In this document: positions 1 through 37,277 of the stretch, piece after piece | How the letters are laid out: each line of letters opens with the position of its first letter | Numbering within the stretch: the first letter of the stretch is position 1 | IMG/VR virus record: IMGVR_UViG_3300050821_001155 | Location: 1 to 37,277 of that record | Reading direction: 5' to 3' (one strand) | Origin: a virus | Length of the DNA: 37,277 nucleotides | Notes under the pieces: generated by a model | Database searches by the model: none | What the model was told of the DNA's origin: nothing | The model's input: only the letters and a program-made list of their open reading frames with translations | Program-made: the position numbers and the translations under genes

Positions 1-270
1 GGTGTGTGGCTCCAGCACGACAAGAATAAAAAGATCACGAACGAAGACGAAGCCATGCTCACCTTCGAGCAGCTGGTAGGCGTTCCTTGGCACATCGCGC
101 TGAAGGCGCACTGGGCTTTGGTAAATCGGAAAGCCGAGGCGCTGCGCCGGAAGCATCGCGCGTGTAAGGGAGAGACCCGCTGGGCTGCGGGCTATCCCGG
201 CGAAAGCTTCGTCATCTGCGGTTGTGGCGAGGTTTTAGACTATCACTTCTGCCGCGCTGACATAGAGTAG
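1..270 (+). CDS. Hypothetical protein with C-terminal Cys cluster, 5' partial
   Basis: The frame is open to the window edge, so the true start may lie upstream; a GTG at 4 and an ATG at 55 are internal alternatives. The visible protein is about 88 residues, with a basic middle (NRKAEALRRKHRACKG) and a C-terminal block ICGCGEVLDYHFC that resembles half of a zinc-binding site. It is followed after 9 bases by the next gene and belongs to the rightward early gene string. I do not recognise the family. No function is assigned. Confidence 0.55.
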   Translation, partial: GVWLQHDKNKKITNEDEAMLTFEQLVGVPWHIALKAHWALVNRKAEALRRKHRACKGETRWAAGYPGESFVICGCGEVLDYHFCRADIE

Positions 271-279
271 GAGAGAGCT

Positions 280-471
280 ATGGCAAAGTCTGGCGGTCTA
301 CCACGTTACGTCCTCATCGACGCCCACGATGGCGGACTTATCTTTACCTGCATGTTGGATGGTAGAACCAAGGAGCAGGCATATGTGGTGATCACAAAGC
401 AACTCGAAGCCTGGCGACCCTACGCTAGCGCGCAGGGTTGGGAATTGAAAATCGAGGAGCGAGGCACCTAA
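280..471 (+). CDS. Small hypothetical protein
   Basis: This 63-residue ORF starts with ATG behind a very strong ribosome site (GGAGAGAGCTATG, 270-282), a 13-base block repeated exactly at two other gene starts in this phage. The protein (MAKSGGLPRYVLIDAHDGG...) is mixed alpha/beta in look, with no signal peptide, membrane segment or motif that I recognise. The start block is the main reason to believe it is translated. Another ORF on the opposite strand (298-576) overlaps it but has no comparable ribosome site. Confidence 0.7.
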   Translation: MAKSGGLPRYVLIDAHDGGLIFTCMLDGRTKEQAYVVITKQLEAWRPYASAQGWELKIEERGT

Positions 472-479
472 CACCGAAC

Positions 480-561
480 ACACAAGGGGAATAATCCCCA
501 TCGAGTTTGGCGGCGTTAATCGGTGGCTACCAGAAAGGCTGTCCTGTGGTTCCCCTTGTGT
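480..561 (+). ncRNA. Candidate structured RNA, three-way junction
   Basis: In the 152-base spacer between two genes, a perfect 12-bp inverted repeat (480-491 ACACAAGGGGAA with 550-561) encloses two further helices. P2 pairs CCATCGA (498-504) with TCGGTGG (520-526), including one G-U pair. P3 pairs CCA (530-532) with TGG (547-549) and AGG (536-538) with CCT (543-545) around a CTGT loop. Almost nothing at the junction is unpaired except 492-497 and 527-529. Strand is assumed from the flanking genes. It is not a tRNA by any parse I tried. It could be a small RNA, a processing site or a leader for the gene at 624. Confidence 0.4.
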
Positions 562-623
562 AGTCGTTTGCACCATACAAGGACGCCAAATGCCGCACTT
601 CTATTCTAACAACGGAGAGAGCA

Positions 624-959
624 ATGGTTGATGATACGAAATACCAAGCTGTGTTCCCGCCGATGACGTGGGGACAGCTGGGAAAGATTTTGGAGAACCT
701 GCCGCGCGGCGTGTTCCCTGAGATTCACCGTCTGATAGCTCGCGACGAAGACCCGAAGCGAAAGCCGAATGGCGCGACCCCGCCACGCGGTGAGTTAGAA
801 GACGCCATATTGAAGGCGCTCAAGACCCGCGACTTGTCTCACGCGGAGATAGCGGAGAAGACCGGACGCAATCCCAAGTCGGTCTACTCCGCGCTGACGC
901 GGATGCGGAAAAAGCGGATGGTAACGAAGGACAGGGAGGGACGCTATGCGAGTGTATGA
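624..959 (+). CDS. Winged-helix DNA-binding protein
   Basis: This 111-residue protein has a C-terminal winged helix-turn-helix (about residues 60-108). It is recognisable by the pattern ILKALKTRDLSHAEIAEKTG, then a recognition helix (NPKSVYSALTRMRKK) and a short wing (MVTKDREGRYASV), as in MarR/Rrf2-like regulators. The N-terminal half is unknown. The start follows GGAGAGAGCAATG (614-626). The stop at 957-959 lies inside the first codons of the next gene (946), so translation is probably coupled. A transcriptional regulator of the early region is the likely role, by inference from the fold. Confidence 0.75.
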   Translation: MVDDTKYQAVFPPMTWGQLGKILENLPRGVFPEIHRLIARDEDPKRKPNGATPPRGELEDAILKALKTRDLSHAEIAEKTGRNPKSVYSALTRMRKKRMVTKDREGRYASV

Positions 960-1380
960 CATCGAGTTCCCGCGTGCGCTTGTACGCGTGGGCGCTTGTG
1001 TCGCCATCTTCAAAAAGAAAATTGGTCATCGTAAGAAGCCAGGCCCATGTGTGAAGGGTCGCAAACGAATACTCTTTGAAGGTGAACATTGGAAGCCAGG
1101 TCGTCTATCCTATCATCTAAACTGCAAGCCTATACCAAGAACTCCTCCATCATTGAAAGTAGGCCTGGTGTTACATACCTGCGATCATGAATGGTGCGTA
1201 GACCCAGATCATTTATATTTTGGTACACAAAGCCAAAATCAATTTGACAACTGGGGTAGGCATCCAACTATCAGAATGAAAAATCGTTTGTCGCATCTCG
1301 GACTAAAACATACCAAAGAGGCGCGACGAAAGATTTCTGAGAATAATCGAGTACGTTGGAAAAAGGAGAGAGCAATATGA
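946..1380 (+). CDS. HNH homing-type endonuclease
   Basis: This 144-residue protein carries an HNH nuclease core at about residues 66-105: VLHTCDHEWCVDPDHLYFGT followed by QSQNQFDNWGR. The first H, the Cys pair, the DPDHL histidine and the final N are all in place. This is the class of free-standing HNH nucleases that spread between phage genomes. A basic C-terminus (SHLGLKHTKEARRKISENN) resembles a NUMOD3-type DNA-binding segment. The body of the gene (about 1010-1360) is visibly more A/T-rich than its neighbours, a sign of transfer. Its first five residues, MRVYD, are the same as those of the next gene, whose ATG overlaps this stop, suggesting insertion at the start of that gene. Confidence 0.85.
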   Translation: MRVYDIEFPRALVRVGACVAIFKKKIGHRKKPGPCVKGRKRILFEGEHWKPGRLSYHLNCKPIPRTPPSLKVGLVLHTCDHEWCVDPDHLYFGTQSQNQFDNWGRHPTIRMKNRLSHLGLKHTKEARRKISENNRVRWKKERAI

Positions 1381-1673
1381 GAGTGTACGACACATACAGG
1401 TTTTTGGATAAGGACCCGGAAATTGATAGGATGCGTACTGCGTGGCAAGATAGCGGAATGAAGCTAACAACCATAGCACGCATAGCTAACATGGCGTCCG
1501 CTACGCCCAACTCTTGGTTCGGAGGGAAGACGAAGCGACCGCAGAACGCTTCCATCTGCGCGTTCATGGGAGCGTTGGGATATGAGCGCCGCTGGATAAG
1601 AAGTGATCGGATGCGTTCTATCATTAAGAAAAAGCTAGCCAGGAAGCCGAAGCCCAACGGCCACGGATCGTGA
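1377..1673 (+). CDS. XRE-like helix-turn-helix protein
   Basis: The start chosen is ATG 1377, which overlaps the HNH stop (ATGA) and follows GGAGAGAGCAAT; the product is 98 residues. A Cro/C1-type HTH fits about residues 28-67: MKLTTIARIANMASATPNSW, then FGGKTKRPQNASICAFMGALG. This is the typical helix-turn-helix followed by the 'kxkrP' linker and helix seen in phage XRE proteins. The C-terminus is basic. A DNA-binding regulator is likely; the target is unknown. Upstream in-frame codons (from 1356) belong to the HNH gene overlap. Confidence 0.75.
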   Translation: MRVYDTYRFLDKDPEIDRMRTAWQDSGMKLTTIARIANMASATPNSWFGGKTKRPQNASICAFMGALGYERRWIRSDRMRSIIKKKLARKPKPNGHGS

Positions 1674-1676
1674 GTT

Positions 1677-1738
1677 CATGTAGCGGGTGCGGTCCGCTAC
1701 ATGGCCGTGCGATCTATCAAACAACGCGCCACGCACGG
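1677..1738 (+). promoter_or_regulatory. Tandem hairpins in leader of DUF932 gene
   Basis: Two hairpins fill the spacer. The first is a perfect 10-bp stem CATGTAGCGG (1677-1686) with CCGCTACATG (1694-1703) around a 7-base loop. The second pairs CCGTGCG (1705-1711) with CGCACGG (1732-1738) around 20 bases. Neither is followed by a T run, so these look less like intrinsic terminators than like a structured 5' leader ending just before the ribosome site at 1745. An RNase processing site or mRNA stabiliser is possible. Confidence 0.5.
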
Positions 1739-1754
1739 GCGCAAGGAGAGAGCT

Positions 1755-2804
1755 ATGTTGAAAGGAATAACACTAACGGAGTTGGCAAAGAAAATTGATG
1801 CCAATCAGAAAAAGAAGCGCGACTACATCGCTGATACTGGCGGAGCTACGATGCTGGTACAGAAGGATGGGAGAACGGTTCTGGACCTTCCCGGTCACGG
1901 CACCTTCCCGATCCTATCATTGGCCCACGATCAAATCGGAAACAAGACAGCGATCCCAGCCAAGTATTATGACCGCATGCTCACGACAAACCCGGCGTTG
2001 TTAGCTACCAACGTCAACGCCTGGTTCCGTCAGGAGCCCAAGAAGCAGATGGTACGAACGCTGGGCGGAGATGCCCGCGCGTTCCTTTCCAATCGCTACC
2101 AACGCATCGAGAACGAGGAGATGGCGGAAGCCGCGTTGCCAGTTCTGAAAGAACTGAAGGGTGTTCAGATTGTCTCATCCGAGGTTACTGAGCGCCGAAT
2201 GTATATTCATTTCACCGTTCCTACCATTAAGGGTGAAGTGAAGAAGGGTGACATCGTCCAAGCTGGTGGCATCATTTCTAACTCTGAGGTTGGATGCGGC
2301 TCCGCGTCGGTCTCCGGTCTATTGTGGAGACTTGTTTGTTTGAACGGCATGAAGACCACAGAGCAGTTTCGCCGGCACCACGTTGGTCGTCAGGTCGATG
2401 ACTCCGAGGAGTTGTGGGCAGACGATACACGCGCGGCTGACGACAAGGCCATTCTTCTCAAGGTGCGTGATATGGTACGAGCAGTGGTCGATGAGACACG
2501 CTTCCGGGCAAACCTCGCTAAGATGCAGGGTCTGACCGAAGGCAAGATCACCGGCTCAGTTGAGAAGGTGGTAGAAGTGTTAGCTCAAAAAGTAGGAGCT
2601 AGCGAGACGGAACGAGGCGGCATCCTCAAGTCGCTTATCGAGGGTGCTGATACATCAGCGTGGGGATTGCTCAACGCGGTAACGGCGCAAAGCCACACCG
2701 CGCGGAGCTATGACCGCGCTGTTGAACTTGAGGCGGCTGGTGGAGCCTTGCTTGACCTCAGTAAGAGTGAATGGAAAGAACTCCTCCATGCCGGAGCCAA
2801 ATAA
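1755..2804 (+). CDS. DUF932 family protein
   Basis: This 349-residue protein has the length and motif order of DUF932, the phage/plasmid-like family. The N-terminus is ALAKK-type helical (LTELAKKIDANQ). The middle has RTLGGDARAFLSNRYQRIEN and VGCGSASVSGLLWRLVCLNG. The helical C-terminus carries KMQGLTEGKITGSVEKVVEV and TAQSHTARSYDRAVELEAAG. Family members are common in phages and plasmids near DNA-processing genes; the biochemical role is unknown. ATG 1755 is chosen over an upstream in-frame start because it follows the strong GGAGAGAGCTATG block (1745-1757). Upstream codons would translate the leader hairpins. Confidence 0.85.
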   Translation: MLKGITLTELAKKIDANQKKKRDYIADTGGATMLVQKDGRTVLDLPGHGTFPILSLAHDQIGNKTAIPAKYYDRMLTTNPALLATNVNAWFRQEPKKQMVRTLGGDARAFLSNRYQRIENEEMAEAALPVLKELKGVQIVSSEVTERRMYIHFTVPTIKGEVKKGDIVQAGGIISNSEVGCGSASVSGLLWRLVCLNGMKTTEQFRRHHVGRQVDDSEELWADDTRAADDKAILLKVRDMVRAVVDETRFRANLAKMQGLTEGKITGSVEKVVEVLAQKVGASETERGGILKSLIEGADTSAWGLLNAVTAQSHTARSYDRAVELEAAGGALLDLSKSEWKELLHAGAK

Positions 2805-2825
2805 CTCATAGCATGGGAGCACTAC

Positions 2826-3467
2826 ATGATTGATACAGATACCGGTCAGCCAAATGAAGTTGATCAAGTCGTTAAGGACATGGCTGATCGTGCCGAGAAA
2901 AACCTACCATCCGTCTATAACAAGCTGGCGGATGAAGCCTTAGCCTTGGGGCTGACGGGCATAAAGCACGTCAATAGGTTTGCTAACAGTGAGACAGGAG
3001 AGAAGCGGATCAACGATCTGCGCGCCTCCATCAAGGCTTTCAAGTCCGGTGACTCTGCAGAGCGTCGGACCAAAAGAGAGAGTGCTACAATGAAGACGAG
3101 TGCAAAGCGTAAGCCTGCGGCGAAAGCCAAGGGCAAAGCTACCAAAGCGACTACAACCCGCCGAGCTATCAAGAGCGATAGCGCACGAACACCGCGTGAT
3201 GGTATCGTGGGCGTGTTTGGTACCCGAGCAGAGACCAACCGCGAGAAATTGCTGTTGAAGCTTTCGTCTCCCCTCGGGAAGAAGAACAACATTCTCGATG
3301 TTTGTAAGGCGGTCTACGGAAACCAATCCGATACCAGCCAAGCATCATTGGTGAATGTTGTTGGCGGTCTTTCCGCGATGATCGATAACGGCAAGCTGCC
3401 ATATACCCTCACGCGCGAAGGCCGTGGGGACGAAGCAACGCTCACGCTAGTGAAAGGTAAAAAGTAA
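2826..3467 (+). CDS. Basic linker protein with possible internal start
   Basis: This 213-residue protein has three parts. An acidic-to-neutral helical N-terminus (1-85) is followed by a Lys/Ala-rich histone-H1-like linker (about 89-125, SAKRKPAAKAKGKATKATTT). A folded C-terminal domain (about 128-213, DGIVGVFGTRAETNREKLLL) resembles a small winged helix. The linker pattern suggests non-specific DNA binding. Met89 (ATG 3090) is preceded by AAGAGAGAGTGCTACA, close to this phage's strong ribosome site, so a shorter product starting at the basic linker may also be made. Family not recognised. The ORF ends before a strong terminator hairpin. Confidence 0.7.
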   Translation: MIDTDTGQPNEVDQVVKDMADRAEKNLPSVYNKLADEALALGLTGIKHVNRFANSETGEKRINDLRASIKAFKSGDSAERRTKRESATMKTSAKRKPAAKAKGKATKATTTRRAIKSDSARTPRDGIVGVFGTRAETNREKLLLKLSSPLGKKNNILDVCKAVYGNQSDTSQASLVNVVGGLSAMIDNGKLPYTLTREGRGDEATLTLVKGKK

Positions 3468-3489
3468 TCTAACACTAGCGTCGGCAAGT

Positions 3490-3524
3490 GAAGGGCTGCG
3501 GTTGTGCTTCAGCTGCAGCCCTTC
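3490..3524 (+). terminator. Intrinsic terminator-like hairpin
   Basis: A 10-bp perfect stem pairs GAAGGGCTGC (3490-3499) with GCAGCCCTTC (3515-3524), extendable by two pairs inward. It is followed by TCTATCATA, a weak T tract. It sits 23 bases after the stop of the basic protein and before the helicase unit, so it probably ends or attenuates the first early transcript. Confidence 0.6.
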
Positions 3525-3548
3525 TCTATCATACAACAGGGGTCATAA

Positions 3549-3794
3549 ATGATCAGACTGTCGGCGCATGAAGAAAAGGTGATGAAGCTTATACCACCAG
3601 ATGGTAAAAGGATTTCATCGCGTGAAGTCGTTAGTAAGTTCTACAACGGTCGTGTACCTCTACACGGTCGTGTAAACGTGGGGTGTATCTTGCGATCACT
3701 ATCAGCGAAGACCCGCCGCGAAGCTATTCGTGTTCGTCGCTCCAAGCGTGCGGGACCGTACCCAATTGACGTTTGGTTGGAGCGCCGGGCATGA
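3549..3794 (+). CDS. Small winged-helix-like protein
   Basis: An 81-residue, strongly basic protein. The pattern LSAHEEKVMKLIPPDGKRIS, then SREVVSKFYNG and a positively charged segment ending in IRVRRSKRAGPYPIDVWLER, fits a small winged-helix DNA-binding fold with a C-terminal wing. Its TGA overlaps the helicase ATG (ATGA, 3791-3794), so the two are translationally coupled and may act together. ATG 3549 is preceded by CAGGGGTCATAA, a moderate ribosome site. The exact family is not recognised. Confidence 0.65.
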   Translation: MIRLSAHEEKVMKLIPPDGKRISSREVVSKFYNGRVPLHGRVNVGCILRSLSAKTRREAIRVRRSKRAGPYPIDVWLERRA

Positions 3795-5377
3795 GGTATC
3801 TCCCGACTCACGCTCCATACATCCACCAGATGGAAGCGTTGAAGCGCCTATCCAACCAGCGCGCGTTTGCACTCCTCATGGCGATGCGGACTGGGAAGAC
3901 GAAAGTGGTGCTAGACGATTATGGTAGATTGGAAGCGGATGGCAAGTGTGGCTCCGCTTTGATCATCGCTCCAGCTGGAGCCTATCGAACATGGGAGACG
4001 GAAATCATCGAGCATGTGGGACCATCCTTGCTCCGTCGTCTCCTAACATACACATGGTCCGCCTCCGCCAAGTCTCAGGCTGCTCAAAAGATACAGGACA
4101 TCTTCATGGCGAATGTCGTGCGTCCACGGATCATGATGATGAACGTGGAAGCGTTGAGCGAGGTTAAGCGTGCCAGAGAACTAGCTGTAAACTTTCTAAG
4201 CCAGACGCGAGACGCAATGTGCGTGGTAGATGAGAGCACTTCGATCCGTGGCGCTGATTCGTTGCGGACGAAATTTATCATAGACAAACTTCGTCCGCTC
4301 GCCACCTATCGGCGGATCATGTCAGGCCTTCCCTCCCCCAACTCGCCCTTCGATCTGTGGGCGCAGTTCTATTTCCTCGATCCAAAAATCCTCGGGCATC
4401 TAACATTCAAGACCTTCCAGCATCACTACGCTGAGATACAACAAGTGTGTATGATCCCTGCGCGAGTGCTGAGAGAGAAGCTTCACAAGATGGTAGGAGC
4501 AAAGCCTTTCAACGTCCCTGGCATGGGCCTCGTCAACGCCCACGACCTACCGCACGCGATGTTGATAGAGGAGATAGCGCGGCGTGGCGGCTATGTCCCG
4601 CGCGTCCCGGTGATCAAGGCGTATCGAAACGAGGAGGAGCTAGCAGGACTGATTGCGCCGCACTCCTACCGGGTGAAGCTATCGGATTGCTACGATCTAC
4701 CACCCAAGATTTATTCCAAGCGTGAAGTCGCGCTTACTGAAGAACAAAAGCGCATCTACAGCGAGATCAAGCAATATGCGTTCGTGGAACTCAACGAGTT
4801 GGAACATGTTACCGCTAATCATGTTCTAACTCGAATTGTTAGATTACACCAGGTCCTTTGCGGTCATGTACGGGACGATAGCGGGACCATCCAAGACCTT
4901 CCCGAGAATAGAACCAAGCAGCTGTTAGAACTCCTCAACGAGCACACCGGAAAAAGTATCATATGGTGCTCATACGATCACGACATCACGCGGCTAACGA
5001 CCGCGCTGACGAAAGAGTTTGGGGAGGGGAGCGTGGCGAGGTTTTGGGGCGGCAATCGTCCTACCAGAGAGAACGAGGAGCGCCGCTTCCGCGAAGACCC
5101 GACTTGTATGTACATGCTCGCCACGCCGGGAGCGGGACGCTTTTCCCGTATGTGGGCGGTAGCCGATCTGGTCGTGTATTATTCTAACACACCGGACCTA
5201 GAGCACCGATCCCAGAGCGAGGAGCGAGCGCAGGGGTTGGATAAGATCAATTCCGTTCTCTATGTTGACCTTGTCGTCCCTGGTACAGTGGACGAAAAGA
5301 TCATAACAGCGCTCCGCGCCAAGATCAATATGGCGGCAGTCATAACGGGAGATTCATGGCAGGAGTGGGTTGTATGA
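3791..5377 (+). CDS. SNF2/DEAD-type superfamily 2 helicase
   Basis: This 528-residue protein has the two-lobe SF2 helicase layout. Lobe 1 begins with a Q-like element (PYIHQMEALKRL) and Walker A MAMRTGKTK (about residues 31-39). Motif Ia follows (SALIIAPAGAYRTWETEI), then motif II VVDEST (DEST variant, about 145-150) and motif III (RRIMSGLPSPNSPFDLWAQF). Lobe 2 has ALTEEQKRIYSEIKQ, the SIIWCSYDHDITRL strand, LATPGAGRFSRMWAVADLVV and the arginine-rich motif VI region (DLEHRSQSEERAQGLDKINS). This resembles phage SNF2-family ATPases used in replication or repair. The start is ATG 3791, overlapping the previous stop; an upstream TTG is not needed. It is the only clear DNA-metabolism enzyme in the window. 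Confidence 0.9.
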   Translation: MRYLPTHAPYIHQMEALKRLSNQRAFALLMAMRTGKTKVVLDDYGRLEADGKCGSALIIAPAGAYRTWETEIIEHVGPSLLRRLLTYTWSASAKSQAAQKIQDIFMANVVRPRIMMMNVEALSEVKRARELAVNFLSQTRDAMCVVDESTSIRGADSLRTKFIIDKLRPLATYRRIMSGLPSPNSPFDLWAQFYFLDPKILGHLTFKTFQHHYAEIQQVCMIPARVLREKLHKMVGAKPFNVPGMGLVNAHDLPHAMLIEEIARRGGYVPRVPVIKAYRNEEELAGLIAPHSYRVKLSDCYDLPPKIYSKREVALTEEQKRIYSEIKQYAFVELNELEHVTANHVLTRIVRLHQVLCGHVRDDSGTIQDLPENRTKQLLELLNEHTGKSIIWCSYDHDITRLTTALTKEFGEGSVARFWGGNRPTRENEERRFREDPTCMYMLATPGAGRFSRMWAVADLVVYYSNTPDLEHRSQSEERAQGLDKINSVLYVDLVVPGTVDEKIITALRAKINMAAVITGDSWQEWVV

Positions 5378-5910
5378 AGAAGGCTACACGTGAAAAAATT
5401 CGGGCTAGTCTTATGGGGCATCCTGTTTCCAAAGCCACCCGCTTAAAAATGAGCCTCGCTGGGAAGGGTAAAAAGCACGGACCCCTATCAGATACTGCTA
5501 AAGGAAAAATCAGCAAGGCCAATCTCGGGAGGAAACGAACCAAGGCTGCTAGAGCAAAAATGCGAGCGGCAGCTTTCAAAAGGATTGGATCAAATGGAAA
5601 ACCGCGTACCCCTGCTCAATTAAAACTATACAGCTTGTTAGGAAAGACATGGACATTAGAACTACCAATCAAAATTGGAAATGGATTAGATGGGTATCCA
5701 ACAAATTATAAAGTTGATATTGGTAACCGATCAAAAATGATAGCAATAGAATGCGATGGTGTAACTCATAGAGCCACCAAACAAAAGGTCCAGGATATTA
5801 AAAAAGATCAAAAATTAAAAACAATCGGCTGGAAAATAATTCGACTATCAGATGAGTTTGTTCTTTCGACTAGCAAGGCGGAACTAAACCGAATTATCAG
5901 GAATGGTTAA
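5374..5910 (+). CDS. NUMOD3 + DUF559/VSR-like homing endonuclease
   Basis: This 178-residue product has two parts. The N-terminal half holds three NUMOD3-type DNA-binding repeats of the form TREKIRASLMGHPVS, TRLKMSLAGKGKKHG and AKGKISKANLGRKRT, each a short helix with basic residues. The C-terminal half resembles the PD-(D/E)XK fold of DUF559/very-short-patch-repair nucleases: KVDIGNRSKMIAIECDG (putative catalytic D and ExD), then a helix and WKIIRLSDEFVL. The whole looks like a mobile endonuclease. The region 5600-5890 is A/T-rich with many AAAA tracts, unlike its neighbours. Start ATG 5374 overlaps the helicase stop (ATGA) and follows AGGAG at 5361. Confidence 0.8.
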   Translation: MKKATREKIRASLMGHPVSKATRLKMSLAGKGKKHGPLSDTAKGKISKANLGRKRTKAARAKMRAAAFKRIGSNGKPRTPAQLKLYSLLGKTWTLELPIKIGNGLDGYPTNYKVDIGNRSKMIAIECDGVTHRATKQKVQDIKKDQKLKTIGWKIIRLSDEFVLSTSKAELNRIIRNG

Positions 5911-5914
5911 TCTA

Positions 5915-6193
5915 ATGGAACTGACTCTCTCCTCCGGCAATACGCGCCATTGCTCGCCGCGCGACCTTCTAAAGACTTTCAATCGGGCGACCGCTGGGAC
6001 CAAGATCATCTACGCCATCGGCAACATAGGCCGCGACAAGCACGCGGCGACCGAAGGCGCACTGTTAGATGTGGTAGCTACTCTAGCATTCCGGCTAGTC
6101 ACGTCCGGCAGAGCCTATGGGTTTCAACGTAAGATATGCGAGGAGCGTTATGAATACTTCATCCTGAAAGGGAAGCGACGAGATGTTCACTAG
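5915..6193 (+). CDS. Small hypothetical protein
   Basis: A 92-residue protein (MELTLSSGNTRHCSPRDLLK...) with a helical middle (TEGALLDVVATLAFRLVTSG) and a basic C-terminus (FILKGKRRDVH). ATG 5915 is preferred because its first codons match the start of the gene at 6632; an ATG at 5903 overlaps the nuclease stop and is an alternative. The ribosome site is weak (AGGA at 5898), so translation may depend on the upstream gene. Family not recognised. Confidence 0.6.
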   Translation: MELTLSSGNTRHCSPRDLLKTFNRATAGTKIIYAIGNIGRDKHAATEGALLDVVATLAFRLVTSGRAYGFQRKICEERYEYFILKGKRRDVH

Positions 6194-6272
6194 TGCGTGG
6201 GTAACAATAGGCGTGCTAATGATTGTAGCTGGCATCCTGCTCGCTGCGATCCTATTCCTGTTCGTTAGGTAA
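6183..6272 (+). CDS. 29-residue single-pass membrane microprotein
   Basis: A short ORF starts inside the end of the previous gene (11-base overlap) and encodes MFTSAWVTIGVLMIV followed by AGILLAAILFLFVR. Nearly the whole peptide is one hydrophobic helix ending in Arg. There is no charged N-terminus. Its position, exact stop just before the ribosome site of the next gene (AAAGGAG), and the presence of a similar microprotein in the lysis region support it. A small membrane effector or holin-like role is possible but unproven. Confidence 0.55.
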   Translation: MFTSAWVTIGVLMIVAGILLAAILFLFVR

Positions 6273-6287
6273 CAAAGGAGACGAAGC

Positions 6288-6632
6288 ATGAGCAACATCG
6301 AAGGAGAGCGGCTAATGGAGAACATGGAGAGAGCTATGGCAGGCGACGAGCATCCTGAGACCAAGGCGGAACCACGCTCACTAATACCAACGGGCAATCG
6401 GCTACTCCCGCGCGCTTCCTCGATCATGGCGAGCGTAGCTGATCTATCACAAAAGATCGAAGCGCTGCGCGATAAGATACGCGGTGTCCTACCAGCGACC
6501 CGCCCAACGGTCGTCAAGATGGAGGCTTCCGCTTCCAAAGAGCCGGCAGGAATGCCGAGCACCTTTGACGCGACGGAGCGCCAGCTGACCGCAGCCCACA
6601 AGACACTTGCAGAACTACACGAGATGTTCTGA
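6288..6632 (+). CDS. Hypothetical helical protein
   Basis: A 114-residue protein with a predicted coiled-coil-like centre (SIMASVADLSQKIEALRDKI) and a second helix at the C-terminus (ATERQLTAAHKTLAELHEMF). ATG 6288 follows AAAGGAGACGAAGC. A second in-frame ATG at 6336 lies inside an exact copy of the strong GGAGAGAGCTATG block (6326-6338), so a form lacking 16 residues may be the main product. The stop overlaps the next ATG (TGATG). Function unknown. Confidence 0.6.
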   Translation: MSNIEGERLMENMERAMAGDEHPETKAEPRSLIPTGNRLLPRASSIMASVADLSQKIEALRDKIRGVLPATRPTVVKMEASASKEPAGMPSTFDATERQLTAAHKTLAELHEMF

Positions 6633-6862
6633 TGGAACTGACCAGCGACGAAAAGAAGGCGGCTGAACGAGGCGGTCAGTTAATCAAAATCCTAAGCATG
6701 GTCGGGTCTCCGGGCATGGACGAGGTAGCAATCAAACTGAACTGCGGTCTTACCTATAGAGAACGGGAGCACGCAGAGACTTGGTTCAAGGCAATCAAGC
6801 TGGGAGCTATCAGCGATAGGAAACTGTTTGACCTAGCGGCAGAGTTATACAAGGGTCGCTAG
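6632..6862 (+). CDS. Small hypothetical protein
   Basis: A 76-residue, mostly helical protein (MELTSDEKKAAERGGQLIKI...) coupled to the gene before it by a TGATG overlap. It contains GLTYREREHAETWFKAIKLG, which suggests a compact helical bundle. It shares its first four residues, and the 11 bases ATGGAACTGAC, with the gene at 5915, but no similarity follows. It ends six bases before the tRNA-like element. Not recognised. Confidence 0.6.
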   Translation: MELTSDEKKAAERGGQLIKILSMVGSPGMDEVAIKLNCGLTYREREHAETWFKAIKLGAISDRKLFDLAAELYKGR

Positions 6863-6867
6863 GTCTA

Positions 6868-6960
6868 TCCCTGGTAGCTTAAGGAAAAGTGTCGGGTCAC
6901 TGAAGCTATGGGATACCCCCATGACTCGGAGATGCAGGTGCAAGGCCTGTCCAGGGACCA
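6868..6960 (+). tRNA. tRNA-like element with aberrant anticodon arm
   Basis: The spacer folds like a tRNA. The acceptor stem pairs TCCCTGG (6868-6874) with CCAGGGA (6951-6957); T8 A9 follow. The D arm is GCTT/AAGT with loop AAGGAA, keeping G10, C11, A14, A15, G18, G19 and A21. Position 26 is G. The variable loop is AGAT (A15-T48 pair possible). The T arm is GCAGG/CCTGT with loop TGCAAGG (G53-C61, T54, C56, A57 and A58 kept; T55 replaced by G). CCA follows the acceptor directly at 6958-6960, leaving no discriminator base unless A6957 serves. The anticodon arm is abnormal: TCGGGTCA pairs with TGACTCGG (8 bp), then a 9-base bulge and a TGGG/CCCA hairpin, about 21 bases too long and without T33. 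It is probably not a decoding tRNA. Confidence 0.5.
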
Positions 6961-6980
6961 GCTAACATCGAGGAGGATAC

Positions 6981-7220
6981 ATGGTTACGGTCGATGAACT
7001 AAAGCACGCGCGCATCCGCTCACAAGCATTCTTTGACGGAGCGAACGGAGCCGCCACGCAGCATCGTATCTGCGTAGACTATCCGCGCCTGCGAATTGTT
7101 TGGTCACGTAAAGATCGCAACGATGACGGCAAGACTGTTTGGTTGGTCGATGGCGTTGAGATAGATCAATATGACTTCGAGCGTGCTGTGGAGTTGCTCA
7201 ACAAGCCGGAGGCGACATGA
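6981..7220 (+). CDS. Small hypothetical protein
   Basis: A 79-residue protein with strong ribosome site GAGGAGG (6970-6976) directly downstream of the tRNA-like element. The sequence MVTVDELKHARIRSQAFFDG and RICVDYPRLRIVWSRKDRND suggests an alpha/beta domain. A short acidic helix at the C-terminus (YDFERAVELLNK) follows. The stop overlaps the next ATG (ATGA). I do not recognise it. Confidence 0.65.
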   Translation: MVTVDELKHARIRSQAFFDGANGAATQHRICVDYPRLRIVWSRKDRNDDGKTVWLVDGVEIDQYDFERAVELLNKPEAT

Positions 7221-7480
7221 CCTTAGAGCAACGTGTAGAAGCCTATTTCAATTCGGCGCATGATGAACCGGCTGGCCGATTGATCTCTGATCTAATAGGA
7301 GCGTTGCGAGCGACTAACAGAGACTTAGAAATTTGGCGACGCAATGGCGGTGATGTTTTGTTACGCGCCGAGATTGATCAGTTGCGAACGATCCTTAAAG
7401 CCGTCGTGAAAGAAGCTGATAGATCAACGCGCGCATTCAATGAAGCTCACGCCATACTGGGAGAGGATGATAGCAAATGA
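7217..7480 (+). CDS. Small helical hypothetical protein
   Basis: An 87-residue, highly helical, mostly charged protein (MTLEQRVEAYFNSAHDEPAG, then AEIDQLRTILKAVVKEADRS). The second half has a heptad-like spacing of Leu/Ile/Val that fits a short coiled coil. It is joined to both neighbours by ATGA overlaps and so belongs to the same translated cluster. Not recognised. Confidence 0.6.
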   Translation: MTLEQRVEAYFNSAHDEPAGRLISDLIGALRATNRDLEIWRRNGGDVLLRAEIDQLRTILKAVVKEADRSTRAFNEAHAILGEDDSK

Positions 7481-7893
7481 AGTTCCTATTGATAGACCCT
7501 GAGAAGCGCCGCCTACATGTCGGTGACTTCCCGGACCTGAACGATGCGAAGGTCGCGGCGGGTCTTAAGCCTCATGAGGTAGACCACAGTGGTGTGGCGC
7601 GCAGACTAACTATCGTGGTGTATGAATACTCCATGTTCGTTCCGCCGGCAGAGCAGTTTTACTTTTCAGCAGGACTAAAATTGTTCGGCGGACCCGCTGT
7701 CATCTATCAAACGAACGAGGTTGGAGAGACAGTGGACTTCGATACCGTCATTTCCACAGCAGTCTTCCCCAACCCTGGTTGGTTGAGGTGGTATCGAAAC
7801 CTGAATGAAATTGAGGCGGCCATCTCGGGAGGGACTGTGAAGCGTCCGCAAAATATGGTAAATGAAGATGTGATCTGGAGTTGGAATAGATAA
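7477..7893 (+). CDS. Hypothetical phage protein
   Basis: A 138-residue protein starting MKFLLIDPEKRRLHVGDFPD. A beta strand, an Asp-Leu-containing helix (DLNDAKVAAGLKPHEVDHSG) and a second strand-rich part (LTIVVYEYSMFVPPAEQFYF) give an alpha/beta look. The opening resembles small phage proteins that begin with a strand followed by a helix, but I cannot name the family. ATGA overlap with the previous gene. No signal peptide or membrane helix. Confidence 0.6.
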   Translation: MKFLLIDPEKRRLHVGDFPDLNDAKVAAGLKPHEVDHSGVARRLTIVVYEYSMFVPPAEQFYFSAGLKLFGGPAVIYQTNEVGETVDFDTVISTAVFPNPGWLRWYRNLNEIEAAISGGTVKRPQNMVNEDVIWSWNR

Positions 7894-7919
7894 CCATAAA
7901 TGATATGGGAGAGCCTTTC

Positions 7920-9566
7920 ATGTTCAAGCGACTATGGCGCGCGATTGTGGCGTTGTGGCGAAAGCGCCGGGAGATATTCGCCGCGCCGGAAGCCTCGCTG
8001 CCACGCGGCCTAGCCTCGCCGCGACAGGCTTTTAGGGGAGGCTTTAGGCGCTCCGTAGGCGCTTCGGGAGCGCCGGGTGTAGGCGTAGGTGCGGCTGAGC
8101 GGCTAGCTCCTCCGGGACCACCGGAAGCCCACCGCGACACCCCCATTCCGCCTCCCGAGGAGGAGTGCTACCTCACGGAAGACATGAGCCGAGAGGAGCA
8201 AAACCGGAGACTGCGAGAGCAATACGAAAAGGAGCGCCGGAAGCACGACAAGTTTGTTACACCGAAAGGTCCCGCGCCGATCAAGCGCCAGATCATTCGC
8301 GCATCCGCGATGGACGATGAAGAGATAGACGTTCACGAACCCACGCACCCGATACCTGAAAAGGAAAAGGCACGACCCATACCTGCGGTCGATGGTCCGC
8401 TGGTACCTGAAGGCTTTTTAGTTGACCAGCATCACGAAGGCGGAAAGGTTTTGTTTGAAGAAGCGGAGATGTGGGGCCAATTTAATTTCCGCGATACTAT
8501 CTTGGGTCAGCTGGAACGCTATTTCGTCTATCTGCGTCGCATGCGCAGAACTGATCCAGACGCATATGGTTTGTATCGCGCTATCGGCGCCACCATCGAG
8601 CCCTACCTGTCCAATGTTTGGTCTGGCGGGAGTGACACTGACGAAGCGGAGCGGCTATACAAATTCTCCGAGGAGACGATTGAACGAATGAAGATGGACG
8701 AACTATCTCCGGCCTTCATAAAATATCGCCCATCGTTCGGGTGTGTAGCTTTTGGAACTGATCCACTTTCGGAAAGCCGGGAGTTGATTCCATCAACTAA
8801 GACAAAGCGAGTTCTGTGGATACCCAAGTTTATGTACTTCACGAAATTCGAGAAGCCGCCAATCAAGTGGCAGCCGATGTCCAATGGTGATGTGTACGGT
8901 CTAACAATTTGGTGGGACCGTCCTCACGACCCGAAGGCGTATCGGCGCAAGTATGGCGTACCTCAGGACTTCGGAGTGTGGGTGAGCAAGGATGGTAAAA
9001 CAATCCGCATCCTTAAGCAGCGCATAAAATGGAACCGCTGGGAGTACCCTCACGACTTTAAGGACTGGGCGAAAAATCGAGGCGTGGACGTGCAACTTTT
9101 CCTTCGCCATTTATTCATCACGACAGTACGGCATACCGAGGACATCGAGCTATCAATGATCCGCGTCAACGTACACAAGCGCGACCTAACAGCGGTGTTC
9201 GGAATAAACGTGGAGCGCCTCGCCTATTTCTTTCAGGACCGCGATATTGCGCTTACGGCTAAAGGTAGCCGCAAACGCATCTTCCATCTCGTCAAGCCGT
9301 ACCAACGCAAGAACGGGACCTGGACGAAGATGTACTTTGCCGGAGAGCGGGAGTTTGAATGGGCAGGGTATCATGTTCAGCTAACAGTTCCAGGTCTCCA
9401 CCACGAAAGCCTGAACACCTTCCGCTATGGTAGCGTGGACGGAAGCCGAATTGAGAAGGGTGAAAAGTATGTTACCAGTGACTACATGGGTAAGGTAGCT
9501 TCTGAATACATTCGCACTGGTAAGATTAGCAAGGAGACGAAAGAGGAGGCAAAGAAGCGACGATGA
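7920..9566 (+). CDS. Large hypothetical protein, 548 residues
   Basis: The largest early gene after the helicase, with no family I recognise. It has a basic N-terminus (MFKRLWRAIVALWRKRREIF), a Pro/Gly/Ala-rich stretch (about residues 30-75) encoded by palindromic GC-rich DNA, then a charged coiled-coil-like helix (EEQNRRLREQYEKERRKHDK). A long folded C-terminal part of about 400 residues follows, with many aromatic residues (ERYFVYLRRMRRTDPDAYGL; IWWDRPHDPKAYRRKYGVPQ). No nuclease or NTPase motif is evident. ATG 7920 is chosen over 7905 because GGGAG lies 9 bases upstream. ATGA overlap with the next gene. Confidence 0.7.
   Translation: MFKRLWRAIVALWRKRREIFAAPEASLPRGLASPRQAFRGGFRRSVGASGAPGVGVGAAERLAPPGPPEAHRDTPIPPPEEECYLTEDMSREEQNRRLREQYEKERRKHDKFVTPKGPAPIKRQIIRASAMDDEEIDVHEPTHPIPEKEKARPIPAVDGPLVPEGFLVDQHHEGGKVLFEEAEMWGQFNFRDTILGQLERYFVYLRRMRRTDPDAYGLYRAIGATIEPYLSNVWSGGSDTDEAERLYKFSEETIERMKMDELSPAFIKYRPSFGCVAFGTDPLSESRELIPSTKTKRVLWIPKFMYFTKFEKPPIKWQPMSNGDVYGLTIWWDRPHDPKAYRRKYGVPQDFGVWVSKDGKTIRILKQRIKWNRWEYPHDFKDWAKNRGVDVQLFLRHLFITTVRHTEDIELSMIRVNVHKRDLTAVFGINVERLAYFFQDRDIALTAKGSRKRIFHLVKPYQRKNGTWTKMYFAGEREFEWAGYHVQLTVPGLHHESLNTFRYGSVDGSRIEKGEKYVTSDYMGKVASEYIRTGKISKETKEEAKKRR
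8047..8074 (+). repeat. Palindromic element inside coding region
   Basis: GGCGCTCC (8047-8054) and GGAGCGCC (8067-8074) form a perfect 8-bp stem with a 12-base loop. It lies within a GC-rich, low-complexity segment (about 7985-8125) that encodes a Ser/Arg/Gly/Ala-rich stretch unlike the rest of the protein. This resembles the way small palindromic elements insert in frame in alphaproteobacterial genes. Insertion is inference; no second copy is seen in this window. Confidence 0.35.
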
Positions 9567-9937
9567 ATACAAAGTTCGTAAAGCTCATGATGATGACTAC
9601 GTCTACGCATGACAACGAGGCGTTGAACGCTCTGCGCATGGCGAACGCTATGTTAGCTTCCGCCAACCTGAACTGGGAGGAGTATCTAGGTGGCCCGAAG
9701 GAACACCGGAGCGAAAGGAACCCACCATGGGACGAAGACACGCCGCAGCCACGCCAGCGCCGCTATGAACGCACAAACTCCGATGATAACATCGACCGTA
9801 TGTTTGAAACGGCATTCGCGAAGGTCCGCCCAGGTTCGTCCTTTCGTACTACCATAGAGAACATTCATACATGGTGGGAGGAAAAAGGTTTCCTAACTCA
9901 GAAGCAATTTGAAACAATCCAGAAGGCGTGCCGATGA
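9563..9937 (+). CDS. Hypothetical protein, DUF2786-like N-terminus
   Basis: A 124-residue protein. The N-terminal segment KLMMMTTSTHDNEALNALRM followed by ANAMLASANLNWEEYL has the pattern of DUF2786-type helices (small residues, NEA, A..ML). The middle is disordered and basic (PQPRQRRYERTNSDDNIDRM). The C-terminus FRTTIENIHTWWEEKGFLTQ resembles a helix-turn-helix motif often seen at the ends of phage proteins near replication genes. The start overlaps the previous stop (ATGA). The family assignment is tentative. Confidence 0.6.
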   Translation: MNTKFVKLMMMTTSTHDNEALNALRMANAMLASANLNWEEYLGGPKEHRSERNPPWDEDTPQPRQRRYERTNSDDNIDRMFETAFAKVRPGSSFRTTIENIHTWWEEKGFLTQKQFETIQKACR

Positions 9938-10173
9938 TCCCGATGAGCAAAAGCTTTTTCTACATAGCTGACCAAGCCGCGAAGCTGCGGCGGGAGCGGA
10001 GGCGCAACGCTGGTCCGCATCCTAGAGCGAAGGTGGAGCGCAACGCGGACGTTGTACGCCGGTATGAAGGCGGTCAATCACTCAATGAGATTGCCGTGGC
10101 GCACGATATAAGTCGTGAGCGTGTCAAAGAAATTATCCGGTGTGCTCGTCGCGCGACACTAGACAGTATATAG
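9934..10173 (+). CDS. Small HTH protein (sigma-70 region 4-like)
   Basis: A 79-residue basic protein. A helix-turn-helix covers about residues 45-75: VVRRYEGGQSLNEIAVAHDI followed by SRERVKEIIRCARR. This is the arrangement of sigma-70 region 4 and related regulators: 'sl.eIA...giS..rV..ii'. The N-terminus is basic (AAKLRRERRRNAGPHPRAKV). ATG 9934 overlaps the previous stop (ATGA); a GTG at 9928 is less likely. A phage transcription factor is the likely role. Confidence 0.7.
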   Translation: MIPMSKSFFYIADQAAKLRRERRRNAGPHPRAKVERNADVVRRYEGGQSLNEIAVAHDISRERVKEIIRCARRATLDSI

Positions 10174-10198
10174 TCCAGCGCCAATCGGGGAGGCTACA

Positions 10199-10579
10199 TT
10201 GAACGCATGCCTTAGCTGTGGGCGGGTCTTTCCTGAAAAGGTGGAGGGTGAGATCGCGGTAGGAGGTTACATGCTGTGTAAAAGCTGCGGCCACGTTATG
10301 GTGTGGTCGCCTTCTCTTACGCTCCGGGAGATGACGCCTAAAGAACAAACAGAAGCAGGATCGCATATGGCTTTAATGAGAGCACGTAGCAAGATCATTC
10401 CTCGATCAAAAAACGACATTCAGTATCGCGGCAGTTGGGTAATGTCCTGCTTGTTTGTTTTGATAATCGGAATGGTCATAGCGGAGCGAACTCACTTGAT
10501 TGGTCCGATACACAAGAGTTCAAGTCCAGTGTGGGGACGCAACGTCGGAGCGCCACCTTTGGCTTGGCCGAGGAGATAG
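10199..10579 (+). CDS. Zinc-ribbon protein with membrane segment
   Basis: A 126-residue protein with TTG start, 6 bases after GGGGAGG. Two CxxC pairs (CLSCG near residue 4 and CKSCGHVM near 28) form a zinc ribbon, followed by SLTLREMTPKEQTEAG. The same order, CLSCG, C-x-x-CGHLM, then DLTLREL, recurs in the gene at 14059, so the two are paralogues. Here a hydrophobic helix (WVMSCLFVLIIGMVIAE, about 79-95) is added, which would anchor the ribbon on the cytoplasmic face. Function unknown. Confidence 0.65.
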   Translation: MNACLSCGRVFPEKVEGEIAVGGYMLCKSCGHVMVWSPSLTLREMTPKEQTEAGSHMALMRARSKIIPRSKNDIQYRGSWVMSCLFVLIIGMVIAERTHLIGPIHKSSSPVWGRNVGAPPLAWPRR

Positions 10580-10582
10580 CAG

Positions 10583-10774
10583 ATGATCAGCGACAGATCA
10601 TTCAACCTACTAGTCGGTTGGCTTACCATTACAGCTATCATCCTGCTCGCGGTGTTACTTACCGCGTGTAGCGCAGACTACCTGCGGGAGCGTCCCGACA
10701 TCGCGACCGATCTGCACAAATACTGTTTGAACTATCCGAAGGACTCTGCCTGTCAGGGCAAGGATAGTAAATGA
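10583..10774 (+). CDS. Small lipoprotein
   Basis: A 63-residue protein with a hydrophobic N-terminal segment ending in a lipobox: LVGWLTITAIILLAVLLTAC, with Cys29 as the predicted lipidated residue. The mature part is only about 34 residues, with two further Cys (YCLNYPKDSACQG). Size and layout resemble phage outer spanins or superinfection-exclusion lipoproteins, but it lies in the early strand beside the PEP-CTERM genes rather than in the lysis cassette. It may act in the envelope of the infected cell. Confidence 0.65.
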   Translation: MISDRSFNLLVGWLTITAIILLAVLLTACSADYLRERPDIATDLHKYCLNYPKDSACQGKDSK

Positions 10775-10784
10775 GACACCACCC

Positions 10785-10835
10785 CACCATCTTCGTTCTC
10801 CCCGATGGTAGGTGTGGTTATTCCCTGGGGAGAAC
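10785..10835 (+). promoter_or_regulatory. Alternative hairpins before first PEP-CTERM gene
   Basis: A 9-bp stem pairs GTTCTCCCC (10795-10803) with GGGGAGAAC (10827-10835). A competing stem pairs ACCATC (10786-10791) with GATGGT (10804-10809). The right arm of the large stem ends just before the ribosome site AAAGGAG (10837-10843), so pairing could affect translation or transcription of the gene at 10851. No clear -35/-10 promoter is visible. Confidence 0.4.
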
Positions 10836-10850
10836 AAAAGGAGCATCTAC

Positions 10851-11579
10851 ATGAAGTCTCTACTCCTACTGCCTGTTGTGGGACTGTTGGCATTGTTCGC
10901 CAATGGCGCTCGCGCAGATACTATCATCGATGACCCGCTGCACGGCTTCTGTGCAGCTGGGTGCGTTGATAACGGCACCAACACTCCTATCACCAGCAAT
11001 CCGCCGGTGAACTGGGGGTTCACGGTATCGCCCAAGGACCAAACTGGTGACCTGATTCTGGACATCCTCGTTCCGAATACAGCGCCAGTCAATCCGGCGA
11101 ACACCGTCACTGTTACTGGGTCTACTGTGCCTGGTGGCAGCTTGAACTTCTCGTTGGTGTCTACCACCGCGTGGACTAGCGGCTTCCTCGATACCTACCT
11201 TGGTATCAGTGCGTCGCCGTCAAACCCCATCGGTGCGTACCTGCCGAGCACGCAAGTGTTCCTACCAGGCGCCACTGGGTTCTTTGTGCTCCAAGCGGAC
11301 CTTGGAACACAGGCTCTCAACGGCCCAAGCGGACCCTTCTCGCCTACGTTCAGCTTGAACCGTGGCGCGCAGGGCATGTACATCGTAGGCTTCTTGAACA
11401 CCGTAGATGGCATCATTGCTACAGCCAACTCCGGTGCGTTGTTCGAGACTGGTAGCGGCAATACCATCAATCCGGTGGCTGCCGTTCCGGAGCCTGCAAC
11501 CTGGGGCATGATGCTGTTAGGTTTCATCGGCCTCGGCTTTGCCTTCCGCCATCGTCGGCGGATGGTACACTACGCCTAA
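10851..11579 (+). CDS. Exported PEPxWA-CTERM sorting-domain protein
   Basis: This 242-residue protein has an N-terminal Sec signal peptide (MKSLLLLPVVGLLALFANGA, cleavage near ARA|DT). The mature region is Thr/Asn/Gly/Pro-rich, beta-strand-like, with Cys pair C-x3-C near its start. The C-terminus VPEPATWGMMLLGFIGLGFA is followed by an Arg cluster (RHRRR): PEP motif, hydrophobic helix, basic tail. This is the PEPxWA-CTERM sorting signal, normally recognised by an exosortase that transfers the protein to the cell surface or polysaccharide matrix. No exosortase is in the window, so the host's would be used. ATG 10851 follows AAAGGAG; the in-frame upstream start would add non-signal residues. Confidence 0.9.
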   Translation: MKSLLLLPVVGLLALFANGARADTIIDDPLHGFCAAGCVDNGTNTPITSNPPVNWGFTVSPKDQTGDLILDILVPNTAPVNPANTVTVTGSTVPGGSLNFSLVSTTAWTSGFLDTYLGISASPSNPIGAYLPSTQVFLPGATGFFVLQADLGTQALNGPSGPFSPTFSLNRGAQGMYIVGFLNTVDGIIATANSGALFETGSGNTINPVAAVPEPATWGMMLLGFIGLGFAFRHRRRMVHYA

Positions 11580-11624
11580 CTAACGTAGTGTGAGATGGGG
11601 TACGTCTCAGCAGGGGCTGACAAC

Positions 11625-11648
11625 GGGGAGCGGTCACAACCGCTCCCC
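11625..11648 (+). terminator. GC-rich hairpin after first PEP-CTERM gene
   Basis: A perfect 10-bp stem, GGGGAGCGGT with ACCGCTCCCC and loop CACA, is followed by ACTTCTACATCTTC rather than a T run. It is near-identical in sequence to the terminator after the second PEP-CTERM gene (12404), which suggests duplication of a gene-plus-terminator unit or a shared origin. It probably terminates weakly or protects the 3' end. Confidence 0.55.
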
Positions 11649-11687
11649 ACTTCTACATCTTCAACTCTAATGGGAGCTTTCCCAATC

Positions 11688-12380
11688 ATGATGAAGTTGA
11701 AAACTGTACTGCTCTCCAGTGCTCTTGCTCTTTGTGCGAGCGGAGCACTGGCACAATCTACCATCAGTCTGAACGTGGACCTTAATGGATCGTCAGTCTC
11801 TTCCATTGGTCCAGTTACTGGTGGTGGTGCTGCTACCTCCGGTACATCTGGAGGTATCGCGTTCACCGTTCAAGCGTTCGGCGTGCCCACGGTCCCTAGC
11901 CCGGACTTTGGTACAATCACGTTTGACGTCAACGGCAACGCGACCGGCTCCAATACCCTGACCATCCTCGCTGGACAACAACACCTGACAAACTTTCCGT
12001 CAGGTGCGTTTGAAAGCGTGTTCGCTGGTGACTTCGGGATTGGTGGAGCGAACATTCAATCCATCGTGATGTCCACGTGGGTTGATCCGGGCGACGGTTT
12101 GTTTGCTCAAACCAACTTGCTCGGTTCGCAAGTCTGCCTCGGCGCAAATCTTAACTGCGCGCCGCAGTCGGACTTTGCCACTGTGTTAGGTCTCGGCACG
12201 TTCTCTGAGACAGAGAAGTTCGTTGTGACCTTCACTGGTCCTGCGGCCTTCCAGGGCAACGTGCAAATCTTGGCCTCGGCAGTGCCTGAGCCGGCAACGT
12301 GGGGCATGATGCTCCTCGGCTTCCTTGGCCTCGGTGCGGCGTTCCGCATGAAGCGGCGCACTGCGGTTCTCGCTTCCTAA
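11688..12380 (+). CDS. Exported PEPxWA-CTERM sorting-domain protein
   Basis: This 230-residue protein has signal peptide MMKLKTVLLSSALALCASGA, cleavage near ALA|QS. The mature part is rich in Gly/Thr/Asn with a beta-strand pattern and one Cys pair (QVCLGANLNCAP). It ends VPEPATWGMMLLGFLGLGAA plus FRMKRR, almost the same sorting signal as the gene before it. The bodies of the two proteins are not obviously similar, so they are two different cargoes sharing a tail. ATG 11688 (or 11691) is chosen because the signal peptide begins there; the ribosome site GGGAG at 11672 is distant (12 bases). Confidence 0.88.
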   Translation: MMKLKTVLLSSALALCASGALAQSTISLNVDLNGSSVSSIGPVTGGGAATSGTSGGIAFTVQAFGVPTVPSPDFGTITFDVNGNATGSNTLTILAGQQHLTNFPSGAFESVFAGDFGIGGANIQSIVMSTWVDPGDGLFAQTNLLGSQVCLGANLNCAPQSDFATVLGLGTFSETEKFVVTFTGPAAFQGNVQILASAVPEPATWGMMLLGFLGLGAAFRMKRRTAVLAS

Positions 12381-12403
12381 CAAGGAGCAGCCGTACAAGA
12401 AAT

Positions 12404-12432
12404 GGGGAGCCGGTCACGACCGGCTCCTTTTT
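12404..12432 (+). terminator. Rho-independent terminator
   Basis: GGAGCCGGT (12406-12414), loop CACG, ACCGGCTCC (12419-12427), then TTTTT (12428-12432). This is a textbook intrinsic terminator 25 bases after the stop of the second PEP-CTERM gene. It isolates that gene from the next and fits a self-contained moron. Confidence 0.88.
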
Positions 12433-12449
12433 CATTCATGGGGGAGAGC

Positions 12450-12704
12450 ATGGACACAAAGCGACAGACAATCAGAAAATATGTAAAGGAGCGTAATGAA
12501 GTCCTACGGTCTTTGGATCAAAGCAAATTTGACGATCTTTGTAAGCGTTGGTTGATCCCTACGCCTAGAGAGGGATGGTTGCCGGACTCGCGCATGATCC
12601 TGATGCATAAAGCGCGACTACAAATCGAGGAGTTCACCGAGGAGGAAAAGGCAATCAGTCGGAAATGGTTGGAGGAGCATCACTGCTCCCTAGATACGAG
12701 GTAA
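12450..12704 (+). CDS. Small hypothetical helical protein
   Basis: An 84-residue protein (MDTKRQTIRKYVKERNEVLR...) with charged helices and a Trp-rich loop (LCKRWLIPTPREGWLPDSRM). ATG 12450 follows GGGGAGA (12440-12446); the upstream in-frame start at 12402 would translate the terminator and is rejected. It begins the last early gene cluster. Not recognised. Confidence 0.6.
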   Translation: MDTKRQTIRKYVKERNEVLRSLDQSKFDDLCKRWLIPTPREGWLPDSRMILMHKARLQIEEFTEEEKAISRKWLEEHHCSLDTR

Positions 12705-12707
12705 CAT

Positions 12708-12902
12708 ATGACGACCGGGAAGCAAGTCAAGATTGAACTAACTGAAGTGTGCCTATCTGCCATAACCACATTCCTTTCCTCTACCAGAGGAGCGTACATG
12801 TTTGGGGGAAAGGCTAGAGTTACTCAGCCTCAACCCAACCGTCTACAAGTCCACGCTGCTGACGGGAGGTTTTTCGAGATTGTAGTGAAGGAGGCTTACT
12901 GA
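12708..12902 (+). CDS. Small hypothetical protein
   Basis: A 64-residue protein (MTTGKQVKIELTEVCLSAIT...), probably alpha/beta, ending in FFEIVVKEAY. The ribosome site is weak (GAGG 7 bases before ATG), but the gene is coupled to the next by a TGATG overlap. No known motif. Confidence 0.55.
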   Translation: MTTGKQVKIELTEVCLSAITTFLSSTRGAYMFGGKARVTQPQPNRLQVHAADGRFFEIVVKEAY

Positions 12903-13177
12903 TGAAGAAGATGGAACGCTTAGGCGACGCACCGATTGAACCGCAGTACATCGAGCAGATGAAGGCGGTAGCGAATGGCATAGATAAGATTTTCAACGGA
13001 GACAAAACCGGCAGCGACCGTCCAACCGGATTTGTCCTGATGGTATTCCCGTTTGGCGATCACTCGGGACGTTGTAACTACATCTCCAACGGCGCAGATC
13101 GAAAGGACGTTGTAACACTGATGAAAGAAATGATCGCGCGCTTTGAAGGCCAACCGGAAATGAAGGGGCAAGCGTGA
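12902..13177 (+). CDS. Conserved phage hypothetical protein
   Basis: A 91-residue protein. The segment GFVLMVFPFGDHSGRCNYIS followed by NGADRKDVVTLMKEMIARFE is a pattern I recall from many unrelated tailed phages of Proteobacteria, where it stands as a small conserved protein of unknown role. The N-terminal helix (IEPQYIEQMKAVANGIDKIF) is also typical. The start overlaps the previous stop (TGATG). No catalytic residues are evident. Confidence 0.75.
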   Translation: MKKMERLGDAPIEPQYIEQMKAVANGIDKIFNGDKTGSDRPTGFVLMVFPFGDHSGRCNYISNGADRKDVVTLMKEMIARFEGQPEMKGQA

Positions 13178-13389
13178 GCGATTATTATCAGGCATACATC
13201 GCGCGATTGGAGCGACAGCTAGAGCTATCCTCCCAGGCATGGAAGGCTTGGGAGGATACGCTAAGAGAAAAGGACCACGAGATTGCGCAACTAAAGGCAG
13301 AGCGCGATGCCTACAAGCGTAACAACCAAATGGTTGCTCACGTTATTCAGGACATGAAGCGACAGCTGGACGAGGCGCTCAAGAAATGA
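13174..13389 (+). CDS. Small coiled-coil protein
   Basis: A 71-residue, almost fully helical protein with heptad repeats: YYQAYIARLERQLELSSQAW and EIAQLKAERDAYKRNNQMVA. The start is GTG 13174, overlapping the previous stop (GTGA) with GGGGCAA upstream. It may oligomerise or partner with the LuxR-type protein encoded next, whose ATG overlaps its stop. No recognised family. Confidence 0.6.
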   Translation: MSDYYQAYIARLERQLELSSQAWKAWEDTLREKDHEIAQLKAERDAYKRNNQMVAHVIQDMKRQLDEALKK

Positions 13390-13580
13390 AAAGCACATTA
13401 AGTCCGCGACAAGACCAAGTCGCGCGATTATTGATCCACGGTCTTTCTGATAAACAAATCGCAAGCATGCTGAACTTCAGTCTCACTGCAGAAAAATCTC
13501 AGGTTCAAGAAATCTTCAATAAGCTTGGCGTTCGTAATAGATCAGCTGTTGCGGTTATCATGATGAGGAAACAACCATGA
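13386..13580 (+). CDS. Stand-alone LuxR-type HTH protein
   Basis: A 64-residue protein consisting almost entirely of a GerE/LuxR helix-turn-helix. LSPRQDQVARLLIHGLSDKQ opens the domain, IASMLNFSLTAEKSQVQEIF holds the turn and recognition helix, and NKLGVRNRSAVAVIMM ends it with the typical 'KLgvrnRteAv' motif. There is no sensor or receiver domain, so any control comes through a partner or DNA alone. Probably a phage transcription regulator. ATGA overlaps at both ends. Confidence 0.85.
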   Translation: MKSTLSPRQDQVARLLIHGLSDKQIASMLNFSLTAEKSQVQEIFNKLGVRNRSAVAVIMMRKQP

Positions 13581-13831
13581 CTCTAAAAGCGACTTGGATA
13601 GATGGGCACCGCCTCCCGCGAGCAAGGCCGGACCCGGAGTATCCTAACGGCATCAGCGTTGATCTATCAGAAGGCGCGGCCAAGACCTGCGCAATCGCGC
13701 TACACTATCCCGCGCCTCGCTGCGGCATGTACATTGTCTCCTGCGACACTTGCGGAAAGCGTGTCGTTGTTACAACCGCTGGACGGCCTGATGATCCTCG
13801 AAGCCTCCGGGTCGCTTGCAAGCTGCACTGA
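13577..13831 (+). CDS. Conserved phage protein with zinc-binding CxxC
   Basis: An 84-residue protein. The order WIDGHR, PNGISVDLS, LHYPAPRCGMYIVSCDTCGK, then VTTAGRPDDPRSLRVACK is a pattern I recall in small proteins shared by many alphaproteobacterial phages and prophages. Cys pairs (RCG..., SCDTCG, ACK) suggest one metal site. Function unknown. It is coupled to the LuxR-type gene by an ATGA overlap. Confidence 0.7.
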   Translation: MTLKATWIDGHRLPRARPDPEYPNGISVDLSEGAAKTCAIALHYPAPRCGMYIVSCDTCGKRVVVTTAGRPDDPRSLRVACKLH

Positions 13832-13832
13832 A

Positions 13833-14078
13833 ATGGAAATATGGCGATGTGATAAATGCCGTCGCCCTTACTGGGAGTGTATATGCATGAAAATTGCTAC
13901 TTGTAAGCAATGTGGTAGACCGATCCACCTTGTCAAGACCGGGGTAACAACCTACAAATGGGTAACCAATCCGGCGAAACCAAATAAGACTTGGACATGT
14001 TCTACCAGTATTGACTTTCCACTCCGCGCTCACGCGCCACGCGAAAGGGAGACCGACCATGACAATACGAGTTCCTGA
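13833..14078 (+). CDS. Small Cys-rich zinc-finger-like protein
   Basis: The start chosen is ATG 13833, one base after the previous stop; the product is 81 residues. Cys residues are arranged as CDKC, ECIC, CKQC in the first 35 residues, suggesting one or two zinc knuckles. The rest is basic and probably flexible (PLRAHAPRERETDHDNTSS). An internal ATG at 13887 follows GGGAG and is an alternative. A long in-frame extension back to 13602 overlaps the previous gene and is rejected. Confidence 0.5.
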   Translation: MEIWRCDKCRRPYWECICMKIATCKQCGRPIHLVKTGVTTYKWVTNPAKPNKTWTCSTSIDFPLRAHAPRERETDHDNTSS

Positions 14079-14325
14079 AACTCGCTGCCTAAGTTGCGGT
14101 GTACGATTGGACGCAGCGACACAGGTTGCTAAACCCGGAGAGCCACATCACTCGGAGCGCCCCAGCGAAACTGAATTCTGGTTTACAATTTGTATAGCGT
14201 GCGGTCATCTCATGGCAGTCAATCGCGATCTAACACTGCGAGAATTAACGGACGCGGAGGCGATTGATCTCACGGGCGACAGCCGCATTGTCGCAATCAA
14301 TAGGGTCAGAGGAAAGATCAAATGA
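14059..14325 (+). CDS. Zinc-ribbon protein, paralogue of the one at 10199
   Basis: An 88-residue protein with CLSCG near residue 10 and CIACGHLM near 47, followed by NRDLTLRELTDAEAIDLTG. The same order occurs in the gene at 10199, but without the membrane segment. ATG 14059 follows AAAGGGAG (14044-14051). The start overlaps the preceding gene. It is probably a soluble zinc ribbon binding nucleic acid or protein; the role is unknown. Confidence 0.68.
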   Translation: MTIRVPETRCLSCGVRLDAATQVAKPGEPHHSERPSETEFWFTICIACGHLMAVNRDLTLRELTDAEAIDLTGDSRIVAINRVRGKIK

Positions 14326-14585
14326 ACGTAAGGCGCGTTGGAGACGTAATCAAAAAGCGTCTCCGCAATAATGGCTACTCTCTCGGCTTAGAATTTCCGT
14401 ACATCTATTACAAACACGGACGAAGCCAATGGATAGTCTGGCACCGCCACACCGGGAAGGTAGTCTACGTCAGCCCCAGTGAAAACATATACGAAGCGGA
14501 GAAGCAAGCTAGCAACGAGTGCCACCGCCTCAATGGCCTAGACCCCAGCCACGTAGACGTAGCCGCCATCGACTCCACCCCATAA
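14322..14585 (+). CDS. Small hypothetical protein, last plus-strand gene
   Basis: An 87-residue basic protein: MNVRRVGDVIKKRLRNNGYS, then an aromatic-rich beta segment (FPYIYYKHGRSQWIVWHRHT) and a helix (NIYEAEKQASNECHRLNG). ATGA overlap with the zinc-ribbon gene. It ends just before the first of the two leftward terminators. Not recognised. Confidence 0.6.
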   Translation: MNVRRVGDVIKKRLRNNGYSLGLEFPYIYYKHGRSQWIVWHRHTGKVVYVSPSENIYEAEKQASNECHRLNGLDPSHVDVAAIDSTP

Positions 14586-14587
14586 AT

Positions 14588-14620
14588 AAAAAGGACCCCG
14601 ATGCTTGGTGAGCACCGGGG
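14588..14620 (-). terminator. Leftward intrinsic terminator 2
   Basis: On the minus strand a stem (CCCCG/CGGGG and TGCT/AGCA with one mismatch; 14596-14620) is followed by TCCTTTTTATTT. The T tract lies only on the minus side, so it ends leftward transcripts, as a backup to the hairpin at 14677. Confidence 0.7.
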
Positions 14621-14671
14621 CAAGTTCTCCAAAGAGGTGAGAGAGCACTACATCGAGAACCTCCCTGGAAT

Positions 14672-14704
14672 AAAAAGACCCCTGGTCGTTTCCGACCAAG
14701 GGTC
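14672..14704 (-). terminator. Leftward intrinsic terminator 1
   Basis: On the minus strand GACCC-TGGTCG-type arms (14677-14688 with 14693-14704, one C/A mismatch, loop 4 bases) are followed by TTTTTA (14672-14676). This is the first stop for the late transcript after the RHH gene. The 250-base stretch 14586-14835 otherwise holds no gene I can support. Confidence 0.78.
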
Positions 14705-14835
14705 AAGGCTGGGGAGGAATCAAGATCGTTTCCTAACCTGTGTTTGTTTGACTGTGGCGCGATACTGCTGCCTGAGGCGCTTCAATCTAAGTCGCGTAAT
14801 GATCCGCTGGCGCAGCCGCTGACAATATGAGCATG

Positions 14836-15063
14836 TCATGACTTTCCTCTATCACCTTCCTTGTAATGCTGTAACACGAACACCCGTACAGCTGATGAAA
14901 GATTTGATCTCATATTCGGATTGTGCTGTGCGATCCTAGCAATCAACGAGTAGACCCCCACGCCTTGCTCCGCTGCCATCTGACGTAGCGCCGTCCAAAA
15001 CTCCTCCTCGATACTGAGGCTTGTTTGGTGTCCATGGAGTTCGATGGATTTTCTATTACCCAT
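14836..15063 (-). CDS. Ribbon-helix-helix protein (RHH_4 type)
   Basis: A 75-residue protein. The pattern KSIELHGHQTSLSIEEEFWT, then ALRQMAAEQGVGVYSLIARI, and NLSSAVRVFVLQHYK matches the RHH_4 family typical of alphaproteobacteria: a beta strand with 'lhGHrTSlslE..FW', two helices and 'nLSSAlRvfvL'. It binds DNA as a dimer. ATG 15063 follows GGAG at a good distance; upstream ATG 15093 is an alternative. It lies at the end of the late operon, after the endolysin, and may regulate late genes or lysogeny. Confidence 0.8.
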   Translation of the reverse strand: MGNRKSIELHGHQTSLSIEEEFWTALRQMAAEQGVGVYSLIARIAQHNPNMRSNLSSAVRVFVLQHYKEGDRGKS

Positions 15064-15109
15064 GAGATGTACTCCATCGCAGCGCCTCCCCATACCCCTT
15101 CCAAATCTA

Positions 15110-16390
15110 TCAGCTCACTTCCGCTTCCACCCAGCGCCAATCCACGCGACCCTTTCCATCGATGCCCAGCGCCTCCGCCATAGCGGGAGAAATGTCGATG
15201 CCAGCGCCGTTCGGGACGATGCCAGCGTTAGGGCCACGTGGGCAAGGCTCCCCGTTCTCGTAACAAGTCTCCGCTAACGGTCGCGTGCCAAGTTCGGGAT
15301 AGTTGTCATCCACGAACCACGGTCCCTTATCTCCCACCCAACCTTCCGCCTGCCTCCCGTTCTCGCAATTGATGACCATAACATATCGTCCATTTGGTCC
15401 GGCGTTCTCAACAGCCCAGGGCAGCGCCACATAAAATTCTGTATCATCGAGATACGGGCCATTCCCATTACTATCATAAGGCGGATATGCGGAATACTCG
15501 TCATCCGCCTCGCCGCCAAAGACTGTCGTGATGATGTTTGTTTGATTATCGGGTATTACGGGCTCACCCTGGCCCGGAGGAAAAGGGCGATCAGTCTCCG
15601 GTGGTGATTGATTATGAAATTCCTCGCCATTGAGAACGACAGTAACATCTCCTCGCATCTTAATGAATAGATCAACGACCGGCTGGCCTGGCCGGTATCT
15701 ACCATAGACTGTCGCGCCGTTGATCAAGCATTGTACTGCGCCGTGCGCCGCGCCGGTTATCTCAACGCGGTTATCTCCAGACACTTCTGGCGGTGGCTGA
15801 AAATCAGGATCAGGCGGTTCAATCGGCGGTCTCTCCGCGACCTGATCCAGATCGACATCAGCTATCATTTCCGCAATCGCTTGACAGATCGCTTCGCGAT
15901 GCTTCCGCCCATTAGCGCAATCCGCGGAGCTATCACAAAACCAAACCTCAAGTAGAATAGCCGGGCAATCCGTACCATTCAGGAACGCCAGGTCACCTCG
16001 ATACTTGGGCCCACGGTCTTTGAAGTCTCCTGCCTGTGCGATCGCAGCGGACACTTCCCGCGCCAGCGTCTCTTGAGTGACGTACAAAACCTCGCACCCC
16101 ATCGGGGATGACGTTGTTTGATTCGCGTTCAGATGTACGCTAACATCTAGCTCGCGATCCTGATCATTGTGCCATTCGACAATGCGATTCAAATTCTCCG
16201 ATTGACTCGTTGAAACATCATCGTGAAACTTTTCGCTCGCGTGCCCGTTCTCGATCAGCATCTCATGGACACGATCAACTATATCTCTAACCTCGTCCAC
16301 CTCATCGTTGTAAGGCTCCGGGTTGGGAGACGCTGACGCGCCTCGAATGTGCAGCCCGTGACCACTGCTGATGGCGATTGCTCTGGCCAT
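15110..16390 (-). CDS. Endolysin: amidase_3 with C-terminal DPBB domain
   Basis: This 426-residue protein has an N-terminal N-acetylmuramoyl-L-alanine amidase (Amidase_3) with zinc ligands in ISSGHGLHIRGA (His11), a Glu near the DEVDEV region, DVSVHLNAN (second His) and the catalytic Glu in ILLEVWFCD (about residue 148). A Pro-rich linker (about 188-205) and a strand-rich middle follow. The C-terminus (about 300-426) has double-psi beta-barrel features: YVMVINCENGRQAEGWVGDK, and AGIDISPAMAEALGIDGKGR ending VDWRWVEAEV, as in RlpA and expansin-like proteins. The protein would cut peptidoglycan at the end of infection. ATG 16390 follows AGGAG. Confidence 0.85.
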   Translation of the reverse strand: MARAIAISSGHGLHIRGASASPNPEPYNDEVDEVRDIVDRVHEMLIENGHASEKFHDDVSTSQSENLNRIVEWHNDQDRELDVSVHLNANQTTSSPMGCEVLYVTQETLAREVSAAIAQAGDFKDRGPKYRGDLAFLNGTDCPAILLEVWFCDSSADCANGRKHREAICQAIAEMIADVDLDQVAERPPIEPPDPDFQPPPEVSGDNRVEITGAAHGAVQCLINGATVYGRYRPGQPVVDLFIKMRGDVTVVLNGEEFHNQSPPETDRPFPPGQGEPVIPDNQTNIITTVFGGEADDEYSAYPPYDSNGNGPYLDDTEFYVALPWAVENAGPNGRYVMVINCENGRQAEGWVGDKGPWFVDDNYPELGTRPLAETCYENGEPCPRGPNAGIVPNGAGIDISPAMAEALGIDGKGRVDWRWVEAEVS

Positions 16391-16392
16391 TG

Positions 16393-16596
16393 TTAGCTCC
16401 TATAGAGAACATGATAGCGCGGCAGGACTCCGGTTCTGCCATCGATGTAAAGCACGGCTACGATCTTAACCGGATCAATCGACTGATCGATCAAAGCGTT
16501 GTTGAGCGCCTCAATTGTCGTCTCGCAGAAAAACTCTTTGATAGGTCCGCTCGCGTTCGTATCGAGCGGAGGCGGATGAGGAGGAGGCATACTCAT
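16393..16596 (-). CDS. Small protein of the lysis cassette
   Basis: A 67-residue protein with a Pro-rich start (MSMPPPHPPPLDTNASGPIK) followed by a compact alpha/beta part (IVAVLYIDGRTGVLPRYHVL). It lies directly before the endolysin gene with two bases between, and overlaps the membrane protein upstream (ATGA). No membrane segment. Function unknown; its position suggests a lysis accessory. Confidence 0.55.
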   Translation of the reverse strand: MSMPPPHPPPLDTNASGPIKEFFCETTIEALNNALIDQSIDPVKIVAVLYIDGRTGVLPRYHVLYRS

Positions 16597-17012
16597 TTCT
16601 TTTCGTCTGAGCTTGGCTTGTAGCGCGGAAAGGCTACCTCAGTCGGGCAGTGTATCGGGTCCCAGGATAACGCATTCCTTCGAGCACGTACATATGCGCT
16701 CAATCCTACATTCATTCCTTCAACGGCACGCTTAGGTTGATCAGAAGGGTCTTTAATCCAGATATCAAACAAATGAGCGACGTGCTGCTGTACAGCTTGG
16801 TCAAGAGCCGCCAAAACTTGCTGACGAACATGATTGATCAGTTCATTTGAAACACATTGGACTTCAGGTAGCTGCGGCGACTGCGCGTGCGCCTCGTCCT
16901 CCCCCACAATACGATTAATGAAAAACAAAAGACCAAACACAAGCAATACTATTACAACGGCAAGCACAATGCGCTTACCAATGCTGAGTGTTTCGAGTTG
17001 AGGGATTTTCAT
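16593..17012 (-). CDS. Membrane-anchored lysis-region protein
   Basis: A 139-residue protein with one N-terminal transmembrane segment (RIVLAVVIVLLVFGLLFFIN, about residues 14-33). A soluble domain with helical stretch (ELINHVRQQVLAALDQAVQQ) and two Cys (QCVS, HCPT) follows. An AHAQS sequence after the helix could be a signal-peptidase site. The layout fits an inner-membrane spanin-like or holin-regulator protein beside the endolysin, but the family is not recognised. ATG 17012 is chosen because the membrane segment follows closely. Confidence 0.6.
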   Translation of the reverse strand: MKIPQLETLSIGKRIVLAVVIVLLVFGLLFFINRIVGEDEAHAQSPQLPEVQCVSNELINHVRQQVLAALDQAVQQHVAHLFDIWIKDPSDQPKRAVEGMNVGLSAYVRARRNALSWDPIHCPTEVAFPRYKPSSDEKK

Positions 17013-17013
17013 T

Positions 17014-17106
17014 TCAGCGCACCGGGAATACAATCAGGATAGCCAACGCTATCCCCAATAGCGCAAACAGCGCTAACACTACAAGTAGACGTTCCCACCA
17101 TTTCAT
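17014..17106 (-). CDS. 30-residue membrane microprotein, possible holin
   Basis: A short ORF encodes MKWWERLLVVLALFALLG followed by IALAILIVFPVR. It has a charged start, one hydrophobic helix of about 22 residues and a final Arg. It lies just upstream of the membrane protein at 16593 (stop one base before that ATG), in the lysis cassette. Position and form fit a small single-pass holin or membrane partner. A GC-rich hairpin (17114-17136) lies ahead of it; the ribosome site is weak. Confidence 0.5.
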   Translation of the reverse strand: MKWWERLLVVLALFALLGIALAILIVFPVR

Positions 17107-17113
17107 GGATGTA

Positions 17114-17136
17114 ACCCGGCGCTATTCGCGCCGGGT
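17114..17136 (-). promoter_or_regulatory. Perfect 9-bp GC-rich hairpin before lysis genes
   Basis: ACCCGGCGC and GCGCCGGGT flank a 5-base loop. On the minus strand the stem is followed by TACATCC and then the microprotein ATG; there is no T run. It lies 39 bases after the end of the Pro/Gly-rich gene. It could slow transcription into the lysis genes, or block their ribosome site. Confidence 0.5.
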
Positions 17137-17175
17137 CTCGCGTCGTTGTTGCCGCCGCTCCTGGCCGCTAGTCAG

Positions 17176-17850
17176 TCAGGTCTTCGATGGCGTTGGCACG
17201 CCGGGATGCTCACCAGACGGCGCGATCACAGTGATCCAACCGCTCGATGGCGTCCAGGCAGTTACCACATCCCAATTCTCTAACACTTCTGGCTTCTCCT
17301 CAGAGCCAGGAGGTGGTAATACAATCGGGTGCGTGGGTATCCCAGGCACTCCCGCACTCGGCGGAATGTAGATGGGATGCTCAGGCTTCGCTCCAGGAAT
17401 AGTTCCTGGTGGTAGATAGATCGGAGGCGTTGGCGTCGGCTGTGGGCCTGGACCACCGATGTCAGGATACGGAGGAGCGCCGCCCCAAATTCCTGGAGGC
17501 CTGCCACCTGGAGCAATCGGATGCGACGGATGCGGTTGATGTCCAGGCAATCCCTGATCGGGATAGAGCGGAGGCCCACCCCAAATTCCTGGAGGCCTGC
17601 CACCTGGAGCAATCGGATGAGCCGGGTGCCCTGGAGACGGCCAGATGCCTGGAGGAGCACCAGGAAGTCCCTGATCAGGATACGGAGGCGCGACCCCACC
17701 CCAGTATCCCGGAGGCGGACCACCTGGAGCAATCGGGTGAGCCGGATAACCTGGACCCGGCCAAATACCCGGAGGCGGACCACCTGGAGCAATCGGGTGC
17801 GACGGCTCACCACTCGATACTGGAACAATCATAGCAAGGAAAGGCTGCAT
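17176..17850 (-). CDS. Pro/Gly-rich repeat protein, tail-associated
   Basis: A 224-residue protein dominated by four copies of a Pro/Gly unit starting HPIAPGGPPPGIW (or HPIAPGGRPPGIW), each followed by a variable Pro-rich spacer such as GGPPLYPDQGLPG. Then a Pro-rich arm (PPIYLPPGTIPGAKPEHPIY) leads to a folded end (VLENWDVVTAWTPSSGWITV). Proteins with this HPIAPGG pattern occur near tail-fibre genes in tailed phages of soil Proteobacteria. An extended spacer or glue protein of the particle surface is plausible. ATG 17850 follows AGGAG; the in-frame extension to 18036 overlaps the LamG gene and is rejected. Confidence 0.7.
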   Translation of the reverse strand: MQPFLAMIVPVSSGEPSHPIAPGGPPPGIWPGPGYPAHPIAPGGPPPGYWGGVAPPYPDQGLPGAPPGIWPSPGHPAHPIAPGGRPPGIWGGPPLYPDQGLPGHQPHPSHPIAPGGRPPGIWGGAPPYPDIGGPGPQPTPTPPIYLPPGTIPGAKPEHPIYIPPSAGVPGIPTHPIVLPPPGSEEKPEVLENWDVVTAWTPSSGWITVIAPSGEHPGVPTPSKT

Positions 17851-17896
17851 GTTAACTCCTTTATTTTGAGAGATGGTAGATGTAGTGCAGGGTAGT

Positions 17897-18679
17897 TCAG
17901 TTATTACAGAACGCCAGAACTGGCGGTGTGAAGTTCGCGGTGTAGCGCGCGACGTTGGAGATGCGCGCCTCGTCAATAAAACTACCTGATGGCTGAACGT
18001 AGGTCGCGCTATAGGAACGACCAATCTTCGACCCAACGCTCGCGGACCCTACCACATTAGAGTTAGTTCCACCGCCACCAGACGCTTGATTACCATCTGT
18101 GTAGAATTGAATAGCATTTGATTGACGAACCACAGCATAGTGATGCCAGACATTAGGCGTGAACACAGTCGCTGCGGTAGGAGTAGCAGTGATCCCAGCG
18201 CCAGCTATTTGTATGGTTAGGTTAGGTTGAGCGTATGGACCTAACCAAGTCGTTTGATCGTCTCCGATCCAACCCATATATGTCGGCGCTGTTGTTGGAA
18301 AATATAGCCAAGCCTCAACTGTGAAGTCGGTGCTCGCTGGGATCAATACACCAGCGGCCGCTGGAAGTTGAGCGTAGGACGTTCCGCCTGTAACAATACT
18401 AAGCGAGTAGGTTCCAAACTTCGCTTGCGTTGTCGAGTAGACCGCGCCTCCGTTGAGCGTGAGTGTCTTAGCTCCGCTGCTACCGTTATCCGCTCCGGTA
18501 TTATCAAAGTGCCAGAGCCCAACGACGTTCGCGAAGGTCCCACCACCGCCAGTGTTAGACGTACACGCGGGAGCGCCAGTGCTCCGAATACCCGGAGGCA
18601 ACGAGGTACCAGGAAGCTGCGCGAGCGAATAAGAGCCTAACGCGAGACCCGCCGCGACGAGTGCTCCAGCAAAATTCAT
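17897..18679 (-). CDS. LamG-domain protein with signal peptide
   Basis: A 260-residue protein. The N-terminus MNFAGALVAAGLALGSYSLA is a predicted Sec signal peptide. The main part is a LamG-like jelly-roll: VVGLWHFDNTGADNGSSGAK, KFGTYSLSIVTGGTSYAQLP, FTVEAWLYFPTTAPTYMGWI, VWHHYAVVRQSNAIQFYTDG and SFIDEARISNVARYTANFTP, the usual strand order of phage and bacterial glycan-binding domains. It could bind host polysaccharide as a receptor-binding or exported accessory protein. The start overlaps the previous stop (ATGA). A signal peptide on a tail-region protein is unusual. Confidence 0.8.
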   Translation of the reverse strand: MNFAGALVAAGLALGSYSLAQLPGTSLPPGIRSTGAPACTSNTGGGGTFANVVGLWHFDNTGADNGSSGAKTLTLNGGAVYSTTQAKFGTYSLSIVTGGTSYAQLPAAAGVLIPASTDFTVEAWLYFPTTAPTYMGWIGDDQTTWLGPYAQPNLTIQIAGAGITATPTAATVFTPNVWHHYAVVRQSNAIQFYTDGNQASGGGGTNSNVVGSASVGSKIGRSYSATYVQPSGSFIDEARISNVARYTANFTPPVLAFCNN

Positions 18680-19548
18680 TTGATATCTTTCAGCAATGCG
18701 CCGCCGATGCAAAATGTTGCTGTAACGCAAGTGTAGCCAATCGCGTCTACCGCACTCGCTGTCGTTGATAGAACATAGTTACAAGCGCCGGCACATTTTA
18801 GAATTGTATTGATCGTCGGTGGGATAGTGCGGCTTCCGGTACCATCCTGAATAAATCGTAACACTCCGGCTTGCCCAGCCTTGACGTTGGAGAACGTAAT
18901 TGTCGTGATGTTACCTGTAAGCGTAACCGCAGCATTGATGAATGTATTGAAGTCGAAGGTCGTTGTCGTCCCGTAGGTGACCGGAACTTCGGCGGTGAAT
19001 ACCTTGTCGGCTGCGAGGAGTTTGTTCGCTGTGGCGGCAGCGAACTGCGCGACGGTCGCGATGTCCGCCGCTACGGTCCCGCCTCCTGGTAGCGCACCGC
19101 CTGTCAGCCCGGTACCAGCGTTGACGTGGCCAGTCGTTAGTCGCGTGTTCGCCAGCGACCCGGAGGCTATGTTAGTCGCGTTCGTAGCATCGACCGTAGC
19201 GGAAGGCGCAAAGGCATTCCCACTGGTTTTCGTACATGTAAAATTCGGCGCGGAAAAAGTACAGTCACCACCCGGCACGAACTCGCCATAGAGACCGCCA
19301 TTGTTAAATGGTATACGGCCGGACGTACCCCCGGTGATCGGTGTAGCATTAACAGTGATTGCAGCTCCTGGCAGGTCCGCTCCTACTAGAGTGCGGAAGC
19401 CGGGAAGACCGGCACCACCCGAAGGTGGACCGGCGCAAACTGTATTCGCGTTAGGTTGCCCGGCGCATTGCGCGCGACCTTCGCCTGCGCTTGATAGGAA
19501 CGCTGCCGCCGCAACTAACAGTGGTAAGATTAACCTTCGATAAACCAT
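18676..19548 (-). CDS. Fibre-like protein with signal peptide
   Basis: A 290-residue protein. MVYRRLILPLLVAAAAFLSS followed by AGEGRAQ is a clear Sec signal peptide with an AxA-like site. The body is Gly/Thr/Asn-rich and beta-helical in look (GRIPFNNGGLYGEFVPGGDC). The C-terminal domain (FINAAVTLTGNITTITFSNV, then KAGQAGVLRFIQDGTGSRTI) matches a common tail-fibre distal module. Cys pairs (CAGACN, CVTATFC) suggest disulfides. It overlaps the collagen-like fibre gene by 19 bases. A receptor-binding or surface protein is likely; why it is exported is unclear. Confidence 0.7.
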   Translation of the reverse strand: MVYRRLILPLLVAAAAFLSSAGEGRAQCAGQPNANTVCAGPPSGGAGLPGFRTLVGADLPGAAITVNATPITGGTSGRIPFNNGGLYGEFVPGGDCTFSAPNFTCTKTSGNAFAPSATVDATNATNIASGSLANTRLTTGHVNAGTGLTGGALPGGGTVAADIATVAQFAAATANKLLAADKVFTAEVPVTYGTTTTFDFNTFINAAVTLTGNITTITFSNVKAGQAGVLRFIQDGTGSRTIPPTINTILKCAGACNYVLSTTASAVDAIGYTCVTATFCIGGALLKDIK

Positions 19549-20933
19549 CCGATGCTTGTCCCGTCATTGTATGGTCGCAGACTGATATACTGTCTGTTAG
19601 TTGAGAGCGTCACACTAGCAAGACCGTCTATCGTATCAGCGCCAGTAGGCGTGAGCGTAAGGGGATGCGCTCCGAATTGTCCGCCTGAATCCTTAAACAC
19701 AATGCGCCTACCTCCGCGCGCTCCGGCATTTGGAAGCGCACAAGTGGGCGCACCTGAGGTTATGTTACAATTAATGATCTCATCATTCGTACCGACCACA
19801 ATTGGTGACGCTATAGCAAGACGCTGCGGCGGAATGACTACAGGCTTGTTACTCAGATCGTTATAGTTGCCGGTCTTGGCGACTGTCGCCATGCCGAGAT
19901 TGTTTTGCGCTGTCGGTACGTCAAGAACATCGGAGAGATTGTTCGAGCGCAGCATGTCGCCGCTACCGGCGCCAGCTGGACCTTGGGGACCTTGCGCGCC
20001 TTGCGTACCAGCAATATTCAAATCCCAATTCGCGAACGTACCGGAATTTTGAACTAACAAAACATTGACAGTCATGCTAGTCCCGCTGTATGCGGTGACT
20101 TGCCCTTCCATCCAATTCACTGGTGTAGCATGCGACGACAAGCGTACACGCGCGCCAACTTGATAAGCTAGCCCAGCTTGTATCGCGAATGTAATGCTAC
20201 CAATACCAATTGTGAGCGATGTGGTCGATGTGCCACCATAGCCGGGACCTGCCGCGCCAGCTGGTCCTGTATTTCCCGGCACACCTTGCGCGCCTCCGGG
20301 ACCTGTGGGACCCGGATTGCCTTGTGGTCCGGTCGCTCCGGGTGGGCCTTGTGGTCCTTGCGCTCCCGTTGGTCCAGCGGGACCGACAGCGAGTAACAAA
20401 CCGGGTGTCGGCCATCCGGTCACACTGTTATATGGACCAAACAAATATGCTGGCGATCCTGGCACAGCTGGATTTGTTATTTGTAAATACCAATCGCCAT
20501 TCACCGGGCTAGGTGGGTTGGTCGGTGTCGGCGCGGAAGGTCCATGCCAGATCACGTTACCTGGTGTACCATTCTGGCCTTGCGCGCCATTGCTACCATT
20601 TTGGCCACGCTCGCCTGCGACGCTGATATTCCAATCAGCATGCGCATAAGCATCGCGCGATGCACTCAGCAAATCCATATTGATGATCATCGTGCCTGGC
20701 GTGGCCGAAGTGATAATGCCTTCCATCCAATTGTTTGTAGGATCAGCGACTGATACTGCGCGTGCGCGCGTCCCGACTTGATAGGCTAGATCAGGCTGAG
20801 TGATAAACGTCTTCGGCCCCACGCTCATAGACATAGAGCTAGTAGAGTTGGCTACATAGCTAGGTCCAGCAGGACCTGGCGGACCTATATTGCCGGCGCT
20901 ACCACCGATGACTTCTACAGAATTGATAGTCAT
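19530..20933 (-). CDS. Tail fibre with collagen-like repeats
   Basis: This 467-residue protein has two collagen-like Gly-X-Y runs (about residues 180-240, GPAGPTGAQGPQGPPGATGP and following, and about 312-325). Between them are paired modules of the form YVANSTSSMSMSVGPKTFIT and YGGTSTTSLTIGIGSITFAI, each followed by VGARVR and WMEG. The C-terminus has a distal fibre head (IVFKDSGGQFGAHPLTLTPT ending IGWFIEG). Collagen runs form trimers, so this is probably a trimeric fibre that binds the host. ATG overlaps the previous stop (ATGA). Confidence 0.85.
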   Translation of the reverse strand: MTINSVEVIGGSAGNIGPPGPAGPSYVANSTSSMSMSVGPKTFITQPDLAYQVGTRARAVSVADPTNNWMEGIITSATPGTMIINMDLLSASRDAYAHADWNISVAGERGQNGSNGAQGQNGTPGNVIWHGPSAPTPTNPPSPVNGDWYLQITNPAVPGSPAYLFGPYNSVTGWPTPGLLLAVGPAGPTGAQGPQGPPGATGPQGNPGPTGPGGAQGVPGNTGPAGAAGPGYGGTSTTSLTIGIGSITFAIQAGLAYQVGARVRLSSHATPVNWMEGQVTAYSGTSMTVNVLLVQNSGTFANWDLNIAGTQGAQGPQGPAGAGSGDMLRSNNLSDVLDVPTAQNNLGMATVAKTGNYNDLSNKPVVIPPQRLAIASPIVVGTNDEIINCNITSGAPTCALPNAGARGGRRIVFKDSGGQFGAHPLTLTPTGADTIDGLASVTLSTNRQYISLRPYNDGTSIGWFIEG

Positions 20934-21406
20934 GCTGCTTCTCTCATGGTCGCCAATCGTCGCACACGCACCTTTCGTACTCGGCTGGCGCTAACAGCCA
21001 TCAAAGTGCTAGTCGTTGGGATCGTGCTATCATATCCAAACATCCTAGTGACGCCCAACTCCACAGTCACTTCGCCGCGCGCCAATCGTCGCGTCAAGCC
21101 ATCCGCCAATCCTAACATATCATATACATAGATCGCAGGCGGGATTGTTACCATCACGTCAGCCGGGACTTGTAGCTGCCAGGTATTGCCTCCAACCCGG
21201 ATATAGTTATTGTCAGATGTCGCTCGAAGCACGACCGTTGCCGCGCTAGGCGCGATCCGCATTTCCATCTGGAACGCTATTCCTGTTAAGTCTATCGGGT
21301 CGCCGCTTTCCTCATCCTGATACTCCAACCCATCCAACCACACTTCGTTATTGGCAACCGCCATGGTCATGATGACCGGAGGCACCCAAAGTAATTTCGT
21401 CGTCAT
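20930..21406 (-). CDS. Fibre/baseplate Ig-like protein (BppU-N-like)
   Basis: A 158-residue protein with Ig-like beta pattern: VANNEVWLDGLEYQDEESGD, IDLTGIAFQMEMRIAPSAAT, then YVYDMLGLADGLTRRLARGE and VTVELGVTR. The last is the 'dGltrrLarGevtVe.gVTr' ending seen in phage baseplate/fibre upper proteins (BppU N-domain type). It probably attaches the collagen fibre to the baseplate. ATGA overlaps at both ends. The family match is by pattern memory only. Confidence 0.65.
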   Translation of the reverse strand: MTTKLLWVPPVIMTMAVANNEVWLDGLEYQDEESGDPIDLTGIAFQMEMRIAPSAATVVLRATSDNNYIRVGGNTWQLQVPADVMVTIPPAIYVYDMLGLADGLTRRLARGEVTVELGVTRMFGYDSTIPTTSTLMAVSASRVRKVRVRRLATMREAA

Positions 21407-21810
21407 GAGACTGGCCAGCCCGTTGTCGGTACGGTGTAGATGACCAATTGATCGAAGGTCATGGTATCCACATTAGCACATAGCTGATTGCTATAATCCC
21501 GAGTGTTATTGATACGTTGGAACATAGCAGTCGCCGCATCGTAATCCGGTCCCGAGGTTTGCGTAGCGAGTACATGTAGCGCATTGTTCTGCGCGTAAGG
21601 AGGAGCCCACGTTGTAATATACGAAGCCGCATATGCATTGATATTTTGTTTGGTGATATTACGGAGACCGGCAGTAACATATGTTTGGGAACCTCGTGTA
21701 ATGACAACATCATTCAGCGGCATCTGATCCGCTGTAAACGACCCATCATCAAATTGCATGATGTTCTGATAGAACCGCGGATCAGGTCGCTGTGCGAAAT
21801 TTATCGGCAT
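21403..21810 (-). CDS. Small tail protein of the fibre block
   Basis: A 135-residue protein (MPINFAQRPDPRFYQNIMQF...) of mixed helix and strand content, ending FDQLVIYTVPTTGWPVS. It lies between the large LamG-like fibre gene and the Ig-like protein, within the fibre block, and overlaps the latter (ATGA). I do not recognise it; a connector or assembly factor is possible. Confidence 0.55.
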   Translation of the reverse strand: MPINFAQRPDPRFYQNIMQFDDGSFTADQMPLNDVVITRGSQTYVTAGLRNITKQNINAYAASYITTWAPPYAQNNALHVLATQTSGPDYDAATAMFQRINNTRDYSNQLCANVDTMTFDQLVIYTVPTTGWPVS

Positions 21811-21813
21811 GGT

Positions 21814-23391
21814 TCACCTTGGATAGTCTGTACTGACTTGTCCGATTGATATATTAACTGGCTGCCAATTATTTCCATTGCCAGACCAGTCCTTGCCTAG
21901 AGTGGTAGTCGTCGCGGCGCTGCTATCAGCCCAGTTCAAGTAACAACCATTGATCCCCCAAGCGCCTGAAAAGTTTTTCGGCTTCATAACGCCACCCGAT
22001 TGAATAGCAAATTTATCCCAAGTAGGCGCTAGCCCATCAACGAATTGTATTTCAGCCATCAGCATCGAGCAGCCATACCAGGACCCAAGGTCATCTGAGT
22101 CCGCTCCTATACAATGTGGGCGAGTAGAGTTGACCGCGCCGTTCCCGGAGATTGGTCCTTGAGATACAAGGACTGTATCCACGGTGCAGGAAATGTGCGC
22201 CCCATCAGCCGTCAACAACCAATGATGCCAGATCATATCATTCATCGTCGGATTGGCGAATGACCCTGCACCTCCCGGCGCGACTGGACCGGAGGAGTTG
22301 TTCCAGAACAATCTGAAAAAGTCTCCGTAATCGCCGCGCGAAAACTCTGGTCCAGTATAGTCTGACCCCGATTGCCCACCACCCGCCGAGAACGGCACCT
22401 GAGATATATTCCCGCCATTAGTTAGATTGGTACGCTTCAGGAACATACTCATCGCCCAAATCTGGCGATTGGTATTCATCGATGGACTACGCCGCAGCAT
22501 CGACATCGTATTCAGCGGTCCAGGGAAATAGTTATTGAAAATAAATTCCAAGGACTTTCCGACCACAACTGGAACTGTTACGACCGGAGCGCCGCGCGAC
22601 CCGATGAGTTGCCAGTTAGTTCCGTCAAAGATCAGAATGACGATCTGTCCCGCGACCAATCCATCAGGCAATCCTAGCGGCGTACCATCAGGATGAACTA
22701 CATTGTGTATCGGGAAATTGTTTGGAATAAAGTCAGTCGGACCATTGATGTTATTCGCCAGCTTGATCTCGACTGTGCGCCCTTCCTTAATATCCGCGAG
22801 CGGCGGAGAATACGCACCGAGCAAATGATTGGCATTCGCACTCGTGTCGCGAACGTAGGGAATGTCAACCTGATAGATCGTAGGAGCGCCAGGAGACGAA
22901 TCACTGACGCCAAGATTTTGAAGTTGAAAATAAGTCCCATCGCAAACCAGCGTAGCAATTTGCCCGGCGACAATATCGCCAGGATGAAGTTCCGCGCCAT
23001 CGCGCCGCTTAACAGCTGTCGAGTTAACTGATCCCACCGCTATTGTTACAGGTCCAGTATTCGTGTGCGCGACTAAGACCCGGAGCGTCAACCCGCCGCT
23101 ATACGCAGTGATTGGCGGTCCCGCAATAGTCACTTCCAATTGATTGAGCGGACCCGTATCGAGGCAATACTGTAGCTTGCCATCGCGAATTGACTTTGCG
23201 AGTTGGTGTAGGTCCAACTCATTCGGGACCTGCTGCGCATCTGTAATCGTGTTTACGATTTCCCGCTGCGGATGCTCCATAGCTTCCGCTGGAGGAATTG
23301 ATCCTTTGCGCGAAATGTTAGGATCGCCATTTATGTACGAGGCGTCAGGCAGTACTGTGCCCGGTGGTCCGAACGGCGGAACATATTTCAT
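21814..23391 (-). CDS. Tail fibre with concanavalin-like domain
   Basis: This 525-residue protein has three parts. The N-terminal part (DASYINGDPNISRKGSIPPA, EAMEHPQREIVNTITDA) has the tail-fibre attachment pattern. Repeated middle modules read 'dGtyFQLqNLG' and 'DGTNWQLIGS'. The C-terminal jelly-roll (from about residue 290) carries FNNYFPGPLNTMSMLRRSPS, HHWLLTADGAHISCTVDTVL, AEIQFVDGLAPTWDKFAIQS and TLGKDWSGNGNNWQPVNIS. This is the LamG/concanavalin fold common in phage fibres. It likely contacts the host surface. It is separated by 10 bases from the gp48-like gene. Confidence 0.82.
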   Translation of the reverse strand: MKYVPPFGPPGTVLPDASYINGDPNISRKGSIPPAEAMEHPQREIVNTITDAQQVPNELDLHQLAKSIRDGKLQYCLDTGPLNQLEVTIAGPPITAYSGGLTLRVLVAHTNTGPVTIAVGSVNSTAVKRRDGAELHPGDIVAGQIATLVCDGTYFQLQNLGVSDSSPGAPTIYQVDIPYVRDTSANANHLLGAYSPPLADIKEGRTVEIKLANNINGPTDFIPNNFPIHNVVHPDGTPLGLPDGLVAGQIVILIFDGTNWQLIGSRGAPVVTVPVVVGKSLEFIFNNYFPGPLNTMSMLRRSPSMNTNRQIWAMSMFLKRTNLTNGGNISQVPFSAGGGQSGSDYTGPEFSRGDYGDFFRLFWNNSSGPVAPGGAGSFANPTMNDMIWHHWLLTADGAHISCTVDTVLVSQGPISGNGAVNSTRPHCIGADSDDLGSWYGCSMLMAEIQFVDGLAPTWDKFAIQSGGVMKPKNFSGAWGINGCYLNWADSSAATTTTLGKDWSGNGNNWQPVNISIGQVSTDYPR

Positions 23392-23401
23392 AGCCTAGTC
23401 C

Positions 23402-24121
23402 TTATGGTGTCCCGGCGTAGGAGTCACCGGTGGAGATGCTACTAACGTCCATGATCACTTCTGTATGCGCAGGCTTCCAGCGCTGAAGCAAACAAATCAA
23501 ATCATCGGGCATTTCCATTTCCAAATGATGATCAACTCCTAACTCCCCAGATGTCGCGCGGAACCAAGTCAGTAACATATTGGATACGTGGACTGTCCAA
23601 TAGAAGCGCATGTCCTCGGAGCCCACCTGCCAGAAATAATCTAGCAACTCGGGATGATGTCCCGGAGTATCATTCCAGTATTTCATTCCTCGTGTATCAC
23701 CGACTTGCGACACACCGCACATGAATGGGGAATATTCACTGATGATTATATCGTACCCCAACCACTTCGCGACACCAATGAAGAAATTTCGATCTTGCGC
23801 GCCGAGCAAAGTGATCTTCAGAACTAGGATAGCGCGGCGCTGATCAAGTGTAATAGCTTTAGGGAAACAAGGATCAGGAAGTCCCCAAGCCTTCTCCCAT
23901 GAATCTAACATCTCAAACGTCGTGCGCGGATCAGTTTCAATTTCAAGGAAATCTGCCGCGCGTCCATCAACGTATCCAAATATATTCGCGAGACCGTTGA
24001 CCAGCCGCATCAGCGTGGTCCACTCCTCTCGCGGCCACGCTGGTCCCGTAGGTAACAGATCGGCTAGCGCCTGAGCATAATCCTCACCAGTGCGCCGGAT
24101 ATGTCGATCAGGCTCCAGCAT
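23402..24121 (-). CDS. Mu gp48-like baseplate/tail protein (DUF2313, YmfQ)
   Basis: A 239-residue protein. The opening YAQALADLLPTGPAWPREEW, the RAADFLEIETDPRTTFEMLD segment and WEKAWGLPDPCFPKAITLDQ with RRAILVLKIT match the DUF2313/YmfQ family, Mu gp48. It forms part of the outer baseplate wedge and links to the fibres. It overlaps the gp47-like gene by 14 bases, as expected in this order. Confidence 0.88.
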   Translation of the reverse strand: MLEPDRHIRRTGEDYAQALADLLPTGPAWPREEWTTLMRLVNGLANIFGYVDGRAADFLEIETDPRTTFEMLDSWEKAWGLPDPCFPKAITLDQRRAILVLKITLLGAQDRNFFIGVAKWLGYDIIISEYSPFMCGVSQVGDTRGMKYWNDTPGHHPELLDYFWQVGSEDMRFYWTVHVSNMLLTWFRATSGELGVDHHLEMEMPDDLICLLQRWKPAHTEVIMDVSSISTGDSYAGTP

Positions 24122-25229
24122 AAATAATCGACCCTAAAATTGGTAGGTGGCCGGGTGTCGGCGCAGCCACAGTCTCGAATTGTAGTTCATGATGGGCTTC
24201 GCCCATAGCGTTGCTGATTGCGGAATCAACCCACGAACGATAAATAGTCGCGCCTGGAAATGATTGTTCCAAGAACATCTCGCGCATTTCACTTTCGATG
24301 GATGCTCGCGTCTCCGCGTTATCAGTCGCCAGCCCGCTGACATGCATGTCGATGGGAAACGGAATAGGAGCGACCGTGAAGCAATCCTTAACTGCTACGG
24401 GACGCTTCGCATCAATCCACTCCGCTACCATCAGAACATCTTCGTCCAGCGGCACCCCGTTATTATTCGCTCTGATAATATCCATCATGAAACGAATAGA
24501 CACTGTACCAACGCCCATGGCATTAGCCTCAGCCCATGCTCGCGTCACTCCGCTAACTTCCAGCGCCCAGTGAACATAGTCTTCCTGCGAGCCTCCCATC
24601 GGTGGCTGCTGTATTCTTTCCAGCACGCGCATCCGGAGATCATCATCAGTCTCCGTATCAGCGCCACCTTGAAAATCATCCTTAGCAACCGCCTCGCCAT
24701 CGACCCCGGCAATCGCTGTATCAAAATGCAAAACGGCGCCAACTATAAGATTGCCAATCGCTCCCGGATCAAGCGCCCTTACTCCCACATCGGAGCCAGC
24801 GCCCGAAACTGTAACAGCTGTTAGCGTCTCGAATGATATTTCATCAGTTGATAACGTCGCTGCTGCCGGCACAATCATACCTTGCGTGCCGGTCACAGTT
24901 ACAGTCCCGCTAGCGAACTCCGATGACTTGCGGCCGCGCGTACCATCCGCATTTGTCAACCAAAGCGTACCATGTCGATCCAACCACTCCGTCTCAGCCG
25001 TATCCGGCATTATTTGTTTGGCGAGCCAATCAATATAACGTAACACGAGATGCGCGAGACCCGAAGTCGCATCCGACATAACCCGCAGCAACGAGTTGCC
25101 GAGGGTCATTGCCGCATTGAGCGCTGTTAGAATTTGTTGTTTTGAAATCTTCACAGTCGCCATAGCGCCGGCAATGCCGTCGCGCGTCATGGCGCGTATA
25201 TCTCGCAGACTAGGTGTAGACCAGGGCAT
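24108..25229 (-). CDS. Baseplate wedge protein, Mu gp47/gpJ family
   Basis: This 373-residue protein matches the baseplate J/gp47 family: PSLRDIRAMTRDGIAGAM, YIDWLAKQIMPDTAETEWLD, ADGTRGRKSSEFASGTVTVT, VGVRALDPGAIGNLIVGAVL, GGADTETDDDLRMRVLERIQ and DYVHWALEVSGVTRAWAEAN. It is a structural wedge in the contractile baseplate. ATG 25229 overlaps the gp46 stop (ATGA); the in-frame extension to 25268 lies within the gp46 gene and is rejected. Confidence 0.93.
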   Translation of the reverse strand: MPWSTPSLRDIRAMTRDGIAGAMATVKISKQQILTALNAAMTLGNSLLRVMSDATSGLAHLVLRYIDWLAKQIMPDTAETEWLDRHGTLWLTNADGTRGRKSSEFASGTVTVTGTQGMIVPAAATLSTDEISFETLTAVTVSGAGSDVGVRALDPGAIGNLIVGAVLHFDTAIAGVDGEAVAKDDFQGGADTETDDDLRMRVLERIQQPPMGGSQEDYVHWALEVSGVTRAWAEANAMGVGTVSIRFMMDIIRANNNGVPLDEDVLMVAEWIDAKRPVAVKDCFTVAPIPFPIDMHVSGLATDNAETRASIESEMREMFLEQSFPGATIYRSWVDSAISNAMGEAHHELQFETVAAPTPGHLPILGSIIYAGA

Positions 25230-25780
25230 CAGTCTAATTCCGGCGGTGAGTAATACGGATCTTGCCAAGCGACCGTTCTGATCTCATCCCACAAGTTCTG
25301 GAACTGTAACGCAATCGCTGGAAGCGGACCGCGATACATTGTGAATGTTACTCGAATTGTTTCCATATCAGTACGCTCAGCATCTACATCGACCCGCGTA
25401 CAGACCCCTTGATCTATGAATGGTTGTAACGCTTCGCGCGTGTACATCTCCGCGCGGCCCAGCGTAGAACCTATGCGAGCCTCTATGGGCGCGATCTTGG
25501 CTCGCATCAACTCCCAAAGCCGCGACCCGATTGGCCAGCCGTTGTAAAGCAATTCCGCATCTAGGTCTCCCCACCATCCGCGCCGGTCCACAACTCCATC
25601 CGGACCTATCAGGTCAGGCAAATCGTCTTCCGGCTCCGCGATGCGATCCGTACCAATAGCAATCAGCAAACTGGTAGCTAGCTCTTGCGTCTCATCGAGC
25701 GTGCCCATAGGCTTTAGCAAGATGTCCATCGACACCAACGGAGCTAGCGTTACAACGTTGATGATACGAATGTCGGCCAT
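25229..25780 (-). CDS. Mu gp46-like baseplate protein
   Basis: A 183-residue protein. GPDGVVDRRGWWGDLDAELL, YNGWPIGSRLWELMRAKIAP and REALQPFIDQGVCTRVDVDA are the marks of the GP46 family (Mu gp46), the gp25/W-type baseplate component. The sequence is complete, with no lost motif. Coupled to gp47 by an ATGA overlap. An unusual Gly-rich gene separates it from the spike gene, so the Mu order is interrupted here. Confidence 0.88.
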   Translation of the reverse strand: MADIRIINVVTLAPLVSMDILLKPMGTLDETQELATSLLIAIGTDRIAEPEDDLPDLIGPDGVVDRRGWWGDLDAELLYNGWPIGSRLWELMRAKIAPIEARIGSTLGRAEMYTREALQPFIDQGVCTRVDVDAERTDMETIRVTFTMYRGPLPAIALQFQNLWDEIRTVAWQDPYYSPPELD

Positions 25781-25783
25781 CGT

Positions 25784-26728
25784 TCATCGCATCCATGTTA
25801 TGTAAACCGCAGGCGGACCCGGCTTGAAGTTGGCGGTAGTTGCTCCAGTAACGTCTACCGCCACCGCCGCACCGCCATCTGGTAGACCTGTCAAAAATTT
25901 CGGTCCTGAAGCAGCAAGGACTTGTTGCGCAGGAGTTAACACAGCCCCAGTGATAGGATTAAAATGCGTAACGATACCGGGAGTGGAAGCACTCACGCCG
26001 GCAACATACGTCCCGACTTTCGGACCTTCGTTGATGTCACCACCGAAAGACGCGGGTGAACTCTGTCCTGCGCCGCCTCCTATCAAATAATTTTGCAACG
26101 GAGCGCCAGCCGCATTGAATGTCGAGCCAGGAAACACGAAGCCACCCGGCTGGTTGCCTGATGCAACCCCGCAAAAACTTTGGGCTGATGTATCGACAGT
26201 GATACTAAATCGCCCACCACCTATACAACCAGTAAATAATTTTTCACAATACCCACCTGCGCTTCCTGCTCCAGCAGCGATGGCTCCGAATGATCCCGGC
26301 GCAGACCCTTGACCAACTAATTGAAACAATGCGCGCGGATACCCCACCGGCATAATGACTGAGTTAGTTTGCGATGTAGTAAATTTCTGAACGAATTGTT
26401 GATTGATATAGTCTTCCTCTCGCCACACGCCATTAGCATCAGCATAATAATGGACAACGTCCCCGGCAAACATCGTGCGATCCGCCTTACTCAAATTAAT
26501 GAGATGGGCTGGATCGTGATGAACAATTATATTCCCATCAAAGCGACACCGCTTCTCGACCAGCGTTCCGGGACCTAGCGAAGTGATCGTAACCGTCGGC
26601 GCAGTTAGTCCTGGACCTACTACATGAATTCGATTTGAGTCAACGCTATCGAGATCAGTCAGCGCGGCCGCAGTGATTGGTAACTCCGGCGCATTGCCCA
26701 TTGCCGCTCTGATTTTGATTTTCGACAT
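25784..26728 (-). CDS. Gly/Ala-rich tail protein inserted in baseplate block
   Basis: A 314-residue protein of unknown family. The N-terminal part (SKIKIRAAMGNAPELPITAA, HVVGPGLTAPTVTITSLGPG) is beta-rich. The second half is Gly/Ala/Ser-rich (SFGAIAAGAGSAGGYCEKLF, NYLIGGGAGQSSPASFGGDI), as in phage fibres with polyglycine-type tips. It ends AVYITWMR. Mu has no gene between gp45 and gp46, so this is an accessory insertion. The start overlaps the spike stop (TAATG). A fibre-tip or baseplate adhesin is plausible. Confidence 0.6.
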   Translation of the reverse strand: MSKIKIRAAMGNAPELPITAAALTDLDSVDSNRIHVVGPGLTAPTVTITSLGPGTLVEKRCRFDGNIIVHHDPAHLINLSKADRTMFAGDVVHYYADANGVWREEDYINQQFVQKFTTSQTNSVIMPVGYPRALFQLVGQGSAPGSFGAIAAGAGSAGGYCEKLFTGCIGGGRFSITVDTSAQSFCGVASGNQPGGFVFPGSTFNAAGAPLQNYLIGGGAGQSSPASFGGDINEGPKVGTYVAGVSASTPGIVTHFNPITGAVLTPAQQVLAASGPKFLTGLPDGGAAVAVDVTGATTANFKPGPPAVYITWMR

Positions 26729-27681
26729 TAGGATGGCAACGACTTGTGATGCTTAGCTTCGCCGGTAACAGTAACAACATTTTGGGCGTCTTGTTCGTCT
26801 GCTGACTTCTCCATCCCGGTAAGAGTAATACCACCTTGATCGGTAGGATGAACTGTCTCAACCACCGAGACCTTCTCATCATCATTCGGCTTCTTAGTCT
26901 TAAGCGTCGTGCGGATCGCGTTCGTATCAATGCTGTTGATAGCGTCGTGCATTTCGGTCTTTGACTTCCACGTCATATCGTCTCCGTTCCAAGCCTGATG
27001 CGGAGCATTCCAAGTTAAGGTCCCCGTAGTCGTCCAAGTGATGCCGTCCATATCCATGACCATGGAGGAGTAGATGATCTTGGGATCATCCTTGTCCATG
27101 ATCTCATGTTTGATCTGCGGCTTGTACTCGTCTTCGTCCTTGTACTTATCTTTATTACGATGCGTGACTGTAAAAGATTTACGGTCGAAATGCACCGTAG
27201 CCATCACATCATCTTTCATATCTGTCTTGTTAGCTTGTATATCCCTCATCGGATTGAGCGGGTCTCCCTTATCCTTCTTCATGATCCGGAAATCGAGTAC
27301 CAGATCATGCGGAACGGAAGCATTGATACCAGCGCGGGTTATATGAACCTGCTGACCCTGCTCGTCATATATCATTAACTCGCCATTCGCCAATCCCAAA
27401 ATCCGGTAGCGACGATCATCCGCTGCTATAATGACCATGTGCGAGCGAATGCCGCCGATACAACCAACAATCTCCTCAAGGTTCCCGAGTTTGTTCTCAA
27501 CGTGCGGAACGGACGTCAAGAACGGGAACTGAAATCGCTCGACACCAACGCGGCTTTCGTCCGCTAACAACTCGATGTCGTGTTCTTGTAATAGTTTTGA
27601 ATCGTCTACCTTCTTGACCAGTATCGCCCGCGCCAGCATGTTATAGATGCGAGATGCCATATCATATGGAGTTGATCGCAT
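26728..27681 (-). CDS. Baseplate spike protein, Mu gp45 family
   Basis: A 317-residue protein. The N-terminal domain (residues 1-100; ARAILVKKVDDSKLLQEHDI, VERFQFPFLTSVPH, GGIRSHMVIIAADDRRYRIL, GLANGELMIYDEQGQQVHIT) matches the Mu gp45/GpV spike family. The long C-terminus is charged and beta-helical (HRNKDKYKDEDEYKPQIKHE, GITWTTTGTLTWNAPHQAWN), as in spike tips, and is longer than in Mu. It would puncture the outer membrane at contraction. Position between gpP and gp46-type genes confirms it. Confidence 0.87.
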   Translation of the reverse strand: MRSTPYDMASRIYNMLARAILVKKVDDSKLLQEHDIELLADESRVGVERFQFPFLTSVPHVENKLGNLEEIVGCIGGIRSHMVIIAADDRRYRILGLANGELMIYDEQGQQVHITRAGINASVPHDLVLDFRIMKKDKGDPLNPMRDIQANKTDMKDDVMATVHFDRKSFTVTHRNKDKYKDEDEYKPQIKHEIMDKDDPKIIYSSMVMDMDGITWTTTGTLTWNAPHQAWNGDDMTWKSKTEMHDAINSIDTNAIRTTLKTKKPNDDEKVSVVETVHPTDQGGITLTGMEKSADEQDAQNVVTVTGEAKHHKSLPS

Positions 27682-27690
27682 TCGCGCATC

Positions 27691-28800
27691 CTAACCTGAT
27701 CCTGCTTTCGCCGGTTGTGGCGGCTTCGGTCCTGGTCCATCGTATCTAATTTGCTTCGTGCCTAGTCTACTTACCAAATGCAAATTCGACAACGACCCTT
27801 GCTCATTGTCTTGAGTAAAGACCACGCGCTGAATATACAATTTAGTTTTAAGCATCAGCATCGGAGAATCAACAGTCACTTCTCCGCCAACTTTCCAAAG
27901 CGACCCGCCGTCAGCCTGCCATCCATAAACAACTATATCAGCCGAGATGTTCTCGTTGTGTATCCACAAATTTTCATAATCCAAACGACCAACTGATTCC
28001 TGAGTGGTCATCCTCCTATCACCGAGAAGCAAATATGGCTTGTATCCTTTCACATCGGGGTTATCCGCGTGCGCCGCTCCTTGCGCCGCTCGTCTCCCCC
28101 AGTAAGTATCAGAGCCATTAATTTGCCCGTAACTAATGGTTGTAGGAAATATGGTTGTGTCTTCGATCCGACAAGTAGCTGATTGAATATTTCTTCCCTC
28201 AACTAAAGAGCCTCCACCACCACTATCAGGCTCCGCCAAAGCAATCAGCTTCCCATGCTCATCATCAAATAAAGTGATCCCTCGGGACCGCGCCAATCGT
28301 CCTAGAAAATTAAAAGTGGTCTCACTCGGATTGACCTGAGCATCATCAATCGGCTTCTCAGACAATTCGGTAGACCCGCGCATTTCCACGCCGCCAACCT
28401 TTTCCAAAACCTTATCCGCAATCGCCTTCCATTTCTGATTACGAAATTGCCCGCCGCCAATATCCTTCATGCTACAAGACATATCAGAAATTCTTCCCGC
28501 AGTCGATTTACCAGAGAGCAAAACATTATGCTGAACCGCATTGTAATGCGCGTTACGGCAATTCACTACTCCAGTCAGGAATAGCTCACCAGCGAATTTA
28601 ATCGAGCACTCATCACCCGGCTTAATCTGTAACGTGGACCAATTCGGAGATGAGCTACCACCGGAAGACGAGACAGCCTCGGTAGCTAGGAAGGCGAACT
28701 CTCGCATTGATCCAAACTCAGCAGTTCCTTGTATCTGTTCCCACGCGCGGAAAACAGAACTCCCAACCTGTAACTCAACGGTCTCCTTTCGCTTAGGCAT
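27691..28800 (-). CDS. Baseplate hub protein, Mu gpP family
   Basis: A 369-residue protein with the layout of Mu gpP (gp27-like): VELQVGSSVFRAWEQIQGTA, FAGELFLTGVVNCRNAHYNA, VLLSGKSTAGRISDMSCSMK, FRNQKWKAIADKVLEKVGGV, FLGRLARSRGITLFDDEHGK and LNL-type ends (VVFTQDNEQGSLSNLHLVSR). It forms the hub ring between the tube and spike. The C-terminus is Pro/Gly-rich. It follows the split gpN pair, as in Mu. Confidence 0.88.
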   Translation of the reverse strand: MPKRKETVELQVGSSVFRAWEQIQGTAEFGSMREFAFLATEAVSSSGGSSSPNWSTLQIKPGDECSIKFAGELFLTGVVNCRNAHYNAVQHNVLLSGKSTAGRISDMSCSMKDIGGGQFRNQKWKAIADKVLEKVGGVEMRGSTELSEKPIDDAQVNPSETTFNFLGRLARSRGITLFDDEHGKLIALAEPDSGGGGSLVEGRNIQSATCRIEDTTIFPTTISYGQINGSDTYWGRRAAQGAAHADNPDVKGYKPYLLLGDRRMTTQESVGRLDYENLWIHNENISADIVVYGWQADGGSLWKVGGEVTVDSPMLMLKTKLYIQRVVFTQDNEQGSLSNLHLVSRLGTKQIRYDGPGPKPPQPAKAGSG

Positions 28801-28803
28801 TTA

Positions 28804-29523
28804 CTACACCGTAAGCAAGCGACCTTCGACCGGGCAAAACGCCGGGTGTACGATCTTATTCTCATTGACCAGTTCGGTCACTCGCATATCTGTATCAAAT
28901 CCTTTCGTGCGCGTCGCATCTGGATAGCGCCAGTTCGCTAGCTTCAAGGCAGGATACGGAGCGGCTGTTAAATACTGAATGATAGTCGGCAACGGTCGCG
29001 CCCGCTGCGTCATATCGTGTACCATTGCCGCTTGTAAGGCTAGGACTTCGCGATATGTCGCCACATCGCCGCGATCCGCCAAAATTTCAATTGTCGGTGT
29101 AAACCCACTCAGCATCCGTTGCAAATACGAATGGACATCATCTCGACTAGTGAACGTAGTGTTCGCTGTTATCTGTACCAGCGCTGATAACAAATAAATT
29201 ATACACGCATCGTTACAGGCTTGTCCTGGTAAGGTAACGATGGTTTGCTTATATGTATCATTCAATACCCGATACATATTATCAAACGTAGCTCCCGCCG
29301 CTATCGCGGTGGCTACAATATCGAGGAGCGCATCGCCAATGAGAAGCCCGTTGTTGAGCGCATCGCCCCGCAAAAGCGATTCAGCATTAGTGTAAACGTC
29401 GTTTGATTTCCGGCGCACGTCCGATAACGCTCGTCCAGTCTGCGCTCCGGGTACAGTCGTGATAATCGCCAGCGCAAAAAACTGAACGACCGCCAGCGCC
29501 TCTTTCATCTCGCTCGCGGTCAT
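28804..29523 (-). CDS. DNA circulation protein, C-terminal part (split gpN)
   Basis: A 239-residue protein whose C-terminal end (TQRARPLPTIIQYLTAAPYP, ALKLANWRYPDATRTKGFD, NKIVHPAFCPVEGRLLTV) matches the end of Mu gpN-like proteins, with the 'RARPLP' and 'RHPgFvP' marks. Its helical N-terminus (ALAVVQFFALAIITTVPGAQ) fits the middle of the same family. In Mu this is one protein; here the N-terminal domain is encoded by the gene before it and the ATG overlaps that stop (ATGA), so the two halves are made in equal amounts and probably associate. Confidence 0.78.
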   Translation of the reverse strand: MTASEMKEALAVVQFFALAIITTVPGAQTGRALSDVRRKSNDVYTNAESLLRGDALNNGLLIGDALLDIVATAIAAGATFDNMYRVLNDTYKQTIVTLPGQACNDACIIYLLSALVQITANTTFTSRDDVHSYLQRMLSGFTPTIEILADRGDVATYREVLALQAAMVHDMTQRARPLPTIIQYLTAAPYPALKLANWRYPDATRTKGFDTDMRVTELVNENKIVHPAFCPVEGRLLTV

Positions 29524-30032
29524 TGGTTGAATGCCTGTACTTGTGAGTTCAAGTTCGCAGCTGCTAGAGAGGAAGCGCTGCCAGCAGATTGCGTAGCGGC
29601 GGAAGCAGTCGATTGCGACGGAGAGGAGCCACCATCGGAACCAGCCTCCACAAACATCATTTCAAACGTACAATAGCCTCCTCGTTCTCGCGTCTCTGTC
29701 ACGGTGTAGTTGGTACAGATAACTTGCATCGGCTTTAACAGCGGATGAATTAACTGACCGGGACCTTCCTGCTCCAAAGCGTCAGTCAGCGCATCGCGCG
29801 GTCCAATATAGTTTGGACCAATCAGGTAGCCGGTGACCGGGTGCTGAACCGCGCGCCTCCCCAGGTCTTCCGCGTAAGGCGTATCACGATGAGGATACTG
29901 GTGGAGCGCCACGCGCCTACCAGAATTGCGGCCATCGCTCTCAGCGTAAAAGATCGCGCCTCGAAACGAGGCTTGCTGATACTTATCACGCCATGGATTA
30001 GATGGCATACCATATTGTGTGCGACCAGGCAT
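29520..30032 (-). CDS. DNA circulation protein, N-terminal domain (split gpN)
   Basis: A 170-residue protein. WRDKYQQASFRGAIFYAESD, GRRVALHQYPHRDTPYAEDL and IGPNYIGPRDALTDALEQEG, then PGQLIHPLLKPMQVICTNYT, are the DNA_circ_N domain of Mu gpN. It ends in a low-complexity Ser/Ala tail (SPSQSTASAATQSAGSASSL), which may be a tether. It is followed at once by the gene for the remaining half (ATGA). In contractile-tail phages gpN is a baseplate/tail-end protein, despite its name. Confidence 0.85.
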   Translation of the reverse strand: MPGRTQYGMPSNPWRDKYQQASFRGAIFYAESDGRNSGRRVALHQYPHRDTPYAEDLGRRAVQHPVTGYLIGPNYIGPRDALTDALEQEGPGQLIHPLLKPMQVICTNYTVTETRERGGYCTFEMMFVEAGSDGGSSPSQSTASAATQSAGSASSLAAANLNSQVQAFNQ

Positions 30033-32023
30033 TAGTTATCAAACCCATCATTGAAAGCAGTCTTCTCCATTTGGAACGCGCGTCGTCGCCTCACTTCGCT
30101 TTGTTTGAACAATCCGTGGAAACCAACAGCGGTCTTCGTTCCGGGAGGCGCGGCAATATCCACCTTCAGTGTGGCCGCGCCTTCGACCTTCTGATTGCTG
30201 AGTGCCTCAGTAAGCTGATCGGCGCTAGGCATCAATTGCGGCTGCTGGACCAAAACATTCCTGAGTGTATCATCATCTTGTTTCTGATTATTTATAGCAG
30301 CATCAATCATCCGCATCGTCTCATCAGCCGGAGGTTTGATATTGCTTAATTGTTCTACTGTACCTTGCTGTAACCTCCTCGCCGCTTCGCCTGTCTTAGT
30401 ATCTTGTTCCAATCCTGGCTTGCTATATGATTCCGCCGCATCCTTCAAACTACCAAATGGATCGCCTACTTCATCGCCCGGCTGTACCACTCTATCAGCC
30501 GCGGCCTTTATATCTTCATTTGATCGCTTCACATCGGCTGTAGGGTCTTTGAAACCTAAGTCTTTGCGCCCTTCTGCGCTCAATACATTACGCGAGAACC
30601 ATTCACCCAAACCTTCGATGATACCTTGCTTGGCGCCATCCTTAACGTCATCGCCCGTAGCGGGAGGCTCCGTATATTCGACATTGCCTGACGCTGGATT
30701 AAATTTGAATGGATCAGCTGCCGGTGCCGGAGGGGTTGGCGGGATTATGATTGGTTGAGCCCCAGTCGGCACTCGCGTGATTGCTGGTGGCTCCTTTCCG
30801 GCCTCCGTCTCTCCATACGATGACCAAGCTTCCCTACCAAATGGATCAGCTGCTCCTCCAGCTTCATTCGTCGCTGGTCCTTGGAAAGCCTTTCCAATCC
30901 ACTTGTCAATCGGAACATCAATTTCATGAGTAGCAGTTCGCCGCTTAACCTGTCCTGTAGTCGCCAGATCAATCATTTCCTGACCAGCCCGGATCAGGGA
31001 TGGAATAGCTCCACCGGCAGCATTACGCTTCTTCTGCGCTTCGCGTTCCGCCACTGGATCAGATAGAGCCGGACCTAACTCTGGCGGAGGCTTCAGATTG
31101 CCTTCCTTGTCTACGGTCGTGTCCTCCTTCGGGAGCATCGCTGCTAACAATTTACCAACCGGAGAGTTAAGGAAGCGATCCGCAATCTCCGGCAACTTTT
31201 CAAAACCAGCAGTCATCCCCTTCATCATATCATTGATGCCTGGGATCAGCTTCTCCATAGCCGATGAATAAAATTTATCCCAACTAGTCCAGAAGTCCGC
31301 CATCGTCGCTTTCAGTCTCTCAGCCTGCGCAAACTTAGCGGCCGCATCCGGGTCGTCCGCCATAGCTCGCTTGCGGTCTTCCGCCTCTAACAGTTGAGGC
31401 ACCGGCGCACTTGTATGGAGCCAATCACGAGCAAATCTTGATGCCAGCGCCGGATTAACATTTTGTAGCTGTCGAAGTTTATCTAACAAAACACTAAGAT
31501 ACTTTTCAGCATCGCCTGCTTTAGAGGCGGAAAATGCTTTAGCAAATACATCACCCAGTCCGGCGTTCTCCCACTTCTCTCGCACCCCATCGACTTGCTG
31601 ACCAATCTCTAACATATCATCGGCAATACCCTTAAAGTTCTTGAGCCCACCTTCAACGCCCACAGATCGCAAGGCGCGATCCCAGTTGGTCGCTGAACTC
31701 GCGGACATGTTTAGAACCGCAGCTGTATCTTTCAAATCAGAAACCCCATTCGCATAATCTGATACAGCCTTGGTCAATCCGATTACTGAAGCAGCGGTGA
31801 GTCCTGAAGCTATCCCGAAGGACGCCAGCGCAGGCTGAGCAAACTCAGTGATTGATTCACCAAAACCCTTAACCGCTCCGCTCATCCCCTTAAAATGAGC
31901 GGTTGTTTTTTCCGGGTCAGCTTGCTTCTGAAAATCAGCAAACTGCCGTTGCATTTGCTTCAATGGCGCGCTGGTCTCATCGACCAGCCTAGCTACCATT
32001 CTTAATACTGCATCGTCAGGCAT
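30032..32023 (-). CDS. Tape measure protein
   Basis: A 663-residue, mostly helical protein, in the expected place after the chaperone gene. The N-terminus (LRMVARLVDETSAPLKQMQR) has the tape-measure opening found in Mu-like phages. A hydrophobic patch (PALASFGIASGLTAASVIGL) and coiled regions (VSDLKDTAAVLNMSASSATN) follow. The C-terminal third is disordered and charged (FKDPTADVKRSNEDIKAAAD). By the usual rule of about 0.15 nm per residue it would give a tail near 100 nm. The start overlaps the stop of the frameshift ORF (TAATG). Confidence 0.85.
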   Translation of the reverse strand: MPDDAVLRMVARLVDETSAPLKQMQRQFADFQKQADPEKTTAHFKGMSGAVKGFGESITEFAQPALASFGIASGLTAASVIGLTKAVSDYANGVSDLKDTAAVLNMSASSATNWDRALRSVGVEGGLKNFKGIADDMLEIGQQVDGVREKWENAGLGDVFAKAFSASKAGDAEKYLSVLLDKLRQLQNVNPALASRFARDWLHTSAPVPQLLEAEDRKRAMADDPDAAAKFAQAERLKATMADFWTSWDKFYSSAMEKLIPGINDMMKGMTAGFEKLPEIADRFLNSPVGKLLAAMLPKEDTTVDKEGNLKPPPELGPALSDPVAEREAQKKRNAAGGAIPSLIRAGQEMIDLATTGQVKRRTATHEIDVPIDKWIGKAFQGPATNEAGGAADPFGREAWSSYGETEAGKEPPAITRVPTGAQPIIIPPTPPAPAADPFKFNPASGNVEYTEPPATGDDVKDGAKQGIIEGLGEWFSRNVLSAEGRKDLGFKDPTADVKRSNEDIKAAADRVVQPGDEVGDPFGSLKDAAESYSKPGLEQDTKTGEAARRLQQGTVEQLSNIKPPADETMRMIDAAINNQKQDDDTLRNVLVQQPQLMPSADQLTEALSNQKVEGAATLKVDIAAPPGTKTAVGFHGLFKQSEVRRRRAFQMEKTAFNDGFDN

Positions 32024-32169
32024 TAGCTACGGTCCCGCGTTGCGGATATTTCTTCAATCAGGCGATTGGTATAAAAGACGTCACGATTCAATTCGCTGAG
32101 CGGCTTCCTAAGAAATACATCTGGCGCAACTGCGTAATACTTTGCCAATTTGTAACAATTCAAAATCAT
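32023..32169 (-). CDS. Tail assembly chaperone, frameshift extension ORF
   Basis: A short ORF in the -1 frame relative to the chaperone gene. Starting at its only ATG (32169) it would encode 48 residues (MILNCYKLAKYYAVAPDVFL, then RKPLSELNRDVFYTNRLIEE). This is the helical second part of tail assembly chaperones (Mu gp42, P2 E' type). The frame is open from the slippery site at 32190, so it is probably read mainly as the end of a fused product of about 192 residues. ATG overlaps the upstream stop (ATGA), so free initiation is also possible. Confidence 0.75.
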   Translation of the reverse strand: MILNCYKLAKYYAVAPDVFLRKPLSELNRDVFYTNRLIEEISATRDRS

Positions 32170-32600
32170 AGTTTCCCCAAGTCGGGAAGAAAAAAAATTT
32201 GAACTGCTAAGCTACATGTAGCCCAGTCGCGTGCGCGCATCTCCAAGATATTCTTTGGGCTTATGTTAGCGAGGCGCGCCATCATCAGCGTCATCTTCTT
32301 GGAATCAATGACCGGGAGCGGAGGCCATCCGCGACTAAAGTCATTACTAACAGGATTGCCTACAGCATCGATGTCCATCGCTGTAGGTTCCCGAAATACA
32401 AGAAAGGTCGTGGTAGGACTCATGTGTGTTTGAATTGGCCGTCCCAACTCCACCTTAACCTCGCTGGGCAGATCGTCACTGGGGCGTGGCTCCTCGGGAG
32501 GCGGTGGAGGAGGAGGAGACGCTGGCATGCTCGCGGCGCGCGGTGGCTCCGCCGTGCCTACTGGTCCGGTCGCACCGCGCGGTGTTACGTGTTCGTTCAT
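32166..32600 (-). CDS. Tail assembly chaperone (Mu gp41-like)
   Basis: A 144-residue protein. A Pro-rich N-terminus (ASMPASPPPPPPPEEPRPSD) is followed by the chaperone core: VKVELGRPIQTHMSPTTTFL, VFREPTAMDIDAVGNPVSND, then KKMTLMMARLANISPKNILE and DWATCSLAVQIFFLPDLGKL. The last 10 residues include the slippery run. Short and fused forms should both be made; they coat the tape measure during tail assembly and leave the particle. The position between tube and tape measure is as expected. Confidence 0.85.
   Translation of the reverse strand: MNEHVTPRGATGPVGTAEPPRAASMPASPPPPPPPEEPRPSDDLPSEVKVELGRPIQTHMSPTTTFLVFREPTAMDIDAVGNPVSNDFSRGWPPLPVIDSKKMTLMMARLANISPKNILEMRARDWATCSLAVQIFFLPDLGKL
32190..32197 (-). 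other. Programmed -1 frameshift site
   Basis: On the minus strand eight T in a row give the canonical heptamer T TTT TTT in the chaperone frame. A hairpin (TTCCC/GGGAA, loop GACTTG) starts just after. A -1 slip joins the frame to the ORF 32023-32169, with no stop between. This is the known way lambda, P2 and Mu-type phages make tail assembly chaperones. Confidence 0.8.
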
Positions 32601-32962
32601 GAAGTCATCTCGCTACAATTCATCCCTTCCCACCGGCAACGAGCGAAGCCTTCACGCGTGTTCATTTCTATTCGTCCCGCCTTCCACGCGTTGCGCAAGA
32701 CGTAGGAGTGCCCGTTGATCAGGTCCGCTTGGATGGTAGCGTCGGTGACCAACTCGACATCCTCCCAATTGATCGTCGGGTCTAAGCTGATGTCAGCTTC
32801 GATGTACGGGACAGTTGGTAATTCTTGATAACCATGCACCCTGTCTTGACCAGCAAGGCCGGTGCGCTCAACCCGACCAGGATTAATTGTTAGGTTGCCC
32901 CGCAGAGCAATCGGCGCTCCATTAGTGAACAGGAAAGCTGTACCAGCGATAGGTGTACCCAA
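32597..32962 (-). CDS. Tail tube protein, Mu gpM family
   Basis: A 121-residue protein. IAGTAFLFTNGAPIALRGNL, TINPGRVERTGLAGQDRVHG, YQELPTVPYIEADISLDPTI and NWEDVELVTDATIQADLING match the Mu gpM tail tube family, complete in length. Rings of this protein form the inner tube within the sheath. It overlaps the chaperone gene (ATGA) and follows the sheath gene. Confidence 0.9.
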   Translation of the reverse strand: MGTPIAGTAFLFTNGAPIALRGNLTINPGRVERTGLAGQDRVHGYQELPTVPYIEADISLDPTINWEDVELVTDATIQADLINGHSYVLRNAWKAGRIEMNTREGFARCRWEGMNCSEMTS

Positions 32963-32998
32963 GTGAACCTCCTACTGTTGAGCTGTGTTAGTGATCGA

Positions 32999-34534
32999 TC
33001 AGGCCGCAACGAGCGAGTCAATCGACCTATCATACTGCAACCTGAACTGACCCAAAACTGCAAACACGCGCAATTGGTTGATGATATCAGGAGGAAACAG
33101 AACATCAAGCCTGTTTGGATCTTGGACGTTCCGTTCCACAATCAAGTGCGCCTTAAACTGGCGCGCGTTCTCGACCAAGCCGAGATATTCCTCATACTCA
33201 TAGTATGCGATTATCTCAGCCTTGATGATCTTCGGTGATACAGCGGCCTGACCGGGTCCCAGTCGTGTATCATCATCGCAGAGTTTATGGCGTGGGAACT
33301 TAGAGGTGATATCCGCCTTCAGATCGCGGAACAATCGCGCCAAGGTCGCCAGAGTTGTTAGGACCTCATATGCATCGTCAGGCACGCCATACTCATTGAA
33401 CTGGTAGGTCGTGGATTCACGAAGGATGATCGGAACCATTTGCGATCCGATCTTTTGCCGCGCCATCCCCCACATGTTATTGTTCTCGGACATCGAGAAG
33501 CGAGTATGTAGAGGAGCGGGCCAAATTTTCTGAAGGCCCAAAGTCTGCAACGGTCGCGCCGGGTCAGCGTTGAACCCGCGTGCGCCCATCGAGCAATAGG
33601 CCGCGCACCATTCCCAGATTGGCGACGGTGAATCAACCTCAACCGCCATCACTGATAGAACCGGGAAGTTGTTGTCCTGTGCCCAGATGATATGATCAGC
33701 ATAGGTCCCGCGCCGCGCCAGGAAGCACATTCCATATTGCTCCCGGAGCCATGACCACCGGCCATCCTCGAAGCCATACTCATAGTTCCAATCGAGCATA
33801 GTGTTTGTATCGGTAAACGGCAGCGCGACATATTCAAAGTTCGCCTCGCCCAGATTGGCGATCGCAGTAGAGCAATCAGGCACGCCGCTCCCCATGCCAA
33901 GCTTGCCGCCCAGATTGGACGGAGTGTTAGGATTGGAGAATGTAAGCGTAACACCGGGCGGATAAACCTCACCACCGCGCGTCCCGAGATAGTTGGCGCG
34001 CAGATCAATATCATTGCCTGTAATGCCGGCCCACTTACAGGTCAACGTAATAACGCCGACAGCTGGAGTAGCGGTCACCGGGAGAGATGTCAGCGCATTG
34101 ATCGCCACTGATAGGTTAGCAGCGATAGCGGTTTCATCATCGTCCTGAAGAACTCGGATTTGAACCTTCTGTCCAGCGATATAGACAACGAGCGTTCCCG
34201 CGTCAGTCGCTGGAGTAGCTACTGTGATAGTTCCATGCGCCGCCGTTCCAGCTGACGGTTCGGCAATCGGCAATCCCCAGACCAGCGTAGAAAAATTATT
34301 GTCGAAGAAGCGATTGAACATTGACTCAAGCATCGACCCGGCGCCAAACGCGGCAGTGGCCTGCGCCTTCGATCCGATTGGAACAGGAACGTCCATCGGT
34401 GCCTGTCCGTCTAATGGGTGACCAACTATCAGTCCGGTCAATTGAGCGATACCGAGACCAGCCATGCTTGGATCAACTTGCAACCAAAACAGTGGCATGC
34501 GCCATGAAACGGGAATATCCATAGAGATTGGCAT
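32999..34534 (-). CDS. Contractile tail sheath, Mu gpL family
   Basis: A 511-residue protein. PISMDIPVSWRMPLFWLQVD, MAGLGIAQLTGLIVGHPLDG and AFGAGSMLESMFNRFFDNNF match Mu-type gpL sheath proteins. The middle is Ig-like (TITVATPATDAGTLVVYIAG). NFEYVALPFTDTNTMLDWNY is a typical core strand. The end (RFRDLKADITSKFPRHKLCD region and VFAVLGQFRLQYDRSID) follows the family. It proves a contractile tail. ATG follows AGGAG. Confidence 0.93.
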   Translation of the reverse strand: MPISMDIPVSWRMPLFWLQVDPSMAGLGIAQLTGLIVGHPLDGQAPMDVPVPIGSKAQATAAFGAGSMLESMFNRFFDNNFSTLVWGLPIAEPSAGTAAHGTITVATPATDAGTLVVYIAGQKVQIRVLQDDDETAIAANLSVAINALTSLPVTATPAVGVITLTCKWAGITGNDIDLRANYLGTRGGEVYPPGVTLTFSNPNTPSNLGGKLGMGSGVPDCSTAIANLGEANFEYVALPFTDTNTMLDWNYEYGFEDGRWSWLREQYGMCFLARRGTYADHIIWAQDNNFPVLSVMAVEVDSPSPIWEWCAAYCSMGARGFNADPARPLQTLGLQKIWPAPLHTRFSMSENNNMWGMARQKIGSQMVPIILRESTTYQFNEYGVPDDAYEVLTTLATLARLFRDLKADITSKFPRHKLCDDDTRLGPGQAAVSPKIIKAEIIAYYEYEEYLGLVENARQFKAHLIVERNVQDPNRLDVLFPPDIINQLRVFAVLGQFRLQYDRSIDSLVAA

Positions 34535-34578
34535 TTGATAGCTCCTGCTGTTAGGTTGCTAACATTCAACCTGCTGAT

Positions 34579-34881
34579 TTATTGCTTGGGTGGTTGGCTA
34601 GTCGTCGCCTGTGGCTGTTGACCCGGAGGCTTAGGCGCGGCTGGCTTAGGCGCGGCTTTGACGTCGCCTTCTACCACCTTCACATCGCCATCTCGAATAC
34701 GCGCGAAGGTGAAGCCATCCCTCGGCCAAGTGGCTGGCCCCTCGGGAGGGAAGCCGCCAGCTGTGGGATGCTTCAACCATTTGCGAAGCTTCTCAGCCGT
34801 CATGTGCGGCCGATCCTCCGACTTGAGCGGATGGTTGTCGTTGGGAACGACTTTGAGCATCGGTCGATGTTTGTTCGGCAT
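34579..34881 (-). CDS. DUF2635 protein (Mu gp38-like)
   Basis: A 100-residue protein. VPNDNHPLKSEDRPHMTAEK region, then PPEGPATWPRDGFTFARIRD, agrees with DUF2635, the small protein encoded just before the sheath in Mu-like phages. Its C-terminus is Pro/Ala/Gln-rich (APKPAAPKPPGQQPQATTSQ) and likely disordered. Function unknown; position and pattern agree. Confidence 0.72.
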   Translation of the reverse strand: MPNKHRPMLKVVPNDNHPLKSEDRPHMTAEKLRKWLKHPTAGGFPPEGPATWPRDGFTFARIRDGDVKVVEGDVKAAPKPAAPKPPGQQPQATTSQPPKQ

Positions 34882-34892
34882 GACGAACTCCT

Positions 34893-35270
34893 CTATGGGG
34901 AATGTGTGATAGCTGCGTATGAGATCGTGACTGTTTGATCAACGATCAGATCGACAAAGTCCAGAATGATATCAGCGTTGCTGAGCCCAACTGTCAATCC
35001 GCTGACGATGATATTCCCGCCGCCATCTCGAATACGCGCCTCAACCAATGTACCGGGAACTATCGCATGACCGGACTTTGGCATACCACTCATTGTAATC
35101 GTACCATTCGCTTCAGTGAATGACGGACTATCCAGAGTGATTGTTACCGCGACGGTCGCTACACCGGCATTTCCAATTTCCATAAACGCAGCTTCGATGT
35201 TGCCATCTATCGCGGCGATGATAGCTTGCATACGCGCAGACTTCAAAGAGTTAGCGTAGCTAGCCATCAC
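34893..35270 (-). CDS. Small head-tail region structural protein
   Basis: A 125-residue, strand-rich protein (VATVAVTITLDSPSFTEANG, TLVEARIRDGGGNIIVSGLT) with an N-terminal helix (SYANSLKSARMQAIIAAIDG). It lies between the tail terminator-like gene and DUF2635 and is joined to the former by an ATGA overlap. A virion component is likely. I do not recognise the family. Confidence 0.6.
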   Translation of the reverse strand: MMASYANSLKSARMQAIIAAIDGNIEAAFMEIGNAGVATVAVTITLDSPSFTEANGTITMSGMPKSGHAIVPGTLVEARIRDGGGNIIVSGLTVGLSNADIILDFVDLIVDQTVTISYAAITHSP

Positions 35271-35887
35271 ACTACATTCCCGGTCATGCTAACGCTATCC
35301 GGCGCTTCAACTACATTCATGTTACCAACTGCCCCACCAAACAGTTCCCATTGCCGATAGATTGTCGGCGGGAGCGGCTTGCCTTCGCCCGGAACTTGCG
35401 GCGCTGGCTTCGCGATGATGCCCAACGTCTTGAAGTAATCGTTGATGGTTGGCAAGAACATTATCTGATGCATGAGGAACGAGATTGATTGACGTAGCTC
35501 GCATACATTCGTTTCATGGATCGTTGAAAAACTCGGGTTCTGTCTGCGCATGTTCGAGAAGCCGCGCACCTGCTTTAAGAACTTTGGATCAGTCAGTAAT
35601 ACGTTCTCAACCATATCCATAGTCGCGTTCAACTCGATTAAATCTTCATCCTCCACGCTACCGGCAATCACAAGCGAAAAATAGAACGTCATTGTAGGTT
35701 CAAATTTTGGCGGACCTGCCGTCGGGTCTCCCCAATACGGCATATCGGTATCTGCCGTCATCATCATACGTGGTAGGTCTTCCGCATTGACAACATAGAG
35801 CGGAGTTTGCGCGAGCGTCTTAATAGTAGGGATTGCCTGGACACGCATCCACGCTTGATCAAACAATGCCTTACAGTCAATTGGCAT
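35267..35887 (-). CDS. Tail terminator-like protein
   Basis: A 206-residue protein (ALFDQAWMRVQAIPTIKTLA; MTFYFSLVIAGSVEDEDLIE; LNATMDMVENVLLTDPKFLK). Position between the connector and sheath genes, and the mixed alpha/beta look, suit a tail terminator/completion protein that joins head and tail. The length is within the range of such proteins. The family is not recognised with confidence. Confidence 0.58.
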   Translation of the reverse strand: MPIDCKALFDQAWMRVQAIPTIKTLAQTPLYVVNAEDLPRMMMTADTDMPYWGDPTAGPPKFEPTMTFYFSLVIAGSVEDEDLIELNATMDMVENVLLTDPKFLKQVRGFSNMRRQNPSFSTIHETNVCELRQSISFLMHQIMFLPTINDYFKTLGIIAKPAPQVPGEGKPLPPTIYRQWELFGGAVGNMNVVEAPDSVSMTGNVV

Positions 35888-35891
35888 TTGT

Positions 35892-36248
35892 TCATTCGAT
35901 CTTACGGATGTTCATTACGAGACCGCCTTGGCGATCTAGCGATGTATCTGAAACCCGATAGGTGCCGGCAGGGATTTGATCGTCACGCCAGTCCGCGACA
36001 TCGACATATATCTGATCGCCTTCCGCTGGCGGCACGACTACCTCCGCCAGTCGAATACCAAAGGTGGTTTCCTGATCCGAGAACACCGACCCATTATCAA
36101 GCATGAAGTTAGATGAGCGCGATGTTAGAACGGCGCGCACTTGATAGGGCGGCTCACCCGGTTGAGACACCGCAGGGATGATGGTGATTGGTCGCGCAAA
36201 TGCCACCATCCCTGCGCGGAGCGCCGTGTCACTAAAGTTAACAGCCAA
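35892..36248 (-). CDS. Head-tail joining protein (stopper-like)
   Basis: A 118-residue beta-rich protein: AVLTSRSSNFMLDNGSVFSD, QETTFGIRLAEVVVPPAEGD, QIYVDVADWRDDQIPAGTYR and VSDTSLDRQGGLVMNIRKI. The 'f.IR..e.p.P..GD.I' and 'G.Y.V.d...D.qG...l.lr' marks resemble the small head-completion/stopper proteins that attach the tail. It lies directly after the capsid and cement genes. Confidence 0.68.
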   Translation of the reverse strand: MAVNFSDTALRAGMVAFARPITIIPAVSQPGEPPYQVRAVLTSRSSNFMLDNGSVFSDQETTFGIRLAEVVVPPAEGDQIYVDVADWRDDQIPAGTYRVSDTSLDRQGGLVMNIRKIE

Positions 36249-36253
36249 GAGTG

Positions 36254-36580
36254 TTAGGCTGCGCTTGGGTTCAGTCGTACACGTCCGACTGACGACGGAT
36301 TGGCGGCTGGCTCCGAGGCGTATCCAATCAGCGTGCCGGCGCCAATGCTAGCTTGCTTCGACCCGACTACCCAATTGATAGGTACACCGACTGTCCAAGC
36401 TTCCGCCGAGACCTTCGGCAACTCGAATACGCCGGTCACCTTGACCGCAACCGGCTGACCAATCGCCGCAGTGAACGTAGCCACACCGACCAACTTGCCG
36501 ACAACTACCAGATCACCACTGGTAACTGCAGCGGGAGCCGCGACGGTGATAGTGGAACCGTCTTGAATATAGTTCTTCAT
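36254..36580 (-). CDS. Capsid cement protein, DUF2190 family
   Basis: A 108-residue protein. MKNYIQDGSTITVAAPAAVT, SGDLVVVGKLVGVATFTAAI, GQPVAVKVTGVFELPKVS and WTVGVPINWVVGS match DUF2190, the decoration/cement protein family. It would stabilise the capsid surface and stands next to the capsid gene as expected. Confidence 0.88.
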   Translation of the reverse strand: MKNYIQDGSTITVAAPAAVTSGDLVVVGKLVGVATFTAAIGQPVAVKVTGVFELPKVSAEAWTVGVPINWVVGSKQASIGAGTLIGYASEPAANPSSVGRVRLNPSAA

Positions 36581-36627
36581 AGCTGCTCGATCCTTCTATC
36601 TGAGCGGTTGAGACTTCTCCTATCAGG

Positions 36628-37277
36628 TTAGGCGCCAGCGTTCTTGTAGAGACCGCGCCAGTGTAACGCCTTCACGCCGGCATCGATGCGTACCTTGAAC
36701 TCCGCACCATCCGTGGTCCAGCCTTCGCGCTGATCCATGAAAGGTGTCTCAACGCCATCGAGGTAGGTCACCTCGACTGTATCTGTTTGCTGAGGATCAG
36801 AGATCATGTACCAGGCTGTGCCGTTCAACCGCGAGTCAGTGATTGGCGTTGCCACGCCGCGCACTGGGTTGCTGATCTGGCCGGCATCTCCGGGGATGCG
36901 CTCTGACGTCATGACGGTGTTCATGGTCATCGCGTACTCGGGAGGCGTCAAGGCGAATTTCGGAACAACGCCAACTGCTGTACCAATCCCTTGATCGTCC
37001 GTCTGTCGCGCCATGGCTGCGCGCGCCGCGCCCACCGATGTAACTGAAGGAGCGGCGGGAGTAGGAGCGATATTGCCGTGGGCTACCGCGAACAACGCGA
37101 CACCATCCTGCATTACCGGATTGCCGTTGATGATCGCATAGACCAGATTGCCGATGGTACGTTTGGCGCCTCGTCCCAGCTTGCGCGGGACGCGATTGAA
37201 GAAGCCAAGGTCATCGTTGACAATCGCCTGCCGAGTGATAGCAAACATCTTGCCATAGGTCGCGATCTGCACCGAGG
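36628..37277 (-). CDS. Major capsid protein, 5' partial
   Basis: Only the last 216 or so residues are in the window; the frame is open to the edge. TYGKMFAITRQAIVNDDLGF, FNRVPRKLGRGAKRTIGNLV and YAIINGNPVMQDGVALFAVA with HGN match Mu-type (gpT) and protease-fused major head proteins. Fused forms carry a protease domain further upstream, which cannot be judged here. The end is TVEVTYLDGVETPFMDQREG, typical of the family. It forms the capsid shell. Terminase and portal genes are expected to the right. Confidence 0.88.
   Translation of the reverse strand, partial: SVQIATYGKMFAITRQAIVNDDLGFFNRVPRKLGRGAKRTIGNLVYAIINGNPVMQDGVALFAVAHGNIAPTPAAPSVTSVGAARAAMARQTDDQGIGTAVGVVPKFALTPPEYAMTMNTVMTSERIPGDAGQISNPVRGVATPITDSRLNGTAWYMISDPQQTDTVEVTYLDGVETPFMDQREGWTTDGAEFKVRIDAGVKALHWRGLYKNAGA

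Follow-up and report, generated by a model that had tools for sequence, protein, structure and literature searches.

A tandem pair of phage genes with exosortase-type sorting tags, and related phage proteins whose tags look matched to the host

What would a phage do with two consecutive genes for exported proteins that end in a bacterial sorting tag? The question is raised by a viral contig of 37,277 nucleotides (IMG/VR record IMGVR_UViG_3300050821_001155), here called the window. The initial annotation had described two such genes side by side, each with a signal peptide, a body rich in Gly, Thr and Asn that holds a single Cys pair, and a nearly identical end. Both open reading frames are indeed present, and the described architecture is seen in both products, P1 and P2. 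The features of the locus are as follows.

10851..11579, + strand: P1, exported PEP-CTERM protein of body family A (DDPLHGFC...), 242 aa; ATG at 10851, stop at 11579; PF07589 29.2 bits
10851..10916, + strand: Sec signal peptide of P1, MKSLLLLPVVGLLALFANGARA, read by eye; cleavage ARA-D
11484..11576, + strand: sorting tag of P1, VPEPATWGMMLLGF, with transmembrane stretch and HRRR; from tag-model scores and record-wide search
11625..11648, + strand: inverted repeat between P1 and P2 (GGGGAGCGGT CACA ACCGCTCCCC), without a T run; sequence reading
11688..12380, + strand: P2, exported PEP-CTERM protein of body family B, 230 aa; ATG at 11688, stop at 12380; from tag-model scores
11688..11753, + strand: Sec signal peptide of P2, MMKLKTVLLSSALALCASGALA, read by eye; cleavage ALA-Q
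12282..12377, + strand: sorting tag of P2, VPEPATWGMMLLGF, with transmembrane stretch and MKRR; from tag-model scores and record-wide search
12404..12429, + strand: stem-loop after P2 resembling an intrinsic terminator; 11 pairs, then a T run

Both signal peptides are clear on visual reading, the Cys pairs lie in FCAAGC (P1) and CLGANLNC (P2), and the two ends consist of VPEPATWGMMLLGF-[IL]-GLG followed by a basic cluster. As regards the features of a moron, a terminator-like site follows P2, and neither a convincing sigma-70 promoter nor a sigma-54 promoter like that of Aquincola pepA was found near the genes. Structure models reached a pLDDT of 57 for P1 and 40 for P2; neither body has a recognised fold, and the P1 model gave no significant match in the PDB.

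The tails of P1 and P2 score above the cut-offs of three tag models, namely PF07589 (29.2 and 27.9 bits; cut-off 20.7), TIGR02595 (22.3 and 21.8 bits; cut-off 16) and, just barely, the PEPxxWA model NF035944 (35.4 and 35.1 bits; cut-off 35), so that they do not fail on PEP-CTERM models, a doubt that the initial annotation had itself raised. A control with PF07589 was positive in none of 14 known genomes, and a search of the whole record for the tag returned exactly two places, the tails of P1 and P2. The label PEPxWA, given initially, is right in so far as the PEP-CTERM and PEPxxWA cut-offs are passed, but the sequence reads PEPATWG, with G and not A after the W. Neither protein belongs to the family of the floc protein PepA, as the scores with NF033554 (15.7 and 21.5 bits) lie under its cut-off of 80. 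Within the window's phage group, V-P-E-P-x-T-W is kept in the tails across four differing bodies, and the tails vary past the first 14 residues. Since this core is kept on bodies that differ, the tail of P1 and P2 is not a chance resemblance, and the view that both are real exosortase-type tags is supported by sequence comparison.

A signal peptide combined with a C-terminal helix and a basic cluster would also yield a periplasmic protein held in the inner membrane, active for instance in lysis or in blocking injection, with the helix as anchor and no sortase tag. In one related phage (G009) the endolysin gene lies about 5 kb upstream of the pair, an arrangement that would suit such a protein. 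We regard this as improbable, given that hydrophobicity suffices for an anchor, yet the V-P-E-P-x-T-W core is kept, that the tails score on models of exosortase tags, and that three recognisable tag classes are swapped and concordant within pairs, as described below. Moreover, no lipobox was seen by eye in P1 or P2, and hence they are not unimolecular spanins.

The carrier of the pair is a contig of an SfV/ST64B-like myophage, with homologous sheath and baseplate: the sheath protein is about 40% identical to that of ST64B over 98% of its length, and the baseplate genes were assigned to PHROGs. To the left of the pair lie genes for a DUF932 protein, an SNF2-type helicase and an endonuclease-like protein; to the right lie the endolysin, LamG and collagen-like fibre genes, the baseplate and the tape measure, with a head protein last. 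P1 and P2 point rightwards on the + strand, and the late genes, endolysin included, are on the minus strand. Since phage genes flank the pair on both sides, it is phage DNA, in agreement with the initial annotation.

Such bacteria often have PEP-CTERM genes, and four bacterial genomes contain distant relatives of body A, which would be expected if the pair were a recent chance acquisition from a host, or host DNA bordering a misassembled or prophage contig, with no role for the phage. This is very improbable indeed. The flanking genes refute it for the window, the pair recurs in diverged phages under strong purifying selection, and bodies A and B were absent from samples of 398 Pseudomonadota genomes and 385 genomes of the alphaproteobacterial class, a search whose positive controls, the L141 and L142 genomes, apply to body A and are themselves within the A alignment. 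Contamination with host DNA and misassembly, the concern set out at the start, are ruled out by the phage genes on both sides together with the pair's presence in diverged phages. Body C was likewise absent from a sample of 327 genomes belonging to the same order as a Rhizobiales MAG.

Several other genes of the window deserve mention. A small lipoprotein-like gene (10583-10774) lies just upstream of P1 and has a relative (59%) at the equivalent position in G001; a 64-aa LuxR-type (GerE) DNA-binding protein is encoded downstream of the pair (13386-13580), and its relative also follows the pair in G001. The nuclease-like gene at 5356-5910 (NUMOD3 and DUF559/MTES_1575) overlaps the end of the SNF2 helicase gene and resembles a homing endonuclease. 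On the minus strand, 17176-18036 is an ORF of proline/glycine-rich repeats (HPIAPGGxPPGxW), of possibly doubtful reading frame; its part 17176-17975 gave dN/dS above 2 against G001, probably a wrong frame in a repeat, and was set aside.

When viral contigs were searched for proteins like P1 and P2, three relatives emerged, G001, G002 and G003, plus a set joined by the tail. P1 is 93%, 73% and 41% identical to its counterparts in these three, and P2 is 91% identical to that of G001 and about 32-36% to other phage B proteins. The bodies of the tagged phage proteins fall into four families, A to D, of which A has only four phage members. The combinations are A with B in the window, G001 and G003; D with B in G004 and G009; C with B in G006 and G007/G008; a partner with C in G010; and C alone in G005. 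Tandem tagged genes are thus present in eight of the nine related phage loci (window, G001, G003, G004, G006, G007, G009 and G010; not G005), which bears out the initial view of a phage-encoded pair. Elsewhere, such tandems were found at 8 of 70 bacterial and none of 45 other viral PEP loci, by a pattern that misses degenerate tags (e.g. that of L045). Four related myophages (G001, G004, G007 and G009) have counterparts of the window's structural (including tail) and lysis genes, for the most part with about 30-70% identity, and terminase and head genes are present in G001 and G009. The genes adjoining the pair are mostly not conserved among the related loci, which argues that the pair itself is the unit. 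G006 also encodes a third short PEP-CTERM protein of 111 aa, apart from its tandem pair (L127:16697-17032, minus strand). No relatives of P1 or P2 were found in cultured phages or plasmids; a tblastn search with the short tail gave no matches, a weak negative given the low-complexity filter of BLAST.

Comparison of the window with G001 gave dN 0.03 and dS 1.1 for the body of P1, and dN 0.06 and dS 1.1 for P2. The resulting dN/dS of about 0.05 indicates that the pair is strongly constrained, and at the sequence level it is under strong purifying selection. The signal peptides and the region past the tag core are strongly divergent in both proteins; in P1, the signal peptide has about 38-47% amino acid identity to that of G001, against mostly 93-100% across the body. 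Synonymous differences (pS) amount to 0.58 for P1 and P2 and to 0.71-0.88 for the other shared genes, one repeat-rich ORF excepted, which places an exchange of the pair between phages later than the divergence of the core.

How many phages carry such proteins was a question left by the initial annotation, and for one partner family, C, a search with the body alone gave at least 80 viral loci. A PHROG scan of the large ORFs that flank 12 of them, taken together, yielded terminase, endolysin, RecT, helicase and integrase families; no family C protein was found in cultured phages. Each of the 60 distinct C proteins has a tail like a sorting tag, of three classes assigned by patterns written after the tails had been seen: 38 GAGxPG, 11 VPLPA-like and 11 PEPxxW, the last including four degenerate forms. 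For two of these classes the known reader is an exosortase. With the VPLPA-CTERM model TIGR03370 (cut-off 25.35), L239 passes at 29.1 bits and L238 (22.6) and L247 (16.7) fall below; the C protein of L250 passes the PEPxxWA model. The GAGxPG tail, P-[GLA]-P-xx-GAG[LI]PG with a hydrophobic helix and a basic cluster, ends 38 distinct phage proteins in L234-L313 (e.g. L241:4938-5552 and L281:4941-5600). The examples tested had no match among the NCBIfam sorting models, and the tail may be a sorting signal as yet undescribed.

A tree of family C bodies, built with the tails removed, requires no fewer than 11 changes of tag class, and a single origin is rejected both for PEPxxW (AU p 5e-9) and for VPLPA (AU p 2e-7). 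In tandem pairs, both members carry the same tag class in 20 of 20 cases, a value reached by none of 50,000 shuffles, although the count includes related phages, which are not independent, and copying of the tail between neighbouring genes would likewise give agreement within pairs. Body A also occurs with other tails: G002 has the P1 body, at 73%, with VPLPIAGAGLPGLVAALCGLVALRQRRRR. Tag swaps on conserved bodies with agreement within pairs are most simply read as a need for the tag to suit some feature of the host; judged from sequence, the tags look matched to the host's sortase.

There are further examples. At L045, L046, L048, L049 and L060, C-body proteins with a PELSTW tag are encoded near a second tagged protein, and these same-class pairs come on top of the 20 counted; in L045 and L049 both proteins end in GFMAYR[RK]. 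At L002:10001-10723, a P1 body carries the tail VPLPIAGAGLPGLVAALCGLVALRQRRRRSVA, identical to that of a C-body protein in L302.

No exosortase gene was found in the window, as had been noted initially, or among the 20 viral records examined. The proposal that the phage uses the exosortase of its host is in line with real tags and class-matched swapping, which argue for such use. The host itself is probably a proteobacterium using PEPxxWA tags, as suggested by the tag; a search of alphaproteobacterial genomes for a prophage with this baseplate gave matches only 34-44% identical and named no host.

To our knowledge, few exosortase substrates have a demonstrated job. Our preferred explanation, which we consider rather probable, is that the phage supplies P1 and P2 as substrates to the host exosortase, with swapped tags that fit the current host, and that they change the coat of the cell and hinder adsorption of other phages. 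The host exosortase would process both proteins, which would then join the cell surface or the exopolysaccharide matrix. The sequences lend good support to the picture of exported, tagged proteins that the host is predicted to sort to its matrix or surface; surface placement, blocked receptors, a changed coat and phage exclusion, as put forward in the initial annotation, are possible outcomes. Phages would retain functional bodies while swapping C-terminal tags to suit the sortase of the present host, so that the same body would be met with PEPxxW, VPLPA or GAGxPG and tandem partners would share one class. The purpose would most likely be an altered coat on the lysogen or infected cell, for instance through retention of polysaccharide in the manner of the Aquincola protein PepA, and other phages would adsorb less as a result.

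The four distant bacterial relatives of body A all have PEP tails. The one at L141 follows an exosortase XrtA (score 199, just below the model cut-off of 208; the general exosortase model is passed) and an XrtA polysaccharide deacetylase; the chain-length determinant and TIGR03016 belong to the same locus. At L230 the relative is in a run of three PEP genes about 6 kb from PrsR and PrsK, and at L231 it adjoins PrsT, PrsR and PrsK; the relative at L142 has no exosortase or Prs neighbours within the stretch read. This link of the P1 body, like the scale of at least 80 loci and the tag swapping, goes beyond the initial annotation. In Aquincola, PepA is encoded beside prsT, retains polysaccharide on the cell and rescues flocculation, and its overexpression lowers soluble and raises cell-bound polysaccharide (PMC9850573). 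Because P1 and P2 fall below the floc PepA cut-off, a polysaccharide role is drawn from locus neighbours and analogy; holding of polysaccharide and hindered adsorption would fit the P1 locus link, with aggregation of the lysogen as the main alternative.

In that alternative, the exosortase-sorted proteins would serve matrix building or aggregation for the lysogen, favouring its persistence in soil or water, and not phage exclusion. The exosortase/polysaccharide and PrsK/PrsR/PrsT loci of the P1 relatives and the flocs caused by PepA agree with it. However, PepA leaves the surface biofilm of Aquincola unaffected (PMC9850573), and most phage records show no integrase, so that a long-term gain for the lysogen may not apply; we consider it possible, though on the unlikely side. 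The lysogeny mentioned in the initial annotation has a proxy in G009, where the pair has the endolysin on one side and, about 3 kb downstream, an integrase. This is one of 12 phage records; the other 11, the window included, show no integrase, though many are fragments, and a lysogenic role may not be general.

Whether host-matched tagging of conserved surface proteins is a widespread phage strategy, with GAG[LI]PG (P-x-P-xx-GAG[LI]PG, helix and basic cluster) as a signal undescribed in bacteria, we judge to be evenly balanced. Phage bodies under strong selection with interchangeable tags amount to a natural tag-swap experiment, which predicts matches between tags and sortases, points to an unclassified tag (GAGxPG) and suggests that phage takeover extends to envelope sorting. 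For uncultured phages, the tag class could further serve as an aid in host prediction.

Among the papers listed by full-text searches on PEP-CTERM or exosortases together with phages, none, judged by title and abstract, describes phage-encoded exosortase substrates, and phages seem, from the sequences compared here, to borrow the surface-sorting machinery of the host, of which we found no earlier report. Superinfection-exclusion and lysogenic-conversion proteins such as P22 SieA and gtrABC (PMC10883804) are likewise phage-borne and expected to act at the host envelope; no described example with an exosortase tag was found among them. PEP-CTERM and PEPxxWA-CTERM proteins, sorted by exosortases such as XrtA (Haft et al. 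2006, PMC1569441), share the signal peptide, which in P1 and P2 was read by eye, a body without known domains, and the PEP motif with helix and basic cluster. In contrast, P1 and P2 are phage-encoded, in tandem, without exosortase or polysaccharide genes, have W-G for W-A, and have bodies nearly absent from the sampled bacterial genomes. The RpoN-dependent PepA of Aquincola tertiaricarbonis, beside prsT (PMC9850573), is also a tagged exported protein, and the bacterial relatives of P1 are also at XrtA/Prs loci, but P1 and P2 score far under the NF033554 cut-off and no sigma-54 promoter was found near the phage genes. Finally, some phage C-body proteins (L239) pass the tag model of the VPLPA-CTERM proteins of exosortase XrtD (TIGR03370/TIGR04152), whereas in other phages the same C body carries PEPxxW or GAGxPG.
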